64,000 nt of DNA. Source: Comamonadaceae bacterium (GTDB lineage: Bacteria > Pseudomonadota > Gammaproteobacteria > Burkholderiales > Burkholderiaceae_C). The DNA is taken from contig JAIYCB010000008.1 of the NCBI GenBank assembly GCA_027488215.1, forward strand, positions 1 to 64,000, written 5' to 3'. This document shows positions 1 through 64,000 of the stretch, in pieces (the stretch's first letter is position 1; every line of letters starts with the position of its first letter). Position numbers and translations under genes: made by a program. Below the pieces are notes generated by a model. That model searched no databases and was not told where the DNA came from. It saw nothing but the letters and a program-made list of their open reading frames with translations.

Positions 1-576
1 GATGGGAAAGATGGCACTGAAGGCGCCATGACCCCCGCTGACCGCGTGTTCAAGATCGGCAAAGAAGTGTGGATCGAGCGCGAAGACTTTGAAGAAGTGC
101 CGCCCAAGGGCTACAAGCGCCTGTTCCCCGGCAACGTGGTGCGCCTGAAAGGCGGCTACGTGATCGAATGCACCGGCTGCGCACGCGACGCGGCAGGCAA
201 CGTGACCGAGGTGCACGCCAAAGTCATCCCCGGCACCAAGAGCGGCACGCCCGGCGCCGACAGCGTCAAAGCCAAAGCCGCCATCACTTGGGTCGGCGTG
301 GCCGACGGCGTGGCAGCCGAAGTGCGCCTGTACGACCGCCTGTTTGCCGACGCGCACCCCGACGCGGGCGGCAAAGACTTCTTGCAGTCGCTCAACCCGG
401 ACAGCCTGAAAGTGGTGACCGCCTATGTGGAACCGTCATTGGCCGGGGCACAACCGGACCAGAAGTTCCAGTTTGAGCGGTTTGGGTACTTTGTGGCGGA
501 CCGCCTGGATCATGTGGCGGGTGCGAAGCCGGTGTTCAACCGGGTGACGGGGTTGAAGGACAGCTGGGGCAAGTGA
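1..576 (+). CDS. glnS: Glutaminyl-tRNA synthetase, C-terminal part (5' end outside window)
   Basis: The reading frame is open from base 1, so this is the 3' part of a gene that begins upstream; the ATG at 28 is internal. The 191 visible residues match the C-terminal anticodon-binding beta-barrels of GlnRS: the stretch RLYDRLFADAHP, then LNPDSLKVV, then EPSL, then QFERFGYFVADR and the closing PVFNRVTGLKDSW are all family hallmarks. GlnRS charges tRNA-Gln in the cytoplasm. The class I catalytic domain (HIGH/KMSKS) is not in the window, so activity cannot be judged here. The next gene starts 27 bases after the stop on the same strand. Confidence 0.95.
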   Translation, partial: DGKDGTEGAMTPADRVFKIGKEVWIEREDFEEVPPKGYKRLFPGNVVRLKGGYVIECTGCARDAAGNVTEVHAKVIPGTKSGTPGADSVKAKAAITWVGVADGVAAEVRLYDRLFADAHPDAGGKDFLQSLNPDSLKVVTAYVEPSLAGAQPDQKFQFERFGYFVADRLDHVAGAKPVFNRVTGLKDSWGK

Positions 577-603
577 ACCTCCAAGTTCTCTGTCCATTCC
601 AAC

Positions 604-1221
604 ATGCACGTCACTACCCTCACCGCTCTGCGCGAGCTCTACGGCCCCGCCCGTGAGCGTTCACTCAAAAAGGAAATCCCGGCGCTGGATGCGCATGCGG
701 TGCAATTCATTGGGCTGTCGCCGTTTGTGGTGCTGGCCAGCGGCGATGCGGATGGACACATGGACGCCTCGCCTCGCGGGGGCGATGCGGGCTTCGTCAA
801 GGTGCTGGACGCTCACACACTTTTGTTGCCTGATGCACCGGGCAACAATCGACTAGACACGCTCGAGAACATCATCGCCACCGGGCGGCTGGGCTTGTTG
901 TTCATGGTGCCGGGCTTTGATGAGACTTTGCGGGTGAATGGCCATGCTGTGTTGTCCACCGACCCAGCCGATCTGGCATTGTGTGCAGATGTGCGGCGCT
1001 CGCCCGTACTGGTCATTCGGGTAGCGGTGGAGTCGGTGTATTTGCACTGCGCCAAGGCTTTCATGCGCTCACAGTTGTGGGACGCCAGCCGCCACACTGC
1101 CCGATCGCAGTTGCCCAGCATGGCCGAGATGATGCGCGACCAAATCCGCGCCTTCAAAGGTGAAGAGATCGAGGCAGAAACGCAGGACCAGATGCTGGAG
1201 CGCTACCGACAGACCCTGTGA
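604..1221 (+). CDS. Pyridoxamine 5'-phosphate oxidase-family FMN-binding protein
   Basis: The 205-residue protein resembles the MSMEG_1061-like subgroup of the split-barrel flavoproteins (PNPOx-like fold). Seen in sequence: an early FVVLASGDADGHMDASPRGG segment, then LLPDAPGNNRLDTLENI and GLLFMVPG, the usual FMN-contact strands of this subgroup, followed by a helical tail. The family binds FMN or F420 and reduces small molecules; no specific substrate can be named. It is not PdxH, which is shorter in the N-terminal part and has a different C-terminal signature. It follows glnS by 27 bases and has no strong ribosome binding site. Confidence 0.8.
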   Translation: MHVTTLTALRELYGPARERSLKKEIPALDAHAVQFIGLSPFVVLASGDADGHMDASPRGGDAGFVKVLDAHTLLLPDAPGNNRLDTLENIIATGRLGLLFMVPGFDETLRVNGHAVLSTDPADLALCADVRRSPVLVIRVAVESVYLHCAKAFMRSQLWDASRHTARSQLPSMAEMMRDQIRAFKGEEIEAETQDQMLERYRQTL

Positions 1222-1292
1222 GCTTGTACTGCCAAACCTACAAAGGCGCTACCGGGGCCTGCGGGTGAGCCCAGACGGCTTCGCCCTTCGCA

Positions 1293-2924
1293 TCAGTTCC
1301 TTTGCCGCAGGGTGCGGCTGAGCAGAACGACCGGAATCAAGCCCACCAGCACCAACGCCAGTGAGGGCAAGGCCGCCTCGCCCAGCCGCTCATCACGCGC
1401 CAGTTGGTAAGCCACCACGGCCAAGGTGTCGCTGTTGAAGGGGCGCAGCACCATGGTGGCGGGCAGCTCCTTCAACACGTCCACAAACACCAGCAAAGCG
1501 GCCGCGATGGTGGTGCGTTGCAGCAAGGGCGCATGCACTCTGCGCATGAGGCCCCAGCCAGTTACGCCGAGCATGCGGGCAGAGTCGTCGAGACTGGCCG
1601 GAATGCGTGCATAACCACTTTGCACCGACTGCAAAGCCACCGCGCAAAAGCGCACCAGGTAAGCCCACACCAGGCCCAGCGAAGTGGCTGTGATCCATGC
1701 CCCGGCTGAAGACGCGGGCCATATTTGCTGAATCCAGCCCACGGGCAGCAGCAAGCCCACCACCACGACTGCCCCGGGAATGGCATATCCCAGTCCCACC
1801 AGCCCCATGGACCAGCGGCTGATCGCATCACCACGTGTGCGCACACTGAATGACAAGCCCAGTGCCACACCCACGGCCAGCACGGCGGTCACCGCGCCCA
1901 AGCGCAAACTGGTCCATGCCCATTGGCCAAAACGCTCCCATGGCATCTCAGTGGTCTCGCCTACAAATGCCCGCAACATGATGAGCACAGGCAAAATAAA
2001 ACCCAACAGCACCGGCAAGCTGCACAGCCCCCAGGCCAGCACGCGACTTGCGCCCAACAGCTGAACGGGCTGCGCCTCGGCCGAACCCTGGCGCGAGCCA
2101 CGCCCCTGGTTGAAGCGCATGCGTTTTTGGGCGCGCTGCTCCAGCTGCAGCAAAACCACCACCACCGCCAACAGCACCGTGGCCAATTGCGCGGCGGCGA
2201 TGCGGTTGTCCATCGACAGCCAGGCTTTGTAGATGCCCGCGGTGAAGGTCTGGATGCCGAAGTAGCTGGACACACCAAAGTCAGCCAAGGTCTCCATGAG
2301 CGCCAGCGCCACGCCCGCAGCCACTGCAGGCCGTGCCAGCGGCAAGGCGATTTCGCGGATGCGGCGCGACAAAGGCGCTCCCAAGAGGCGCGCCGCCTCC
2401 ATCAGGCCAGAAGCGCGCTCGACCAATGCGGTTCGGGCCAGCAAATAAACATAGGGGTAAAGCGAGAGCGTGAATACCAGCGCCGCGCCCCAGACGCTGC
2501 GCACATCGGGCCACAATCGCCCTTGCAGGCCCAGCGCTTCGCGCAAGGCCACCTGCAGCGGCCCGCTGAACTGCAAAAAGTCGGTGTAGGCATACGCCAC
2601 CACGTAAGCGGGCATGGCCAGCGGCAAGAGCAAAAGCCACTCAAACACACCGCGCCCTGGAAAATCAAACAAAGTCACCAGCGCTGCCGTGACCAGACCC
2701 AGCACCGTCACACCCACCGCCACCATCAGGCACAAGCCCAGCGTGGTCAGCGCGTAATCGGGCAGCACGGTGGCGGCCATCTCGCGCAAAATGCTGGCAC
2801 TCTCGCCACTCCACTGCAGCCATGAGCCGAGCACGGCCAAAACCGGCAAGGCCAAAGCCAACGCCAGCAAGGCAAAGAGCAAGGAAGGGAGACCCGACAA
2901 ACGGCGGGCCAAAGAGGTCAGCAT
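1293..2924 (-). CDS. fbpB: Ferric iron ABC transporter, two-domain permease (FbpB type)
   Basis: This inner-membrane permease of about 543 residues is made of two homologous halves of about six membrane helices each. Each half has an EAA-like loop for docking the ATPase: EAARLLGA in the first half and DSARMLGV in the second. This is the FbpB/SfuB architecture used for Fe(III) import. A TTG at 2946-2948 would add eight residues, but ATG at 2922-2924 gives MLTSLARR and sits 8 bases downstream of a TACAAT -10 box, so I chose it. The ATPase gene is divergent across a very short shared promoter. No periplasmic iron-binding protein gene is adjacent. Ferric iron as substrate is inferred from family. 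Confidence 0.88.
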   Translation of the reverse strand: MLTSLARRLSGLPSLLFALLALALALPVLAVLGSWLQWSGESASILREMAATVLPDYALTTLGLCLMVAVGVTVLGLVTAALVTLFDFPGRGVFEWLLLLPLAMPAYVVAYAYTDFLQFSGPLQVALREALGLQGRLWPDVRSVWGAALVFTLSLYPYVYLLARTALVERASGLMEAARLLGAPLSRRIREIALPLARPAVAAGVALALMETLADFGVSSYFGIQTFTAGIYKAWLSMDNRIAAAQLATVLLAVVVVLLQLEQRAQKRMRFNQGRGSRQGSAEAQPVQLLGASRVLAWGLCSLPVLLGFILPVLIMLRAFVGETTEMPWERFGQWAWTSLRLGAVTAVLAVGVALGLSFSVRTRGDAISRWSMGLVGLGYAIPGAVVVVGLLLPVGWIQQIWPASSAGAWITATSLGLVWAYLVRFCAVALQSVQSGYARIPASLDDSARMLGVTGWGLMRRVHAPLLQRTTIAAALLVFVDVLKELPATMVLRPFNSDTLAVVAYQLARDERLGEAALPSLALVLVGLIPVVLLSRTLRQRN

Positions 2925-2930
2925 AGCCTT

Positions 2931-2966
2931 GGATTGTAGGAGCGCCAAACAACCTGCCTACAATCC
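2931..2966. promoter_or_regulatory. Palindromic divergent promoter between fbpB and fbpC
   Basis: A perfect 10-bp inverted repeat, GGATTGTAGG at 2931-2940 and CCTACAATCC at 2957-2966, spans the gap. Each arm contains TACAAT in the outward direction, a good -10 box. TACAAT lies 7 bases before the fbpC ATG on the plus strand and 8 bases before the fbpB ATG on the minus strand, so transcripts should be leaderless or nearly so. The opposite arm reads TTGTAG, 19 bases upstream, where a -35 would lie, so the two promoters probably share bases. Promoter function is inferred. Confidence 0.6.
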
Positions 2967-2971
2967 AGAGC

Positions 2972-4114
2972 ATGTTTCTAGAACTGCGCCAACTCGACAT
3001 CCAATACCCCGGCAACCCCACGCCCGCCGTGCAGCGGGTGAACCTGGGCTTGCGTTCGGGCGATATTGGCGTGTTGATCGGCCCCTCGGGTTGCGGCAAA
3101 ACCACTTTGCTCCGGGCCGTAGCGGGGCTGGAGCCGGTATCGGGTGGGCAAATTTTGCTGTCGAACCGCGTGGTCAGCGAGCAAGGCCACACCGAACCCG
3201 CGGAGCACCGACGCATCGGCATGGTGTTTCAGGACTACGCGCTTTTCCCTCACATGGATGTGGGCCGCAATGTGGGCTTTGGGCTGGAACACTTGCCCAG
3301 GGCCGAACGCCAAAAACGGGTGACCGAGGTGCTGGAGTTGGTGGGGCTGGCTGGCTCGGACAAACGCTTCCCGCACGAACTCTCAGGCGGCCAGCAGCAA
3401 CGCGTGGCCCTGGCCCGTGCACTGGCGCCCAAGCCCGACTTGTTGCTGCTGGACGAACCGTTTTCCAACCTGGACATTGACCTGCGCGAACGTCTGGCCC
3501 ACGAGGTGCGCAACATCCTCAAAGCCGCTAAGGCCACGGCCCTTTTGGTCACGCACGATCAGCTCGAGGCCTTTGCCATCGGTGATGTGATCGGTGTGAT
3601 GAACGAGGGCCAGTTGCACCAGTGGGATGATGCCTACAGTCTCTACCACCGTCCCTCCACCCGCTTTGTGGCCGACTTCATTGGGCATGGCGTGTTTACC
3701 CCTGCCACGCTGCGCGAAGTGGACGGACACATATTGGTCAACACCCCAGTGGGTGAGCTGCGCGATGTGGCCGAATGCCCCTTGCCTTGCGCTTTTGAAA
3801 ACGGCCAATGCGATGTTTTGCTCCGTGCCGATGACATCGTGCACGATGACGATGCCCCTGTGAAAGCTGAAATCATCCGCAAAGCTTTTAGGGGGTCAGA
3901 GTTCTTGTATACCCTGCGTCTGGTCAGCGGCGAGTTGTTGATGGCCCATGTGCCCAGCCACCACGACCATAAGTTGGGCGAGTGGATCGGCATTCGCGCC
4001 GAGGTGGACCATGTGGTCACCTTCAACCGCACCTGCCCGGTGAGCAAACGCGAACTGTGTCAAATGCCCTGCGACAAAACAGAGGTCTGCCAGCGCACCG
4101 AATTTAGAAGTTAA
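2972..4114 (+). CDS. fbpC: Ferric iron ABC transporter, ATP-binding protein (FbpC type)
   Basis: The 380-residue ABC ATPase has Walker A GPSGCGKT at residues 37-44, signature LSGGQQQRVALARALA, Walker B LLLLDEPFSNLD and H-loop VTHDQLEA, followed by a regulatory TOBE-like C-terminal region. It would energise the permease encoded divergently at 1293-2924. The start ATG lies 7 bases after a TACAAT box. Odd feature: the last 30 residues hold four cysteines spaced C-x7-C-x3-C-x5-C, and two more cysteines flank a proline earlier (ECPLPC). Such a tail could bind a metal, but that is inference. Sure of the ABC ATPase call, fairly sure of iron. Confidence 0.9.
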   Translation: MFLELRQLDIQYPGNPTPAVQRVNLGLRSGDIGVLIGPSGCGKTTLLRAVAGLEPVSGGQILLSNRVVSEQGHTEPAEHRRIGMVFQDYALFPHMDVGRNVGFGLEHLPRAERQKRVTEVLELVGLAGSDKRFPHELSGGQQQRVALARALAPKPDLLLLDEPFSNLDIDLRERLAHEVRNILKAAKATALLVTHDQLEAFAIGDVIGVMNEGQLHQWDDAYSLYHRPSTRFVADFIGHGVFTPATLREVDGHILVNTPVGELRDVAECPLPCAFENGQCDVLLRADDIVHDDDAPVKAEIIRKAFRGSEFLYTLRLVSGELLMAHVPSHHDHKLGEWIGIRAEVDHVVTFNRTCPVSKRELCQMPCDKTEVCQRTEFRS

Positions 4115-4437
4115 ATCGTCAAATTCAAATAAAATAGAAATTAGTTCGGGCTTATTGTTCGCCCCTAAGGCCTTACCCAGCTCACGCACTCGGCTCGCTT
4201 CTGTTCTGCAAATCACTTAATCCACGTCACCTGATTTGGACCTGAGCCGCATTTGACAAATTCAATCTGTGCCGGACAAAACAGGGCGCTTTCAAGTTGA
4301 AATGGCATGTTGTCCTTGGCTGTCGTGACGAATTTGAATGATCAGGATTTTTTTCATGCTACCGTTTAAGAATAACTTTACTGAATATCAATAAAATTTT
4401 AAATTACATCAAAAATATAAATAAAATTGTTGAAATC
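4115..4437. other. AT-rich 323-bp intergenic region
   Basis: No convincing gene is present. The last 100 bases are strikingly AT-rich for this genome (for example AATAAAATTTTAAATTACA near 4391-4409) and resemble curved or H-NS/MvaT-type DNA. A minus-strand frame runs in from the fbpC gene to 4216 but lacks family features. The region separates the iron transporter from the NTF2-fold gene and may contain that gene's promoter. Confidence 0.5.
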
Positions 4438-5256
4438 ATGATTTCGAGATCTTATCCAAGCAATAAAAATGCAGCGACACCAGTGACCGAGGGGCAAACT
4501 GATTGTTTTGATTTCAGCAATGTGGTGTTGACCTCGTCAACAAGTGAAAGCCATGGCTACGCCGCACGGAGCATGAAGTTTCGAGATTTGCATGACACAG
4601 ACACTGCAACCACCCACTACGGGACTGCAGTCCCTTTGACCGTGCAGACAACAAGTCTCAAAAAAAGTCATTTATTTTGGTTTCTGATGGTATTGGTCCT
4701 GATGCACTTGTCACATCTGATGGCCAAAAACGATGACAACCGCAACAACTGGATGCCACCGATTGAGCCACCTGGCTCAGTGATCGTGACCTCGCTCAGC
4801 GAAGGCTCACCAAGCCAACGGCCTGCGAACAAGGCACCCGAGGCACAGACGCGTCAGACGCCCATAGCCGCAGCAGGCACCGCCAACCGTCAATCACCCA
4901 GCCCAGTGCAAGTCACTGACAATGAAGCGGCGCTGCTGCAAGCAATCCAGCAATGGAGCCAGGCTTGGAGCGGACGGGCCATTCCTCTGTATTTGGACAT
5001 GTACGCCAGCGACTTCATTCCAGCCGGAGGGCTAAGTCGCCCCGCCTGGGTCCAACAGCGCACACAACGCATCAGCCGTAATCAAAACATCAAACACAAC
5101 GTCCAAGATCTGAACATCCAGATCAACGCAGGCCAAGCCACTGTGCGCTTTACGCAGATCTACCAAGACGAGCGCATTCGAGCCAGCGACCGCAAGACCA
5201 TGCATTGGGTTTTGCGCAATGGACAATGGCAAATCACCCGCGAATCCACAGACTGA
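4438..5256 (+). CDS. Membrane-anchored protein with C-terminal NTF2-like (Cds6-type) domain
   Basis: The 272-residue protein has one membrane helix around residues 79-97 (HLFWFLMVLVLMHLSHLM), a Pro/Ser/Thr/Ala-rich linker, then a C-terminal domain of about 110 residues. That domain has the pattern of the NTF2-like module found at the end of some L,D-transpeptidases and tetratricopeptide proteins: AIQQWSQAW, YLDMYASDFIP, WVQQRTQRI, VRFTQIYQDE and a final GQWQITRE. The domain usually binds envelope or periplasmic partners; no catalytic role is evident. The 5' region is AT-rich with no ribosome site, so translation may start at a later codon such as ATG 4573. Function unknown. Confidence 0.65.
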   Translation: MISRSYPSNKNAATPVTEGQTDCFDFSNVVLTSSTSESHGYAARSMKFRDLHDTDTATTHYGTAVPLTVQTTSLKKSHLFWFLMVLVLMHLSHLMAKNDDNRNNWMPPIEPPGSVIVTSLSEGSPSQRPANKAPEAQTRQTPIAAAGTANRQSPSPVQVTDNEAALLQAIQQWSQAWSGRAIPLYLDMYASDFIPAGGLSRPAWVQQRTQRISRNQNIKHNVQDLNIQINAGQATVRFTQIYQDERIRASDRKTMHWVLRNGQWQITRESTD

Positions 5257-5354
5257 GGTGATTCGCCGTTCGAGCGTGGGTCATGCTTGAGGTTTGTTCA
5301 GCCAAATAAACGTACTGGTTGTTTGGCATGCAAAGCAAGAATCAAGTCGCCTGA

Positions 5355-6098
5355 TTAAAGCGCATCACGCAAGGCCGTGATGTCCTGGCGAAGCTCCTGC
5401 GCCCAGGCCCGACGGTCCCGACCCATGGCAGCTTGAGGCTCGCCAAAGTGCACGACGGCTTCGATGCGGCGTGCTTTCAGTGTGCGCCACATCGAGCCGA
5501 TCAGGGTGTCGTCGCCGATGTAGCACGGGGCAAAACTGAGCTCACCCGTTTGAGCATCAATGAATTTGAGCGACATGGGCTGAACCAAGGCCTCTGCCTG
5601 GATGGCGGCCTGAATCAGATTGGCGTGGAAGGGCAGCAACTCGCGCCCATCGCTGGTCGTGCCCTCGGGGAAAACGGCCACCACATCACCGTTCCTCATG
5701 GCGTCGGCCATGTCATTGACCATCCGCAACGCATCTTTACGGTTGGTTCGTTCGATGTAAAGCGTGCCAGCCCCGGTGGCCAACAAGCCCACCAGTGGCC
5801 AGTCACGGATGTCGGATTTGGATACGAATCTGCAATGCCTGGCAGCATGTATGACCAGAATGTCCAACCACGAGATGTGGTTGGCCACCAACAGCGCAGG
5901 CCCCGTCGGCACTGGAAATCCCAAGACCCGCAAATGGATGCCCCACAGCGCCAGAAACTTCAACGCCCAGGCTTGAACACGCATTTCCCGCTGATCGTGA
6001 GTGAGTTGGGGAAAGCGCAGGTAAATGGTCCACATGCCTACCAGGACGTGCCAAAGTCCACGCAGGAATTTCCAGATCGCACGCAGGGTCAGCATCAT
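5355..6098 (-). CDS. plsC: 1-acyl-sn-glycerol-3-phosphate acyltransferase
   Basis: The 247-residue PlsC-family enzyme has the acyltransferase block I variant NHISWLD, the phosphate-binding FPEGTTS motif and an N-terminal membrane helix (WHVLVGMWTIYL region). It acylates lysophosphatidic acid to phosphatidic acid at the inner membrane. It is last in the leftward yqgE-ruvX-pyrR-pyrB-pyrX string, 49 bases after pyrX, so it may share that transcript. Two ATGs lie at the start (MML). Paralogues are common, so whether this is the main PlsC or an ornithine-lipid type acyltransferase cannot be settled here. Confidence 0.88.
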   Translation of the reverse strand: MMLTLRAIWKFLRGLWHVLVGMWTIYLRFPQLTHDQREMRVQAWALKFLALWGIHLRVLGFPVPTGPALLVANHISWLDILVIHAARHCRFVSKSDIRDWPLVGLLATGAGTLYIERTNRKDALRMVNDMADAMRNGDVVAVFPEGTTSDGRELLPFHANLIQAAIQAEALVQPMSLKFIDAQTGELSFAPCYIGDDTLIGSMWRTLKARRIEAVVHFGEPQAAMGRDRRAWAQELRQDITALRDAL

Positions 6099-6147
6099 GT
6101 CCTCATGTGAAGGTCATTTGCGCGATTGCCCCAATGGCCCACACCGA

Positions 6148-7440
6148 TCAAATTTCGAACGCCACTTGTCCACCGACCACGGTCGCCCGAACACAGCCGG
6201 GTAACTCATAGCCAGAAAACGGCGTGCTCTTGCCTTGGCTGCGCAACGTGTTTTCACTCACCAGCCAGTGTCCCTGGGTAGACAGCAGGCACACGTCAGC
6301 CACGCCTCCCACGGCCAGATGGCCCACCGAATCTTGCAAGCTGCCCAGCTTGGTGCCCAACACGCGGGCCGGATCGGCCGTGATGCGTGCGAGCACTTGG
6401 GGCAAGTCCACGCCCGCCTCCTGGCCCCACTTGAGCGCCAAACTCCAGAGCAGTTCCATGCCAGTGGCGCCGGCCTCGGCCTCAGCAAAGGGCAAGGCCT
6501 TGGCATCGGCATCGACCGGGGTGTGGTCTGACACCAGCACATCGATCGTGCCGTCGGCCAGACCCACACGCAGGGCATCGCGGTCGCGCTGCTGCCGCAG
6601 CACGGGCGTGAGACGTGCACGGCTGTCAAAGTAGCCCATGTCGGCATCGGTCAAGTGGAGCGAGTTGATGCTCACGTCGGCCGTGACGGGCAGGCCCTCG
6701 GCCTTGGCCTGACGCACAAGCTCGACGCCTGCGGCGCTGCTGATGCGGCACAGGTGCACACGTGCGCGGGTGCTGCGTACCAGCTCAAAAATCGTGTGCA
6801 AAGCAATCGTCTCGGCGGCGACCGAGACACCCGACAAGCCCATGCGGGTGGCCAGAGGGCCACTGGCGGCAACACCCTTGCCCAGGTGCAGCTCTTGCGG
6901 TCGCAACCAGACCGTGAAGCCAAAGGTGCTGGCGTACTGCAAAGCACGTTGCAGCACTTGGGTGCTGGGGATCGGCACCTCGGCCTGGCTGAAGCCCACG
7001 CAACCGGCATCGGTCAACTGAACCATTTCGGTGAGCACATCGCCCTTGAGGCCCACGGTGAGCGCGCCCAAAGGCAGCACCCGGGCCTGGTGGAGTTTTT
7101 CAGCACGGTAGCGCAGCATCTCCACCAGCCCCGGCTCGTCGAGCACTGGCTCGGTGTCGGGCGGACAGACCAGGCTGGTCACGCCACCCGCCACGGCCGC
7201 GGCCATTTCACTCTCGAGCATGCCTGCGTGTTCTTGCCCCGGCTCGCGCAGGCGCGCGGCCAGGTCCACCAGGCCAGGCGCCACGATGCAACCCTTGGCA
7301 TCGATCACGCGATTGGGGGTGAAGTCAGCCGGGGCTTGGCCGATGGCCAGGATGCGGCCGGCGGCGATTGCCACATCGGCAGTCTGGTCAAAGCCGCTCG
7401 CGGGGTCGATGACGCGGCCGTTTTGAATGAGTAATTTCAT
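6148..7440 (-). CDS. pyrX: Dihydroorotase-like protein, predicted non-catalytic (PyrC' / PyrX)
   Basis: The protein has about 430 residues in the class I dihydroorotase/amidohydrolase fold and begins MKLLIQNGRVIDP. Catalytic members carry a D-x-H-x-H-x-R-EPG metal site; here residues 59-68 read DLAARLREPG, so both histidines are Ala61 and Arg63. The FSDDG-like metal-bridging segment reads GFSQAE, and the HVS histidine is Arg (VHLCRISS). Only SDH near the end survives. This matches the non-catalytic PyrC' of Pseudomonas that assembles with aspartate transcarbamoylase PyrB, which is encoded just upstream. ATG 7440 is preferred over GTG 7455 because GAGGA precedes it by 8 bases; the GTG would overlap the pyrB stop. 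An active PyrC must exist elsewhere. Confidence 0.9.
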   Translation of the reverse strand: MKLLIQNGRVIDPASGFDQTADVAIAAGRILAIGQAPADFTPNRVIDAKGCIVAPGLVDLAARLREPGQEHAGMLESEMAAAVAGGVTSLVCPPDTEPVLDEPGLVEMLRYRAEKLHQARVLPLGALTVGLKGDVLTEMVQLTDAGCVGFSQAEVPIPSTQVLQRALQYASTFGFTVWLRPQELHLGKGVAASGPLATRMGLSGVSVAAETIALHTIFELVRSTRARVHLCRISSAAGVELVRQAKAEGLPVTADVSINSLHLTDADMGYFDSRARLTPVLRQQRDRDALRVGLADGTIDVLVSDHTPVDADAKALPFAEAEAGATGMELLWSLALKWGQEAGVDLPQVLARITADPARVLGTKLGSLQDSVGHLAVGGVADVCLLSTQGHWLVSENTLRSQGKSTPFSGYELPGCVRATVVGGQVAFEI

Positions 7441-7451
7441 GTTGTCAGTCC

Positions 7452-8417
7452 TCACGCCTCATTGCCCGCGACGATGCTCATGACCGCCATGCGCACCGCG
7501 ATGCCGAAGGTCACCTGCGGCAGGATCACGCTTTGTTGACCATCGACCACAGCCGAGTCGATCTCGACGCCCCGGTTGATCGGACCTGGGTGCATGACGA
7601 TGGCGTCGGGTTTAGCGAGTTGGAGTTTTTCAGGGGTGAGACCAAAGCTATCGAAGTATTCCTGGCTGGAGGGCAGCAAGGCGCCACTCATGCGCTCGTT
7701 TTGAAGACGCAGCATGATGACCACGTCGCACCCCTTGATGCCCTCTTCAAGATTGTTGAAGACCCGCACGCCCATCTGGGCCATGTCGGCAGGGACCAGC
7801 GTTTTGGGGCCCACCACACGCACTTCGGCGCAACCCAAGGTGGTCAGCGCGTGGATGTCCGAGCGCGCGACGCGCGAGTGCAGCACATCGCCCACGATGG
7901 CCACCGTGAGGTTGACAAAGTCTTTCTTGTAGTGGCGGATGGTGTACATGTCCAGCAGCGCCTGCGTGGGGTGGGCATGGCGCCCGTCTCCGGCGTTGAC
8001 CACGTGCACATGGGGCGCGACGTGTTGCGCGATCAGGTAGGGCGCGCCGGACTCGCCGTGGCGCACCACAAAGATGTCGGCGGCCATCGCGCTCAGGTTA
8101 GCGATGGTGTCGAGCAGGGATTCGCCCTTGGCTGCAGACGAGCGGGCGATGTCGAGCGTGTAGACGTCGGCCGACAAGCGGGTGGCCGCGATGTCGAAGG
8201 TGGTGCGGGTGCGGGTGCTGTTTTCGAAGAACAGGTTGAACACGCTCTTGCCGCGCAAAAGAGGGACCTTTTTCACTTCGCGGTCGCTCACACTGACAAA
8301 GCTCGACGCGGTGTCGAGGATGTGCGTGAGGATGTCCTTGGACAAGCCCTCGGTGGAGAGCAGGTGGATCAGCTCACCGTTTTTGTTCAGTTGGGGGTTG
8401 TTGCGTTTGTAAAGCAT
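7452..8417 (-). CDS. pyrB: Aspartate carbamoyltransferase catalytic subunit
   Basis: The 321-residue enzyme condenses carbamoyl phosphate with aspartate, the committed step of pyrimidine synthesis, in the cytoplasm. The carbamoyl-phosphate motif STRTRTTF is at residues 67-74, HPTQALLD appears in the middle, and [12 protein letters not shown] near the end is typical of the class that associates with a dihydroorotase-like partner. It lies 16 bases after pyrR and directly before pyrX. A PyrI regulatory subunit gene is absent, consistent with the PyrB-PyrC' type of holoenzyme. Confidence 0.97.
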
Positions 8418-8433
8418 GGTGTCCTTGTCGGGC

Positions 8434-8934
8434 TCAGGCCTTGTTTTTCACTTCGAAACTGAACGCCCCAGCCGCATCGCGGGCCAGCGCCAGCGATTGC
8501 GTATCGGGCAGGGCCACACGGGCGGCGGCGTAATCGGCCTGCACCGGCAGCTGACGGCCACCCCGGTCAACCAGCACCGCCAGCTGCACGCGGGCGGGGC
8601 GACCGTAGTCAAATATCTCGTTGAGCACCGCACGGATGGTGCGTCCGGTATAGAGCACATCGTCGAGCACCAGAATGTCGGCACCATCGACCTCAAACGG
8701 CAGGTGGGTCTGACCACCGGCGGACAGGCCCCGCTGAGCAAAGTCGTCGCGGTGCATGACCGAAGAAACCTGACCCGATTCACCCGGCAAGCCCAGGTCG
8801 CGCTGCAGGCGCTCGGCCAGCCAGGCACCGCCTGAAGTGATGCCCACCAAGCGGGTGTTGGCCTGACAAAGGCCGCGCACGCCGCGCAGCAGTTCTTGGT
8901 ACAACGCCTCGGCGTTGAGGGCGAGGGCACTCAT
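8434..8934 (-). CDS. pyrR: Pyrimidine regulatory protein / uracil phosphoribosyltransferase PyrR
   Basis: The 166-residue type I phosphoribosyltransferase has the PRPP loop [14 protein letters not shown] around residues 89-102 and the flexible-loop SSVMHRDDF segment. PyrR family members bind UMP/UTP and control pyr genes, and many also have uracil phosphoribosyltransferase activity. Its start overlaps the ruvX stop by 4 bases (ATGA) and pyrB follows 16 bases after its stop. I saw no anti-terminator hairpin in the short pyrR-pyrB gap, so any control would act upstream or by another route. Confidence 0.93.
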
Positions 8935-9341
8935 GGCAAGCTCCTGAAAAATTGGTCAAGAATGATGGCTGCCGCTGCGGCATCAGCGTCTTTCGCACCC
9001 TGCGAATGGGCTTCGGTGGTGGTGTAGCGCTCGTCCACCTCGTACACCGACAGGCCAAAACGACCTCGCAGTTGGCGACCAAACTTGCGGGCGCGCAAGG
9101 TGTTTTCGTGCTCACCGCCGTCGGGGTGGGTAGGCACGCCGATCACCAGCGCATCGGGTTGCCACTCCTTGATGCGTTTGGCAATGTGTTCAAAGCGGGC
9201 ATCGCCCTCGGCGGCAATCGTGCCTTGCGGTGTGGCGGTCTTCATCAGGCGGTTGCCCACGGCCACACCGGTGCGCTTGAGCCCATAGTCAAAGGCCAGA
9301 AAGGTTTGCTGGTTGGGGGGCACCACCGCCTTATCGTTCAT
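8931..9341 (-). CDS. ruvX: Putative pre-16S rRNA nuclease / Holliday junction resolvase-like YqgF
   Basis: The 136-residue RNase H-fold protein has FLAFDYGLKRTGVAVGN with the first catalytic Asp at residue 18, VIGVPTHPDGG in the middle and the VDERYTTTEA segment with further acidic ligands. Homologues mature the 5' end of 16S rRNA. It overlaps yqgE by 4 bases at its start and pyrR by 4 bases at its end, giving tight translational coupling in the yqgE-ruvX-pyrR-pyrB order usual in beta- and gammaproteobacteria. Confidence 0.95.
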   Translation of the reverse strand: MNDKAVVPPNQQTFLAFDYGLKRTGVAVGNRLMKTATPQGTIAAEGDARFEHIAKRIKEWQPDALVIGVPTHPDGGEHENTLRARKFGRQLRGRFGLSVYEVDERYTTTEAHSQGAKDADAAAAAIILDQFFRSLP

Positions 9342-9937
9342 GCATGCCCCGCGTCAGGCGAGAGCATCCAACTTTTGAGGCCCAGCAAGTCTAAGGCGCG
9401 GTCGTAGCGCTCGGCCATGGGCACTTCAAAAATCACATCGGCCGAGGCAGGAACCGTCAGCCATGTGTTTTCACCCAGTTCCGACTCAAGTTGCCCCTCC
9501 CCCCAGGACGCGTAACCCAAGGTGACCAACACCCGACGTGGGCCTGCGCCCGAAGAAAGGGCTTCGAGCACGTCACGGGAAGTGGTCATCTCCAGCCCAC
9601 CGGGCACGGTGAGCGTGGAAGCGTAGACCGAGCCTTCTTGCTCGGGTGTGTCCAAGCGCAATGGGTCGTGCAGCACAAAGCCGCGCTCGGTCTGCACCGG
9701 TCCGCCCTGACCGACGGGGTTTTGCATCAGGTCTTCACGGCGCAGGGGAAGCTCGACTTTGTCAAACAACAGCCGCATGCTGATGTCAGAGGGTTTGTTG
9801 ATGATCAGGCCCATGGCCCCCCGGGCGCTGTGCTCGCACATGTAGATGACGCTGCGGGCAAATGTCTCGTCCTCCAACCCGGGCATGGCGATCAGAAAAT
9901 GATGCTTGAGGTCGATGGAGGCAGAATCGGCGGTCAT
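9338..9937 (-). CDS. yqgE: YqgE/AlgH family protein (UPF0301)
   Basis: The 199-residue protein carries the UPF0301 signatures HHFLIAMPGLEDETFARSVIYMCEHSA and MGLIINKP near the N-terminus and VTLGYASWGEGQLESEL in the second half. Structures of the family show a single alpha/beta domain, but the biochemical role is not established. It is first in the leftward pyrimidine operon and shares a roughly 74-bp gap with the divergent photolyase gene, which must contain both promoters. Confidence 0.95.
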   Translation of the reverse strand: MTADSASIDLKHHFLIAMPGLEDETFARSVIYMCEHSARGAMGLIINKPSDISMRLLFDKVELPLRREDLMQNPVGQGGPVQTERGFVLHDPLRLDTPEQEGSVYASTLTVPGGLEMTTSRDVLEALSSGAGPRRVLVTLGYASWGEGQLESELGENTWLTVPASADVIFEVPMAERYDRALDLLGLKSWMLSPDAGHA

Positions 9938-10011
9938 GCAGCGATTTTAGCGGCCTCAATTCTGCGGATGGGGTCAAGGCTGCATTGTTTGACTCAAACT
10001 GGCACACCCTG

Positions 10012-11487
10012 ATGGAAACCCCTTTTTCTTGTGGCCTGGTATGGCTGCGACGCGACCTGCGCGTGAGTGACCACGCCGCCCTGCACCAGGCCCTGAAGCA
10101 TTATCAGCGGGTGCATGTGGTGTTTGTGTTCGACACTGAGATCCTGAACGCCCTGCCCAGGGCTGACCGCCGGGTAGAGTTCATCCGAGAATCCCTGGTC
10201 GAAGTGGACGCGCGCTTGCGTGAGCTGTCTGGCCACCCGCAAGCAGGCCTGATCGTGCGCCACGGCGAGGCCAAGGACAAAATTGTCAAACTGGCCAAAC
10301 ACCTGCAAGCCCAAGCGGTATTTGCCAACCACGACGACGAGCCACTGGCGCTGGCCCGAGACATCCAGGTACGAGGGCATCTGGCCGAGCATGGCATCGT
10401 GCTCCACACCTTCAAGGACCATGTCATCTTTGAGCGCAATGAGGTGTTGACCCAGTCGGCCAAGCCCTTCAGCGTATTCACACCCTACAAAAACGCTTGG
10501 CTCAAAAAAGTCACACCCGAAGACCTACAGGCCTACGAAGTGGCGTCACGGGCCAAACGCCTGGCCCCCCGCCCTGACGATCTGGCTCACCCGGTGCCCA
10601 GCCTGAAGGACATCGGCTTTGAGCCCACCAACCTCCAAGCTCTGAAAATCCCCACCGGCGAGTCGGGCGCGCAGGCCTTGCTGCAAGACTTTTTGACCCG
10701 CATTGAGCAGTACGAAGACACGCGCAACTTCCCGGCCATCAAAGGCCCCAGTTATTTGAGCGTGCATTTGCGCTTTGGCACGGTGTCGATCCGCCAGCTG
10801 GCCCGCGAGGCGCGTCCGCGCATGCTGGCAGGCAGCGTGGGGGCCAGCGTATGGCTGTCCGAGCTGATTTGGCGCGACTTTTATGTGCAGGTGCTGCACA
10901 ACTTTCCCCATGTGGGCCAGGGCCACAGCTTCAAGCCCGAGTACGATGCCATCCGTTGGGAACACGGCCCCCACGCGCACAAATTGTTTGAGGCCTGGTG
11001 CCAAGCCCGCACCGGCTACCCCTTGGTGGACGCGGCCATGCGCCAGATCAACCAGACGGGCTACATGCACAACCGCTTGCGCATGGTGGTGGCCAGCTTT
11101 TTGGTCAAGGATTTGGGCATCGACTGGCGCTGGGGTGAAAAGTACTTTGCCATGCAACTGAACGACTTTGACCTGTCGGCGAACAACGGCGGCTGGCAGT
11201 GGGCCAGCTCCAGCGGGTGCGATGCCCAGCCCTACTTTCGCATCTTCAACCCGATCAGCCAAAGCGAAAAGTTCGACCCTGAAGGCAAGTTCATCCGACG
11301 CTATGTGCCGGAACTGGCGGCCTTGCCCACGTCGGCACTGCATGCGCCCTGGCTGGCCAAGCCGCTGGAGTTGCAAGAGGCCGGTGTGGTCATCGGCAAA
11401 ACCTACCCAGCCCCCATCGTTGACCATGCCGAAGCACGCGATAAAACGCTGACCCGGTATGCAGTGGTCAAGAAAAAAGCAGACTGA
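10012..11487 (+). CDS. phrB: Deoxyribodipyrimidine photolyase (class I CPD photolyase/cryptochrome family)
   Basis: The enzyme of about 491 residues has an N-terminal antenna-binding domain (GLVWLRRDLRVSDHAAL) and a C-terminal FAD domain with SELIWRDFY, GYPLVDAAMRQ, GYMHNRLRM, LNDFDLSANNGGWQWASSSG and PYFRIFNP. It uses blue light to split cyclobutane pyrimidine dimers. Translation most likely starts at ATG 10012 (METPFSCG) rather than ATG 9985, since the nine extra residues look non-native. It converges with the rubredoxin gene, whose stop codon begins at the very next base. Confidence 0.95.
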   Translation: METPFSCGLVWLRRDLRVSDHAALHQALKHYQRVHVVFVFDTEILNALPRADRRVEFIRESLVEVDARLRELSGHPQAGLIVRHGEAKDKIVKLAKHLQAQAVFANHDDEPLALARDIQVRGHLAEHGIVLHTFKDHVIFERNEVLTQSAKPFSVFTPYKNAWLKKVTPEDLQAYEVASRAKRLAPRPDDLAHPVPSLKDIGFEPTNLQALKIPTGESGAQALLQDFLTRIEQYEDTRNFPAIKGPSYLSVHLRFGTVSIRQLAREARPRMLAGSVGASVWLSELIWRDFYVQVLHNFPHVGQGHSFKPEYDAIRWEHGPHAHKLFEAWCQARTGYPLVDAAMRQINQTGYMHNRLRMVVASFLVKDLGIDWRWGEKYFAMQLNDFDLSANNGGWQWASSSGCDAQPYFRIFNPISQSEKFDPEGKFIRRYVPELAALPTSALHAPWLAKPLELQEAGVVIGKTYPAPIVDHAEARDKTLTRYAVVKKKAD

Positions 11488-11658
11488 TCAGATGGCGACC
11501 ATCTCAAAGTCTTCCTTGCGGGCCGCGCATTCGGGGCACGTCCAGTTCATGGGCACGTCTTCCCATTTGGTGCCAGGGGCGATGCCGTGATCGGGGTCAC
11601 CTGCAGCTTCGTCGTAGATCCAGCCGCAAATCAGGCACATCCAAGTTTTGTGTTCCAT
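11488..11658 (-). CDS. Rubredoxin
   Basis: The 56-residue iron protein has two CxxC-type knuckles, CLICG and CPECAARK, bracketing the GWIYDEAAGDPDHGIAPGT segment and an aromatic core. A single Fe(Cys)4 centre carries electrons in the cytoplasm. The frame extends upstream to 11715, but the rubredoxin fold begins at MEHKTWMC, so ATG 11658 is the start. It is divergent from the ThiD-like kinase gene and convergent with phrB. The redox partner is not evident nearby. Confidence 0.95.
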   Translation of the reverse strand: MEHKTWMCLICGWIYDEAAGDPDHGIAPGTKWEDVPMNWTCPECAARKEDFEMVAI

Positions 11659-11762
11659 CACAGTGTCGCAATCAGATAGTCGAATAGAATGATTTGATTG
11701 TATCGGTCCGCCCAACGGTAACCCGCGAAGTGAGCCCGAAGCCCCTGAGATTCGACGATTGA

Positions 11763-12707
11763 ATGACCGACTCCAGCCCTAAAACTCCCGACATTGATCA
11801 GGTCCTGGCCGAAGAAGAGTCGGCCTCTTTGGCTTGTGTGCTGTCCTTTAACGCCAACGACCCCAGCGGTGCGGGCGGATTGGGCTGCGACGCGGTGGCC
11901 ATGGCTTCGGTGGGGGCGCACTGCATGCCGATTTGCACTGGCACTTATGTGCGCGACACCAACAGCATCACCGACTTTTTTTCGCTCGACGACGAAGCCG
12001 TGCACGACCAAGCCCGTGCCGTGGCCGAAGACGTGCCGGTGCAAGTCATCAAAGTGGGCTTTGTCGGCACACCCGAGAGCCTCGCGGTGATCGCCGAGCT
12101 GTCCGACGACTACGACGGCGTGCCCTTGGTGGCCTACATGCCCAACTTGTCATGGTGGGAAGAAGACAAGATCGACGCTTATCTGGACGCCTTTCGCGAA
12201 CTGCTGTTACCCCAGACCAGTGTGCTGGTGGGCCACCACAGCACGCTGCGGCGCTGGTTGCTGCCTGACTGGAGCGGCGAGCGCAACCCTGGCCCCCGTG
12301 ACATTGCCAAAGCTGCGGCCGAACTGGGCGTGCCTTACACCCTGGTCACTGGCCTTCCTTTGCCCGAGCAACACATTGACAACGTGCTGGCCACGCCGGA
12401 GATGGTGTTGGGACACGAGAAGTTTGAACGCATCGAGGCGGTGTTTGCAGGTGCAGGTGACACCCTTTCTGCGGCCTTGGCCGCCTTGCTGGCCACCGGC
12501 ATGGACCTGCCCGAAGCCACGAGCGAAGCCCTGCATTACCTGGACCGGTGCCTCGACGAAGGCTTTCGGCCCGGCATGGGCCAGGTCATTCCAGACCGCC
12601 TGTTTTGGGCGCTGCCCGAGGACGAGCAAACCGCAGACGAGGAAGGCCCGGAAGTTCACCCCGGTGCCGATTACTTTGAAGTACCTTTCAACGAAACCAA
12701 GCACTGA
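11763..12707 (+). CDS. ThiD-like hydroxymethylpyrimidine/phosphomethylpyrimidine kinase family protein
   Basis: The 314-residue ribokinase-fold protein begins with [29 protein letters not shown], matching the substrate loop of ThiD (DPSGGAG). The family phosphorylates HMP and HMP-P for thiamin. The anion-hole motif near the C-terminus is [10 protein letters not shown], the ribokinase/PfkB form, instead of the G-T-G-C-T of standard ThiD, so the catalytic cysteine is missing and the C-terminal region is longer than usual. It could act on a related alcohol such as pyridoxal. It lies 8 bases before hemL on the same strand. Confidence 0.75.
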
Positions 12708-12715
12708 GAACCCAC

Positions 12716-14011
12716 ATGACCGACTGCAACCAAACCCTATTTGACCGCGCAGCTCAAGTGATCCCAGGCGGCGTCAACTCCCCCGTGCGTGCTTTTCGCG
12801 CCGTGGGCGGCACACCCCGCTTTGTGCAGCGTGCCCAAGGTGCCTATTTTTGGGACGCCAATGGCCAGAAATACATCGACTACATCGGCTCCTGGGGCCC
12901 GATGATTTTGGGCCACGGTCACCCTGCCGTGCTTGAAGCGGTGCAAAAAGCGGCGCTGGACGGTTTCTCTTTTGGCGCCCCCACCGAGCGTGAGATCGAG
13001 CTGGCCGAAGAGATCCTGAAACACGTGCCGTCCATGGAAATGGTGCGCCTGGTCAGCTCGGGCACCGAAGCGGGCATGAGCGCACTGCGCCTGGCCCGTG
13101 GTGCCACCGGCCGCACCAAGTTCATCAAGTTCGAAGGCTGCTACCACGGCCATGCCGATGCGCTGCTGGTCAAGGCCGGATCGGGCCTGGCCACCTTTGG
13201 CAACCCCACCAGCGCGGGCGTGCCGCCCGAGGTGGTGCGCGACACCTTGGTACTCGAATACAACAACATCCAGCAATTGGAAGAAGCCTTTGCCCTGCAC
13301 GGCAAGGAACTGGCCTGCGTGATGATCGAACCCATTGCAGGCAACATGAACTTTGTGCGCGCCAGCGTGCCTTTCATGACGCGCTGCCGCGAGCTGTGCA
13401 CCCAGCACGGCGCGCTGCTGGTGTTTGACGAAGTCATGTCCGGTTTCCGCGTAGCTTTGGGCAGTGCGCAAAGCGTGTACGCCCAATTGATTCCCGGCTT
13501 CAAACCCGACATGACCGTGCTGGGCAAGGTGATTGGCGGCGGCATGCCATTGGCCGCCTTTGGTGGCCCGCGCGAGATCATGCGCCAGCTGGCACCTACT
13601 GGTCCGGTCTACCAGGCGGGCACACTGAGCGGCAACCCGGTGGCCACCGCCTGCGGCCTGGCCACCCTGCGCGAAATCGCCAAGCCCGGCTTCTGGGATG
13701 CGTTGAGTGCCCGCACCCGAAGCCTGGTCGATGGTCTCAAAGGTGCTGCAGGCTACGCGGGTGTGCCCTTCAGCGCCGATTGCCAAGGCGGCATGTTTGG
13801 CTTTTTCTTGCTGCCCGAGCTGCCGCAAAACTACGCAAAAGTGATGACCAGCGACAGCCCCAAGTTCAACAAGCTGTTCCACGGTTTGTTGGACGGTGGT
13901 GTCTACATCGCCCCCGCTTTGTATGAAGCTGGTTTTGTGAGTGCAGCGCACACCGATGCCGACATCGCCGAGACCGTACGGGTCGCGGCTGACGTGTTCA
14001 AGTTGCTTTGA
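12716..14011 (+). CDS. hemL: Glutamate-1-semialdehyde 2,1-aminomutase
   Basis: The 431-residue PLP enzyme converts glutamate-1-semialdehyde to 5-aminolevulinate in the C5 route to haem. Landmarks: [16 protein letters not shown] at the N-terminus, [12 protein letters not shown], the PLP-phosphate region [19 protein letters not shown], and the Schiff-base lysine in [17 protein letters not shown]. Length and motifs are complete. It follows the ThiD-like gene by 8 bases, and the following outer-membrane protein gene begins just past its stop, so the three may be cotranscribed. Confidence 0.97.
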
Positions 14012-14019
14012 GCCAAGCC

Positions 14020-14478
14020 ATGAAACGGCTGGCCTGTCTTGTTTGCAGCTGCACAGCCGCTTTGACGGCCCACGCCGAGTTCGATGCCAGCCGCCTCTGG
14101 GTCAACGCCGGGTTTTACTCGGCCCACTTTGACACCGACCAAGGTCTGCGCAATGCCAATCCCGGCATTGGCTTCGAATATCGCATCGACGAGACCTGGT
14201 CGGCCACTGCGGGGCGTTTTCGCAACAGCAACGACGCCAACTCCAACTATGTGGGCGCCTATTACCAACCCTGGACCTGGGCGGGCGTGAAGCTGGGTGT
14301 CGTGGCCGGGGCTTTTAACGGCTACCCCAATGCTTACCAGGGCGGTTGGTTCCCGGCCTTGATTCCCACCGCCAGCCTGGAAGGCCAGCACTGGGGACTG
14401 AATGTGGCGCTGGTGCCGCCCTTGAAAGACCGGCTTTACGGCGCGGTCAGTTTTCAGCTCAAGTACCGCTTTCGTTGA
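14020..14478 (+). CDS. Predicted small outer-membrane beta-barrel protein
   Basis: The protein has about 152 residues. It starts MKRLACLVCSCTAALTAHAE, a typical Sec signal peptide with cleavage after AHA. The rest alternates polar and aromatic residues as in short beta-barrels (FYSAHF, GIGFEYRIDETWSATAGRFRN, YVGAYYQPW, GVKLGVVAG, LYGAVSFQLKYRFR) and ends in an aromatic-Arg-Phe-Arg strand close to the outer-membrane insertion signal. A longer frame from 14008 overlaps hemL but adds only MSQA. Some features recall PagP-like lipid A enzymes, but I see no catalytic residues that would prove this. Confidence 0.6.
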   Translation: MKRLACLVCSCTAALTAHAEFDASRLWVNAGFYSAHFDTDQGLRNANPGIGFEYRIDETWSATAGRFRNSNDANSNYVGAYYQPWTWAGVKLGVVAGAFNGYPNAYQGGWFPALIPTASLEGQHWGLNVALVPPLKDRLYGAVSFQLKYRFR

Positions 14479-14585
14479 CACGGCAATGTCCGGCATCAGA
14501 CATGTGCAGGGATTCCATGGGTGCACAACGCGGCTGGGCTCACCAATAATGGGCGATTGACCGATGACCCATGGAGACCACCCCG

Positions 14586-15569
14586 ATGAACCCCTCACGT
14601 CGCCAACTGAACACCTTGCTGGGCGCCAGCATTTTGAGCCTGGGGCCTGCCCCTTTGGCTTGGGCGCAAAATACGGCCACACAAGTACCGCTGAAGCTGA
14701 TCGTTCCCTTCACCCCCGGCACTGGCATTGACCTGATCGCCCGCACCCTGGGCCCCAAACTCTCGCAGCGCCTGAACCGCCCGGTGGTGGTGGAAAACCG
14801 GGTAGGTGCCTCCGGCAATATCGGCACCGAAGCGGTGGTCCGCGCTGCGCCTGATGGCGCCACCTTGCTCGTCAGTGTCAACACCTTGGTCATGAACCGG
14901 GCACTGTACCCGGGCCTGAGTTTCGACGCGGTGAAAGACCTGACGGCCGTATCGCAAACCAGCTGGGGGCAACTGCTGCTGGTAACCCACCCCAAAACCG
15001 GCTACAAAACCGCTGGCGAATTGGTGCAAGCGGCACGAATGCAGCCGGGTCGCATCAATTACGCATCGCCCGGCGTGGGTACGCCACACCATTTGTCGAT
15101 GGAGCTGTTCAAAAATACCGCTCGCGTGTTCGTAACCCATATCCCCTATCGGGGCACTGGCCCGGCAGTCACCGACTTGCTCGGTGGTCAGGTGGATGCG
15201 ATGTTCCTGCCCATCCATGTGGCCTTGCCGCACATTCGCTCCGGTCGGCTGGTGGCGCTGGGCATTGGCAGTGACAAACGCCACGCCCTGCTGCCCGATC
15301 TGCCCACCCTGGCCGAAGCCAAAGCGGGCAACGTGAACGTGGACATGTGGTACGGCTTATTTGCCCCCAAAGGCACACCGACCGACATCGTGAACCTCTA
15401 CAACCGGGAGATCAATCAACTGCTCGGCGGCGAGGACGTGCAAAAGGCCTTTGTCTCGCAAGGCATGGACCCCAGCGGCAGCACCCCGCAAGCCTTTGCC
15501 CAACTGGTCGAGCGAGACGCCGAACGCTGGGCACGCCTGATCAAGGACCAAGGCATCAAGGCCGACTGA
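14586..15569 (+). CDS. Bug/TctC-family tripartite tricarboxylate receptor
   Basis: The protein has about 327 residues with a Tat-like or Sec leader (SRRQLNTLLGASILSLG, cleaved after WAQ) and the Bug fold: LIVPFTPGTGIDLIARTLG, VVVENRVGASGNIGTE, AAPDGATLL, INYASPGVGTPHHLSMELF, HIPYRGTGPAVTDLLGG and a final LIKDQGIKAD. Bug proteins are periplasmic receptors for carboxylates or related small molecules, often without a dedicated permease. The frame also offers ATG 14571, but MNPSRRQ is the better signal-peptide start. The ligand cannot be predicted, and the convergent neighbour is a PIN toxin gene. Confidence 0.9.
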   Translation: MNPSRRQLNTLLGASILSLGPAPLAWAQNTATQVPLKLIVPFTPGTGIDLIARTLGPKLSQRLNRPVVVENRVGASGNIGTEAVVRAAPDGATLLVSVNTLVMNRALYPGLSFDAVKDLTAVSQTSWGQLLLVTHPKTGYKTAGELVQAARMQPGRINYASPGVGTPHHLSMELFKNTARVFVTHIPYRGTGPAVTDLLGGQVDAMFLPIHVALPHIRSGRLVALGIGSDKRHALLPDLPTLAEAKAGNVNVDMWYGLFAPKGTPTDIVNLYNREINQLLGGEDVQKAFVSQGMDPSGSTPQAFAQLVERDAERWARLIKDQGIKAD

Positions 15570-15580
15570 TGTGAGCGCGC

Positions 15581-16117
15581 TCAGGGCGCACTGTCTGGGC
15601 CGGTGTGGGTATTGGAGTCCGTGGGCAACACCAAGCAGCGCGTGAGCCCGAAACGCTCAAAGTCACGATCGAAGGTGACCATGCGCAGGCCAGCGCTTTG
15701 GGCTGTGGCCGCCAGGCACATGTCGGTCCACAAGCGAATGGGCTGGGGCTCACCGCGACGCCCCAGTAACTGCGCAATGGCGTCGTCCAAACCGGGTGGG
15801 TCGGCCAGCAAACCCACGGCAGGCGTTTCCAGCCATTGGCGGTACATGGCCATGGCCTGCGTCAGATTCAACACATTGGTGCCCATCGCCCGGGGTTGCG
15901 ACAGCACGCGCACCAAACCCATCATGGTGGTTCGACAAAACCACAAAGGTGTTTCGGCTTCGCATGCAGATTGCCAATAGCGCATGGCTGGATCATGAAA
16001 CGGGTGCGCAGCGCTGCACAAGCCTACCCACACGTTGACATCGAGCAAATCGCCCGAAACCAAGCGCCAGTTGGCTGCGGGCTCAGCCACGCCCCAAGAG
16101 CTGGATGGTTCGCTCAT
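15581..16117 (-). CDS. PIN-domain ribonuclease toxin (VapC type)
   Basis: The 178-residue protein contains LLDVNVWVGL, the first acidic strand of the PIN fold, TTMMGLVRVLSQP as the second conserved segment, WTDMCLAATAQSAGL with the third Asp, and VTFDRDF with the fourth. PIN toxins cleave tRNA or rRNA. Its start overlaps the 3' end of the upstream antitoxin gene by 35 bases in another frame, as usual for VapBC pairs. No later in-frame start codon precedes the PIN core closely, supporting ATG 16117. It is slightly longer than most VapC proteins at both ends. Confidence 0.88.
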   Translation of the reverse strand: MSEPSSSWGVAEPAANWRLVSGDLLDVNVWVGLCSAAHPFHDPAMRYWQSACEAETPLWFCRTTMMGLVRVLSQPRAMGTNVLNLTQAMAMYRQWLETPAVGLLADPPGLDDAIAQLLGRRGEPQPIRLWTDMCLAATAQSAGLRMVTFDRDFERFGLTRCLVLPTDSNTHTGPDSAP

Positions 16118-16367
16118 CGTCTTCCTCGTTGATCAACGCATAGAGATCGGCATTGGTCATGTGACTCACCGGCAGAGCCATAGGGCCTTGGCTTGGAATC
16201 ACCGGGGGGCGAGCCAAAAACCGCTTTTGCGGGTCCACCACCTCGCGGGCGGTCAAGCCCCGTTCCACCAGCTCAATGACCAGGTCGCGCAGGGTCCGGC
16301 CCTCTTGGGCAGCCCGGGTTTTGAGGTGCTTGAACAGCGCGTCAGGAAAATCAAGTGAAGTTCGCAT
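16083..16367 (-). CDS. Antitoxin partner of the PIN toxin (VapB-like, ribbon-helix-helix)
   Basis: The 94-residue protein begins MRTSLDFPDALFKHLKTRAAQ, a typical ribbon-helix-helix strand and helix, followed by RTLRDLVIELVERGL and a proline-rich toxin-binding tail. The frame stays open far upstream to 16871 through the antisense of another gene, but the RHH domain starts at ATG 16367, immediately beside an AT-rich operator dyad. It overlaps the toxin gene by 35 bases. It would neutralise the toxin and repress its own promoter. Confidence 0.85.
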   Translation of the reverse strand: MRTSLDFPDALFKHLKTRAAQEGRTLRDLVIELVERGLTAREVVDPQKRFLARPPVIPSQGPMALPVSHMTNADLYALINEEDDERTIQLLGRG

Positions 16368-16371
16368 GTTT

Positions 16372-16399
16372 GCATTTTTGCATAAATGCATAAAAATGC
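16372..16399. promoter_or_regulatory. Operator dyad of the toxin-antitoxin pair
   Basis: The arms GCATTTTTGCAT (16372-16383) and ATGCATAAAAATGC (16386-16399) form an inverted repeat around AA, with one 2-base offset. It begins 4 bases before the antitoxin ATG. RHH antitoxins bind such short repeated palindromes, so autoregulation is likely; this is inference from position and symmetry. Confidence 0.6.
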
Positions 16400-16506
16400 G
16401 CAAGATCGCCGATTCAAAGCCGAAGGCTCGCGGGGCAAACCAACGATAATCCAGCCTTGCATTCACGTCCTGACCGGGCGCTTGCCTCTGCCCATTAGGA
16501 CGACCA

Positions 16507-16842
16507 ATGAAAAAGAATTTCCCCCTGCAAGCCGAAGGCAAGCACCCCGACCGCGTGCTCGAAGCCGTCAAGCACGAGATCCGCAAATACTTCAAACGCG
16601 AACGCAACCGCGCTGTGCCCAAAGGCGCCGACTTTTGGGACTTTGACTGCAAAGTGGGCCTGAGCGCCGACACCGCCGAAGTGGTGCGCGTGAGCGCCGT
16701 GATCGAAGCGGTGGACGCAGCCGCCAAGTCGGGCGCGACTTCGGTGTATGTAGAGATTTTGAGCAAGCACGGCGTGCGGGTGCTCAAGCCCGGCTCGCCA
16801 GAGGGCGGCGACAAAAGCCACAAGGCATTCAACGACGAATGA
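16507..16842 (+). CDS. DUF6172 family protein
   Basis: The small 111-residue basic protein starts MKKNFPLQAEGKHPDRVLEAVKHEIRKYFKRERNR and continues DFWDFDCKVG, then AAAKSGATSVYVEILS. This matches the uncharacterised DUF6172 family seen widely in proteobacteria. An AGGA ribosome site lies at 16497-16500, 6 bases before the ATG. There is no membrane segment or recognisable catalytic motif. It is followed by a strong hairpin shared with the convergent helicase gene. Function unknown. Confidence 0.8.
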   Translation: MKKNFPLQAEGKHPDRVLEAVKHEIRKYFKRERNRAVPKGADFWDFDCKVGLSADTAEVVRVSAVIEAVDAAAKSGATSVYVEILSKHGVRVLKPGSPEGGDKSHKAFNDE

Positions 16843-16843
16843 A

Positions 16844-16869
16844 GACAAGGCCCCGCCAGGGGCCTTGTC
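16844..16869. terminator. Bidirectional hairpin terminator between DUF6172 gene and rhlE
   Basis: A perfect 11-bp stem GACAAGGCCCC / GGGGCCTTGTC with a GCCA loop lies right after the DUF6172 stop and overlaps the helicase stop codon. There is no long T-run on either side, so efficiency is uncertain. Confidence 0.6.
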
Positions 16870-18109
16870 ATTTGCGCTCTTGGTCTGCAGCAGCGGCTGC
16901 CCGTAATTTGTCTTTCTTGCTCGGGCGCTTGCCCTTGATGCCGCCATTGCCTTGCGGTGCAGGCGGTTCATCCACCGGCTCAAAGCCCGGCACCTGCTCC
17001 AAAGCCAACTCCAGGCTTTCGCGTTTGCAGATCAGCTGCCAGTGCGCTTGCGCGGCGGCGGTCACAAAACTCACCGCGTCGCCATGGGCCCCGGCGCGGC
17101 CGGTGCGGCCGATGCGGTGGGTGTAATCGGTGGCCGAGCGCGGCAGGTCGTAGTTGACCACCACCGGCAACATGGCAATGTCAATGCCGCGTGAAGCCAG
17201 GTCGGTGGTGATCACCACTTCCCAGCGGCCAGCTTTGAAGTCGTGCAGCACATCTTGCCGGGCACCCTGGCTCATCTCGCCATGGAAGGGCGTGGCATAA
17301 ATGCCCGCTTTGTAGAGCTTGTTCGCGACATGCTCGCAGGCGTAGCGCGTGGCCACAAACACCAGCACCTGCTTCCAGCTGTTCTGGGCAATCAAGTGGC
17401 GCAACAAGGCGGTGCGTGATTTTTCGTCCACCGCAATGGCCCGCTTGGTAATGTCTGGCTTGTGGCCTTCAAACGCTTCAACCGTGATGCGCACCGGGTC
17501 GCGCAGCAGCTGGGCCGCGAGCGCCTCCACCTCAGGGGCAAAAGTGGCCGAGAACAGCAAGGTCTGGCGCTTGGGAGGCAGCAGCGCCAGCACACGATTC
17601 AATTCGTCGGCAAAGCCCAGGTCCAGCAGGCGGTCGGCTTCGTCCAGCACCAGGTGCTGCACGTCTTTAAGGTGCAGCGCATTGTGGTCGACCAGGTCGA
17701 GCAAGCGTCCGGGTGTGGCCACCACGATGTCGGCCCCGCCGCGCAAGCCCATCATCTGCGGGTTGATCGAGACACCGCCGTAGACCACCGACACCTTGAG
17801 CCCCAGCTTGTAGACCATGTTGCTCAAGATGTCGCCGACCTGCACTGCCAATTCGCGCGTGGGCACCAGCACCAGGGTGCGGATGGGCCGACGAAAGTTG
17901 GTCTGGCGCGGCTGCAGCAGATGGTGCTGCACCAAGGGCAACGCAAACGCCAACGTCTTGCCCGAGCCGGTGGGCGCAGTGGCCCAAACGTCAGCCGACT
18001 TCAGCACCGCCGGGATCGCATCGGCCTGGATGGGCGTGGCAGCAAACAAGCCCATGTCACCCACGGCGCGTTGCAGCGCAGGGACCAGGCCGAGTGATTC
18101 AAATTTCAT
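16868..18109 (-). CDS. rhlE: DEAD-box ATP-dependent RNA helicase, RhlE-like
   Basis: The 413-residue helicase has the Q motif FESLGLVPALQRAV...PIQADAIP, motif I APTGSGKT, motif II VLDEADRLLDLGF, motif III SATF and motif VI HRIGRTGRAG, followed by a short basic tail ending in DKLRAAAAADQERK. RhlE-type helicases remodel RNA in ribosome assembly and cold growth. The C-terminal extension is short compared with RhlE of Pseudomonas. It stands alone on the minus strand; a REP-like element fills the gap to purH. Confidence 0.93.
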   Translation of the reverse strand: MKFESLGLVPALQRAVGDMGLFAATPIQADAIPAVLKSADVWATAPTGSGKTLAFALPLVQHHLLQPRQTNFRRPIRTLVLVPTRELAVQVGDILSNMVYKLGLKVSVVYGGVSINPQMMGLRGGADIVVATPGRLLDLVDHNALHLKDVQHLVLDEADRLLDLGFADELNRVLALLPPKRQTLLFSATFAPEVEALAAQLLRDPVRITVEAFEGHKPDITKRAIAVDEKSRTALLRHLIAQNSWKQVLVFVATRYACEHVANKLYKAGIYATPFHGEMSQGARQDVLHDFKAGRWEVVITTDLASRGIDIAMLPVVVNYDLPRSATDYTHRIGRTGRAGAHGDAVSFVTAAAQAHWQLICKRESLELALEQVPGFEPVDEPPAPQGNGGIKGKRPSKKDKLRAAAAADQERK

Positions 18110-18118
18110 GTCAATGTG

Positions 18119-18183
18119 TCATTGCGAGGAGCCAATGCGACGCGGCAATCCGTGGAGACTGCCAAGCTTCACTCGCAGTGACG
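18119..18183. repeat. REP-like palindromic element, copy 1
   Basis: This 65-bp imperfect inverted repeat begins GTCATTGCGAGGAGC and ends CACTCGCAGTGAC, with GCGACGCGGCAATCC inside. It lies between purH and rhlE. The same element, in opposite orientation, occurs at 63744-63812 within the box operon, so it is a dispersed genomic repeat. Confidence 0.75.
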
Positions 18184-18192
18184 CACCTGAGA

Positions 18193-19779
18193 TCAATGGC
18201 GGAAGTGGCGCACGCCGGTGAACACCATCGCCACGCTACGCTCGTTGGCCGCGTCAATGACTTCTTGGTCGCGCATGGAGCCACCGGGCTGGACCACGCA
18301 GGTCGCGCCCGCGTCCACCACCACATCGAGGCCGTCGCGGAAGGGGAAGAAGGCGTCGCTGGCGACCACAGTGTTTTGCAGGCTCAGCTGGGCCGCTTCG
18401 GCCTTGATGCTGGCGATGCGGGCCGAGTCGAGGCGGCTCATCTGGCCCGCGCCCACGCCCATGGTCATGCCGTTTTTGCAGAACACGATGGCGTTGGATT
18501 TGACGAACTTGGCCACTTTCCAGGCGAACAACAAGTCATGTAGTTCTTCAGGCGTGGGTTGTTTGACAGTGACAATCTTCAAGTCGGCCAAAGCCAACTC
18601 GTGATTGTCGGCGCTTTGCAGCAAAAGGCCTGAGCCCACGCGTTTGGTTTCCAAAGCGTTGCGCACATCGCCGTAGTTGGCAGGCAACGCGATTTTCATC
18701 AGGCGCACATTGACTTTGCTCTTGAAGACTTCCAGCGCTTCGGCGCTGAAGTTAGGGGCCATGAGCACTTCCACAAACTGCTTGCTCACCGCTTCGGCAG
18801 CGGCTTTGTCCACAGGGCGATTGAAGGCGATGATGCCGCCAAACGCGCTGGTGGGGTCGGTCTGGAAGGCTTTGCTGTAGGCCTCTAGAGCAGTAGCGCC
18901 CACCGCCACGCCGCAGGGGTTGGCGTGTTTGACGATGACACAGGCTGAGCTATCAAAGCTCTTCACGCATTCCCATGCCGCATCGGCGTCGGCGATGTTG
19001 TTGTAGCTGAGTTCTTTGCCTTGCAGCTGCACGCCGGTGGCGAGCGAGCCGGCAGCAGGCGCGAGGTCGCGGTACCAGGCGGCTTGCTGGTGGCTGTTTT
19101 CGCCGTAGCGCAGGTCTTGCACTTTCACATATTGTTCGTTGAATTGGCCAGAGAACTGGGCGCGCTCGGGCACGTAGGTTTCGCTCAGCTTCTCGGCTTC
19201 GAAGTTCACGCTGGAGAGGTAGTTGCTGATCGCGCCGTCGTATTGACTGATGCGGTTGAACGCGGCCACAGACAAAGCGAAGCGCAGTTTGTCGCTCAAC
19301 TTGCCGCTGGCCTTCAACTCGGCGATCACGTCCGCGTATTGGCTGGCGTCGGTGACGATGCCCACGTCTTTCCAGTTCTTGGCGGCCGAGCGCACCATAG
19401 CGGGGCCGCCGATGTCGATGTTCTCGATCGCGTCGGCCAGCGTGCAACCGGGCTTGGCCACGGTGGCTTCAAACGGATACAAATTCACGATCAACAAATC
19501 GATGGTGTCGATGTTGTGTGCCTTCAAGGCCGCCATGTGCTCGGGCGTGTCACGGCGCGCCAGCAAGCCGCCGTGCACCTTGGGGTGCAGGGTTTTCACA
19601 CGGCCGTCCAGCATTTCAGGAAAGCCTGTGACTTCGGCCACTTCGGTCACGGGCAAGCCTTGTTCGGCCAAGAGCTTGGCGGTGCCGCCGGTGGAGATCA
19701 AGCCCACGCCCAGGGCATGCAATTCTTTGGCCAGATCAACGATGCCGGTTTTGTCAGAGACGGAAATGAGGGCTCTCAT
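18193..19779 (-). CDS. purH: Bifunctional AICAR transformylase / IMP cyclohydrolase
   Basis: The enzyme of about 528 residues catalyses the last two steps of purine synthesis. The N-terminal MGS-like cyclohydrolase domain shows [40 protein letters not shown] and NLYPFE; the transformylase domain shows [24 protein letters not shown] and the final [28 protein letters not shown]. The frame extends upstream to 19860 over fis, but [10 protein letters not shown] at 19779 is the family start. It is the third gene of the dusB-fis-purH string, 17 bases after fis. Confidence 0.97.
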
Positions 19780-19796
19780 GGGGACTTTCTTCAAAA

Positions 19797-20036
19797 TCAA
19801 TTCAACAAATCGTGTTCGAGCAACTTCTTGCGCAGGGTGTTGCGGTTCAGGCCCAGCCATTCGGCAGCCCGCGACTGGTTCTGGCCAGACTGGGTCATCA
19901 CCACATCCAAAAGCGGCTTTTCAACCAGCTTGAGCAACATGTCATACAAACCAACCGGGTCGGTGCCGTCGAGGTCGCGGAAATAGATTTCCAGGTTGTC
20001 ACGGATACAGTTTTCAATGGATTGGGGTTCGCTCAT
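19797..20036 (-). CDS. fis: DNA-binding protein Fis
   Basis: The 79-residue nucleoid protein ends in a Fis-type helix-turn-helix, [24 protein letters not shown], preceded by the dimerisation segment [25 protein letters not shown]. It is somewhat shorter at the N-terminus than E. coli Fis, as usual in betaproteobacteria. It overlaps dusB by 4 bases, the same arrangement as the enterobacterial dusB-fis operon. It would bend DNA and control rRNA and growth-phase genes. Confidence 0.95.
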
Positions 20037-21067
20037 AGCGTGGTCTCTAAATCAATGCAACCTTCATGGCGTTTTGGCAAACGGTCCATCTGGCTGGCCA
20101 AGCCGTCCAGATAAGCCGCCACGGCGGCCAGTTGCCCTGCTGCAGAATCCAGGGTGTTCATGTGCTCACGGAAAACTTCGCCGCCGGGCAGCGCACGCAC
20201 ATACCATCCGATGTGTTTACGGGCCGAACGCACCCCGGTGTATTCACCATACAGGCCATAGTGGTCTTGCAGGTGCTCCAGCAAGGCGCGGCGCACTTCG
20301 ACCACCAGTGGCGGGGCCAGGTGTTCGCCCGTGGCCAAAAAGTGGGCCATCTCACGGAAGATCCAGGGGCTACCCTGCGCTGCGCGGCCCACCATGACCG
20401 CATCGGCGCCGGTGATGCTCAAAACGTCGCGGGCTTTTTCTGGGGAATCAATGTCACCATTGGCCACCACCGGGATGTTCAGCGCAGCTTTGACAGCCGC
20501 CACAGTGTCGTATTCGGCAAAGCCTTTGTAGCCCTGCTCGCGGGTGCGGCCATGCACGGTGACCATTTGCACCCCGGCGCTTTCAGCGGCGCGGGCCAGA
20601 CTCAGGGCGTTTTTTTCAGCATCGCACCATCCAGTGCGCATTTTCAAGGTGACGGGCACGCCGTGGGGCAAAGCAGCCTCGACCACCGCGCTGATGATCT
20701 CCAGCGCCAACGGCTCGTCTTGCATCAGGGCCGAGCCAGCCCATTTGTTACAGACCTTCTTGGCTGGGCAGCCCATGTTGATGTCAATGATCTGTGCTCC
20801 ACGGTCGATGTTGTACCGGGTGGCATCCGCCATCATCTGCGCCTCGGTGCCTGCAATTTGCACCGCGATCGGGCCGGGTTCGCCATCATGGTTGGCACGG
20901 CGGGAGGTTTTGAGCGAGGCCCACAAGTCGGGGCGCGAGGTCACCATTTCACTCACCGCATAACCTGCCCCAAACTGCCGGCACAGTTGGCGAAACGGCC
21001 GATCCGTCACCCCCGCCATGGGAGCAACGAACAAATTGTTCGGCAACAGATAAGGGCCAATCTGCAT
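20033..21067 (-). CDS. dusB: tRNA-dihydrouridine synthase B
   Basis: The 344-residue FMN enzyme reduces uridine in the tRNA D-loop. Landmarks: LFVAPMAGVTDRPFRQLCRQFGA, MGCPAKKVCNKWAGSALM with the catalytic Cys, VTLKMRTGWCDAEKN, VTVHGRTREQGY, NGDIDSPEKA and VMVGRAAQGSPWIF. Length and motifs are complete. It starts the dusB-fis-purH operon; fis overlaps its stop by 4 bases. A TACAAT -10 box lies about 45 bases upstream of the start. Confidence 0.96.
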   Translation of the reverse strand: MQIGPYLLPNNLFVAPMAGVTDRPFRQLCRQFGAGYAVSEMVTSRPDLWASLKTSRRANHDGEPGPIAVQIAGTEAQMMADATRYNIDRGAQIIDINMGCPAKKVCNKWAGSALMQDEPLALEIISAVVEAALPHGVPVTLKMRTGWCDAEKNALSLARAAESAGVQMVTVHGRTREQGYKGFAEYDTVAAVKAALNIPVVANGDIDSPEKARDVLSITGADAVMVGRAAQGSPWIFREMAHFLATGEHLAPPLVVEVRRALLEHLQDHYGLYGEYTGVRSARKHIGWYVRALPGGEVFREHMNTLDSAAGQLAAVAAYLDGLASQMDRLPKRHEGCIDLETTL

Positions 21068-21111
21068 GATCGGGAGTGTGCGGGTGTGGGGGTGCCGTAT
21101 GAGGAGGTCCG

Positions 21112-21180
21112 ATTGTAATTGCTTAATATTTCAGCAAATGAAAGCTGCGTGTGCTAAGCAATTGGCCCCGGCGCTAAACT
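21112..21180. promoter_or_regulatory. Divergent promoter region dusB / yqaA-like gene with 9-bp dyad
   Basis: A perfect inverted repeat AATTGCTTA (21117-21125) and TAAGCAATT (21155-21163) spans the gap. On the minus strand TACAAT (21112-21117) can serve as -10 for dusB. On the plus strand TAAACT (21175-21180) lies 6 bases before the ATG at 21187, implying a leaderless mRNA. Both promoter assignments are inferred. Confidence 0.45.
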
Positions 21181-21186
21181 GCCGAC

Positions 21187-21663
21187 ATGGAACTTTGGCT
21201 CAACGAATTACTGCAATGGCTGGCCCTGCCACAACACGGCTTGAGCACCGTGTTTTTGGTGGCTTTCATCTCGGCCACCTTGCTGCCCATGGGCTCAGAA
21301 CCTGCGGTGTTTGGCCTTGTCAAGCTCAATCCCGATCTGTTTTGGCCAGCAATTTTGGTGGCTACGGCAGGCAACACACTGGGCGGCATGGTCAGCTGGT
21401 GGATGGGCTGGGGTACGAACAAAGCGGTGAACCGTTGGCGTGGATCGAGCAGCCACCACCGGGCCCTGGTCTGGCTGGAAAAACTGGGCCCCAAAGCCTG
21501 TTTGCTCAGCTGGCTTCCCGGCGTGGGCGACCCTTTGTGTGCCGTGGCAGGCTGGCTGAAGTTGCCTTTTTGGCCCTGCACGCTGTACATGGCCATTGGC
21601 AAATTCGGTCGCTACCTCGTCATGACGGCAGGCTTGCTGTGGGTGTTTCCAGGGCAGTTTTAA
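21187..21663 (+). CDS. yqaA: YqaA/DedA-like small membrane protein
   Basis: The 158-residue integral membrane protein of the YqaA branch of the DedA/SNARE-associated family shows TVFLVAFISATLLPMGSEPAVF, ATAGNTLGGMVSWWMGW, LSWLPGVGDPLCAVAGWLKLPFW and IGKFGRYLVM. DedA-family members take part in lipid transport and membrane homeostasis; YqaA itself has no proven substrate. The conserved GD and G..R residues of the family are present. The TAAACT box 6 bases upstream leaves no room for a ribosome site. Confidence 0.9.
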   Translation: MELWLNELLQWLALPQHGLSTVFLVAFISATLLPMGSEPAVFGLVKLNPDLFWPAILVATAGNTLGGMVSWWMGWGTNKAVNRWRGSSSHHRALVWLEKLGPKACLLSWLPGVGDPLCAVAGWLKLPFWPCTLYMAIGKFGRYLVMTAGLLWVFPGQF

Positions 21664-21695
21664 GGCTGCCCCAGCAGCAGGACAGCCAAGCCGGC

Positions 21696-22694
21696 TCAAT
21701 CGTGGACGATTTTTCGTTCTTTGATGATTTGGGCAAACCGACGTGCATCGGCCCTCGTCACCGCACCAAACTCTGCCGGCGACATGGGGGTGGGCTCGGC
21801 ACCGATGCCGCGTATGGACTCAACTGCGCTGGGCAACATCAAAGCGCGGTTGATCTCGCGGTTCATCCGGTCAACGATGGCCGCAGGCGTGCCCGCAGGC
21901 GCCCAAAAACCATGTGAGGTGCCGGCGTCAAAATTCTTGAGCCCCAGTTCATTGAGCGTAGGCGCTTCGGGGAACATGGCCAGGCGCTGAGGAGACGTGA
22001 CCGCCAACAAGCGCAAGCGACCCGAACGCACGTGCGAGAACGCAATGCCGGGATCGAGCAAATAGTCCACACTGCCGCCCAGCAAATCTTGCAAAGCTGC
22101 ACCCGAGCCACGGTAAGGGATATGGAGCGTGAAGATACCGGCTTGGGACTTGAGCATTTCGCCCGCGATGTGCGGGCTGGTGCCGTTGCCGGGGGAGCCA
22201 TAGCTCAACTTGCCCGGATTGCTCTTGGCAAAGGCAATGAACTCGGCAAAGGTTTTGTAAGGCGCATCGCTGCGCACAACCAGGAACAATTGCAAACGTG
22301 CGCCTGCCGCCACTGGGATGAGGTCCTTGTCGTGGTCGAAAGGCATCTTGGGCGTGACGTAGGGCACGATGGAAGCACCACTGCCCGAACTGCACAAAAA
22401 GGTGTAGCCGTCGGGAGCACTCTTGGCAGCCAAATCTGAGCCAATGATGCCGCCGGCGCCACCACGGTTGTCCACCACAATTTGTTGACCCAACGCTTGA
22501 GACACCGATGTGGAAACGGCACGCGCCACCAAATCTGGCGATCCGCCTGCAGGGAAATTCACGATCATGCGGATGGGTTTGGCCGAAGGCCAAGCCGCAG
22601 TTTGAGCTTGCGCTGTGCCCAAGGCGCTGAGCGCAATACCCGACAAAGCAGCCAAGCCAATTTGTCGGCGACGGGGGTCATGACGGTGGGTCAT
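21696..22694 (-). CDS. Bug/TctC-family receptor (cluster copy 1)
   Basis: The 332-residue secreted receptor has a twin-arginine-like leader (DPRRRQIGLAALSGIALSALG, cleaved after AQAQ). Fold landmarks: MIVNFPAGGSPDLVARAVS, IVVDNRGGAGGIIGSDLA, SAPDGYTFL, LSYGSPGNGTSPHIAGEML and HIPYRGSGAALQDLLGG. It is the last gene of the leftward catabolic cluster, separated by 102 bases from the hydroxyacid dehydrogenase gene, so it may have its own promoter. Ligand unknown, probably a carboxylate or aromatic acid. No TctA or TctB permease gene is in the window. Confidence 0.9.
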   Translation of the reverse strand: MTHRHDPRRRQIGLAALSGIALSALGTAQAQTAAWPSAKPIRMIVNFPAGGSPDLVARAVSTSVSQALGQQIVVDNRGGAGGIIGSDLAAKSAPDGYTFLCSSGSGASIVPYVTPKMPFDHDKDLIPVAAGARLQLFLVVRSDAPYKTFAEFIAFAKSNPGKLSYGSPGNGTSPHIAGEMLKSQAGIFTLHIPYRGSGAALQDLLGGSVDYLLDPGIAFSHVRSGRLRLLAVTSPQRLAMFPEAPTLNELGLKNFDAGTSHGFWAPAGTPAAIVDRMNREINRALMLPSAVESIRGIGAEPTPMSPAEFGAVTRADARRFAQIIKERKIVHD

Positions 22695-22796
22695 CTGAAA
22701 ATCTCCGGGTAAAAATAGCCAATCAATTATGAAAAGAAATCAAATTGTGCGCTACTCGGGAAAACCTTGCCATGGCCTCCCTGCCCTTCCAACAGG

Positions 22797-23813
22797 TCAA
22801 TTCACCGAATTGCGAAGGAGTGCCCCCTCGTTCCAGCAGCGCAAGTTATCCAAAAAAATTTGCCCGACTCGGGTTTCATTGCCATCGGAGTGACCCGCAG
22901 CGTGCGGCGTGATCATGACCTGAGGCATGGCCCACAAGGGGGAATTGGAGGGCAAGGGTTCGTGCGCAAACACATCCAGAAACGCCCCCCCCAAATGCCC
23001 GCTTTGCAATGCCGATACCAAAGCGGGTTCGTCCACCACTTCGCCTCGCGCCACATTGATCAAATGAGCTCCTCGAGGTAGACCCGCCAGAGCAGAGGCA
23101 TTGACCAATTGACGGGTTTTGGCCGTCAAAGGACAGGCCAGGATCAACCAGTCGGTTTTGGGTAGGACTTGGGTCCACGACTCGAATGTGACCATCTCAA
23201 CGCCCCCACTTGCTGGGCTGGGCTGTGCTGCCAATTGCTGACGAACAGCCACCACCTGCATGCCCAAGGCCTGCAACAGGCCACCCAGTTTTTGGCCAAT
23301 AGGCCCCCAACCGACAATGGTCGCGGTTTGACCCGGCAAATCACGGGGCATGCGTGCGCCCATCATCGGAATCCATTGACGGGTTTGTTGCTCGGCCCAG
23401 AGCAAAGGAAAACGACGTGCGAGCGCCAGAATGCCCGCAAGGGCCACTGTGGCGACCACTTGCGCATTGGCCCCGGAAGAGGTGGTCACCTGAACGCCCT
23501 TGGCCAACAAATCCAGATAGATCTGACGGTCAGCACCAGCGGAATGGATGTGCACCCAACGCAGGCTTTGGGATTGACGCAAGAGTTCATAGACCTGCTG
23601 CAAGGCCGGATGAATTTCGTGTTTGGTCGAGGTGCCCGTGACCTCACGCGAGATGAAAGCCACGTCGGCATCCGTGCGCTGTGCCGCCACAGCCGCCTCC
23701 AAAGGGATCAGTTCAAAGGTTCGTCGCCCCATCACAGCCGCAACCGATGCGCCCCAGCGGTCCACCGACTGCTGAGACATGAGGATGCGCAGGGGGGCGT
23801 TCGTGTCGCTCAT
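22797..23813 (-). CDS. D-2-hydroxyacid dehydrogenase family protein
   Basis: The NAD(P)-dependent oxidoreductase has about 338 residues. The Rossmann motif is VGWGPIGQKLGGLLQALGMQV; the catalytic Arg is in NVARGEVVDEPALV, the acidic partner in VFAHEPLPS and the His in TPHAAGHSDGNE. Such enzymes interconvert 2-oxoacids and D-2-hydroxyacids. ATG 23813 overlaps the upstream receptor stop by 4 bases and gives MSDTNAPLRIL; the longer frame to 23852 lies inside that receptor gene. In this cluster it could oxidise or reduce the product of the aldolase-like enzyme. Confidence 0.88.
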   Translation of the reverse strand: MSDTNAPLRILMSQQSVDRWGASVAAVMGRRTFELIPLEAAVAAQRTDADVAFISREVTGTSTKHEIHPALQQVYELLRQSQSLRWVHIHSAGADRQIYLDLLAKGVQVTTSSGANAQVVATVALAGILALARRFPLLWAEQQTRQWIPMMGARMPRDLPGQTATIVGWGPIGQKLGGLLQALGMQVVAVRQQLAAQPSPASGGVEMVTFESWTQVLPKTDWLILACPLTAKTRQLVNASALAGLPRGAHLINVARGEVVDEPALVSALQSGHLGGAFLDVFAHEPLPSNSPLWAMPQVMITPHAAGHSDGNETRVGQIFLDNLRCWNEGALLRNSVN

Positions 23814-24784
23814 TCGGCTTTGGCACCCGAATCGCGCACAATGACACGCCACTTGTCATGCTCGCGCTGAACGAATTGACCAAACTGGGCCGGCGTGCCG
23901 CCTGCGGGGTCTGCGCCCTGCGCGATCATTTGCTGCTCGATGGCGGGCACTTGCAAGATCTCATTGACGGCTTTGTTGACCATGCTGATCACGGCGTCTG
24001 GCGTGCCCTTGGGCGCAAAAAAGCCAAACCAAGAACCAGCTTCAAATTGGGGGAAGCCTTTTTCAACCACCGTCGGCACTTCGGGCATGGAACGCGAGCG
24101 CTTGAGTGAGCTGACCGCAATCGGTTTGAGCTTGCCCGCCGTGATGTGCGTCATGACCGAAGGGATGGTGGCAAACATGAACTGGATGCGGCCTGCCAAC
24201 AGGTCTTTGAGCGCATCAGCCCCTTTGTAGGGAATGTGGGTCGCCTCAAAACCCACCCGCTTGGACAGCATGAAGCTGGACAAATGGGACGAGGTGCCGA
24301 TGCCGGTCGAGCCATAGTTGAGCTTGCCCGGATTGGCCTTCGCGTAGGCGATCAGCTCCTCCATGGTGTTGGCAGGCACCGATGGGTGGATGACCAAGAC
24401 ATTGGGGACATCTGCGATCTGAACAATCGGCACCAAATCGGTCAGGGGGTTGTAGGGCAGCTTGCCATACAAGGTGGGGTTGACGGCAATCGGGCCCACA
24501 GAATTGACGATCAGGGTGTAACCGTCTGGCGCAGAGCGGACCACCAACTCGGTGCCCAAGTTACCGCCCGCACCGGGCTTGTTGTCGATGACAAAAGGCT
24601 GCTTGAGTTTTTCGGACAACTGCTGGGTGACGGTCCGCGCCAAGATGTCGGTGGTGCCCCCGGCCGTAAAGGCCACGACCACTTTGACTGGTTTTTGGGG
24701 ATAAGCCTGGGCTTGCGCCCAAGCAGGCAAGGCCATGACAAAGGCGGACAAGCTGGCAGCCAACCAAAGAGAGGGTGAAGTCAT
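23810..24784 (-). CDS. Bug/TctC-family receptor (cluster copy 2)
   Basis: The receptor has about 324 residues with a clear signal peptide (SLWLAASLSAFVMALPAWAQAQ). Landmarks: VKVVVAFTAGGTTDILARTV, FVIDNKPGAGGNLGTELV, SAPDGYTLIV, LNYGSTGIGTSSHLSSFML and HIPYKGADALKDLLAGR. The open frame reaches 25021 through the neighbouring aldolase gene, but the signal peptide defines ATG 24784. It overlaps the hydroxyacid dehydrogenase start by 4 bases and so belongs to the same transcript. Confidence 0.9.
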   Translation of the reverse strand: MTSPSLWLAASLSAFVMALPAWAQAQAYPQKPVKVVVAFTAGGTTDILARTVTQQLSEKLKQPFVIDNKPGAGGNLGTELVVRSAPDGYTLIVNSVGPIAVNPTLYGKLPYNPLTDLVPIVQIADVPNVLVIHPSVPANTMEELIAYAKANPGKLNYGSTGIGTSSHLSSFMLSKRVGFEATHIPYKGADALKDLLAGRIQFMFATIPSVMTHITAGKLKPIAVSSLKRSRSMPEVPTVVEKGFPQFEAGSWFGFFAPKGTPDAVISMVNKAVNEILQVPAIEQQMIAQGADPAGGTPAQFGQFVQREHDKWRVIVRDSGAKAE

Positions 24785-24819
24785 GCGAATCTTTCGTGGG
24801 TTCTGAAGAAGCAACAGGC

Positions 24820-25608
24820 TCAGGTTTTGTAACTCGGGTCCATGCGGTCGAGTTTGCGCAGCAAGGCGGGCCACTCCATCAGGCCATAGGGTCTGCGGGT
24901 GCTGGGTTGGTAGTTGTTCCAGGTCTCTTCCAGCACATCGGGCGCGACTTTCACGAAAGGCGTGTTGCAGGCCATGGCTGCGAGTTGTGAATGGCAGGCC
25001 AGCTCGAGGCGGTGCATCCAATTAAAGGCTTCGCCCACACTGCGCCCCACGGTGAGGACACCGTGGTTGCGCAAAATGAGGGCTTCACCCTGCCCCAAGT
25101 CTTTCACCAACGAGGCTTGTTCGTCCAAATCCAGCACCACGCCCTGGTAGTCGTGGTAGCCAATTTTGAGGAAACGCATCGCAGTTTGGGTGACGGGCAA
25201 GAGACCGCATTCGAGCGAAGACACCGCCATGGAGGCCCAGCTGTGGGTGTGGATGACGCAGTCCACCTCGGGGCGCGCCGCGTGGACGGCGCTGTGGATC
25301 ACGTATCCGGCTTTGTTGATGCCGTAGTTCAAATCACCAAAGTCGGGCTTGGACAAGATGTTGCCATCGTGGTCAATTTTGATGAGGCTCGACGCCGTGA
25401 TCTCCTCATACATCATCCCGTAGGCGTTGATCAGAAAAGCACCGTCTTCACCGGGAACCCGCGCCGAGATGTGGTTGGCCATCATGTCGGACATGCCGTA
25501 GTGGGCCACCAAGCGGTAGCAAGCTGCCAAATTCACCCGCGCTTGCCACTCTGCGGGCGTGCAGCGCGCTTGCATCGATTCGATTTTCAAAAATCCATTT
25601 TCAACCAT
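24820..25608 (-). CDS. Class II aldolase/adducin family protein
   Basis: The 262-residue protein has the class II aldolase zinc ligands in VIHTHSWASMAVS and the third His in LRNHGVLTVG, with MANHISARVPG near the N-terminus. The family includes fuculose-phosphate aldolase, ribulose-phosphate epimerase and decarboxylase-like members, so the reaction could be retro-aldol cleavage or decarboxylation. An AGGAG ribosome site precedes ATG 25608. Flanked on both sides by Bug receptor genes, it is likely part of the same degradation route. Substrate not predictable. Confidence 0.85.
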   Translation of the reverse strand: MVENGFLKIESMQARCTPAEWQARVNLAACYRLVAHYGMSDMMANHISARVPGEDGAFLINAYGMMYEEITASSLIKIDHDGNILSKPDFGDLNYGINKAGYVIHSAVHAARPEVDCVIHTHSWASMAVSSLECGLLPVTQTAMRFLKIGYHDYQGVVLDLDEQASLVKDLGQGEALILRNHGVLTVGRSVGEAFNWMHRLELACHSQLAAMACNTPFVKVAPDVLEETWNNYQPSTRRPYGLMEWPALLRKLDRMDPSYKT

Positions 25609-25624
25609 GGCAACTCCTTGAGGC

Positions 25625-26596
25625 TCAGTCCAGTTTCACATCGGCCTTCTTGACCAAATTGACCCAAAACTTGGCATCTTCTGTCAAAAACGTTGCAAAT
25701 TGCTCGGGCGTGGTGGACACCGACACATCGGTGCCCTCGCGGGCCAAGGCGGCTTTCACAGAGGGCTGCGCCATGGCCGATTGCGCTGCATCAAAAATGC
25801 GCTTCATCACGGCAGGGGGTGTGCCCACGGGCACAAACAAACCATACCAAAACTCAATGGCGTACTCGGGCAGTTTGGCCTCTTGCATGCCAGGCAAACC
25901 GGGGACCAAAGCCGAGCTGTTGCGTGTACTGACGGCCAAGCCTTTCAAGCGACCCGCCTGGATCATGGGCAAGACCGAAGGTGGGGTGCCAAAGGTCACT
26001 TGGGTGTCGCCCGCAATCACCGACTGGATGGCGGGCGCGCCGCCGCGAAACGGAATGTGCACCATGTCCACACCCGTCAGCTGGGTGAACAAAGCCGCGC
26101 CCAGGTGCGGGGCAGAGCCATTGCCCGAGGTGGCGTAATTGATCTTGCCTGGTGATTGTTTGGCACGCGCGATCAGGTCTTGCACCGAGTTGACGCCGAT
26201 GTTGGGGTTGACCGCAATCACCAAGGGCGATGTCGTGACTTTGGTGACGGGCACCAAGTCTTTGGGGGTGTAGTTCAACTTGGGGTTGAGCGCCGGGTTG
26301 ACCGAGATGCTGCTGGGGCTGGCCAACAAAATGCTGTAGCCATCGGGCGCAGCCTTGGCCACGTTTTCAGCGGCGATGCTGGAGCCTGCGCCTGCGCGGT
26401 TTTCAACAACGATGCCCTGTCCAATCGCTTTGCCCATCGCGTCGCTGATGGCGCGTGCCACGTAGTCGGCCGCACCGCCTGGGGCAAAGCCCACCACCAG
26501 ACGAATGGGTTTGTTGGGATAGGCGGCGCCTTGGGCTTGCACACCCAGGCCGAAGCAAGAAAGGACCAAAGCTGAAATCAGGTTTCTTTTGTTCAT
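25625..26596 (-). CDS. Bug/TctC-family receptor (cluster copy 3)
   Basis: The 323-residue receptor has a Sec signal peptide (NLISALVLSCFGLGVQAQG). Landmarks: LVVGFAPGGAADYVARAIS, IVVENRAGAGSSIAAENVA, AAPDGYSILLASP, INYATSGNGSAPHLGAALF and HIPFRGGAPAIQSVIAG. A strong AGGAGA site precedes the ATG. It differs clearly from the other two receptors of the cluster, so it is not a recent tandem duplication, and the three may bind different compounds or enantiomers. Confidence 0.9.
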   Translation of the reverse strand: MNKRNLISALVLSCFGLGVQAQGAAYPNKPIRLVVGFAPGGAADYVARAISDAMGKAIGQGIVVENRAGAGSSIAAENVAKAAPDGYSILLASPSSISVNPALNPKLNYTPKDLVPVTKVTTSPLVIAVNPNIGVNSVQDLIARAKQSPGKINYATSGNGSAPHLGAALFTQLTGVDMVHIPFRGGAPAIQSVIAGDTQVTFGTPPSVLPMIQAGRLKGLAVSTRNSSALVPGLPGMQEAKLPEYAIEFWYGLFVPVGTPPAVMKRIFDAAQSAMAQPSVKAALAREGTDVSVSTTPEQFATFLTEDAKFWVNLVKKADVKLD

Positions 26597-26644
26597 GGTG
26601 TTGTCTCCTTTATTTAAAAAAGTCTCGGTCGATGGGGAAGAGGC

Positions 26645-27628
26645 TCAAGCAGCACTGGCAATGCGCAGCACGATTTTGCCGGTATGCTGGTTGCTTTCCA
26701 TGTGGGCCTTGGCCTGGTCCAGTTGGTCAAACTCAAACACCCGATCGAGCAGGGGCTGGATCCGGCCATCGGCAAAAGCCGGCAGGATTTGCGCCGAGAA
26801 TTGCGCGATGCCATCGGACCGCTGCGCGGGTGTGCGGTTTTTGTTGGACACACCATACAGGCACAGACGCTTGGCATGCAGCGCCTCCAAATCAATGGTG
26901 GCATTGAGTGTGTTGTCGACATAGCCCACAAAACCCAAACGCCCCTGAAAAGCCATGCAGCGCATGCTTTCGGCAAACACGCTGCCGCCCACAGTGTTGA
27001 CCACCAAGTTGGCTCCTTTTTGCTCGGTGGCTTGCTGCACGGCCTGGTGAAAATCAGCCGCGCGGGTGCACAAGCCCACATCCAGCCCCAGGGGTTTGAG
27101 TTGATCGAGCTTGGCCTGCGATCCGGAAGTGCCGATCACCTTGGCCCCCAACACCTTGGCCATTTGCAAGCTGGCCACCCCCACGCCTGAGGACACGCCG
27201 TTGATCAAAAGCCATTGACCAGCTTGCAAGTGGCCTTGCAAGACCAATAGGTCATAGGTCACCAAGAACGTGAGCGGGATCGATGCGGCTTGCTCCAGCG
27301 TCAAGTTGTCCGGCACGTGCATGATTTCGCGCACGTCCATCAGGGCGTATTCAGAAAAAGCGCCGGGGCATCTGCCCATGACGCGATCACCCACTTGCCA
27401 AGCACCGGTCTCGCTGCCCAGTTGAACGATCTGCCCCGCGCCCTCCATACCCGCGGGCTTGCTGCCGCCCTTGCCATGCAGGCCGTGGCCGATGATCAAT
27501 TCGCCCCGGTTCAAGGAGGCCGCATGCAACTTGACCAACACCTGACCCGCACCGGGCACAGGCCTGTCCACCTCGCGCAACTCCATCTGGCCCTGGCCGT
27601 TGCTGATGGTCATCCAATACGATTTCAT
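26645..27628 (-). CDS. Zinc-less MDR-family oxidoreductase (quinone oxidoreductase-like)
   Basis: The medium-chain dehydrogenase/reductase has about 327 residues: MELREVDRPVPGAGQVLVKLHAASLN at the N-terminus, a GMEGAGQIV turn, and the nucleotide-binding INGVSSGVGVASLQMAKVLGAKVIGTSGS segment. The zinc ligands of alcohol dehydrogenases are absent, as in QOR/enoyl-reductase types that reduce activated double bonds with NADPH. ATG 27640 overlaps the crotonase stop by 4 bases; ATG 27628 has a GAGG site 6 bases ahead and is preferred. It probably reduces or oxidises an enoyl intermediate of the cluster's pathway. Confidence 0.85.
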   Translation of the reverse strand: MKSYWMTISNGQGQMELREVDRPVPGAGQVLVKLHAASLNRGELIIGHGLHGKGGSKPAGMEGAGQIVQLGSETGAWQVGDRVMGRCPGAFSEYALMDVREIMHVPDNLTLEQAASIPLTFLVTYDLLVLQGHLQAGQWLLINGVSSGVGVASLQMAKVLGAKVIGTSGSQAKLDQLKPLGLDVGLCTRAADFHQAVQQATEQKGANLVVNTVGGSVFAESMRCMAFQGRLGFVGYVDNTLNATIDLEALHAKRLCLYGVSNKNRTPAQRSDGIAQFSAQILPAFADGRIQPLLDRVFEFDQLDQAKAHMESNQHTGKIVLRIASAA

Positions 27629-27636
27629 GGGGTGCC

Positions 27637-28446
27637 TCATTCGCCTTTGAAGACGGGTTTGCGTTTTTCCATGAAGGCCTTGCGGCCCTCGGCGTAGTCG
27701 GCGCTGTCAAAGCAGCCGCGAATGAGCTGGGTGCACAATTCCAAATCCAGCTCGGGCGAGGGCTTGAGAATTTCGCGGGTGATGGCTTTGGCCGCCTGAA
27801 TGGTCAGCGGCGCGTTGGCCGCCAAGGCCGAGGTGTATTCAGACAGCAATTCGGGCAGCGCCTCGGGCGCGCAGACCCGCGTGACCAAACCCAGGCTTTG
27901 GGCTTCTTGCGCGTTGATTTTGCGGGCTGTGAAGAACAGGTCTTTGGCCGCACCGGGGCCAATCAGGTCCACCAGGTTTTTCATGGCCGAATAGCGGTAA
28001 CCCAAACCCAGGCGCGCGGCGGGGACCGAGAACACGGCGTCGCTGGCGGCTATGCGCATGTCGCAGCTGATGGCTACGTTGATGCCGCCACCAATGCAAA
28101 AGCCGCGAATGCAAGCGAGCGTGGGCTTGGGGAAGTTGTAGATGCCCATGAGCGCGGTCTCTGCCATGTGCTCGTAGCGTGTGACCGCCTCACGTGCCGC
28201 ACGCATGTCCTCGAACTGCGAGATGTCTGCGCCCGACACAAAGGCTTTTTCACCCGCACCGGTGAACACCACCAAGCGCACACGGGGGTCGTGCTCGGCC
28301 TGGTTCAGCAGCACCGGCACGGCCTCCCACATGTCCACCGACAGCGCGTTGTGCCGCGCCACGTTGTTGAACTGGATGAACAGCGTGCTGCCGTCCAGCC
28401 AGGTGTTGACCCGTTCGGTGGGTGAGGTGTAAACCACTTCAGACAT
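27637..28446 (-). CDS. Enoyl-CoA hydratase/isomerase family protein (crotonase)
   Basis: The 269-residue crotonase fold has the first oxyanion segment FVSGADISQFEDMR and the second CIRGFCIGGGINVAISCDMRIAA, followed by PAARLGLGYRYSAMKNLVDLIG. The FCIGGGIN loop has the paired glycines that stabilise the thioester enolate. A standard hydratase glutamate is not obvious in the second loop region, so isomerase or lyase chemistry is possible. It starts at the base directly after the CoA-transferase stop codon, indicating tight coupling. Confidence 0.88.
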   Translation of the reverse strand: MSEVVYTSPTERVNTWLDGSTLFIQFNNVARHNALSVDMWEAVPVLLNQAEHDPRVRLVVFTGAGEKAFVSGADISQFEDMRAAREAVTRYEHMAETALMGIYNFPKPTLACIRGFCIGGGINVAISCDMRIAASDAVFSVPAARLGLGYRYSAMKNLVDLIGPGAAKDLFFTARKINAQEAQSLGLVTRVCAPEALPELLSEYTSALAANAPLTIQAAKAITREILKPSPELDLELCTQLIRGCFDSADYAEGRKAFMEKRKPVFKGE

Positions 28447-29637
28447 TCAAAACACTCCTTTGGACTTCAATGCGGCCAAGGTCTGATCATCCAGCCCCAG
28501 CTCGCCCAAAATTTCTACACTGTGCTCGCCACGCCGTGGTGCGGCGCGGGCGATGGTGCTGGGCGTCCGCTCCAGCTGCACCGGCTGACCCACCAAGCGC
28601 TGCGGGCCTTGGTGCACCGAAACCACGTCTTTGACCATCTTCAAGTGCTGCACTTGCGGTTCGTTGAACACCTCGTCCATGCTGTTGATCAAGCCACAGG
28701 CCACCCCGCCATCGTTCAGGCGTTCGATCCAATAAGCACGGTCTCGCTTGGCCAGGCGTTCGTTGATCTCAGCGTTCAGCGCATCTCGGTTGACCGAGCG
28801 GCTGGGCTTGTCGCAGTAACGCGGGTCGGTGACCCACTGCGGTGCTTCCAAGATGTCGCAAAAGCGCTCCCAAATCTTGGAGCCAAACACCGCAATGTTC
28901 ATGTAGCCATCACGCGCCTTGTACACCCCGGTGGGGATGCTGGTGGGGTGGAAGTTGCCCGCCTGCGTGGCCACTTCCTCATCGATCAGCCAGCGCGAGG
29001 TCTGGAAGTCCATCATGTACACCATGGACTCCAAGAGCGAGGTGTGCAGCCATTGGCCTTGGCCGGATTTTTCGCGCTCGAGCAAGGCCACCAAAATGCC
29101 CTGCGCCGCAAAAATGCCGGCACACAAATCGGCAATCGGGATGCCCACGCGCATCGGGCCCTGCTCGGCCAGGCCGGTGACCGACATCAAGCCGCCCATG
29201 CCCTGCGCAATTTGGTCAAAACCCGGCCTGTTGGCCAAGGGGCCGGTTTGGCCAAAGCCCGAGATGCTGGCGTACACCAGCCCGGGGTTGTCTTTCTTCA
29301 GGCTCTCGTAATCGATGCCCAGGCGGAACTTCACATCGGGGCGGAAGTTTTCGACCACCACATCGGCCTTGGCGATCAGTTGCTTGAGCAGGGCGATGCC
29401 CTCAGGCTCTTTCAGGTTAAGGGTGATGGAGCGCTTGTTGCGGTGGGTGTACTGGTAGTCCGAGCCTTCTTGCCCGCCCAAGGTGTCGTCGCCGCGCATG
29501 TGCTCGGGCATTTGCACCTGCACCACGTCGGCGCCCCAGTCGGCCAACTGGCGGCAAGCCGTGGGGCCTGCTCGCACCTGAGTCAAATCGATCACCCGAA
29601 AGCGCGACAGCGCAGTGGAGGCGGGTTGGTGCGGCAT
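28447..29637 (-). CDS. CaiB/BaiF family CoA-transferase
   Basis: The class III CoA-transferase has about 396 residues, with RFRVIDLTQVRAGPTACRQLADWGADVV at the N-terminus, the catalytic Asp region in NRPGFDQIAQGMGGLMSVTG, and SLLESMVYMMDFQ. It moves CoA between carboxylic acids without free CoA, here presumably activating the imported acid. ATG 29637 (MPHQPAST) follows a GGAG site; an upstream ATG at 29673 lies inside the operator palindrome. First gene of the leftward cluster, divergent from the GntR regulator. Confidence 0.9.
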   Translation of the reverse strand: MPHQPASTALSRFRVIDLTQVRAGPTACRQLADWGADVVQVQMPEHMRGDDTLGGQEGSDYQYTHRNKRSITLNLKEPEGIALLKQLIAKADVVVENFRPDVKFRLGIDYESLKKDNPGLVYASISGFGQTGPLANRPGFDQIAQGMGGLMSVTGLAEQGPMRVGIPIADLCAGIFAAQGILVALLEREKSGQGQWLHTSLLESMVYMMDFQTSRWLIDEEVATQAGNFHPTSIPTGVYKARDGYMNIAVFGSKIWERFCDILEAPQWVTDPRYCDKPSRSVNRDALNAEINERLAKRDRAYWIERLNDGGVACGLINSMDEVFNEPQVQHLKMVKDVVSVHQGPQRLVGQPVQLERTPSTIARAAPRRGEHSVEILGELGLDDQTLAALKSKGVF

Positions 29638-29670
29638 GGGAATCTCCGGACAATAAATACGCTGTGAGAT

Positions 29671-29737
29671 CAAGTGTGTGCACTTGCTGAAAGTGCCTCA
29701 AAGTGTGAACGTCAACCCCCAAAGTGTCAACACTTTG
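29671..29737. promoter_or_regulatory. Two palindromic operators in the divergent CoA-transferase / GntR promoter
   Basis: CAAGTG-TGTG-CACTTG at 29671-29686 and CAAAGTGT-CA-ACACTTTG at 29720-29737 are perfect inverted repeats sharing an AAGTGT half-site. Single AAGTG half-sites lie between them at 29690 and 29701. They sit between the catabolic cluster and the divergent GntR/FCD gene, where such regulators bind. A TTGACA hexamer follows at 29747-29752. Regulator assignment is inference. Confidence 0.6.
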
Positions 29738-29885
29738 CGTGAATTGTTGACACATTGGTGACGTGAATCGCGCGAAATTGGCCATCTTCAGTTAGGATCA
29801 AGTCGCGTAGAGGCCTCTTTTTAAATGCCGCTTTTTCCAACCCATTGCCACCTTGAGCAGACCTGATCAGCCCCACCCATTGCCC

Positions 29886-30566
29886 ATGAACGCAGCCCCC
29901 GAAAAGCCCGAACAAGGTTTGCCCGTTTTTGTCGCTGAGCAGCTCAAGCAGCTCATTTACAGCGGCGAACTCAAACCCGGTGAGCGCCTGAACGAAGCCG
30001 CTTTGGCCTTGCGCATGGGCACCAGCCGGGGGCCCGTGCGTGAAGCCATCCGCATGCTGACGGGCTTGGGTTTGGTCACGGCCGTGCTCAACCGTGGCGT
30101 GTTTGTGCGCCAGATGTCGGTGCGGGAAATGCTGGAGCTGTACGACCTGCGGGCACTGGTGTTTGGCTTTGCCGCAGAACGCGCCACCGACCACGTGGCT
30201 GAAAGCCACAAAGTGCAGTTTGAACAACTGTTGCAGGCCATGGATGTGGCCTGCGAAACCGAAAACGCCAACCAGTACTACGAGCTGAACCTGAAGTTCC
30301 ATGCCCTTATTCTGCTGTTGGCCAACAACCAACGGGCCCAGGCCGCATACGACGACATCATCAAAGAAATGCACCTGTTCAGGCGCGAGTACTTCAATGC
30401 ACCGGGCAACATGCGCCAGTCCAACGCCGAACACCGCACTTTGTACGAAGCCATCGTCAAAGGCTCTAAGGCCAAGGCCAAATCAACAGCAGAGCGACAT
30501 GTGCTCAAGGGGCGCGAAAGGCTGCTGAGCAACATCGACAGCTCCAGCCCACTGGCAGGACTGTGA
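29886..30566 (+). CDS. GntR-family transcriptional regulator, FCD subfamily
   Basis: The protein has about 226 residues. The N-terminal winged helix shows LIYSGELKPGERLNEAALALRMGTSRGPVREAIRML; the C-terminal FCD domain shows ELYDLRALVFGFAAERA, LNLKFHALILLLANN and NAEHRTLYEAI, which hold the Asp/His set that often binds a metal and a carboxylate effector. A TTG at 29853 is in frame, but ATG 29886 gives the usual short N-terminus. It is divergent from the CoA-transferase operon and very likely controls it in response to the substrate acid. Confidence 0.9.
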   Translation: MNAAPEKPEQGLPVFVAEQLKQLIYSGELKPGERLNEAALALRMGTSRGPVREAIRMLTGLGLVTAVLNRGVFVRQMSVREMLELYDLRALVFGFAAERATDHVAESHKVQFEQLLQAMDVACETENANQYYELNLKFHALILLLANNQRAQAAYDDIIKEMHLFRREYFNAPGNMRQSNAEHRTLYEAIVKGSKAKAKSTAERHVLKGRERLLSNIDSSSPLAGL

Positions 30567-30588
30567 AGCACCAGGCTTTAAGCCATTC

Positions 30589-30618
30589 ATGAAAAACCGC
30601 CCCTCAGGGCGGTTTTCA
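30589..30618. terminator. Bidirectional terminator between gntR and ychF
   Basis: The hairpin ATGAAAA-ACCGCCC / GGGCGGT-TTTCAT has a short TCA-containing loop, a GC-rich core and A/T tails on both sides. It lies between two convergent genes and can serve both. Confidence 0.8.
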
Positions 30619-30636
30619 TCTGGCGCCTTGACGGAA

Positions 30637-31728
30637 TCAAGAACTGAACAAGAAGTTCATCACGTCGCCATCCTTGACGACGTAGTCCTTGCCTTCGGCG
30701 CGCATCTTGCCCGCGTCTTTGGCGCCTTGTTCGCCTTTGAGGGCGATGTAGTCGTCAAACGCGATGGTCTGGGCGCGGATGTAGCCTTTTTCGAAATCGG
30801 TGTGGATCACACCAGCCGCTTGCGGGCCGGTGTCGCCCACGCGGATGGTCCAGGCGCGCACTTCTTTCACGCCAGCGGTGAAGTAAGTATGCAAGCCCAA
30901 CAAGCCGTAAGACGAGCGGATCAGGCGGTTCAGGCCCGGCTCTTCCTGACCGATTTCCTTCAAGAACTCCAGGCGGTCCGCGTCGTCCATCTCGGACAAC
31001 TCGGCTTCGATCTTGGCGCAAATGGCCACCACGGGCGCGTTTTGCTTGGCGGCAAAGGCTTTGAGGCGGTCCAAGAAAGGGTTGTTCTCGAACCCGTCTT
31101 CCGACACGTTGGCAACGAACATGGCGGGCTTGGCGGTGATGAAGAAGAACTGCTTGAGTTCAGCGCGCTCTTCCTTGCTGAAATCGATGGTGCGCACCGG
31201 CTGGGTGTCGTTCAAAGCAGCTTGGCACTTCTCAAGAATTGCCATTTGTTTAACGGCTTCCTTGTCACCCGAGCGGGCGATCTTGCTCACGCGATGGATG
31301 GCTTTTTCCACCGCCGCCAAGTCGGCCAGGCACAACTCGGTCTGGATGACCTCGATGTCGGCAATCGGGTCCACCTTGTTGGCGACGTGGATCACGTTGT
31401 CGTCTTCAAAGCAGCGCACCACGTTGACGATGGCATCGGTTTCGCGGATGTGCGCCAAAAACTTGTTGCCCAAGCCCTCACCCGTGCTGGCCCCGGCCAC
31501 CAGACCGGCAATGTCCACAAACTCGACGATGGCGGGCACGATGCGCTCGGGCTCGACGATTTGGGCCAACTGCTGCAAGCGCGGGTCGGGCACCTCGACA
31601 ACGCCGGTGTTCGGCTCGATGGTGCAAAAAGGGTAGTTTTCAGCGGCAATGCCAGCTTTGGTCAGGGCGTTGAAAAGGGTGGATTTGCCCACATTGGGCA
31701 GACCCACGATGCCGCATTTGAGGCTCAT
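30637..31728 (-). CDS. ychF: Redox-regulated ATPase YchF
   Basis: The 363-residue Obg-related P-loop protein starts [27 protein letters not shown] and contains [25 protein letters not shown], a helical hairpin insert and a C-terminal TGS domain ending [14 protein letters not shown]. YchF binds ATP rather than GTP, associates with ribosomes and affects stress responses. Length is exactly as in the family. Convergent with gntR across a strong hairpin; its upstream gap is shared with the divergent ubiH-like gene. Confidence 0.97.
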
Positions 31729-31851
31729 GGAAGGCTTTCGGTGATTCGGGGGGGAAGATTCTGAAATCAGCCAGCGATTTTAACGGCACGGCCTCAGCGT
31801 ACCGGCCCAGCCCCAAAGTCCCCGGCGACCCAGCGCGATGGGCCGCCTCCT

Positions 31852-31863
31852 TACAATGCAGGC
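31852..31863 (+). promoter_or_regulatory. TACAAT -10 box directly before the ubiH-like start
   Basis: TACAAT at 31852-31857 is followed by GCAGGC and then the ATG at 31864, so initiation would fall on or next to the A of the start codon. This matches the leaderless layout at fbpB/fbpC and the yqaA-like gene. No ribosome binding site is present. Confidence 0.45.
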
Positions 31864-33045
31864 ATGGCTCTCCCCCCTGACATTTGCATCCGTGGCGCCG
31901 GCATCGTGGGCCGCACCTTGGCTTTGCTTTTAGCCCGTGAGCGGCTGAACGTGGCCTTGGTTGACTTCCCAGCCTCTACAAGCAACCCTGATGTGCGCGC
32001 CTATTCGCTCAACGGTGCGGCCAAGGCCTTGCTGCAAGAGTTGCGCTGCTGGCCCGAGGCCCCTGCCGTGACGCCCGTGCACCAGATGCAGGTCTGGGGC
32101 GACGATGGCGGTCAACTCCACTTTGGTGCCCGCGAACAGGGTGTGGCTGAGCTCAACTGGATGGTGGATGTGCCCGTGCTGCAAGCCCTGCTGGCCCAGG
32201 CCGTGCAGTTCCAACCTCAGATCCAAGTGGTGCAGGCCCCGGTAGCCGCGCCGCTGACCGTGGTGTGCGAAGGCCGCGCCAGCCAGACCCGCGCCGAGCT
32301 GGGTGTGGGCTTTGACATCACGCATTACGCGCAACACGCCCTGGCCACCCGCCTGATGTGCGAGCGAGCGCACGAGGGCATCGCCCGGCAATGGTTTGGC
32401 TGGAGCCCTGCAGCCGGCCTGTCACAGCCGCAAGCTGAAGTGCTGGCCTTGCTGCCCTTAGGGGGCGAAGGCGGGCGCGAAGTCGCGCTGGTCTGGTCGG
32501 TGCATCCGCTGCGGGCGCAAGAACTGATGACCATGCCCCCCGAAGACTTTGCTGCCGCGCTGGGCCAGGCCTGCCGCTTCGCTTTGGGCAGTATGCAGCT
32601 GTCGGCCGAACGTGCTGTCTGGCCTTTGCAACTGGCTCGCGCCACACGTTGGATTGGCCAAATGCCCGGCGCCACGAAACAAGCTTTTGCACTGGCCGGC
32701 GACGCCGCCCACGCCATTCACCCGTTGGCTGGACAAGGCCTGAACGTGGGCTTGGCCGATGTATCCGAACTGGTCCGCGTGATCCAAATCAAGGAATTCT
32801 GGCGTCCACTGCACGACCACAAACTGCTGCGCCGCTACGAACGCGCACGCCAAGCCGATGTGCAGGCCATGGGCCTGGTCACCGATGGCCTGCAGCGCCT
32901 GTTTGCACAGCCAGGCCCTGTGTGGCAAAACCTGCGCAACTGGGGCATGCGCGGTTTTGACCGCAGCGGCCCCCTCAAACACTGGATGACGCAACGTGCC
33001 ATGGGCACAAGCACAACCCAAACCGGCGCCAAGGCCAAAGCTTGA
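31864..33045 (+). CDS. UbiH/UbiF-family FAD-dependent hydroxylase
   Basis: The 393-residue flavoprotein monooxygenase has the N-terminal dinucleotide fold DICIRGAGIVGRTLALLLARERL and the FAD ribityl motif FALAGDAAHAIHPLAGQGLNVGLADVSEL. This is the ubiquinone hydroxylase signature, so it probably hydroxylates the quinone ring in ubiquinone synthesis. Which ring carbon it modifies cannot be read from sequence. It starts a rightward run ubiH-like, dsbC, DUF3429, M61 peptidase, with small gaps or 4-base overlaps. Confidence 0.85.
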   Translation: MALPPDICIRGAGIVGRTLALLLARERLNVALVDFPASTSNPDVRAYSLNGAAKALLQELRCWPEAPAVTPVHQMQVWGDDGGQLHFGAREQGVAELNWMVDVPVLQALLAQAVQFQPQIQVVQAPVAAPLTVVCEGRASQTRAELGVGFDITHYAQHALATRLMCERAHEGIARQWFGWSPAAGLSQPQAEVLALLPLGGEGGREVALVWSVHPLRAQELMTMPPEDFAAALGQACRFALGSMQLSAERAVWPLQLARATRWIGQMPGATKQAFALAGDAAHAIHPLAGQGLNVGLADVSELVRVIQIKEFWRPLHDHKLLRRYERARQADVQAMGLVTDGLQRLFAQPGPVWQNLRNWGMRGFDRSGPLKHWMTQRAMGTSTTQTGAKAKA

Positions 33046-33086
33046 TCCCACCTCTTTTTCTTTTCTTGAACCCGAAAGCCCTTTCC

Positions 33087-33803
33087 ATGAAGTCCGTTCG
33101 TTCTCAATTGGCCCTGATTGTGGCCAGCATCGCCTTGTCTTGGGGCAGTGTGATGGCCCAGGAAGCGGTCATCCGCAAAAACCTGAGCGAGCGCCTGCCC
33201 AACCTGCCCAAAATTGATGAAGTCAGCAAAACACCGATGAACGGCCTGTTCGAAATCCGCATGGGCAACGAGGTCATGTACAGCGATGCCGAGGGCAACT
33301 TCCTGATTCAGGGCTCACTCATCGACGTGAAACAAAAGCGCAACCTGACCGAAGAACGGATGGACAAGCTCTCGGCCATTCCGTTTGACCAGTTGCCCAT
33401 CAAAAATGCCTTCACCCAAGTACGCGGTAATGGCAAACGCAAGCTGGTTGTTTTCGCCGACCCCAATTGCGGCTTCTGCAAACGCTTTGAGAAAGACCTG
33501 CAAAAGCTGGACAACGTGACCATTTACCACTTCCTCTACCCCATACTGGGCGAGGACTCCAAGACCAAGTCCAAGAACATCTGGTGCGCCAAAGACAAGG
33601 CCAAGGTGTGGAACAACTGGATGATCAACGGCACCACACCACCAACTGCAAACTGCGACGACTCGGCCATTGACTCGATCGTGGCTTTTGGGCAAAAAAA
33701 CCGCATCACCGGCACACCTTTGCTCTTGTTTGCCGATGGTTCCCGCGTTCCAGGTGCTGTGCCGATGGCCCAAGTTGAAAAAATCCTCGCCGACATCAAA
33801 TGA
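33087..33803 (+). CDS. dsbC: Thiol:disulfide interchange protein DsbC
   Basis: The periplasmic disulfide isomerase has about 238 residues. Signal peptide MKSVRSQLALIVASIALSWGSVMAQ; N-terminal dimerisation domain with EIRMGNEVMYSDAEGNFLIQG; thioredoxin domain with active site ADPNCGFCKRFEKDL, the structural cysteine pair IWCAKDK and TANCDD, and the cis-Pro loop GTPLLLFADG. The frame is open from 33042, but the signal peptide fixes ATG 33087. It repairs wrongly paired disulfides, kept reduced by DsbD encoded elsewhere. Confidence 0.95.
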   Translation: MKSVRSQLALIVASIALSWGSVMAQEAVIRKNLSERLPNLPKIDEVSKTPMNGLFEIRMGNEVMYSDAEGNFLIQGSLIDVKQKRNLTEERMDKLSAIPFDQLPIKNAFTQVRGNGKRKLVVFADPNCGFCKRFEKDLQKLDNVTIYHFLYPILGEDSKTKSKNIWCAKDKAKVWNNWMINGTTPPTANCDDSAIDSIVAFGQKNRITGTPLLLFADGSRVPGAVPMAQVEKILADIK

Positions 33804-34267
33804 CATCCCCCTTGCCGTCACCCATGACCGAAGACCCCACCTGGCAGCTGATCCGCCGCTTGGGCTATGCAGGGCTGATCCCCTTTGTGTTTTTGGCCTT
33901 ATGCCTGTGGTTGGTGGGCCCTGAGCTGCACCCCTATGTGGCGCTGTCCATGCAGGGTTATGGCGCAGTGATCGTGTCATTTTTGGGCGGTATCCATTGG
34001 GGCGTGGGTTTTCGCAACGCCTTGATCACCCCCGAAGCGCCACGCATCCACTTCACCTGGGGTGTCGTGCCCTCCCTGCTGGCCTGGGTGGCCGTGATGA
34101 TGCCCGCCTTTGCAGGCTTGCCTCTGCTCGGCTTTGTGCTGATCGGCTGCTATGCGATGGACCGCCGCACATGGCCCGCTGCAGGCTTGGCGCCCTGGCT
34201 GCCCATGCGCTTGCAGCTGACCACCGTGGCCAGCTTGAGCTGCTTTTTGGCGGCGGGGGCGACATGA
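33800..34267 (+). CDS. DUF3429 family membrane protein
   Basis: The 155-residue protein has about five membrane helices: LGYAGLIPFVFLALCLWLV, VALSMQGYGAVIVSFLGGIHWGVGF, IHFTWGVVPSLLAWVAVMM, LLGFVLIGCYAMDR and MRLQLTTVASLSCFLAAGA. The SFLGGIHWG motif is the mark of DUF3429. Function is not known. It overlaps dsbC and the M61 peptidase by 4 bases each (ATGA), so the three are translationally coupled. A start at ATG 33824 would be the alternative. Confidence 0.88.
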   Translation: MTSPLPSPMTEDPTWQLIRRLGYAGLIPFVFLALCLWLVGPELHPYVALSMQGYGAVIVSFLGGIHWGVGFRNALITPEAPRIHFTWGVVPSLLAWVAVMMPAFAGLPLLGFVLIGCYAMDRRTWPAAGLAPWLPMRLQLTTVASLSCFLAAGAT

Positions 34268-36036
34268 GCGCCATCCACTACACCGTTGAAGCCGCTGACC
34301 TGCATGCGCACCTGTTTCGTGTCACTTTGACCATTGCGCAGCCCCAGGCCTTGCAAACCGTGTCGCTGCCGGTGTGGATTCCTGGCAGCTATCTGGTCCG
34401 CGAATTTTCCAAAAACCTGCAGAACCTGACCGCCAAACAAGGCAGACGCACCGCCGCCATCGCCCAGCAGGACAAATGCACCTGGGTCATTGCTTGCAGG
34501 GGCGAGCAAGCCCTTATGCTGAGCTACGAGGTTTATGCCTTTGACAACTCGGTGCGCACCGCCTGGCTGGACAGTCAACGGGGATTTTTCAACGGTACGA
34601 GTCTGTGCCTGCGGGTACATGGACAAGAAAATGCGCCCCACCAGTTGCAACTGCAAGCTGTGAAAAGCCAACCCACTTGGCAAGCCGCCACGGGGCTGGC
34701 GCCTGTGAAAACCGACAAGAAGGGCTTTGGCCTTTACCAAGCCAACAATTACGACGAGTTGGTGGACTGTCCGGTGGAACTGGGCGCATTCTGGAGCGGC
34801 AGCTTCAGCGCCTGTGGTGTTCCGCACCGCTTTGTGGTGGCGGGCGCCCTGCCCTCCTTTGACGGTGACCGCCTGCTGGCCGACACGCAAAAAATTTGTG
34901 AAGCGGCCATCGCGTTCTGGCATGGCTCAGGCAAGGCGGCGGGTAAAAAAACGCCTCACAGCAACTACCTGTTCATGCTCAACGCCGTCCATGACGGCTA
35001 TGGTGGGCTGGAGCATCACAACAGCACCGCCCTGATTTGCAAGCGCGATGATTTGCCACGCCAGACCAGCCCCCGAACGAACGAGGGCTACACCACACTG
35101 CTGGGTTTGATCAGCCACGAGTACTTTCATACTTGGAACGTCAAGCAACTGCGTCCCGACGCCTTTGCCCACTACGACTACACCCGGGAAAACTACACCC
35201 CACTGCTGTGGTTCTTTGAGGGTTTCACCAGTTATTACGACGACATCTTGCTGCGCCGCGCTGGCCTGGTTGACGACGCCACCTACATCAAGCTGCTGGG
35301 CAAGACCATCGCCCAGGTGCAGCAAACGCCTGGCCGCCATGTGCAAACCGTGGCGCAGTCCAGTTTTGATGCCTGGGTCAAGTACTACCGCCAAGATGAA
35401 AACACCGTCAATGCCACCGTGAGCTATTACACCAAAGGTGCTTTGGTGGCGCTGTGTCTGGACCTGACCCTGCGCAGCGAATTCAAAGCCGAGGGTCTCA
35501 CGCTCGACACCGTGATGCGAGGCCTTTGGAAGCGTTGCAAAGCAGGTCCCATGCGCGAGCAGGACTTGCTGGACGAACTACAGGCCGTGTCCGGCCGCAG
35601 CTGGGCAAGCGACCTGCAGCGCTGGGTGCACAGCACACAAGAGCTGCCGTTGCGCGATCTGCTCTCGGGGCACGGCATCCAGGTCGAAGCCGAAACATCG
35701 GGTATGGCGCAGCGCCTGGGCCTGCGCGTGAATGAAGCCACTGGCAGCGTGCAGGTCAAGGGCGTGCTGCGCAGCAGCGCGGCAGAAACGGCTGGCCTTG
35801 CCGCTGGCGACGAATGGCTGGGGCTGGACGTTGGAGCCAAAGGGCAAGGCGGCAGCTGGCGCCTGAACAAACTCGACGAGCTGAGTGCCCTGTTGGGCAA
35901 AGAACGGCGATTCATTGCCCTGATCTCGCGTGACAAACGCCTGCTGCGACTGCCGTTCACCGCACCTGCGCAAGCGAGCCATTGGCAGTTGAGTGTGCCC
36001 AAGGACCGCAAAGCCGATCAATGGCCTGCGGTTTGA
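34264..36036 (+). CDS. M61 family metallopeptidase with PDZ domain (glycyl aminopeptidase type)
   Basis: The 590-residue protein has an N-terminal beta domain (IPGSYLVREFSKNL), a thermolysin-like catalytic domain with zinc motif HEYFH at residues 285-289 in SHEYFHTWNVKQLRP, the third ligand Glu in LLWFFEGFTSYYDDIL, and a C-terminal PDZ-like domain (GVLRSSAAETAGLAAGDEW). M61 peptidases release N-terminal Gly or Ala. No signal peptide is visible, so it is probably cytoplasmic. The frame opens upstream at 33997, but the 4-base overlap with DUF3429 fixes ATG 34264. Confidence 0.92.
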   Translation: MSAIHYTVEAADLHAHLFRVTLTIAQPQALQTVSLPVWIPGSYLVREFSKNLQNLTAKQGRRTAAIAQQDKCTWVIACRGEQALMLSYEVYAFDNSVRTAWLDSQRGFFNGTSLCLRVHGQENAPHQLQLQAVKSQPTWQAATGLAPVKTDKKGFGLYQANNYDELVDCPVELGAFWSGSFSACGVPHRFVVAGALPSFDGDRLLADTQKICEAAIAFWHGSGKAAGKKTPHSNYLFMLNAVHDGYGGLEHHNSTALICKRDDLPRQTSPRTNEGYTTLLGLISHEYFHTWNVKQLRPDAFAHYDYTRENYTPLLWFFEGFTSYYDDILLRRAGLVDDATYIKLLGKTIAQVQQTPGRHVQTVAQSSFDAWVKYYRQDENTVNATVSYYTKGALVALCLDLTLRSEFKAEGLTLDTVMRGLWKRCKAGPMREQDLLDELQAVSGRSWASDLQRWVHSTQELPLRDLLSGHGIQVEAETSGMAQRLGLRVNEATGSVQVKGVLRSSAAETAGLAAGDEWLGLDVGAKGQGGSWRLNKLDELSALLGKERRFIALISRDKRLLRLPFTAPAQASHWQLSVPKDRKADQWPAV

Positions 36037-36040
36037 TTCA

Positions 36041-37342
36041 TCACTTGCCGCGCAAATCCACCACGCGTTTGGCCTTGCCCTGACTGCGCTCCACGCCACC
36101 TTCGGCCTTGAGTTCAATGGCCACGCTGGAGCCGATGTACACCTTGATCTCGTGCTGCAGCATCTTGGCGGCAGCGCGGGCTTCGATGCTGTCGGGTGAC
36201 ACGCCGGGCTTGGTCTCGACCAGCACCTTCAGGTCGTCCATCGGGCCTTCGCGGGTCAACACGCACTGGTAGTGCGGGGCCAACTCGGCACGTTTCAAGA
36301 TCAGCTCTTCGATCTGGCTGGGGAACACGTTCACGCCACGGATGATCATCATGTCGTCGCTGCGGCCGGTGATCTTTTCCATCCGGCGCATGGTGCGGGC
36401 CGTGCCCGGCAAAAGGCGCGTCAGGTCGCGGGTGCGGTAGCGGATGATGGGCAACGCTTCTTTGGTGAGACTCGTGAACACCAGCTCGCCCATCTCGCCA
36501 TCGGCCACAGGCTCGCCCGTTTCGGGGTTGATGATCTCGGGGTAGAAATGGTCTTCCCAGATGGTGGGGCCGTCTTTGGTCTCAATGCATTCGCTGGCGA
36601 CACCCGGGCCCATCACTTCTGACAAGCCGTAGATGTCGACCGCATCGATGTTCATGCGCTTTTCGATGGCGGCACGCATGTCGTTGGTCCAAGGCTCAGC
36701 GCCGAAGATGCCGATGCGCAGAGAGCTGGTCTTGGGGTCGATGCCTTGGCGCTCGAACTCGTCGGCAATGGCCAGCATATAGCTGGGTGTGACCATGATG
36801 ATGTTGGATTGGAAATCCTGGATCAGCTGAACCTGGCGCTCGGTCTGACCACCGCCAAAGGGCACGACCGTGAGGCCCAGTTTTTCGGCACCATAGTGTG
36901 CGCCCATGCCGCCCGTGAAAAGGCCGTAGCCATAACTCACATGCACCATGTCGCCAGGGCGTGCGCCGCCCGCGCGGATGCTGCGGGCCACCACGGTGGA
37001 CCAGGTGTCGATGTCTTTGAGGGTGTAGCCCACCACGGTGGGTTTGCCGGTCGTGCCACTCGATGCGTGGATGCGCGCGCATTGTTCGCGTGGCACGGCG
37101 AACATGCCAAAGGGGTAGCTGTCGCGCAAATCCGACTTGGTGGTGAAAGGGAACTTGGCGATGTCGGCCAGGCTCTTGCAGTCATTGGGGTGCACGCCTG
37201 CAGCGTCGAACTTGGCGCGGTACACCGGCGAGTTGGCATAGGCATGCTGCAGAGTCTGCTGCAGGCGCTTGAGCTGCAGGCTGCGCAGCTCGTCGATGCT
37301 GGCCTTTTCAATCGGCTCCAGGGGGAAGGCTGTTTGACTCAT
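36041..37342 (-). CDS. paaK: Phenylacetate-CoA ligase
   Basis: The 433-residue AMP-forming ligase shows IHASSGTTGKPTVVGYT, VSYGYGLFTGGMGAHYGAEKLG, YGLSEVMGPGVASEC, and a C-terminal domain with GRSDDMMIIRGVNVFPSQIEELIL. It makes phenylacetyl-CoA, the first step of the paa pathway. ATG 37342 is preferred over the GTG at 37345. It is third in a leftward paaG-paaI-paaK set; the epoxidase genes paaABCDE are not in the window. A related aryl acid cannot be excluded, though the neighbours favour phenylacetate. Confidence 0.95.
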   Translation of the reverse strand: MSQTAFPLEPIEKASIDELRSLQLKRLQQTLQHAYANSPVYRAKFDAAGVHPNDCKSLADIAKFPFTTKSDLRDSYPFGMFAVPREQCARIHASSGTTGKPTVVGYTLKDIDTWSTVVARSIRAGGARPGDMVHVSYGYGLFTGGMGAHYGAEKLGLTVVPFGGGQTERQVQLIQDFQSNIIMVTPSYMLAIADEFERQGIDPKTSSLRIGIFGAEPWTNDMRAAIEKRMNIDAVDIYGLSEVMGPGVASECIETKDGPTIWEDHFYPEIINPETGEPVADGEMGELVFTSLTKEALPIIRYRTRDLTRLLPGTARTMRRMEKITGRSDDMMIIRGVNVFPSQIEELILKRAELAPHYQCVLTREGPMDDLKVLVETKPGVSPDSIEARAAAKMLQHEIKVYIGSSVAIELKAEGGVERSQGKAKRVVDLRGK

Positions 37343-37362
37343 CACAACTCCAAAGATTCAAT

Positions 37363-37803
37363 TTATTCAGGGACCACGGTGCCTGCAATCTGCGCACTCT
37401 TGCCACGGAACATGGCAATGACTTCGCCGTTCTGGTTCGTGACTTTCATGTCGTAAATACCGTGGCGGCCGCTCAAGGTTTGCTCCAGGCCTTCGCAGGT
37501 CAGCACATCGCCGAGCCTGCCGGGCTTGAGAAACTCGATGCTGCAACCGGCGGCCACCGCGTTCTTGTTGTAGCTGTTGCAGGCAAAGGCAAAGGTCGAA
37601 TCGGCCAAGGTGAAGATGAAACCGCCATGGCAAATCTTGTGACCATTCAGGTGCAGCTCCTGGACCACCATGCGCATCAGTGCGCGGCCGGGCTCGCAAG
37701 CCAGCAGCTCCATGCCCATGGTGTCTTTGGACGCGACGTCCACCGCGAACATGGTCTCGCCCACCAAGCGGGCCAATGCTTTGGGATCGGCTGTGCTCAT
37801 CAT
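37363..37803 (-). CDS. paaI: Hydroxyphenylacetyl-CoA thioesterase PaaI
   Basis: The 146-residue hotdog-fold thioesterase has NGHKICHGGFIFTLADSTFAFACN holding the catalytic Asp, and SIEFLKPGRLGDVLTCEG. PaaI hydrolyses stalled ring-hydroxylated CoA thioesters and protects the CoA pool during phenylacetate degradation. It overlaps paaG by 4 bases and is followed by paaK after 20 bases. Two ATGs (MMS) occur at the start. Confidence 0.95.
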   Translation of the reverse strand: MMSTADPKALARLVGETMFAVDVASKDTMGMELLACEPGRALMRMVVQELHLNGHKICHGGFIFTLADSTFAFACNSYNKNAVAAGCSIEFLKPGRLGDVLTCEGLEQTLSGRHGIYDMKVTNQNGEVIAMFRGKSAQIAGTVVPE

Positions 37804-38600
37804 TCGCCTTTGAATTGGGCGGGGCGTTTTTCAAGAAATGCCTGAACACCCTCGAAATAATCGTGCGTGCGGCCCAATGCCGATTGGGCATCACGCTCGG
37901 CATCGAGGTGCTCGGACAAAGTGCGTGTAGTGGCCGATTGAAGCAAGGCACGGGTGGCGACCAGGGCCTTGGTGGGCATCTGAGCCAATCGCTCAGCCAA
38001 GGCCAAAGCACTGGTCAGCGGATCTTCGGCCACGTCCCAAATCATGCCCCAGTCTTTGGCCTGCTGAGCGCTGAGTTTGTCGCCGGTCATGGCCAGTGCC
38101 ATGGCACGGGCCAGACCCAATCGCTCGACCAGCAGCCAGCTGCCGCCTGCGTCCGGGATCAGGCCGATCTTGCTGAAAGCCTGGATGAAGCTGGCACCAG
38201 GCGCTGCGATCGCCATGTCGCAGGCCATGACCATCGATGCGCCTGCGCCTGCAGCCACGCCGTTGACCGCAGCGATGGTGGGCATGCGCAGTGACTGCAA
38301 CCGGCGCGTGCTCGGGTTGAAGGCTTGGTCGATGATGGGACCCGGATCAGCACGCTCTACACGGTTGGGGCCGGGGGTGAAATCAAAGTCCGACAGGTCG
38401 GCCCCGGCACAAAAACCGCGTCCTGCACCTGTGATCACAGTGGCACGGATGTCCGGGTTGGCCTCGGCCTGGTCGAGCGCGGCCCACAAGTCGTGGTGCA
38501 TGGCGCGGGTAAAGCTGTTGAGGGCTTGCGGACGGTTGAAGGTGATCAGCGCCACAGCGCCGCGCTTTTCATACAACACCGTTGCGTTTGATTCGGTCAT
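37800..38600 (-). CDS. paaG: 2-(1,2-epoxy-1,2-dihydrophenyl)acetyl-CoA isomerase PaaG
   Basis: The 266-residue crotonase-fold enzyme shows GRGFCAGADLSDFDFTPGPN, AVNGVAAGAGASMVMACDMAIAA and FSKIGLIPDAGGSWLLVERLGLARAM. PaaG turns the ring epoxide into the oxepin and also isomerises later intermediates. The residue after IPDAGG pairs with the catalytic Asp region of the family. An AGGAGAG site precedes ATG 38600. First gene of the paaG-paaI-paaK unit, directly downstream of a palindromic operator. Confidence 0.93.
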   Translation of the reverse strand: MTESNATVLYEKRGAVALITFNRPQALNSFTRAMHHDLWAALDQAEANPDIRATVITGAGRGFCAGADLSDFDFTPGPNRVERADPGPIIDQAFNPSTRRLQSLRMPTIAAVNGVAAGAGASMVMACDMAIAAPGASFIQAFSKIGLIPDAGGSWLLVERLGLARAMALAMTGDKLSAQQAKDWGMIWDVAEDPLTSALALAERLAQMPTKALVATRALLQSATTRTLSEHLDAERDAQSALGRTHDYFEGVQAFLEKRPAQFKGE

Positions 38601-38626
38601 CTTCGCTCTCCTGAATCCATCACTGT

Positions 38627-38658
38627 AACATTAACCGACCGATCGGTTGGTTAATGTT
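38627..38658. promoter_or_regulatory. 32-bp near-perfect palindrome upstream of paaG (TetR/PaaR-type operator)
   Basis: The arms AACATTAACC and GGTTAATGTT flank GA-CCGATCGG-TT; only one symmetric pair is mismatched. The ACCGACCGATCGGTTGGT core is the form bound by TetR-family repressors such as the PaaR regulators of betaproteobacteria. It sits between paaG and the divergent crotonase gene and could control both. The regulator gene itself is not in the window. Confidence 0.7.
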
Positions 38659-38752
38659 TTCCCTATGCCCATTCTGCGCCAGAGCGACAGACTGGGTTCA
38701 GCTGGCGTGGTTATAGTCATCTCTTGAATTGACACCATGAGTGGAGAAACCC

Positions 38753-39532
38753 TTGAACTATGAAAACATCGAAGTCCGCGTCGAAGGCGGCAAAGTTGGC
38801 ATCATCACTCTGAACCGACCCAAAGCACTGAATGCCTTAAACGGCCCTCTGATGGATGAACTGGGCGCTGCGCTCAAAGCCTTTGACGCAGACGAAGCCA
38901 TTGGTTGCATGGTCATCACTGGCAGCGAAAAAGCATTTGCGGCAGGCGCTGACATCGCCGCCATGGCCAAGTACAACTTCCACGAGGTCTACAAGAACGA
39001 CTTCATCACCCGCAACTGGGAAACCATCCGCACCATCCGCAAGCCCGTGATCGCTGCCGTGAGCGGTTTTGCCTTGGGTGGCGGCTGCGAGTTGGCCATG
39101 ATGTGTGACTTCATCATCGCCGCAGACAACGCCAAATTTGGCCAGCCCGAAATCAAGATCGGCATCATCCCTGGTGCTGGTGGCACCCAGCGCCTGCCTC
39201 GCGCCATGGGCAAGTCCAAGGCCATGGACCTGGTGCTCACAGGCCGCATGATGGACGCTGTTGAAGCCGAGCGCGGCGGTCTGGTCAGCCGCGTGGTGCC
39301 GCTGGACAAGTTGATGGACGAAGCACTGGGCGCAGCCCTGATGATCTGTGGCTACGGCCAACTGGCGACGATGGCCGCGAAGGAGAGTGTGAACCGCGCT
39401 TACGAAAGCGGTTTGACGGACGGCGTGATGTTCGAGCGCCGCATCTTCCACGGCCTGTTTGCCACTGCCGACCAAAAGGAAGGCATGGACGCCTTTTTGA
39501 ACAAGCGCGCACCGAAATTCATCAACGGCTGA
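38753..39532 (+). CDS. Enoyl-CoA hydratase (PaaF-like crotonase)
   Basis: The hydratase has about 259 residues: YENIEVRVEGGKVGIITLNRPKALNAL, AFAAGADIAAMA, SGFALGGGCELAMMCDFIIAADNAKFGQPEIKIGIIPGAGGTQRL with both catalytic Glu residues of true enoyl-CoA hydratases. A GTG at 38741 opens the frame, but a GGAG site at 38743-38746 lies 7 bases before TTG 38753, giving MNYENIE, the usual family start. It is divergent from paaG across the palindrome. Likely role: beta-oxidation of paa or box intermediates. Confidence 0.9.
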   Translation: MNYENIEVRVEGGKVGIITLNRPKALNALNGPLMDELGAALKAFDADEAIGCMVITGSEKAFAAGADIAAMAKYNFHEVYKNDFITRNWETIRTIRKPVIAAVSGFALGGGCELAMMCDFIIAADNAKFGQPEIKIGIIPGAGGTQRLPRAMGKSKAMDLVLTGRMMDAVEAERGGLVSRVVPLDKLMDEALGAALMICGYGQLATMAAKESVNRAYESGLTDGVMFERRIFHGLFATADQKEGMDAFLNKRAPKFING

Positions 39533-39556
39533 AGGCCTTGATCGTCGAAAGCGTGA

Positions 39557-40444
39557 TCAGTGGGGTGACGTCAGCAACTCAGGCTGCCAGAGCAGGCGCT
39601 CGGGCGCACTGAAACACAAAAAGCGTTTGTTGGTGGCGCGCCCAATTGCGCACAAACCCAGGCGCTTGGCCACGTCCAAGCCCATTTGTGTGATGCCGCT
39701 GCGGGACACGACCACGGGCACGCCCATTTGGGCAGACTTGATGACCATCTCGCTGGTGAGGCGGCCGGTGGTGTAGAACACCTTGTCTTGACCATCCACA
39801 TCGTTCATCCACATCCAACCGGCAATGGTGTCCACCGCGTTGTGGCGGCCCACATCTTCGACGAACATGAGCATTTGCTCGCCCTGAAACAAGGCGCAGC
39901 CATGCACCGAGCCAGACGATTTGTAGGTGGTTTCTTGCAAGCGGATGGCGTTGACCAGACCATACAGTTGGCCCTGCGTGATCTGAGCGGATGGCAACAC
40001 AATCTCGTCGATGTGGGCCATCAAATCTCCAAAGACGCTGCCTTGGCCACAGCCGGTGGTGACCACCCGCTCTGCGCTGCGCTCGATCACCACTTGTGCA
40101 TGGGTGCGTGTTTTGACGGCCGCCACACCAGGCTCACCGACTTCGCCTTCACCAATCGACCAGTCGACCGTGATGGACTCAATTTGATCCACTGAATCAA
40201 TCAATCGCTGGTTGCGCAAGAAACCCAGCACCAACCATTCGGGCTCGGCCCCCAGCGTCATCAAGGTCACCAACTCTTTTTTGTCGAGGTAAATGGTGAG
40301 TGCGCGCTCGGCTGGAATTTGCGTGTCGGCGGTCTCGCCAAATTCGTTGCGCACCTGCACGTTTCGCGTGAGGGGCGCACGCGCTCGGGTGATGTGGGGC
40401 TTTAACAAGGATGGCGCCTCGGGGGCGTTCAGAAGGTCAAACAT
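39557..40444 (-). CDS. fdhD: Formate dehydrogenase accessory sulfurtransferase FdhD
   Basis: The 295-residue protein carries sulfur from IscS to the bis-MGD cofactor of formate dehydrogenases. Landmarks: AERALTIYLDKKELVTLMTLGAEPEWLVLGFL, VSRSGITQMGLDVAKRLG and SVHGCALFQGE. The conserved CxxC loop is TTGCGQGSVFGD, so only Cys132 is kept and the second cysteine is missing. It stands downstream of the membrane formate dehydrogenase operon beyond a hairpin and could serve that enzyme and FdsA. It is convergent with the crotonase gene. Confidence 0.93.
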   Translation of the reverse strand: MFDLLNAPEAPSLLKPHITRARAPLTRNVQVRNEFGETADTQIPAERALTIYLDKKELVTLMTLGAEPEWLVLGFLRNQRLIDSVDQIESITVDWSIGEGEVGEPGVAAVKTRTHAQVVIERSAERVVTTGCGQGSVFGDLMAHIDEIVLPSAQITQGQLYGLVNAIRLQETTYKSSGSVHGCALFQGEQMLMFVEDVGRHNAVDTIAGWMWMNDVDGQDKVFYTTGRLTSEMVIKSAQMGVPVVVSRSGITQMGLDVAKRLGLCAIGRATNKRFLCFSAPERLLWQPELLTSPH

Positions 40445-40461
40445 GGCTTGAGCCTAACGTA

Positions 40462-40493
40462 AAAATCCCCCGTCGTTGCCGACGAGGGATTTT
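40462..40493. terminator. Terminator after the formate dehydrogenase operon
   Basis: The hairpin AAAATCCCCCGTCG-TTGC-CGACGAGGGATTTT has U-rich ends in both directions. It lies between the small secreted-protein gene and fdhD, whose ATG is only 18 bases further. fdhD may be expressed by read-through or from a promoter inside this gap. Confidence 0.8.
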
Positions 40494-40514
40494 GCGGTCA
40501 CGCTGGAAACGAAA

Positions 40515-40862
40515 TCAGCCCTTTTTGGCTGGCGCAGCAGCTGGTTTGGCACCTGCTGGCGCAGCTGCGGGTGCAGCGGCAGGTCCTGCAGCCGCGGTTT
40601 CTGCAGGCTTGTAGGCACCTGGGTCCACGCAAGCAGGCGTTGCCGTGGGTGCAGCCTTGCCTTTGCCATTGGTTTTGTAATAGTGGGCTGCCACCTTTTC
40701 GCGGGACTTGCACAGCTGGAAGTCGGCCACTTTGTTGCCGTGCGCTGTTTTGGCAGCCGCTTCGGCTGCTTTGGCCTTGGCTTCTTCGCTCAGGGGTGGC
40801 AGTTTGGCCACAGCACCGAAGCTGATGGCCAGAGCAGACATGACAAGCAAGTATTTTTTCAT
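40515..40862 (-). CDS. Small secreted Ala/Pro-rich protein of the fdh operon
   Basis: The 115-residue protein has a signal peptide (MKKYLLVMSALAISFGAVA), then a charged middle with SEEAKAKAAEAAAKTAHGNKVADFQLCKSREKVAAHYY, a second cysteine in ATPACVDPGAY, and an Ala/Pro/Gly/Lys-rich tail. The two cysteines could pair in the periplasm. It follows the cytochrome b subunit gene by 15 bases and ends the fdh operon. I recognise no family; the location suggests an accessory role near the periplasmic enzyme. Confidence 0.75.
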   Translation of the reverse strand: MKKYLLVMSALAISFGAVAKLPPLSEEAKAKAAEAAAKTAHGNKVADFQLCKSREKVAAHYYKTNGKGKAAPTATPACVDPGAYKPAETAAAGPAAAPAAAPAGAKPAAAPAKKG

Positions 40863-40877
40863 GAGGGTTCTCCAGGC

Positions 40878-42059
40878 TCAAGCAGAAGCGGTGGAAGCAT
40901 TCGAGGCGGCAGCGGTATTCGAGTTGGCTGAACGGTGCGCAGGGATCTTGCCCGACTTCACATCGTCGTACCACAACTCATGGTGCTCTTTGGCCCATGT
41001 TTCATCCACATAGCCCGTGCGCATGGCTTTGTAAGCACCGCGCATGCCCAATGTGCCCATGTAGATGTGGCCGATGAACATGGCCATCATGAACAAGCTG
41101 GCGACTCCGTGGATCATGTTGGCAATTTGCATGGTGGTTCGCTCATAGATCAGGCCGGGGATGAGCATGTTCAACACCAAGCCAGAAGCCACAACGATGG
41201 CACCCAGGAACAATACACCGGCCCAGAACAACACCTTCTCGCCGGCATTGAACCGGTGCGAAGGCACTTCGGTGCCAGAAAACAAACCTCCGCCTTTGAG
41301 TATCCACACCATGTCGTCTTTGCTGGGCATATTGTCTTTGACGAAAGTGATGAAGACAATCACCAAAGACACTGCGAACAATGGTCCGGCAAAGTTATGG
41401 ATGTTCTTCAAGGCAAAGGAGAGCCAACCAAAGAGGGTGTCACCCAAAATCGGCAACAAGAAATACTTGCCGTAAGCGATCACGATGCCCGAAATGGCCA
41501 AGGCACAGAAGGCAATCGCGTTGGCCCAATGGGCAGATCGCTCGAAAGGTGTGAACCGTTCGATCTTGCGACCCGTTTCCTGCCCGTGCAATTCGATCGT
41601 GCCCTTGGAAAAATAGAACAAGGCCATCGCGCCTACGGCAATCAACAACAAGGCAGCCCCATACGGGATGATGATGTTGTTGCGCACCTGACGCCAAGAC
41701 TCGCCAGCCGAAGCCAAACGCGAGCCTGGGTACTGCACAAAGGGCTGAATCAGGTTGCCGGCCTCAGGCGCTTGGCTCTTGGGCAGACTGGTGACACCCG
41801 TGACGCCTTGACCCACCGCACGCCACATGGGCGCATTGTTGCCGGGCTGGACTTGGCCACGCTCGGCATTGGTCTGGTCTTTATATTTCGGATCAGCGTC
41901 GGCACTGGGCGCAATCTGGAAGATGTTGGCGCTTTTCACGCCCAAGCTGGTTTCAGCCGGAGCAACAGGGTTAGCAGGCGCTGCGGCGGGGGCCTGCGTC
42001 TGGGCAGCAACGCCCCCCGCGGCCAAAGCCAGCCCGATGGTCAGTAAGAAGCGACGCAT
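40878..42059 (-). CDS. fdhC: Formate dehydrogenase cytochrome b subunit (gamma)
   Basis: The protein has about 393 residues, with a signal peptide (MRRFLLTIGLALAAGGVAAQ), a periplasmic segment of roughly 130 residues, then a di-haem cytochrome b core with membrane helices around IPYGAALLLIAVGAMALFYF, SAHWANAIAFCALAISGIVIAYG, NFAGPLFAVSLVIVFITFV, VLFWAGVLFLGAIVVASGLVLN and MIHGVASLFMMAMFIGHIYMGT. It anchors FdhAB and passes electrons to quinone. ATG 42059 has an AAGGAG site; an upstream ATG at 42080 overlaps the lipoprotein gene. The long N-terminal periplasmic part is typical of Fdh3-type enzymes. Confidence 0.92.
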   Translation of the reverse strand: MRRFLLTIGLALAAGGVAAQTQAPAAAPANPVAPAETSLGVKSANIFQIAPSADADPKYKDQTNAERGQVQPGNNAPMWRAVGQGVTGVTSLPKSQAPEAGNLIQPFVQYPGSRLASAGESWRQVRNNIIIPYGAALLLIAVGAMALFYFSKGTIELHGQETGRKIERFTPFERSAHWANAIAFCALAISGIVIAYGKYFLLPILGDTLFGWLSFALKNIHNFAGPLFAVSLVIVFITFVKDNMPSKDDMVWILKGGGLFSGTEVPSHRFNAGEKVLFWAGVLFLGAIVVASGLVLNMLIPGLIYERTTMQIANMIHGVASLFMMAMFIGHIYMGTLGMRGAYKAMRTGYVDETWAKEHHELWYDDVKSGKIPAHRSANSNTAAASNASTASA

Positions 42060-42076
42060 GAACTTCTCCTTGTTGC

Positions 42077-42307
42077 TCACTTGGGAGCACGGGCGTGGTC
42101 ATTTTGACCGTAATGTGCACGGGCTTTGAGATGGTTGGACCAACCCGCCTGATCACCGGCTTTCCAGCCTGGATCGGTGAAAACCGCTACGCCAGTGCCC
42201 GCAACCGCAGGTTTGTCAGAGCCAATTCCTGCGCGATCTTGGCGATTTTCGCCACAAGCCGCCAGAAAAAACAAGCTGCTCAAAATGATGGCTGCTTTCA
42301 TGCTCAT
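42077..42307 (-). CDS. Small lipoprotein of the fdh operon
   Basis: The 76-residue protein has a lipoprotein signal peptide; the lipobox LAAC is at residues 15-18 (FFLAACGENRQD). The mature part is short and polar with two tryptophans (DPGWKAGDQAGWSNHLKARAHYGQNDH). It overlaps fdhB by 4 bases and lies before the cytochrome b gene. No family recognised; position suggests a helper for assembly or anchoring of the formate dehydrogenase. Confidence 0.75.
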   Translation of the reverse strand: MSMKAAIILSSLFFLAACGENRQDRAGIGSDKPAVAGTGVAVFTDPGWKAGDQAGWSNHLKARAHYGQNDHARAPK

Positions 42308-42903
42308 GCTCCTTTGGCCTGGTTGCCGTAAGCCGTTCCCCAGCCCCAGACTTCTGCGCCTTTGCCGCGTTGAACCACACGGCCACGCAAAATGTCGGCA
42401 ACCACATCACCGTCACCCGCAAGCAAAGCCTTGGTGGAGCACATCTCGGCGCAGGCGGGCAATTTGCCTTCGGCCAGACGGTTGCGGCCGTATTTGTCAA
42501 ACTCGGCTTGGCTGCCATGCTCTTCAGGTCCACCGGCACAGAAAGTGCACTTGTCCATCTTGCCGCGCAGACCGAAGGTGCCGCTGGAAGGGAACTGGGG
42601 CGCACCAAAGGGGCAGGCATATGAGCAGTAGCCACAGCCAATGCAAATGTCCTTGTCATGCAACACAACACCTTCGTCGGCTTTGTAGAAGCAGTTGACG
42701 GGGCAAACAGCCATGCAAGGGGCATCCGAGCAGTGCATGCAAGCCACCGAGATCGATTTCTCGCCAGGTACTCCGTCGTTCAAGGTGACCACACGGCGAC
42801 GGTTCACACCCCATGGGACTTCGTGTTCGTTTTTGCAAGCGGTCACGCAACCGTTGCACTCGATGCAACGCTCTGCGTCGCAAATGAATTTCATTCGTGC
42901 CAT
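42304..42903 (-). CDS. fdhB: Formate dehydrogenase iron-sulfur subunit (beta)
   Basis: The 199-residue electron-transfer subunit has four [4Fe-4S] cluster motifs: CIECNGCVTACKNEH, CMHCSDAPCMAVCP, CIGCGYCSYACPFG and CTFCAGGPEEHGS with the later CAEMC. It connects the molybdopterin subunit with the membrane cytochrome b. There is no signal peptide; it is probably exported in complex with the Tat-bearing alpha subunit. It follows fdhA by 18 bases and overlaps the lipoprotein gene by 4 bases. Confidence 0.95.
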   Translation of the reverse strand: MARMKFICDAERCIECNGCVTACKNEHEVPWGVNRRRVVTLNDGVPGEKSISVACMHCSDAPCMAVCPVNCFYKADEGVVLHDKDICIGCGYCSYACPFGAPQFPSSGTFGLRGKMDKCTFCAGGPEEHGSQAEFDKYGRNRLAEGKLPACAEMCSTKALLAGDGDVVADILRGRVVQRGKGAEVWGWGTAYGNQAKGA

Positions 42904-42921
42904 CGTATTCTCCTGGAGCGC

Positions 42922-45882
42922 TTAGGCTTTTTCGATGTTGCAGATGGTGGTTTTGGACTCTTGCATCATGGTGACGCTGTCGTAACCATAAGTGGTGGCT
43001 GTGTTGACCGCCTCACCGCGCACGATGGGCGCTGCCCCCTTGGGGTAATGCGGCAGCATGTCAACACCTTGCCAACGGCCAGAGAAGTGGAAGGGCAAAA
43101 ACACGGTGTCCGGCGCGACACGTTCGGTCACCATGGCCTGCACATTGATGCGCGCACCCGTGGGTGAGGTCACCCATGCACGTTCGCCGTTGCGAATGCC
43201 ACGCTCAGCGGCAGACTTGGGGTTGATCTCCACAAACATCTCTTGCTGCAATTCCGCAAGCCAAGGGTTGGAACGGGTTTCCTCACCACCCCCCTCGTAC
43301 TCGACCAAGCGCCCTGAGGTCATGATGAGCGGGAACTTCTCATGCAACTTGTCGGCGATGTTTTTGTCTTGAACCGTTTTGTACAAGGTGGGCAAACGCC
43401 AGAAGGCTTTGCGGTCATCGTGCGTGGGGTACTTGGCCATCAGGTCTGGGCGAGTGCCATACAAAGGCTCGCGGTGCTGCGGGATCGGGTCTGGGAAGTT
43501 CCAGACCACTGCACGCGCCTTGGCATTGCCAAAAGGATGGCAGCCGTGGTTTTTCATGAACACACGGATCATGCCGCCCGATGAATCGGTCTTCCAGTTC
43601 TTGCCCTCTGCCTTGGTCTTTTCAGCTTCGGACAGCTCGTCCCACCAACCCAGCTTCTTGAGCAAGATGTGGTCAAGTTCAGGGTAACCGGTGGTGATGT
43701 CGGCACCCAATGAATGGGAGCCATCTTCGGCCAACAGGCTCTTGCCATCGCGTTCAACGCCAAAGTTGGCGCGGAAGTTGCCGCCGCCATCCATGACGTG
43801 CTTGGAGGTGTCGTACAGGTTGGGCGAACCTGGATGCTTGAGTTCTGGGGTGCCATAGCAAGGCCATGGCAAACCGAAATAGTCACCGGTGAAGTCGTAG
43901 CCGGTTTCCTTGTCTTTGCCGCCTTTGGCCTTCAGGGTCTTCACATCGAACACGTTCATGTTCTTCATGTGGGCCTTCAAGCGCTCTGGGCTTTGGCCCG
44001 TGTAGCCAATGGTCCAAACGCACTTGTTGATTTCGCGCAGGATGTCCTCGGGCACGGGCTCGTCCATGCCATTGACTTTTTGCATCTTGTAGTTCTTGAC
44101 CAACTCGGTGCCAAAGCCCAGTTTTTGCGCCAATTGGTACATGATCATGTGGTCAGAGCGGCTCTCCCACAAGGGCTCAATGACCTTTTCACGCCACTGG
44201 ATGGAACGGTTGGAAGCCGTGCAAGAACCCGAGGTTTCAAACTGCGTGCAAGCAGGCAGCAGATAAACCGCACGGTTGGGGTTCAGGTCTTCGGCCTTGC
44301 CGGGCATGGCGGCCATGGATGCCGTCGCCGATGGGTAGGGGTCGACCACCACCAGCAGGTCGAGCTTGTCCATGGCACGCTTCATGTCCAAGCCGCGTGT
44401 CTGCGAGTTGGGCGCATGTCCCCAATAGAAAACACCGCGCAGGTTGCTGTCCTGGTCGATCAATTCGTTGTTCTCCAGCACACCATCAATCCAGCGGGAC
44501 ACGGTGATGCCATTCTTGCCCATCATGGCAGGCGATGCGAACTGTTTTTTGATCCACTCGAAGTCCACACCCCAGGTGTTGGCGAAATGTTTCCAGGAGC
44601 CTTCGGCCAGACCGTAGTAACCCGGCAAGGAATCGGGGTTGGGGCCGACGTCGGTCGCACCTTGCACGTTGTCGTGGCCACGGAAAATGTTAGTGCCGCC
44701 ACCGGTCTTGCCCACGTTGCCCAAAGCCAATTGCAAGAGGCAAGAGGCGCGGACGATGGCGTTGCCGATCGTGTGCTGAGTCTGGCCCATGCACCAAACG
44801 ATGGTGCCGGGGTTGTTCTCGTGCAGCATTTTGGCGATCTTGAAGACTTGGTCTTCTTTGACCCCGCAAGCTTCTTCAACTTTGTCTGGCGTCCATTTGG
44901 CCATGACCTCGGTCTTGATCGCGTCCATGCCAAAGACACGGTCGTTGATGTATTTCTTGTCTTCCCAGCCGTTCTTGAAGATGTGGTACATCAAACCGAA
45001 CAGGAAAGGAATGTCGGTGCCCGAGCGGATGCGCACGTACTCATCTGCCTTGGCGGCCGTGCGCGTGAAACGGGGGTCAACCACGATCATCTTGCAGCCG
45101 TTTTCCTTGGCGTGCAGCATGTGCAACATCGACACAGGGTGGGCTTCGGCCGCGTTGGAGCCAATGTACAAAGCGACCTTGCTGTTTTGCATGTCGTTGT
45201 ACGAGTTGGTCATGGCGCCATAACCCCAGGTGTTGGCCACGCCGGCCACAGTGGTGGAGTGGCAAATCCGCGCCTGGTGATCGCAGTTGTTGGTGCCCCA
45301 GAAGCTGACGAATTTGCGCAACAAATAGGCCTGCTCGTTGTTGCTCTTGGATGAACCCACCACATAAATGCTGTCAGGGCCACTGGCCTTGCGCAATTCC
45401 AGCATCTTGGCGCTGATCTCGTTGAGCGCTGTGTCCCAACTGATGCGCTCGTATTTGCCCTTCACCAGTTTCATGGGATAACGCAAACGGTACTCACCAT
45501 GGCCATGCTCGCGCAAAGCAGCGCCTTTGGCACAATGGGCGCCCAAGTTGATCGGGGAATCAAAAACGGGCTCTTGACGAACCCAAACCCCGTTTTCAAC
45601 CACCGCATCGACCGCGCAGCCTACGGAGCAGTGGGTGCAAATGGTGCGTTTGACTTCGACCTTGCCAGCACCCACGATGGATGTGCCTTTGCCAGCATGG
45701 GCCTTTTGCACCAGCGTGAGCTGCGAAGCAGCCAAGCCGACACCCACACCCAAGCCTGAGCGGCGCAGAAAACTGCGGCGATCCATGGTGGGCAAAGCCT
45801 GCGACAAACCACGGCGCAAGCTGTGGATGAACGAAGAGGACACAGCACCCGAAGTGCCGGAAGTTTTTTTGGTCAGCAACAT
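42922..45882 (-). CDS. fdhA: Formate dehydrogenase catalytic subunit (alpha), Tat-exported, cysteine type
   Basis: The 986-residue bis-MGD enzyme oxidises formate in the periplasm. The Tat signal RRSFLRRSG is around residues 36-43, the [4Fe-4S] site is Cys82, Cys85, Cys89 and Cys117, and the molybdenum/tungsten ligand is Cys207 in QARICHSTTVAG, where selenium enzymes have Sec. Landmarks such as WGYGAMTNSYND, SNAAEAHPVSM and the late GEETRSNPWLAEL are complete. ATG 45882 has GGAG 10 bases ahead; ATG 45786 would give a shorter leader. It follows the small Tat peptide gene by 43 bases. Confidence 0.96.
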   Translation of the reverse strand: MLLTKKTSGTSGAVSSSFIHSLRRGLSQALPTMDRRSFLRRSGLGVGVGLAASQLTLVQKAHAGKGTSIVGAGKVEVKRTICTHCSVGCAVDAVVENGVWVRQEPVFDSPINLGAHCAKGAALREHGHGEYRLRYPMKLVKGKYERISWDTALNEISAKMLELRKASGPDSIYVVGSSKSNNEQAYLLRKFVSFWGTNNCDHQARICHSTTVAGVANTWGYGAMTNSYNDMQNSKVALYIGSNAAEAHPVSMLHMLHAKENGCKMIVVDPRFTRTAAKADEYVRIRSGTDIPFLFGLMYHIFKNGWEDKKYINDRVFGMDAIKTEVMAKWTPDKVEEACGVKEDQVFKIAKMLHENNPGTIVWCMGQTQHTIGNAIVRASCLLQLALGNVGKTGGGTNIFRGHDNVQGATDVGPNPDSLPGYYGLAEGSWKHFANTWGVDFEWIKKQFASPAMMGKNGITVSRWIDGVLENNELIDQDSNLRGVFYWGHAPNSQTRGLDMKRAMDKLDLLVVVDPYPSATASMAAMPGKAEDLNPNRAVYLLPACTQFETSGSCTASNRSIQWREKVIEPLWESRSDHMIMYQLAQKLGFGTELVKNYKMQKVNGMDEPVPEDILREINKCVWTIGYTGQSPERLKAHMKNMNVFDVKTLKAKGGKDKETGYDFTGDYFGLPWPCYGTPELKHPGSPNLYDTSKHVMDGGGNFRANFGVERDGKSLLAEDGSHSLGADITTGYPELDHILLKKLGWWDELSEAEKTKAEGKNWKTDSSGGMIRVFMKNHGCHPFGNAKARAVVWNFPDPIPQHREPLYGTRPDLMAKYPTHDDRKAFWRLPTLYKTVQDKNIADKLHEKFPLIMTSGRLVEYEGGGEETRSNPWLAELQQEMFVEINPKSAAERGIRNGERAWVTSPTGARINVQAMVTERVAPDTVFLPFHFSGRWQGVDMLPHYPKGAAPIVRGEAVNTATTYGYDSVTMMQESKTTICNIEKA

Positions 45883-45925
45883 GGAGGACTCCAGTTGGGA
45901 ATGAACAGGGAAGAAAAACGGAGAA

Positions 45926-46132
45926 TCAAACGCGGGTGGTCTTGTAGTACTGCTGAACGTGTTGGCTCAGCGTGTAGCCACCACCGCGGGTAGGCTTTGG
46001 GGTGGCAGGTGCAGCAGGCGCCACTTGGCTGACCACACCAGGCAAAACGGCTGTGGCTGCGGCCACAGCACCGACTGTCGCAGCACCGGAAAACAGGCTG
46101 CGGCGCGAAAGAGCGGAGGTTTTAGATGACAT
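45926..46132 (-). CDS. Formate dehydrogenase region Tat-target small protein (TIGR02811 type)
   Basis: The 68-residue protein is dominated by a twin-arginine leader: LSRRSLFSGAATVGAVAAATAVLPG. The remainder is GGGYTLSQHVQQYYKTTRV, whose YTLSEHVRRYY-like end is the mark of small Tat peptides found next to formate dehydrogenases. Its role is not known; a chaperone decoy or small structural subunit are both possible. It is the first gene of the fdh operon. The frame continues upstream to 46327, but ATG 46132 has an AGGAG site. Confidence 0.85.
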   Translation of the reverse strand: MSSKTSALSRRSLFSGAATVGAVAAATAVLPGVVSQVAPAAPATPKPTRGGGYTLSQHVQQYYKTTRV

Positions 46133-46205
46133 CGAAGACTCCTGAAAAATGGTCGAGGTGATGACTTTTACAAACATCAAACCTAGGCAAGTGATTGCAT
46201 AAGCC

Positions 46206-46269
46206 ATCTTACTGTCTGGCCTTTGGGCTTTCCATGTGAAAACCCTTACTTCCGATTGATTTGCGTCAA
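46206..46269 (-). promoter_or_regulatory. fdh operon promoter with shared motif and FNR-like site
   Basis: On the minus strand TAAGAT (46206-46211) is a -10 candidate. The motif GTAAGGGTTTTCAC occupies 46236-46249, 24 bases upstream of it, and matches 13 of 14 bases with the TRAP promoter motif at 50211-50224. Just beyond, TTGAC-GCAA-ATCAA at 46256-46269 matches 9 of 10 bases of the FNR/ANR consensus. All roles are inferred. Confidence 0.5.
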
Positions 46270-46307
46270 ACGCGTGACAGTTCAAACAGCCTCGGGGCGA
46301 AAAAAAA

Positions 46308-46348
46308 CGTCCGCGCACACAAAACACAATGTTTTGTGTGCGCGGACG
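46308..46348. terminator. Strong terminator of the TRAP operon
   Basis: A perfect 18-bp stem (CGTCCGCGCACACAAAAC and its complement) closes an ACAAT loop and is flanked by runs of T on both strands (the minus-strand U-run at 46301-46307, the plus-strand T-run at 46357-46364). It lies 14 bases after the dctM stop and also separates the TRAP genes from the fdh promoter. Confidence 0.9.
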
Positions 46349-46362
46349 CTCGCTGGTTTTTT

Positions 46363-48309
46363 TTAGTTGTACAAAACTTCAGGCAACCACATGCCGATGG
46401 CCGGGAACATGTAGAGCAGCACAATCGCAAAGACCTGGATGGCCATGAATGGCAGCATGCCTGAAAAGATCTGGTTGAGCGTGACGTGCGGTGGGCTAAC
46501 GCCTTTCAAGTAGAACGCCGCCATGGCCACGGGAGGGCTCAGGAAAGCGGTCTGCAAGTTCAAGGCCACCAGCAAGCCAAAGAACAGCGGATCAATGCCG
46601 AAGTGGGGCAACAAGGGGATGAAGATCGGCATGAAAATCACAATGATCTCGGTCCACTCCAGAGGCCAGCCCAGCAAGAAAATAACCACCTGTGCCAGGA
46701 TCATGAACTGCAAAGGCGTCAGGTCCATGCCCAGCACCCAATTGTTAATGATCTCCTGGCCTCCCAAAAGCGCAAATGCGGCCGAGAAAATACTGGAGCC
46801 CACAAACAACCAGCACACCATGGCGCTGGTTTTGGCAGTGAGATAAACCGACTCGCGCAGCACCACATAGTTCAGGCGTCTGTAGGCAGCTGCCAGCAGC
46901 AAGCCTCCCAATGAGCCCATGGCCGCTGCTTCGGTCGGTGTGGCCAGTCCAAACACGATGGTGCCCAGCACCGCCAAGATCATGAGGGCCAATGGGAAGA
47001 ACGATCCCAGCAGCATCTTGAAAATTTCAAGACGGGCAAAGCTGAAATAGGCATAGAAGATGGCGAGAGCCACCACACAGCTGGTCAAGGCGATCCAGAA
47101 TGACAGCGGTGCGTCTTGCCGTTCGGCTGGGGCACCGGGGGTTTCGGATGCTTGACTGACGGCCACAGGTGCTGCAGGTGCAGCAGCAGGCGCGGCGTCG
47201 GCCTTGGTCTCTGCGGTTTCAGTGGGCGGAGTTTGCAGACCGTCGCCTTCAACTTCGGGTTCCGACAAACCGCTGACGTTTTCCTCTTCTGCGGAATCTG
47301 CGGAGTCGGACAATTCGCCACCCATGGCCACAACACCCTCCACAGCCTCGACGGGCAAGGGGGCTGTGACCTTGAAATAAATGGCCCCCATGATCGCAGC
47401 CACCGCCAAAGCGGGCAGTATGGCGATGCCCAAGTGACTGAGCAATTCGCGCATGGGAACAGCGGCATTGCGTTTGCCTTTGATCGCACCGATCAGGCCA
47501 GGCAACACATTGCTGCTGATCTCTTTGGACACCACTTGCGCAAAAGCGGGCAAGGGCACGACGCGGTCTTCCGCTGACATGGGCGGGGCCATGCTGGGCT
47601 TGATCTTGGCCAAAATGACCACATAAATCACGTACAAGGTGGCCAGCATGATGCCGGGGAAAAACGCACCGGCGTACAGCTTGACCACCGACACGCCAGC
47701 GGTTGCACCGTAAACGATCAACATCACCGAAGGTGGAATCAAGATGCCCAGACAACCGCCAGCGGTGATGGCGCCGGCTGACAACTGAACGCTGTAACCT
47801 GCGCGCAGCATGGCTGGCAGCGCCAGCAAGCCCATGAGCGTGACCACAGCGCCCACGATGCCGGTAGCCGTGGCAAAAATCGCACAGGTCACGATGGTCG
47901 CAACCGCTAAGGAACCCGGTACCCTGGCCATGGCCAGATGCATACTCTTGAAAAGCTTCTCGATCAGGTTGGCCCGTTCAATGAGATAGCCCATGAACAC
48001 GAACAAGGGAATCGAAATCAGCACGTCGTTGGACATGACCGAGAAGGCACGCTGAACCATCAGGTCGAGCGTTTGCTGAACCGCCAGATCGGGGTTGGAG
48101 CTTCGGTAGGCGATCCACGCGAAGATCATGCCCATGCCCATGAGGGTGAAGGCCGTCGGAAAACCCAACATGATCGCCACCACCACCAACGCCAACATCA
48201 ACAAACCCAAATGCCCATTGGTCATATCGGCAGGGGCAGGCAACAAAACAAAGGCCGACAACACCACCAAGGCCATGATGGTCAGGCCAAACCAGACTTC
48301 TTTTTTCAT
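46363..48309 (-). CDS. dctM: TRAP transporter large permease DctM, with extra central segment (FcbT3-like)
   Basis: The 648-residue protein is a DctM permease (about 430 residues is usual) with 10 or more helices: PLFVFMGYLIERANL, GIVGAVVTLMGLLALPAML, AGGCLGILIPPSVMLIVYG and ATPTEAAAMGSLGGL. Between the usual N- and C-terminal halves lies an insert with one or two extra helices and an acidic then Ala/Pro-rich linker of about 75 residues (SDSADSAEEENV onward). This long form is typical of the mannitol/chloroaromatic (FcbT3) branch. It overlaps dctQ by 4 bases. Confidence 0.92.
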   Translation of the reverse strand: MKKEVWFGLTIMALVVLSAFVLLPAPADMTNGHLGLLMLALVVVAIMLGFPTAFTLMGMGMIFAWIAYRSSNPDLAVQQTLDLMVQRAFSVMSNDVLISIPLFVFMGYLIERANLIEKLFKSMHLAMARVPGSLAVATIVTCAIFATATGIVGAVVTLMGLLALPAMLRAGYSVQLSAGAITAGGCLGILIPPSVMLIVYGATAGVSVVKLYAGAFFPGIMLATLYVIYVVILAKIKPSMAPPMSAEDRVVPLPAFAQVVSKEISSNVLPGLIGAIKGKRNAAVPMRELLSHLGIAILPALAVAAIMGAIYFKVTAPLPVEAVEGVVAMGGELSDSADSAEEENVSGLSEPEVEGDGLQTPPTETAETKADAAPAAAPAAPVAVSQASETPGAPAERQDAPLSFWIALTSCVVALAIFYAYFSFARLEIFKMLLGSFFPLALMILAVLGTIVFGLATPTEAAAMGSLGGLLLAAAYRRLNYVVLRESVYLTAKTSAMVCWLFVGSSIFSAAFALLGGQEIINNWVLGMDLTPLQFMILAQVVIFLLGWPLEWTEIIVIFMPIFIPLLPHFGIDPLFFGLLVALNLQTAFLSPPVAMAAFYLKGVSPPHVTLNQIFSGMLPFMAIQVFAIVLLYMFPAIGMWLPEVLYN

Positions 48310-48929
48310 TTTTGATTTCCCTTGGCAGTCGCCAGCTCGCCCAACTTGGCAATGTCTTCGTCTTTCACGTTGACCATTTCTTTGAGTTTTTCGACGTCGA
48401 CCTCGTCCACGTCATCGCCGCGCTTGGGCCACTCACCCTGCTTGATGCAAACAATGCAACGAACAATTTCAACCAAACCCTGAGCCAACAGGAAAGCACC
48501 CGCAATCGGCAAAATGGTTTTGAAAGGATAGATGGGCGGACCGTTCGCCGTCACGTTGGAATGCTCATTGATGGCCCAGGAATCGGCGGCAAAACCATAG
48601 CCGGCATAAGCCAGAGCCACCACACCAGGAATGAAGAACAAGATGTAAAGAGTCAGGTCCAGCCAGGCCTGCAGGCGGGGCGGGAAAAAGCCATAGAGCA
48701 CATCACCGCGTACATGGCCGTTTTTTGACAGGGTGTATGCACCTGCCATCATGAACAGCGTTCCATACATCATGCTCATGACATCAAAGGCCCAAGCGTG
48801 AGGGCTGTCCAGCACATACCGGGAGAATACCTCCCAGGAAATCATGAAGGTCAAGGCGACGATCAACCAGGAAAAGAATTGGCCGATCCAAGTACTGACT
48901 TTGTCAATAAAGAGCAAAAGATTTTGCAT
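48306..48929 (-). CDS. dctQ: TRAP transporter small permease DctQ (FcbT2-like)
   Basis: The 207-residue protein has four membrane helices: IGQFFSWLIVALTFMISWEVFSRY, FDVMSMMYGTLFMMAGAYTL, WLDLTLYILFFIPGVVALAYAG and ILPIAGAFLLAQGLVEIVRCIV. A charged cytoplasmic tail follows (DDVDEVDVEKLKEMVNVKDEDIAKL). The WEVFSRYVLD motif is standard for DctQ. It forms the transporter with DctM (4-base overlap) and works with the DctP receptor upstream. A hairpin in the 73-bp dctP-dctQ gap may lower its expression relative to the receptor. Confidence 0.92.
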   Translation of the reverse strand: MQNLLLFIDKVSTWIGQFFSWLIVALTFMISWEVFSRYVLDSPHAWAFDVMSMMYGTLFMMAGAYTLSKNGHVRGDVLYGFFPPRLQAWLDLTLYILFFIPGVVALAYAGYGFAADSWAINEHSNVTANGPPIYPFKTILPIAGAFLLAQGLVEIVRCIVCIKQGEWPKRGDDVDEVDVEKLKEMVNVKDEDIAKLGELATAKGNQK

Positions 48930-48951
48930 AAGGGAACCGCATAAATGAATC

Positions 48952-48979
48952 AGCCATCTGGAAGTACCCAGATGGCTGA
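48952..48979 (-). terminator. Intercistronic hairpin between dctP and dctQ
   Basis: A perfect 11-bp stem, CAGCCATCTGG / CCAGATGGCTG, closes a 6-base loop. It lies 23 bases after the dctP stop codon, without a clear U-run. It probably acts as a partial terminator or as an RNA end protector that allows receptor excess. Confidence 0.6.
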
Positions 48980-49002
48980 TGGGGAAAACTTAAAGAAGGT
49001 GA

Positions 49003-50121
49003 TTAACCTTTTTTGGCACCAAAGAAGTGGTTCACAGCCATGCGACGGCTGATGTTGGTGTCCTGATCCCACTTGACTGCACGTTGTGCAAAAGCGCGCT
49101 GTGAGGCCACGATTTCCTTGAACAATGGGTTTTCTGCAGATTTCTTCTCCACAATCTCCGTCCAAATTTTCAGCTGGTCTTGCAAAATGGCATCGGGTGT
49201 TTTGTAGAACTTGACCTTGTCCTTGGTTTGCAACTCGATGTAGTCCTTGGAGTAACGATCGATGGCTTTCCATGACATGTCAGCCGAAGCGGCTTCTGTT
49301 GCAATGGCGATCACAGACTTCATCTTGGCAGGCAGCGCGTCGTACTTGGTCTTGTTGAACATGATCTCAAATGTCTCAGCACTCTGGTGGTAGCTTTGCA
49401 GCATGCAGACCTTGGAGACATCGGGGAAGCCCAAAATACGGTCAGAGGTGGCGTTGTTGAATTCAGCGCCGTCCAGCAAGCCGCGGTCCATAGCGGGCAC
49501 GATCTCGCCACCTGGCAAGGCGTTCACGGCAGCACCCATGGCTGTGAACAAGTCAATGGCCAGACCGTTGGTACGGAACTTCAAACCTTTGAAGTCTGAC
49601 GACTTGGTGATTGGCTTCTTGAACCAGCCCAGAGGCTGGGTCGACATGGGGCCGTACAGGAAGGACTGCACATTGCCACCAATGGACGCGTACAACTTGG
49701 CCAGCAGTTCAGCGCCGCCGCCGTACTTGTGCCAAGACAAAATCATGTTGGCGTCCATGCCGAAGGCTGGGCCAGAGTTCCACAAGGCCAAGGCGTTTTG
49801 CTTGCCATAGTGGTAACCCAACACGCCGTGACCGCCATCCAAAGTGCCTTTGGAGACCGCTTCGAGCAAACCGAATGCAGGCACCACAGCGCCAGCGGGC
49901 AGAACTTCAATCTTCAGATCGCCACCGGTCATGTCATTGACCTTCTTGGCGTAGTCCAAAGCGTACTCATGGAAGATGTCCTTGGCGGGCCATGTGCTCT
50001 GCCAGCGCATGTTGATCGGGCCGGTTTGGGCCTTGGCGATCATCGGCGCCGAAATGGCACCCGCGGCAACTGCAGCGCCTTTGAGTAGATTGCGACGGCG
50101 TGGGGTTTGGTTGACTGTCAA
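49003..50121 (-). CDS. dctP: TRAP transporter substrate-binding protein DctP (FcbT1/TakP-like)
   Basis: The 372-residue periplasmic receptor has a Tat leader (PRRRNLLKGAAVAAGAISAPMIAKAQ). Landmarks: MRWQSTWPAKDIFHEYALDYAKKVNDMTGGDLKIEVLPAGAVV, the substrate-binding region LKFRTNGLAIDLFTAMGAA and GGEIVPAMDRGLLDGAEFNN. The Arg in the FRTNG turn binds the ligand carboxylate in this family, so the substrate is an organic acid, possibly a 2-oxoacid or aromatic acid. It is first in the dctPQM operon and sits between formate dehydrogenase accessory genes and the fdh operon. Confidence 0.93.
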   Translation of the reverse strand: MTVNQTPRRRNLLKGAAVAAGAISAPMIAKAQTGPINMRWQSTWPAKDIFHEYALDYAKKVNDMTGGDLKIEVLPAGAVVPAFGLLEAVSKGTLDGGHGVLGYHYGKQNALALWNSGPAFGMDANMILSWHKYGGGAELLAKLYASIGGNVQSFLYGPMSTQPLGWFKKPITKSSDFKGLKFRTNGLAIDLFTAMGAAVNALPGGEIVPAMDRGLLDGAEFNNATSDRILGFPDVSKVCMLQSYHQSAETFEIMFNKTKYDALPAKMKSVIAIATEAASADMSWKAIDRYSKDYIELQTKDKVKFYKTPDAILQDQLKIWTEIVEKKSAENPLFKEIVASQRAFAQRAVKWDQDTNISRRMAVNHFFGAKKG

Positions 50122-50179
50122 AGTAGATCTCCAATCGTTGTTGAACTTTCAAGCGTAAAAAATTACTGCTTGGTTTTTC

Positions 50180-50224
50180 ATTATGCAGCGCAGCAAGGGC
50201 TTACCCGTTAGTGTAAACCCTTAC
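50180..50224 (-). promoter_or_regulatory. TRAP operon promoter with motif shared with fdh
   Basis: On the minus strand CATAAT (50180-50185) is a -10 candidate. GTAAGGGTTTACAC at 50211-50224 lies 25 bases upstream of it, nearly the same distance as the matching motif of the fdh promoter (24). A second GGGTAAG half-repeat overlaps the -35 area. A common activator is inferred. Confidence 0.5.
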
Positions 50225-50266
50225 CCCCTCTTTATTAATTTCAATTTGAAGTGTCAAAAATTTCAA

Positions 50267-50893
50267 TCACGCCACCAAATCGAAACCCTGGATCTCGACG
50301 CTCAGGAAGGCTTCGGTGAAAGCCGCCACACGTGCGTAAAAGGCGGCTGCGGGGTGGGCCTGCAGCGCTTGGCACATTTGCGGCACCCAAGACTGCACAT
50401 GTTGGCTGAAGAAGGCGATCTGCTGGGTGAGGTTGGCCACCGCCACATCGTCCCCGGCAATCAGGTAGCGCATGACTTCGAAGACGTAGGCCACATGGTC
50501 TTCAGTATCAGACATGCCCTCGCCTTTGCCCAAGCCCAAGGCTGCCAGGTCGTCGCGCAGCTTGACCAGCGGTTTTTCATTCAAAAAGCCACTGAGGTAG
50601 TGCGAGCCATACAGGTAAACCTCAGGCTTGCCCACACCGCCAAACAGGCGGTTGTATTCGGCCACCACCTGATCATGGTTGAGACTGCGGGCGCTCGCCA
50701 CCAACTCGCGCCAAGGCTCCTCCAGGAAGCCCCCGGCGTCGGGGGCCTCGGTCACGGCCACCTGCAATTGGCCCAACAACTCCGCTGAAGGCGCGGCATA
50801 GAGCAGCTGCGAAAGCAGGCCGTACACTTCGGCACGGGCGGTTTCTTCGTCCAGCGCGTGGCTGTTGGCGGTCAGGTTCAGGTCTGGGCTCAT
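50267..50893 (-). CDS. TorD/DmsD-family molybdoenzyme chaperone
   Basis: The 208-residue all-helical protein has the family pattern RAEVYGLLSQLLYAAPS at the N-terminus, NRLFGGVGKPEVYLYGSHYLSGFLNEKPLVKLRDDLAALGL in the middle and MSDTEDHVAYVFEVMRYLI. TorD-type chaperones bind Tat leaders and help cofactor loading. In this cluster the client is almost certainly the Tat-exported FdhA. It starts 9 bases after the polyferredoxin gene. A 145-bp gap with the TRAP promoter follows. Confidence 0.9.
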   Translation of the reverse strand: MSPDLNLTANSHALDEETARAEVYGLLSQLLYAAPSAELLGQLQVAVTEAPDAGGFLEEPWRELVASARSLNHDQVVAEYNRLFGGVGKPEVYLYGSHYLSGFLNEKPLVKLRDDLAALGLGKGEGMSDTEDHVAYVFEVMRYLIAGDDVAVANLTQQIAFFSQHVQSWVPQMCQALQAHPAAAFYARVAAFTEAFLSVEIQGFDLVA

Positions 50894-50902
50894 GGCAACA
50901 AT

Positions 50903-53053
50903 TTATCGGTTTTTTGGGGGCAGCTGACCGTCTGTGATGCGCACCTGGTTTTCATCGGTGAACATGTCGATGACGCGGCAGTCGCCACACATTTTCAGGC
51001 GTTCCAAGGCGGGGCCCTGGAACATGCTGTGGCCCGTCAGGCGACCCAGCATGGTCTCAATGGCCTTCAGGGTGCCGAAGGGTTTGGCGCAGCGGATGCA
51101 GGCATAAGGCGGGCTGCTGTGCACCACGCGTGGCTGCGCCCGCTCAGCCAGCAGCGACAGACGAGGCTGCAGCGTGATGGCGTTTTCGGGGCAGGTTTGG
51201 GCGCACAGGCCGCACTGCACGCAGTTCTTCTCCACAAAGCGCAACTCAGGCTGCAGGGGGTTATCTTGCAGCGCCGAGGCAGGGCAGGCACCCACGCAGC
51301 TCATGCAAAGCGTGCACTTGCTGCCGTCCACGGTGATGCCTCCCAGGGGCGAACCCGCAGCAGGCAACTCCAGCGCTTGGGGGCGGCTGGCCTCGTCCAT
51401 GGCCATCACGGGGGACTGGGCCATCAGATGGTCAATCACCAACTCCAGGTTGCTGCGTTTTTCAGCCTGCACCGCGTGGCGGGCGGCCACGGCTGGGCCT
51501 GTGGGCAAAGTCGAGGCCTTAAGGCTGCGCGCTGCCAAGCGCTGCAAATCACCGTCCAAAGACGCGGCCGACTTGGCTTCGATCAACTGGAAATGCACGC
51601 CGGTGTACCCCAGACCGTTCAGCAGGCTTTGCGCCACGGCCATTTGTTCCATGAGCGCGGCGCGGTATTGCGGTGCTTCTTCGTCGGTGAGCAACACCAT
51701 GACCTGTCGCGCGCCATAGGCCACGGTGGACAACCACAGCTCCATGCCCACACTGGCGGTGTGCCACAAGGCCACAGGCATCACGCGTGCGGGCACGCCT
51801 TGCATGACGCCCAGTTGCGCTCCCCGGCCCAGTTCGTCGATCAGAGCCTGGCCTTTTTCCTGGCTGTGAAAGAGCAATGCAGCATCGCGCCCACCAGCGG
51901 CCTGATAGGTCGACAAGAGCGTGCGAATTTTGGCGCCCTGCTCTGCTGGTCGTGGGTAAGCATAGGTGAGCGCGCCGGTGGGGCAAGCCGTGGTGCAAGC
52001 ACCGCAGCCCACGCACAAATTGGGGTTGACCACGATTTGCTGGCGGCTTTTGTCGGAACGGACGGCTTCGGCCGAGCAAATGTCAATGCAGGCGCTGCAG
52101 CCCACTTGTTCGTTGCGGCTGTGGGCGCAGAGCTTTTGCTTGTAAGCAAAAAAGCGGGGCTTTTCAAACTCCCCCACCAGTTCGCGCACCTTGAGCAGGG
52201 TTTGCAGATCTTGTCCGTTCCATCGAAAGTAGCCCTGCGGCAAAGCGTGAGATGTGAACGTGGGCGAAGCCTTGTCACCACGCAAGTCGAGCACCACATC
52301 GAAGCGTTCGCTTTGTGGGCGGGCGTCGCGGCTGAAGTCGATGGCGCCTGCGGCCTCGCAAACCTTCACGCAGTCGCGGTGCGAGGTGCAACGCGACAGG
52401 TCCACCTGGTAATCCAGGCCAATGGCCTGCTCGGGGCAAGCCGCCACGCAAGCGTTACAACGGGTGCACAGGTCCAAGTCAATCGGGTTGCTGGCGTCCC
52501 AGGACACCTCGAACGCGCCCAACCAGCCCTTCAGGCTTTCCAAGCGTCCCGAAACCACCGGAAATTTCCGCTCCTGACTGCCCCCCCCGTTACCAGGGCC
52601 TTGGGCAAACACTGTGACCTGCATCGCATCCGACAAGAAACTGGCGGCGCGTTCGGCGGCATCGATGGCGCCAATGATCAGCACGCGCCCTTCACTTTTG
52701 TAGGTCACGGTGGCCACCGGCTCGGGATCGGGCAAACGGGCTGCGGCCAGCAAGGCGGCCATTTTGGGCGTGGCGTGCTCGGCCTCGCGGCCCCAGCCGC
52801 CGGTTTCGCGGATGTTGACAAAGCGGATGGGAGACACCGCGCCTTCGGTTTGCTCGGCCAGTTCAGAAAACAGGCGTTTTTCTTGGGTACAGGCCACCAC
52901 CACGGTCTCGCCTGTTTTCACGGCTTTCTGGAATTGCCCAGCCTCACGGCGGCACAAGGTGGTGTGCAGTGTCAGGTCTTCACGCAGTGCTTGGCCCAGC
53001 GCTTGGGCCTGCAGGGGCATGGTTTGGTTGCAGTTGCAAATCAGGGTGGTCAT
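50903..53053 (-). CDS. Multi-cluster 4Fe-4S protein (polyferredoxin) of the formate dehydrogenase cluster
   Basis: The 716-residue cytoplasmic iron-sulfur protein has four ferredoxin-type sites, CTRCNACVAACPEQAI, CVGCGACTTACPTGAL, CTLCMSCVGACPASAL and CVQCGLCAQTCPENAI. Further cysteine sets are NCNQ at the N-terminus, CSACIDICSAEAV and CIRCAKPFG with CGDCRV near the end. Domains in between resemble HdrA-type and delta-subunit regions. It is regularly found with DUF3305, DUF3306, TorD and Fdh3 genes; an electron-transfer or maturation role is inferred. Its start overlaps DUF3306 by 74 bases in another frame; M12 (53020) is an alternative. Confidence 0.85.
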   Translation of the reverse strand: MTTLICNCNQTMPLQAQALGQALREDLTLHTTLCRREAGQFQKAVKTGETVVVACTQEKRLFSELAEQTEGAVSPIRFVNIRETGGWGREAEHATPKMAALLAAARLPDPEPVATVTYKSEGRVLIIGAIDAAERAASFLSDAMQVTVFAQGPGNGGGSQERKFPVVSGRLESLKGWLGAFEVSWDASNPIDLDLCTRCNACVAACPEQAIGLDYQVDLSRCTSHRDCVKVCEAAGAIDFSRDARPQSERFDVVLDLRGDKASPTFTSHALPQGYFRWNGQDLQTLLKVRELVGEFEKPRFFAYKQKLCAHSRNEQVGCSACIDICSAEAVRSDKSRQQIVVNPNLCVGCGACTTACPTGALTYAYPRPAEQGAKIRTLLSTYQAAGGRDAALLFHSQEKGQALIDELGRGAQLGVMQGVPARVMPVALWHTASVGMELWLSTVAYGARQVMVLLTDEEAPQYRAALMEQMAVAQSLLNGLGYTGVHFQLIEAKSAASLDGDLQRLAARSLKASTLPTGPAVAARHAVQAEKRSNLELVIDHLMAQSPVMAMDEASRPQALELPAAGSPLGGITVDGSKCTLCMSCVGACPASALQDNPLQPELRFVEKNCVQCGLCAQTCPENAITLQPRLSLLAERAQPRVVHSSPPYACIRCAKPFGTLKAIETMLGRLTGHSMFQGPALERLKMCGDCRVIDMFTDENQVRITDGQLPPKNR

Positions 53054-53741
53054 GTTCGGGGTGATCGGTTACTGGGGGCTGCAGCACAGGGCTGGCCAAC
53101 CCTGCCGAATCAGGCAGGTAAGGCGGCGACTGTGCCACAACTGGCGAGCCTTCCAAGGACGCGGGACTTTGCTCAGGGTTTTCACTGGGGCCTGCCAAAG
53201 GGCCAGCCTCAAGCAACGCCGACCCGGTCATGGCCCCAGTCTGCTGTGCAGCATCACCGGGTTTGGGAAACAAACCCAACAGCTGGGCGCCCACCATTTT
53301 TTGCACCATGCCCGCTGGCATGGGGTCTGGCGTGTTGTAGTCGCCAATGTAAATGTCGAGCCCGTCCATCACATTGAAATGCGGGTCGCTGAAGAGTTGT
53401 TTGACTGCGGCGTTTCGAACTTCGCTGGCCACCCCGGGCTGCATGAAGGGCTGAAAGTCCGATTGGGGCGTCAGGAGGCGGGCCTGCTCGATCGTGGGCA
53501 AAGGCGCTGCTTTCGTGGCCTCGTCCTGGACTTTGGCCTGTGCCTGGTCTGCCGGAACTGGGGCTTTGCCCTGTGTGTTCGACACCGGGGCAACCGCCGC
53601 ACCAAGGCCTTGCCGCTCAGACCCAGGTGTTGCCTGCGGCGTAGCTGCGGCCGGTTTGACCGGGGCAGGATCGTCAACCAGCAAGCCCCGGGCCAGTGCC
53701 TGTTTGCGCTGCGACCAGCGGCTGAAAAAAGGCTCACTCAT
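52980..53741 (-). CDS. DUF3306 domain protein
   Basis: The 253-residue protein has the DUF3306 hallmarks FFSRWSQRKQ at the N-terminus and SDFQPFMQPGVASEVRNAAVKQLFSDPHFNVMDGLDIYIGDYN in the middle. The C-terminal 100 residues are Pro/Ser/Ala-rich and disordered, and their coding sequence overlaps the polyferredoxin start by 74 bases. DUF3306 proteins occur in Fdh3-type clusters; function unknown, probably assembly. It overlaps DUF3305 by 4 bases. Confidence 0.88.
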   Translation of the reverse strand: MSEPFFSRWSQRKQALARGLLVDDPAPVKPAAATPQATPGSERQGLGAAVAPVSNTQGKAPVPADQAQAKVQDEATKAAPLPTIEQARLLTPQSDFQPFMQPGVASEVRNAAVKQLFSDPHFNVMDGLDIYIGDYNTPDPMPAGMVQKMVGAQLLGLFPKPGDAAQQTGAMTGSALLEAGPLAGPSENPEQSPASLEGSPVVAQSPPYLPDSAGLASPVLQPPVTDHPEHDHPDLQLQPNHAPAGPSAGPSTA

Positions 53742-54343
53742 GCCTCACCACCCTGGGGGCCCACGGCCGCACGGTCACCGACTGCGCCGCCCTGGCCACG
53801 GCGCTTGTCTGCCGTGCTGACCGAAGCGGGCTGACCAAATCGATCGGTCAAGCCCCTGAAGCTTTGCGGGCGCTGACGCCGTTTGACCTCGGGCACATAA
53901 AAGGCATCGATAAAGGCCTGCAACCGTGCCACCACCTCGGGGGAGGCGGGCACGTTTTCCACGGTTTCCTGGGCATCGAGCCAGCGACCCGCATCGTGGT
54001 AACTCAGGCTCAGGGCTTGGGGTACGGCCCGGGGCCCTTGTCCGGACTCCTTGCCGTGCTCATCCTGCAGACGCCACATGACAAAAAAGCTGGGGGTGGG
54101 CGATGTGAGGTTGAGCCAATAGCCTTCGGCGTCGTCACTGAAGAGCTCCAGCTGCCAGCCGGGGTACAGCCAAAGGGCCTCATCCTCTGTTTGGCGCAGG
54201 CAGCGTGGGGCCTCACCAAACCCGGGTTCTTGCGGCACCACATCGGCAAGCACCCAGCGGTGAGACTGCCAACGTGCCATGGCCCCTTGCACGGCTTCGC
54301 GGCGCATCAACACCGCCATTTGAGATACAGCATGAACAGACAT
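53738..54343 (-). CDS. DUF3305 domain protein
   Basis: The 201-residue protein matches DUF3305: AVLMRREAVQGAMARWQSHRWVLADVVP, LWLYPGWQLELFSDDAEGYWLNLTSPTPSFFVMWRL and SYHDAGRWLDAQETVENVPASPEVVARLQAFIDAFY. No signal peptide or cofactor motif. It always accompanies DUF3306 in formate dehydrogenase clusters, so a shared assembly step is likely. It follows the histidine kinase gene by 31 bases. Confidence 0.88.
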   Translation of the reverse strand: MSVHAVSQMAVLMRREAVQGAMARWQSHRWVLADVVPQEPGFGEAPRCLRQTEDEALWLYPGWQLELFSDDAEGYWLNLTSPTPSFFVMWRLQDEHGKESGQGPRAVPQALSLSYHDAGRWLDAQETVENVPASPEVVARLQAFIDAFYVPEVKRRQRPQSFRGLTDRFGQPASVSTADKRRGQGGAVGDRAAVGPQGGEA

Positions 54344-54374
54344 GGCACACTTTCTTTCAGGGGAATGCCCCTCA

Positions 54375-55892
54375 TCAAGCCACCGAGGCTTCGCTCAACA
54401 AGGGTAAACGCAAAGTGAAAACCGTGCGACGGCCGGGCTCGGACTGGAATGTCAGACGACCGCCATGCATCTCGACGATGGATCGGCTGAGCCACAGGCC
54501 CACACCCATGCCTTGCGACTTGGAGGTTTTGAACAAGTTGAACACATCTTCTGCACGCTCAGGTGTGATGCCATGGCCATTGTCCTCCACCTCCAGTGCC
54601 AAATGATCACCCAAAATCTTGCCGCGTATGCGCAACTCCGGCTTCACATCCCCGGACTCGATCAGGGCATCGATGGCATTGTTGAGCAAATTCAAGATGA
54701 CTTGTTGCAACTGGGTTGTATCGCCAAGCAAGCGCAAGTTGGCATCAAATTCAACTGTCAATGCAATATCTGCTTGCTTCGTCTTTAATCGGACCAATTC
54801 CAGCACATCCTGCACCAACTCGTCCAAATTCAAGGACGTGTACTCGCCCCGACTCATTCGAAACAAATTGCGCAGTTTGCGGATGATGTCTGCCGCACGC
54901 TGCGTGTCTTGAACCATGGCGTTTGCCACTTTGGTGAGGATGTCCGTATGGGGCATGGACTGATGACGCTCGGCTTCCTCCAATTTGGCTTGTATCAGTT
55001 CTGCGTGCAGCAAGTTGGCGGCGAGTGGCTGGTTCAGCTCGTGCGCAAAACTGGCGACCAATGCACCCATCCCTGCACTCTTGTTGGACAAGGTCAGCTG
55101 CCGAATGATCTCTTCCCGCTCGGTCAACAAGGCACTCAGATCTTGGGAGTGTTGCAATGCCAAAGTCGCACGCTCTTGCTCGCGTGCCAGTTGCTGCTCG
55201 ACGGCGATTTTGCTGCGGTGGTTCTGGTCCACAAAAATTTGCATGAAACCCACACACAGCATCATGATGGCCGTAAATTGACCGATGAACACCAAGGTGT
55301 GATCCCAGGATGGCTCGTACAAATCTACAGCCCCAACACCGGCCATCATGGCCAATGCCTTGATGCCCAAAGTTACTGACAAAATCAAACCCGCATACTT
55401 GATCGAAGCGGCACCTTTGGGGTCGTGAGAATGCGCAATGCGCCGGCCCGAAAAAAAATACTCCAGACAGTTGAGACTGTAGTAAGCATAAAACAAGAGC
55501 ATGAGGGTGCTCTCGGGCGAGCCTGAAAAATGCAAACCATAACTGATGGCCAAGTACCCTATGTTCAAGCCACCTGAGACCCACAACCAAGTAGACGAAG
55601 GCTGACCATTCAGGGAGCGCAAAGCCACCTGACGTCCCCAATTGCCCGCCGCCATGAAAAACTGTCCTGCTACCACCACCACATCAGTGCTCACCCAGCC
55701 CCGGCTGCCCAGCACGCACAGACCCAGTGCACTGAGAATGCCTGAAGCGCTCCACATGACCACGACCGGGCTGCGAAAGCGGGCCAGTCCATACCAAATG
55801 GCCGCATGCAGCATCAGGTACATAAACGCATCCATCCAGAAGATGGTTTGCACATTCAGATTCAAAACGGCCTCCTTGGCCTGATGTTTCAA
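54375..55892 (-). CDS. Membrane histidine kinase without adjacent response regulator
   Basis: The 505-residue protein has an N-terminal sensor of about seven membrane helices over residues 13-222, a coiled coil around 225-268, a phospho-acceptor His284 in SFAHELNQPLAAN, an N-box NLLNNAIDALIES, a G1 box VEDNGHGI and a G2 region MGVGLWLSRSIVEMHGG. The helical sensor has no large periplasmic loop, so the signal is probably membrane-borne, such as quinone state. It lies between fdsA (54 bases upstream) and DUF3305. No receiver domain gene is in the window, so its partner is encoded elsewhere. Confidence 0.9.
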   Translation of the reverse strand: MKHQAKEAVLNLNVQTIFWMDAFMYLMLHAAIWYGLARFRSPVVVMWSASGILSALGLCVLGSRGWVSTDVVVVAGQFFMAAGNWGRQVALRSLNGQPSSTWLWVSGGLNIGYLAISYGLHFSGSPESTLMLLFYAYYSLNCLEYFFSGRRIAHSHDPKGAASIKYAGLILSVTLGIKALAMMAGVGAVDLYEPSWDHTLVFIGQFTAIMMLCVGFMQIFVDQNHRSKIAVEQQLAREQERATLALQHSQDLSALLTEREEIIRQLTLSNKSAGMGALVASFAHELNQPLAANLLHAELIQAKLEEAERHQSMPHTDILTKVANAMVQDTQRAADIIRKLRNLFRMSRGEYTSLNLDELVQDVLELVRLKTKQADIALTVEFDANLRLLGDTTQLQQVILNLLNNAIDALIESGDVKPELRIRGKILGDHLALEVEDNGHGITPERAEDVFNLFKTSKSQGMGVGLWLSRSIVEMHGGRLTFQSEPGRRTVFTLRLPLLSEASVA

Positions 55893-55946
55893 CCAGGGGC
55901 TGCCGCACGAGCTACAGACCCAATCTCTGGTACATACAAACCTGAA

Positions 55947-58739
55947 TTATGCGTTCTGAAACCTGACCACCTCGACGCGTACAGCGCAAAACTTGAACTC
56001 AGGAATCTTGCCAAACGGGTCCAATGCCGCATTCGTGAGCAAGTTGGCTGCGGCCTCCTGATAGGCAAAGGGGATGAACACGGTACCGTGCGGCGTGCCG
56101 TCATCTTGGCGAACTTGTAAAAGCACTTGGCCCCGGCGCGAGGCGATGTTCACGACATCACCGGGCTTGAGGCCTAGCCGCTGCAAGTCATCTCCGCTCA
56201 GAGAGGCCGTGGCCGCAGGCTCCAGCGCATCGAGCACGCTGGCGCGGCGCGTCATGCTGCCAGTGTGCCAATGCTCCAGTTGCCGTCCGGTGATCAGCAC
56301 CATCGGGTATTCGGCATCGGGCTGCTCGTTGGCCGGGATCAAACCGGCGGGCACCAGCCGCACACGGCCATCGGCGGTGGGGAAATGGTCATGGAAAACA
56401 ATGGGCTGGCCCGGATCCTCAGCACTCACGCACGGATAAGTGACCGAGCCCGCGTTCAGGCGCGCCCAGTCGATGCCGCCAATGACTGGGGCCATGGCCT
56501 GGCGCATTTCTTCGTAGACCTCGGCCACGCCATCGTGTTCGCCGGCGTATGGCCAGTTCAGGCCCATGCGCTGGGCCATCTGCTGGATGATCCAAAGGTC
56601 GGGTTTGGCATCGCCCGGTGGCAGCACGGCCTGGCGACCCATCTGCACCGTGCGGTCGGTGTTGCTGACGGTGCCGGTCTTTTCGGGCCAGGCGCTGGCG
56701 GGCAGCACCACATCTGCCAACCAAGCGGTTTCGGTCAAGAAGATGTCTTGCACCACCAGGTGCTGCAAACTGGCCAGTGCGTGACGGGCATGGTTCAGGT
56801 CCGGGTCGCTCATGGCCGGGTTCTCGCCCATGATGTACATGCCGCGAACCTTGTGCGGGTCACTGTCATCGGCAAGCGCCTTGTGCATGATCTCGACCAC
56901 GGTGTAGCCGGGTTGATCGTCGAGCTGGGTGTCCCAAAATTTTTCAAACCAGTCATGCGCCGACTTGTCGCTCACCCGCTGGTAGTTGGGGTACATCATC
57001 GGGATCAGGCCCGCGTCACTTGCGCCTTGCACGTTGTTCTGGCCACGCAGCGGGTGCAGTCCCGTGCCGGGTCGGCCGATCTGGCCGGTGATGCTGGCCA
57101 GCGCGATCAGGCAGCGCACATTGTCGGTGCCGTGCACATGCTGGCTCACGCCCATGCCCCACAAAATCATGGCGGCTTTGGCTGTGGCGTAGGCACGGGC
57201 CACTTCGCGGATGGTGTCAGCGGGGATGCCGCAGACCGCGCTCATGGCTTCGGGCGTGTAGGCCTGCACATGGGCTTTGAGCTCAGCCACATGGTCAGCG
57301 CGCTCTTTCAGGAATTGTTCATCGCACAGGTTCTCAGTGACGATGACGTGCAGCATCGCGTTGAGCAAGGCCACATCGGTGTCGGGCTTGAACTGCAGAT
57401 TGCGCCAGGTGTGGCGGCCGATGTCGGTGATGCGCGGATCGGCCAGCACGATACGGGTGCCGCGCTGGGCCGCGTTCTTCATCCAGCTGGCAGCCACCGG
57501 GTGGTTGCTGGTGGGGTTGGCACCGATCACGATGATCAAGTCAGAGTGCTCGACATCGCGCACGGGGTTGCTCACCGCACCCGAGCCCACGCCTTCCAGC
57601 AGCGCCGCCACGCTGGAAGCGTGGCACAGCCGGGTGCAGTGGTCTACGTTGTTGCTGCCAAAGCCAGTGCGCACCAGCTTTTGGAACAAATAGGCTTCTT
57701 CATTGCTGCCTTTGGCCGAGCCAAAACCGGCCAGCGACTTGGGACCATGTTGTTGTCGCAAAGCGTTGAGAGGCCCTGTGGCCAGATCGAGCGCTTCTTC
57801 CCAAGTCGCTTCGCGGAACACTTCGCGCCAGTCGGTGTGGCCGTCGATCAAACCCAGATCTTTGGCCACGCCTGCCTTACGGATCAACGGCTTGGTGATG
57901 CGATCTGGGCTGTGGATGTAGTCCATGCCAAAGCGACCCTTGACGCACAAGCGGCCTTCGTTGGCAGGGCCTCCACGGCCTTGAACGCTGACGATTTTTT
58001 CGTCGCGCACTTGATAAGTAACCAAGCAACCGACACCACAGAATGGGCAGACCGAATCGACTTCCCGGTCCACCTTTTGCGGACCCATGTGGCTCTTGGG
58101 CATGAGCGCGCCGGTGGGGCAAGCCTGCACACACTCGCCGCAACCCACGCAGCTGCTGCCGCCCATTGGATCGGCCAAATCAAACACCACCTGCGTGTGC
58201 GCGCCCCTGAATGCCAAACCAATCACGTCGTTGACCTGCAGGTCTCGGCAGGCCCTTTCGCAGCGGTTGCACTGGATACAAGCATCCAGATTCACGGCCA
58301 TCGCCGGATGCGACAAATCAGCGGGCACAGCCTCACGCTTGAGCGCGGCCAATGCAGGGCGCACCTGCACGCCATGGTGCTCGGCCCATTGGCTCAGTTC
58401 GCCATGCGGCGCTTCGGCGCGGTCGTCAAGCCACTTGTGGCCCTGCTCGGGCAGGTCAGCCAGAAGCATCTCCAAAACCATCTTCTGGCTCTTGACAGCG
58501 CGTTCGCTGTCGGTGCGCACCTGCATGCCAGGCGTGGCGCTGCGGCAGCAGCTCGGGGCCAGCGTACGCTCGCCTTCCACCTCGACCACACAGGCACGGC
58601 AGTTGCCGTCGGGCGCCAGACCTTCCTTGTGGCACAGGTGCGGAATGGCGATGCCCAAATCCTTGGCGATGTTGAAAATGCTTTGGCCAGCAGGCGCTTC
58701 CACTGATTGGCCATTGAGGGTGAATTGAACGGTGCTCAT
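55947..58739 (-). CDS. fdsA: NAD-dependent formate dehydrogenase catalytic subunit FdsA
   Basis: The cytoplasmic bis-MGD enzyme has about 930 residues. The N-terminal NuoG-like part has the [2Fe-2S] region LCHKEGLAPDGNCRACVVEVEGERTLAPSC, then CIQCNRCERACRD and CVGCGECVQACPTGAL, then the formate dehydrogenase site CPFCGVGCLVTY. The active-site cysteine is in HCTRLCHASSVAALL. It oxidises formate and passes electrons to the FMN subunit. The frame extends to 58925 inside fdsB, but ATG 58739 overlaps the fdsB stop by 4 bases and gives MSTVQFTLNGQ. Confidence 0.95.
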   Translation of the reverse strand: MSTVQFTLNGQSVEAPAGQSIFNIAKDLGIAIPHLCHKEGLAPDGNCRACVVEVEGERTLAPSCCRSATPGMQVRTDSERAVKSQKMVLEMLLADLPEQGHKWLDDRAEAPHGELSQWAEHHGVQVRPALAALKREAVPADLSHPAMAVNLDACIQCNRCERACRDLQVNDVIGLAFRGAHTQVVFDLADPMGGSSCVGCGECVQACPTGALMPKSHMGPQKVDREVDSVCPFCGVGCLVTYQVRDEKIVSVQGRGGPANEGRLCVKGRFGMDYIHSPDRITKPLIRKAGVAKDLGLIDGHTDWREVFREATWEEALDLATGPLNALRQQHGPKSLAGFGSAKGSNEEAYLFQKLVRTGFGSNNVDHCTRLCHASSVAALLEGVGSGAVSNPVRDVEHSDLIIVIGANPTSNHPVAASWMKNAAQRGTRIVLADPRITDIGRHTWRNLQFKPDTDVALLNAMLHVIVTENLCDEQFLKERADHVAELKAHVQAYTPEAMSAVCGIPADTIREVARAYATAKAAMILWGMGVSQHVHGTDNVRCLIALASITGQIGRPGTGLHPLRGQNNVQGASDAGLIPMMYPNYQRVSDKSAHDWFEKFWDTQLDDQPGYTVVEIMHKALADDSDPHKVRGMYIMGENPAMSDPDLNHARHALASLQHLVVQDIFLTETAWLADVVLPASAWPEKTGTVSNTDRTVQMGRQAVLPPGDAKPDLWIIQQMAQRMGLNWPYAGEHDGVAEVYEEMRQAMAPVIGGIDWARLNAGSVTYPCVSAEDPGQPIVFHDHFPTADGRVRLVPAGLIPANEQPDAEYPMVLITGRQLEHWHTGSMTRRASVLDALEPAATASLSGDDLQRLGLKPGDVVNIASRRGQVLLQVRQDDGTPHGTVFIPFAYQEAAANLLTNAALDPFGKIPEFKFCAVRVEVVRFQNA

Positions 58740-60448
58740 GGGGCCCCCACTTCGTGCGGAAAGTAATCCAGCACGCATCGGATCGGATTCGGCGCGGCCT
58801 GCCCCAGACCGCAAATCGACGCATCCCCCATGACCTGCGCCAGGTCTTGCAACGTGTCGGCATCCCACACCTCGCTCGTCATGAGCTGTGCGGCCTTGTC
58901 GGTGCCCACGCGGCAAGGCGTGCATTGGCCGCAGCTCTCGTGCGCAAAAAAGCGCATCACATTCAAAGCCGCCTCACGGGCGCTGTCGTGCTGGCTAAGT
59001 ACCATCACGGCGGCCGAACCAATGAAGCAACCGTACGGCTGCAGCGTGTCAAAGTCGAGCGGCACATCGGCCAGCCGTGCAGGCAAGATGCCGCCACTGG
59101 CCCCGCCGGGCAGGTAAGCGTAGAGCGTATGGCCTTCGTCCATACCGCCACAGTATTCATCCACCAATTCGCGCAAGGTGATGCCCGCAGGCGCAAGCTT
59201 GACGCCCGGCTGCTTCACGCGACCGCTCACGCTGAAACGGCGCAGACCCTTTCGGCCGTGCCGCCCTTGCGATGCAAAACTGTCAGCGCCCTGCTCTATC
59301 AGTTCGCGAATCCAATACAGCGTCTCGAAGTTGTGCTCCAGCGTCGGACGAGCAAACAGGCCAACTTCGGCAATGTAAGGCGGGCGCATGCGCGGCTCTC
59401 CGCGTTTGCCTTCGATGCTCTCGATCATGGCGGACTCTTCGCCGCAGATGTAGGCACCCGCGCCCCGGCGCAATTCGATGCGCGGCATAGCACACGGCGG
59501 GTTGGCCTGCAACGCGGCCAACTCTTCGGTCAACATCATGCGGGCCTCGTGGTACTCGTCGCGCAAGTAGATGTAGACCGCCTCGCAGCCCACGACGCTG
59601 GCGGCGATCAGCACACCCTCCAAAAAGCGGTGCGGATCAGCCTCCATGCAAGTGCGGTCCTTGAAGGTGCCGGGCTCGCCTTCGTCGATGTTCACCGCCA
59701 TCAGGCGTGGTGCGAGCTGGCTGCGCACGATGCGCCATTTGCGCCCCGCCGGGAATCCCGCGCCGCCCAAGCCACGCAAGCCTGAAGACTCCAGCACCTG
59801 GATGATCGACTCGTGGTCTTTCAGACCGGCCGCCACCTGCAGGGCCAGTTGGTAGCCCCCCGCTTTTTTGTAGTCGTCGTAACGCAACGCATGGGGCAAG
59901 GCCAGGGGCTGCGTGTTCGTCTCTGCCACCAGGCGACTGACGTGCTGCGCCGTTGCTTGCGCCACGGCCTGCTGACCCACTTGTGCCGCCGGGGCTTGCT
60001 CGCAACGGCCCAGACACGGCACGTTGACGACCTGCACGTCGCCCATCAGATCACTCTGCAACTGGCGCAGCAGCCTGTCGCTGCCCGCCAAGCTGCAGCT
60101 CAGGCTGTCGCACACGCGCACCGTGATGCGCGGGGCAACGTCCTCGTCTTTCAGGATCTGGAAGTGGTGATAAAAAGAAGCAACCTCGAACACCTCGACC
60201 ACCGACAAGCGCATCTCGGCCGCCAGCGCCACGATGTGGCGTTCGAACAGGCCATGGAAGTGGTCGTTCAGCACATGCAGGTGCTCGATCAGCAGATCAC
60301 GGCGGTGGCCATCGGCAGGTGGCAAGCCGATCAATGCCTGCACCTCGGCTCTGGCATCGGGCGAGGCCTGGCGACCTTTGAGCTGGGTTCTTGGCTGGCG
60401 CAGTTGCTGGCGAACTTGGTCCAGGCCGATGTGGGTGGGATTCGCCAT
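58736..60448 (-). CDS. fdsB: NAD-dependent formate dehydrogenase FMN/NAD subunit fused to FdsG-like domain
   Basis: The 570-residue protein combines two subunits. Residues 1-160 are NuoE/FdsG-like with the full [2Fe-2S] ligand set Cys113, Cys118, Cys145 and Cys149 (CDSLSC and CLGRC). The rest is NuoF/FdsB-like with the FMN/NAD loop GLRGLGGAGFPAGRKW, AGAYICGEESAMIESIEG and the [4Fe-4S] site ESCGQCTPCRVG. It reduces NAD+ with electrons from FdsA. It starts 6 bases after the boxA stop, which places it in the box operon. No separate fdsG, fdsC or fdsD gene is nearby. Confidence 0.92.
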   Translation of the reverse strand: MANPTHIGLDQVRQQLRQPRTQLKGRQASPDARAEVQALIGLPPADGHRRDLLIEHLHVLNDHFHGLFERHIVALAAEMRLSVVEVFEVASFYHHFQILKDEDVAPRITVRVCDSLSCSLAGSDRLLRQLQSDLMGDVQVVNVPCLGRCEQAPAAQVGQQAVAQATAQHVSRLVAETNTQPLALPHALRYDDYKKAGGYQLALQVAAGLKDHESIIQVLESSGLRGLGGAGFPAGRKWRIVRSQLAPRLMAVNIDEGEPGTFKDRTCMEADPHRFLEGVLIAASVVGCEAVYIYLRDEYHEARMMLTEELAALQANPPCAMPRIELRRGAGAYICGEESAMIESIEGKRGEPRMRPPYIAEVGLFARPTLEHNFETLYWIRELIEQGADSFASQGRHGRKGLRRFSVSGRVKQPGVKLAPAGITLRELVDEYCGGMDEGHTLYAYLPGGASGGILPARLADVPLDFDTLQPYGCFIGSAAVMVLSQHDSAREAALNVMRFFAHESCGQCTPCRVGTDKAAQLMTSEVWDADTLQDLAQVMGDASICGLGQAAPNPIRCVLDYFPHEVGAP

Positions 60449-60454
60449 GCGAGG

Positions 60455-61777
60455 TCAATAGGTTTCGAGGTGCAGACGGCCTTCTTTTTTCAGCGCCGCA
60501 CCCACGGTACCCCAATCGAGTCCGGCGTTCTGTGCGATGTCACGCAAGGCCATGACCACGCCTTCCTCCATGCTTTTGAGACCGCAGACATAAAAGCAGG
60601 TGTTCGGGTCCTTGAGCTGCATGGCGATGTCAGCGGCGCGGTCGCGCAATGCATCTTGCACATAACGCTTGGGTTTGCCCACCTCGCGTGAAAAGGCGAA
60701 TTCAATGTCGATGAAGTCCTTGGGCAGGTTGTTCAGCGGGCCGAAGTAAGGCAACTCGGCCGGAGTGCGGGCACCGAAGAACAGCATCAGCTTGCCCCCC
60801 TCGAATTTGCCGCTGGCGCGCAGACGGCGACGCCATTCGGTCATGGCGCGCATCGGGGCGCTGCCTGTGCCGGTGCAAATCATGACGATGTTGCTCTTGG
60901 GGTGGTTGGGCATCAGGAAGCTGGCACCGAAAGGTCCGATCACCTGCACCTTGTCGCCCACATTCAAATCGCACATGTAATTGGAGCCCACACCCCGCAC
61001 AGGCTGGCCGTCGTGGTCTTCGAGCACGCGCTTGATGGTCAACGACAGGTTGTTGTGACCTGGGCGCTCGCCGTTGCGGGGGCTGGCGATCGAGTACTGG
61101 CGTGCATGGTGCGGTTTGCCTTTGGCGTCCATACCCGGCGGAATGATGCCAATCGACTGGCCTTCGAGCACGGGGAAAGGCAAGTTGCCGAAGTCGAGCA
61201 CGATGTGGTGCGTGTCATAGTCTTGTTGACCCTCTTGCTTGCCCACCTCGGTCACACGAAGGTTGCCCGTCACGGTGGCGGTGATGGTTTTGTCTTGCGC
61301 CTTGGGACCGTAAAGGTTGGTATACGCGTGGGCAGCCGACCAAGGTGGAATGGTCGCGCCAAATTGGGCCGAATTGAAACCCGAAGCCACAGCGGTGCTG
61401 GCGGCGGACGACGATGAGGCGGCGGCTTGCACAGCCGCTAGAGCAGCTTCTTGCGCTGCACCCGCATCGCCACCCGTTTCACCTGTTGCTTTAGCCAGTT
61501 CTTCCGCACTCAGCTCAGCAGGAAGTTCGTCCCACTTGAGTTGTTCTTCGATGCTGTAGGCCTTGGCCTTGGGCATCATGCGCCAGTTGTCAATCGAGCC
61601 TGTGGGGCATGGCGAGATGCAGTCCATGCAACCGTTGCAAATGTCGGCCTTGACCACGTAGTTGAGCGAGTCGTGCGTGATCGCGCCCACCGGGCAAATT
61701 GCTTCGCAGGTGTTACAGCGGATGCAAATTTCCGGGTCAATCAGGTGTTGCTTGATCAGCGTCGCTTCAGTGCTCAT
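60455..61777 (-). CDS. boxA: Benzoyl-CoA 2,3-epoxidase reductase subunit BoxA
   Basis: The protein has about 440 residues. The N-terminal double [4Fe-4S] ferredoxin shows [16 protein letters not shown] and [16 protein letters not shown]; an Ala/Ser-rich linker follows; the C-terminal ferredoxin-NADP reductase domain shows [13 protein letters not shown] for FAD and [14 protein letters not shown] for NADPH. It supplies electrons to the BoxB diiron epoxidase. The frame runs upstream to 61894 through a hairpin element, but [21 protein letters not shown] at ATG 61777 is the family start. Three large hairpins separate it from boxB. Confidence 0.95.
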
Positions 61778-61829
61778 GTCTTGGATCTCTTGTTGAGTTT
61801 TCGGCTTTTGTCTTTGGTTTTCGAGGCCC

Positions 61830-61907
61830 GCAACGGTATGGCTTGGGGCCGGGCGCCTCATGCTGGGGTACCAGAAATCGGCGCCCGACCCCAAGCCATA
61901 CCGTTGC
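61830..61907 (-). repeat. 78-bp variable-arm hairpin element 1 (core on minus strand)
   Basis: Two 25-nt complementary arms flank a 28-nt core. Read on the minus strand, the arm starts GCAACGGTATGGCTTGGGG, the core contains GATTTCTGGTACCCCAGCA followed by TGAGG, and the second arm is the reverse complement. One position is a G-T pair on this strand, so the RNA stem would be unbroken; the first three and last three core bases also pair, giving 28 bp. A mini-stem CTGG/CCAG lies inside the core. It sits 52 bases before the boxA ATG. Confidence 0.9.
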
Positions 61908-61962
61908 TCTGTGCCTACTTGGAAGTCGTCAGTCTACCGGTGTCTTTGACTCGCACACCCAT

Positions 61963-62040
61963 GTCATTGAAGGGGCAAGGGGCGGGTGACGATTTTCGGT
62001 ACCCCGTCATGAGGAACCCGCCCCTTGCCCCTTCAATGAC
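61963..62040 (+). repeat. 78-bp variable-arm hairpin element 2 (core on plus strand)
   Basis: The left arm starts at 61963 with GTCATTGAAGGGGCAAGG and ends at 61987; the right arm 62016-62040 is its exact 25-nt reverse complement. The 28-nt core (61988-62015) reads GACGATTTTCGGTACCCC then GTCATGAGGA. Against element 3 the inner mini-stem changes from TGG/CCA to CGG/CCG, a compensatory change. Orientation is opposite to element 1. Confidence 0.9.
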
Positions 62041-62110
62041 CGCCTCAACTCAAGGCAGAACACAGAAACAACCAGCAATAAAGCCACCAACAGACTCAAA
62101 CAAACCCAAT

Positions 62111-62188
62111 GCAGTTGACAGAGGAAGGGGCGGCTGACGATTTCTGGTACCCCAGCATGAGGAACCCGCCCCTTCCTCTGTCAACTGC
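62111..62188 (+). repeat. 78-bp variable-arm hairpin element 3 (core on plus strand)
   Basis: The left arm 62111-62135 starts GCAGTTGACAGAGGAAGGGG; the right arm 62164-62188 pairs with it at 24 of 25 positions, with a C-C mismatch next to the core. The core (62136-62163) is GACGATTTCTGGTACCCCAG then CATGAGGA. The outer arm sequence is unrelated to elements 1 and 2, while the core is nearly identical to both. It lies 43 bases after the boxB stop. Confidence 0.9.
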
Positions 62189-62231
62189 TGCCCCCAACAT
62201 GGAGGCAGCAGTCGATCAAAGATTCAACGCA

Positions 62232-63659
62232 TCAGTTGAAGCGGACGTAATCAAAGTCCACGGGCTGACGGTTGATGCCCATGACGGGTGGCGCGATCCA
62301 GTTGGCGAACTTGCCTGGCTCAACGACACGGCCCATCAGGCTGGCCACATACGCACGGTCTTCGTTGGTCGGCAACCACTCGCCCACTTGCGCCATCCAC
62401 TGTTCGTCGGTCACCACACGGCCATCGGGCGTGATTTTGGAGCCAGACAAGGAGCCGATGTTGCGGTGGAACGCCTTGTGAGGGGCGGTCAGCGTGAAAG
62501 GAATGCCCGCTTTGCTGATCACACGGTTCCAACGGTCGATGCCGCCCTTGGAATCGGTGATGTAGTCGTCGCGCAGCACTTCGTTCAAAGCGTTGAGCAT
62601 CGGCACTTCTTTTTCGATCAGCTTGCCGTCTTCAACGGACAAGATCTTGTAGCTGTTGCCCTTCAAGACGTGGTCATCGTTGCGTTTGCCTTCTTCGTAA
62701 CGGCCCTTGAGGCCCGAGCTGTAGAAGGTCGCAGCGTTCGACGACTCGTCGGCACCGAACAAGTCGATGGTCACCGAGAAGTGGAAGTTGATGTAACGCT
62801 GGATGGTGGGCAGGTCGATCACGCCGGCAGCACGCAGCTTGCCCACGTCGTCGGTTTTCAGCTGGTTCATCACATCGACTGTGCGCTGGATGGTGCGGCT
62901 CACGCCGGACTCGCCCACGAACATGTGGTGCGCTTCTTCGGTCAACATGAACTTGGTGGTGCGGGCCAGGGGGTCGAAAGCCGACTCGGCCAAAGCGCAC
63001 AACTGGAACTTGCCGTCGCGGTCGGTGAAGTAGGTGAACATGAAGAAGGACAACCAGTCGGGGGTCTTCTCGTTGAAGGCCTGCAAGATGCGTGGGTTGT
63101 CTTCGTTGCCGCTGTTGCGCTGCAGCAATGCATCGGCTTCCTCACGGCCGTCTTTGCCGAAGTATTTGTGCAACAGGTACACCATGGCCCACAGGTGACG
63201 GCCTTCTTCGACGTTGATCTGGAACAGGTTGCGCAGGTCGTACATGCTGGGCGCGGTCAAGCCCAGGTGGCGCTGCTGCTCCACCGATGCGGGCTCGGTG
63301 TCACCTTGCGTCACGATGATGCGGCGCAGGTTGGCGCGGTGCTCGCCAGGCACGTCTTGCCAGGCTTTCTCACCGATGTGGTCACCGAAGTGGATCTTGC
63401 GGTCTTGCTCGCCAGGGTTCATGAACACGCCCCAACGGTAGTCACGCATCTTCACGTGGCCAAACTGGGCCCAGCCTTGGGGGTCCACGCTCACCGCCGT
63501 GCGCAGGTACACGTCCATGTCGGTGGAGCCTTCAGGGCCCATGTCATCCCACCAGTTGATGAAGTTGGGCTGCCATTGCTCCAAGGCGCGTTGCAAGGTG
63601 CGGTCTTCCGACAGGTTGACGTTATTGGGGATTTTTTCGCTGTAGTTGATACCGGACAT
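62232..63659 (-). CDS. boxB: Benzoyl-CoA 2,3-epoxidase oxygenase subunit BoxB
   Basis: The diiron monooxygenase has about 475 residues, starting MSGINYSEKIPNNVNL. Metal-ligand helices are visible in INVEEGRHLWAMVYLLHKYFG and LTEEAHHMFVGESGV (E-x-x-H pairs). It inserts one oxygen atom into benzoyl-CoA to give the 2,3-epoxide with electrons from BoxA. The frame extends to 63704, but the GGAG site before ATG 63659 marks the start. boxC lies upstream across a 182-bp gap that contains a REP-like element; boxA follows after three hairpins. Confidence 0.96.
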   Translation of the reverse strand: MSGINYSEKIPNNVNLSEDRTLQRALEQWQPNFINWWDDMGPEGSTDMDVYLRTAVSVDPQGWAQFGHVKMRDYRWGVFMNPGEQDRKIHFGDHIGEKAWQDVPGEHRANLRRIIVTQGDTEPASVEQQRHLGLTAPSMYDLRNLFQINVEEGRHLWAMVYLLHKYFGKDGREEADALLQRNSGNEDNPRILQAFNEKTPDWLSFFMFTYFTDRDGKFQLCALAESAFDPLARTTKFMLTEEAHHMFVGESGVSRTIQRTVDVMNQLKTDDVGKLRAAGVIDLPTIQRYINFHFSVTIDLFGADESSNAATFYSSGLKGRYEEGKRNDDHVLKGNSYKILSVEDGKLIEKEVPMLNALNEVLRDDYITDSKGGIDRWNRVISKAGIPFTLTAPHKAFHRNIGSLSGSKITPDGRVVTDEQWMAQVGEWLPTNEDRAYVASLMGRVVEPGKFANWIAPPVMGINRQPVDFDYVRFN

Positions 63660-63743
63660 GAGAGTCTCCAAGTGGGGTGAGTAAAAAATAACTTCGTTGT
63701 TCAATGGGAAATGTCAAAGAGCGCCTGCAGCACCAGCCCTTGC

Positions 63744-63812
63744 GTCATCGCGAGCGAAGCGTGGCGATCCAGTCTGCTTGGATTGCCACGTCGCTGCGCT
63801 CCTCGCAATGAC
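63744..63812. repeat. REP-like palindromic element, copy 2
   Basis: The 69-bp imperfect inverted repeat reads GTCATCGCGAGCGAAGCG on one side and ends CGCTCCTCGCAATGAC. Its reverse complement begins GTCATTGCGAGGAGC, the same as copy 1 at 18119-18183. It fills the boxC-boxB gap and could fold in the box mRNA. Confidence 0.75.
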
Positions 63813-63841
63813 CTGTTCATGTGCATGAAGCCTTTAAAACA

Positions 63842-64000
63842 TCAAACGCGGTTTTGATCGAACTGGACTTTTTCGCCCTTGCCGTAAACCTTCAAGGCAC
63901 CTTTTTCGCCGACCGCGTTGGGGCGCTGGAAGATCCAGTTCTGCCAGGCTGTGAGGCGACCGAAAATGCGGGTCAACATGTTCTCTTGCTGAGCGAAACG
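63842..64000 (-). CDS. boxC: 2,3-epoxybenzoyl-CoA dihydrolase BoxC, C-terminal part (5' end outside window)
   Basis: The last 52 codons of a gene that starts beyond the window edge. The visible end contains MLTRIFGRLTAWQNWIFQRP, then NAVGEKGALKVYGKG and VQFDQNRV, which I recognise as the C-terminus of BoxC. BoxC is a crotonase-type enzyme that opens the ring of 2,3-epoxybenzoyl-CoA and releases formate plus 3,4-dehydroadipyl-CoA semialdehyde. It is the first box gene of the leftward unit seen here. The catalytic part is outside, so only identity can be claimed. Confidence 0.9.
   Translation of the reverse strand, partial: RFAQQENMLTRIFGRLTAWQNWIFQRPNAVGEKGALKVYGKGEKVQFDQNRV

Follow-up and report, generated by a model that had tools for sequence, protein, structure and literature searches.

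The Hairpins Between boxB and boxA

The window, meaning the whole stretch of DNA which was analysed, comprises 64,000 nucleotides of a contig from a Comamonadaceae bacterium. Here, boxB and boxA, coding for subunits B and A of benzoyl-CoA 2,3-epoxidase, are separated by a spacer containing three hairpins, designated E1, E2, and E3 (Table 1). In a preliminary description of this DNA, three hairpins of 78 bp had been identified at positions 61830..62188, and their presence was confirmed by an inverted-repeat search, a scan for the core, and folding z-scores. The inverted-repeat search of the window reported E1 with arms of 37 nt which are 86% complementary. The core pattern, with up to three mismatches allowed, matched the window only at E1 (on the minus strand), E2, and E3, and gave 0 matches in 100 shuffles. 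For both strands of the three elements, the folding z-scores ranged from -9.2 to -11.8 for RNA and from -10.0 to -11.4 for DNA.

The opposite orientation ascribed to E1 was also found, its core being located on the minus strand and those of E2 and E3 on the plus strand. The arms are variable and self-complementary as described, but the statement that they differ completely was overstated for E2 and E3, which are 78% alike across 79 nt including the core. In E1, G-C/C-G pairs lie beside the C-G pair of the internal loop, a place taken by G.A/A.G in E2 and E3. With a covariance model, 10 copies were identified in the window's own genome.

Table 1: Coordinates of the hairpins and of the genes on both sides of the spacer in the window.
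Feature	Position	Strand	Description
boxA, benzoyl-CoA 2,3-epoxidase subunit A	60455-61777	-	TIGR03224, 731 bits; other side of the spacer; start codon picked by hand
Element E1	61830-61907	-	78-nt hairpin; core-bearing (sense) strand is the boxB-boxA mRNA strand
E1 core CGATTT-CTGG-TACC-CCAG-CATGAG	61857-61880	-	internal loop GATTT/CATGA, apical stem CTGG/CCAG
Centre between the divergent hairpins E1(-) and E2(+)	61908-61962	.	55 nt
Element E2	61963-62040	+	25-nt arms 61963-61987 / 62016-62040, 100% complementary, 28 nt between
E2 core CGATTTTCGGTACCCCGTCATGAG	61990-62013	+	core pattern match
Element E3	62111-62188	+	23-nt arms 62111-62133 / 62166-62188, 100% complementary
E3 core CGATTTCTGGTACCCCAGCATGAG	62138-62161	+	core pattern match
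boxB, benzoyl-CoA 2,3-epoxidase subunit B	62232-63704	-	TIGR03225, 893 bits; one side of the spacer

Fold of the Hairpin Family

For 182 elements chosen by the core alone, Watson-Crick pairing amounted to 74-95% at stem positions 1-24, and fell to 56% at position 25, 37% at position 26, and 25% at position 27. The stem thus comprises 24-26 bp, with pairing at background level by position 27, and the fixed length noted for the three copies was borne out. In this search with the core and its flanks, the arms were found to pair, their length was fixed, they were not constant elsewhere, and the core was not confined to the locus.

Covariation was analysed in an alignment of 80 dissimilar elements which had been pre-filtered for pairing or wobble at 20 or more of the 24 positions. 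The covariation score was 0.889, compared to 0.185 for shuffled and at most 0.169 for slid alignments, and 938 double-changed cells were counted versus 270 in shuffles. The 90.4% of paired positions in this pre-filtered set is a biased figure, the unfiltered profile being that of the 182 elements. RNAalifold predicted nearly the same fold as the stem model. By the pairing profile and the covariation, the constant centre with variable, self-complementary ends holds for the family as a whole.

A scan for the layout gave 362 hits, 272 of them distinct, and 0 hits in shuffled or reversed sequence. The apical stem of 4 bp also covaries, with the types CT/AG (87), GT/AC (42), TC/GT (21), TG/CT (15), and GC/GC (9) among the 182 elements; TC/GT and TG/CT contain one mismatch each. 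Variants which keep CGATT and ATGAG and have the apical hairpin exchanged were identified in the window's own genome and in others, by scans requiring the CGATT/ATGAG bases with at most one mismatch. The stretch from CGATT to ATGAG is 14 nt long in 348 of the 362 hits and of another length in 14. Since CGATT and ATGAG are kept while the apical hairpin varies, the most constant part of the family is its internal loop, GATTT/YATGA with a closing C-G pair. Beside this loop, many copies contain G.A/A.G and others G-C/C-G instead. On their 5' side, the arms have in common an enrichment of G that depends on position.

For the flanks, elements with less than 60 nt of flanking sequence were dropped before counting. 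In 62 dissimilar elements, neither a strongly conserved column beyond the stem nor a conserved end motif was found, and no motif was kept to the left of the core. A loose enrichment of GCG was present at the stem base (39/74). Behind the hairpin, T accounts for less than 25% at most positions, and a T tract is absent.

Distribution

The exact core GGTACYCCNNCATGAGG was identified in at least 63 of 90 congeneric genomes, and a reversed control pattern in 0 of 90; the 63 are a lower bound, as G001, in which the exact core is missing, has variants of the hairpins at its box locus (L258). Within the bacterial family, a longer core was matched with one mismatch in 34 of 399 genomes and in 17 of 141 genera. 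In a sample of 369 genomes from the class, the same pattern gave two matches, both in the window's own family; the 366 sampled genomes of the other families gave 0, as did one further genome of the own family (G216). Among the matches listed are Limnohabitans, Rhodoferax, Polaromonas, MAGs assigned to Comamonadaceae or Burkholderiales, and a few MAGs under distant names. The hairpins are thus dispersed among relatives of Comamonas from freshwater. MAG contigs with the hairpin family which are labelled Akkermansia (L043, L050) or Cryomorphaceae (L037) are probably binning errors.

A phage origin was considered and rejected, as the core pattern had 0 exact matches in viral contigs and no phage match was obtained for positions 61820-62200. 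In a plasmid search with E2 as sole query, 33-nt hits to three Variovorax replicons were obtained (E 0.06). Rfam gave 0 matches in the window at the gathering score, in line with the earlier remark that no named family fits; with E up to 5, 37 matches were listed, nearly all to microRNA models and all below the gathering score.

Pair Geometry and Gene Context

The arrangement of neighbouring elements was analysed for 236 of the 272 distinct elements, after those with less than 500 nt left room or without a neighbouring gene on one side had been dropped. A divergent, back-to-back partner within 400 nt was present for 140 of the 236, and a convergent, face-to-face partner for 0; 19 of the 140 have a tandem neighbour besides the divergent one. 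The same geometry was found in 80 dissimilar elements, with 47 divergent partners, 0 convergent partners, and two elements which are also in tandem. G153, the only genome in its genus, contains 61 copies, and 28 distinct paired units were identified in it, their cores being separated by 155-157 nt. Similarity between these units stops 3-4 nt outside the outer arm, and differences among the copies of G153 take the form of paired changes. The middle between the paired hairpins in L189 and in other units of G153 is an imperfect palindrome around GGTAGCGCGCTACCGGTA.

Using gene calls from a codon-usage caller instead of annotation, an overlap with a gene of more than 20 nt was found for 5 of 161 elements, which are thus mostly intergenic, and 6 of 161 lie between divergent genes. 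Of 33 dissimilar solos, 10 lie sense and 11 antisense to both neighbouring genes, while 9 are located between convergent genes and 3 between divergent ones. The seven pairs and six solos of genome G169, looked at for a replication-strand bias, were too few.

The Guarded Strand

Mismatches in the stem were counted on the core-bearing strand of elements with at least 17 of 24 Watson-Crick pairs, as raw counts ignoring kinship. In 105 elements less than 90% alike, isolated mismatches were G.T in 121 cases versus A.C in 16, and G.A in 33 versus T.C in 9. Since G.T and G.A tolerated in the folded strand are A.C and T.C in its complement, such an excess marks the strand whose fold is guarded. The bias was present for each orientation to the left and right genes, with ratios of 57:3 for sense-sense, 67:9 for antisense-antisense, 38:8 for convergent, and 5:0 for divergent contexts, and of 25:3 for lone antisense elements. 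For 56 hairpins of G153, with redundancy kept, the ratios were 77:11 for G.T:A.C and 35:1 for G.A:T.C. The orthologues of E1 at the box locus gave 40:2, and those of E2 and E3 a weak bias of 17:11, which is in part due to recombinant copies. As the bias is present in every gene context, the guarded strand belongs to the element and not to a host transcript. The pattern of tolerated mismatches points to an evolutionary preservation of the fold on a single strand, the core-bearing one.

These counts bear on the possibility that the hairpins act in the mRNAs of the flanking genes, as terminators, 3'-end protectors, or attenuators. The mostly intergenic location, the rarity between divergent genes, and the very stable folds would fit such a role. 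However, the orientation of the elements is independent of transcription, the strand signature is equally strong in antisense copies, and the stem is not followed by a T tract, so that an mRNA role is improbable. Selection on an RNA structure within host mRNA, one of the explanations offered initially, is not upheld, as the strand signature ignores the direction of transcription.

DNA or RNA as the Folded Molecule

Mutation alone should be symmetric for G.T/A.C and for G.A/T.C, so the ratios measure tolerance of the mismatches. The mean destabilisation calculated with ViennaRNA differs by 4.1 kcal/mol between A.C and G.T and by 0.03 kcal/mol between T.C and G.A for RNA parameters, and by 1.7 and 1.6 kcal/mol, respectively, for DNA parameters. 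The observed ratios were 7.1 for G.T/A.C and 6.6 for G.A/T.C, with 13:3 for G.G versus C.C and 2:7 for A.A versus T.T. A fit with one free slope resulted in a log likelihood of -118.2 for DNA parameters and -138.4 for RNA parameters; 151 of 162 elements, those of 78 nt, were used for it, and the mean energies were derived from 60 of the 151. DNA was ahead by 4.8-19.7 log units in 12 of 12 subsets by redundancy, genome, or stem position, the subset designated 'No G153' leaving out loci L186-L215 only. As controls, terminators provided only two usable mismatches, and other hairpins at the same loci, read on an arbitrary strand, gave 25 G.T versus 24 A.C and 34 G.A versus 20 T.C. On these data, the folded molecule is more probably single-stranded DNA than RNA, as modelled with parameter sets that lack empirical calibration.

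A structured RNA produced from each element's sense strand, either an autonomous small RNA or a protein-binding motif, would share with the family covariation and tolerance of G.T, both of which are classical signs of RNA. The pairs would then be two RNAs fired outward, and a minus-then-plus pair is indeed kept in 27 of 30 box loci (see below). Solos antisense to both genes are as frequent as sense ones, though, and would require their own promoters, while neither a motif left of the core nor a sigma-70 promoter-like or terminator-like site in positions 61700-62300 was identified, and T is scarce behind the hairpin. Together with the poorer fit of RNA parameters to the mismatch spectrum and the lack of an Rfam match at the gathering score, this renders a structured RNA rather unlikely.

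Persistence and Change at Orthologous Sites

At the box locus, for which matches were obtained in 80 of 90 genomes and the best 30 places were examined, hairpins were present in 30 of 30. A minus-then-plus pair with starts 133-140 nt apart was found in 27 of the 30; two others end close to the edge of a contig, and a plus hairpin was not recognised in L281. Among the 25 distinct orthologues of E1, 8 of 24 stem positions are occupied by two or more Watson-Crick types; double-changed cells number 24, and 17 of 599 are unpaired. More than one type was found at five stem positions for E3, two for E2, and two for an element at a second locus, the GST locus. Two box loci, L261 and L273, contain a hybrid hairpin with the left arm of E2 and the right arm of E3, and the reciprocal hybrid is located within an array of four in L284; these hybrids are read as products of unequal exchange in the shared core. 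The presence of hairpins in all 30 genomes suggests that they serve a host function rather than being selfish elements, which counts against the REPIN-like reading proposed below.

The GST locus was matched in 76 of 90 genomes, and in the best 30 places examined the element was present in 17 and none was detected in 13. For 12 of these 13 spacers, no arm was recognised by eye in the stretch inspected, which was at most 230 nt long. The remaining one, L340, has kept one arm and contains no core, which fits a deletion and also fits a pre-insertion target.

These loci allow an evaluation of the snap-back copying put forward in the preliminary description, in which insertion of the core is followed by copying of 25 nt of the flank, giving the second arm. 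Snap-back copying would explain the fixed arm length and a spacer such as L340 with its single arm. However, the arms change in pairs at orthologous sites, which is clear for E1 and less so for E3, E2, and the GST-locus element, they share the G-rich bias by position, and a single arm at an empty site was not recognised by eye in 12 of 13 spacers and is ambiguous in L340. Snap-back copying is therefore regarded as highly improbable.

Paired changes can also arise without selection on pairing, by quasi-palindrome correction through template switching, a known mutational process by which neutral palindromes would be kept perfect. The paired changes among paralogous copies within one genome are consistent with such a process. 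Neither the constant internal loop, nor the fixed length, nor a mismatch bias tied to the orientation of the element is predicted by it, however, and as the sole explanation correction is considered improbable.

Candidate Enzymes

For a Y1 transposase, matches were obtained in 32 of 34 genomes, 27 of them with one match and five with two to three. Two genomes, G195 and G364, gave no match, and G195 contains four elements. Nine of these genomes had given no core match when one mismatch was allowed, and the gene was present in eight of them; in the Y1 set, G001, G007, G010, and G019 had been entered as 'without' on the exact-core test alone. As it was found with and without core matches, a RAYT/Y1 transposase is uninformative as a correlate of copy number. 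A reverse transcriptase (PF00078) was matched in 8 of 21 genomes and was rejected as a correlate, since none was found in G153 with its 61 copies, nor in G169, G272, G034, G076, G000, and G308. The idea that a gene for a transposase or reverse transcriptase tracks the copy number was thus abandoned.

In at least 5 of 6 genomes inspected, the Y1 gene adjoins the same neighbour, a putative gltB judged from its first codons, and it is flanked by long TIRs containing GGGGTCAG. In L222, L223, L224, L225, L226, and L227, the Y1 gene is apparently located at one chromosomal site between long TIRs and looks vertically inherited. In a model search with E up to 1, covering 1.9-3.9 kb to the left and right of the Y1 gene in each of six genomes, no hairpin was identified.

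Twelve of the 272 distinct hairpins are located between TIRs of the GGGGTCAGA.CAACATTAAT type, and six more have one such TIR. The Y1 gene of L226 has the same TIR as these TIR-framed hairpins, and those of other genomes have a related one. Each of these TIR-framed hairpins amounts to a miniature element carrying nothing but the hairpin; examples are L046, with the element at approximately 525-606 and flanks of 60 bp, as well as L026, L031, L037, L039, L051, L074, L083, L090, L108, and L118.

Comparison to Known Repeats and Hairpins

In integrons, attC sites form long hairpins of single-stranded DNA in which structure is kept while sequence varies, with the strand chosen via unpaired bases. 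Their core boxes are located at the stem base and their apex is variable. The family described here resembles attC in its long hairpin with kept structure and varying sequence, but constant and variable parts are reversed. A MITE of a DDE transposon has constant terminal inverted repeats and a target duplication, whereas the ends vary among copies here, even within G153. From an intrinsic terminator, the family is distinguished by the missing T tract after the stem.

REP and REPIN sequences, which are associated with the RAYT (TnpA-REP) transposases, are described in the literature as intergenic palindromes with a strong preference for inverted doublets and with compensatory changes; recognition of the REP hairpin takes place on a single DNA strand, and the gene for the Y1 transposase mostly occurs in one copy (PMC3116915, PMC8266576, PMC3733652). 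The family is similar to REPINs in its intergenic location, its paired changes, the mostly single Y1 gene, and its inverted doublets, with 140 of 236 elements having a divergent partner and none a convergent one. On strand-specific recognition as single-stranded DNA, the mismatch bias bears only indirectly. In contrast, the conserved part of REPs is their ends, with a GTAG or CGTC tag, while here the ends are variable, no terminal tag was found, and conservation is centred on an internal loop close to the apex. REP stems are 5-13 bp long, compared to 24-26 bp here, and REP copies flank the RAYT gene, whereas none was detected beside the Y1 gene in the six genomes searched by the model (E up to 1). 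Because of the tag, the stem length, and the gene flanks, membership in REP is not claimed.

For TIRYT transposases and their TIR repeats (TIRtrons), the motif GGGGWSAS is given (PMC3733652). The local Y1 TIRs with the sequence cited above fit this motif, and 12 of 272 hairpins lie inside a TIR pair; the difference is that 260 of the 272 are not framed by a TIR on each side. The Beta-proteobacterial repeat element BRE (Hot et al. 2011, PMC3110155) is reported to be 75-91 bp long, mostly intergenic, and has a GC content of 69%. Its hosts are named there as Comamonadaceae, including Polaromonas, with 29 copies in one strain, and Rhodoferax, and also Bordetella. The repeats of BRE are described as conserved and often in tandem with few nucleotides between them (VNTR), unlike the family described here. 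BRE is possibly an earlier sighting of the family, the likeness and the difference being those of the published description rather than of sequence. The PBC-28-3 RNA motif (PMC8632094) shares its orientation with the downstream gene in nearly all cases and lies next to the start codon of that gene, while orientation is free here. In the accessible portions of the open-licence PMC literature, a description of this hairpin architecture was not found.

Proposed Role of the Internal Loop

E1 to E3 belong to a strand-specific hairpin family of Comamonadaceae-type bacteria which, with a probability of about one half, is a REPIN-like element of single-stranded DNA and has been kept for long at some loci. 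In the working form of this proposal, one strand (GATTT..GGTACY..YATGAG) would be folded as a stem of 24-26 bp, an internal loop, and a short apical hairpin, and the internal loop C-GATTT/YATGA-G could stack as G.A pairs. A putative protein would read the internal loop and act at a fixed distance from it, at the stem base. Recognition of the loop plus a distance would allow any sequence in the arms as long as they are paired, which would give a fixed length with free sequence. Copies would spread rarely via a single-strand route, for which a Y1/HUH-type enzyme would be the obvious candidate, and would then be kept in place, their pairing being preserved by selection or by hairpin-templated correction. 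Neither transposition nor excision of a copy was observed. The single-stranded step, the measuring enzyme, and the movement itself are what we infer here, while the family, its fold, the strand signature, the geometry of the pairs, and the repetition of the paired unit were demonstrated; hairpin mobility on single-stranded DNA, as proposed in the preliminary description, gains support as a class of mechanism.

More tentatively, the family might represent a new class of single-stranded DNA hairpins, in which a non-Watson-Crick internal loop near the apex is recognised, the enzyme gauges a distance of about 25 bp to the base, and the ends are free in sequence, with mismatch spectra telling the folded strand and whether DNA or RNA is folded. 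Recognition of the well-described palindromic repeats of bacteria relies on constant ends or tags, and a constant centre with free arms and a fixed length would imply recognition by shape plus distance. A strand-specific mismatch bias which is alike in sense and antisense contexts is a simple computational sign of a hairpin folded on one strand independently of host transcription, and, if calibrated, would make the question of RNA versus single-stranded DNA testable for palindromes from sequence alone.

In one copy of the family (L240; genome G000, C9:70481-70566), the apical hairpin is exchanged for CGAGCGAAGCGAG, which contains GCGAAGC, presumably a very stable DNA mini-hairpin.
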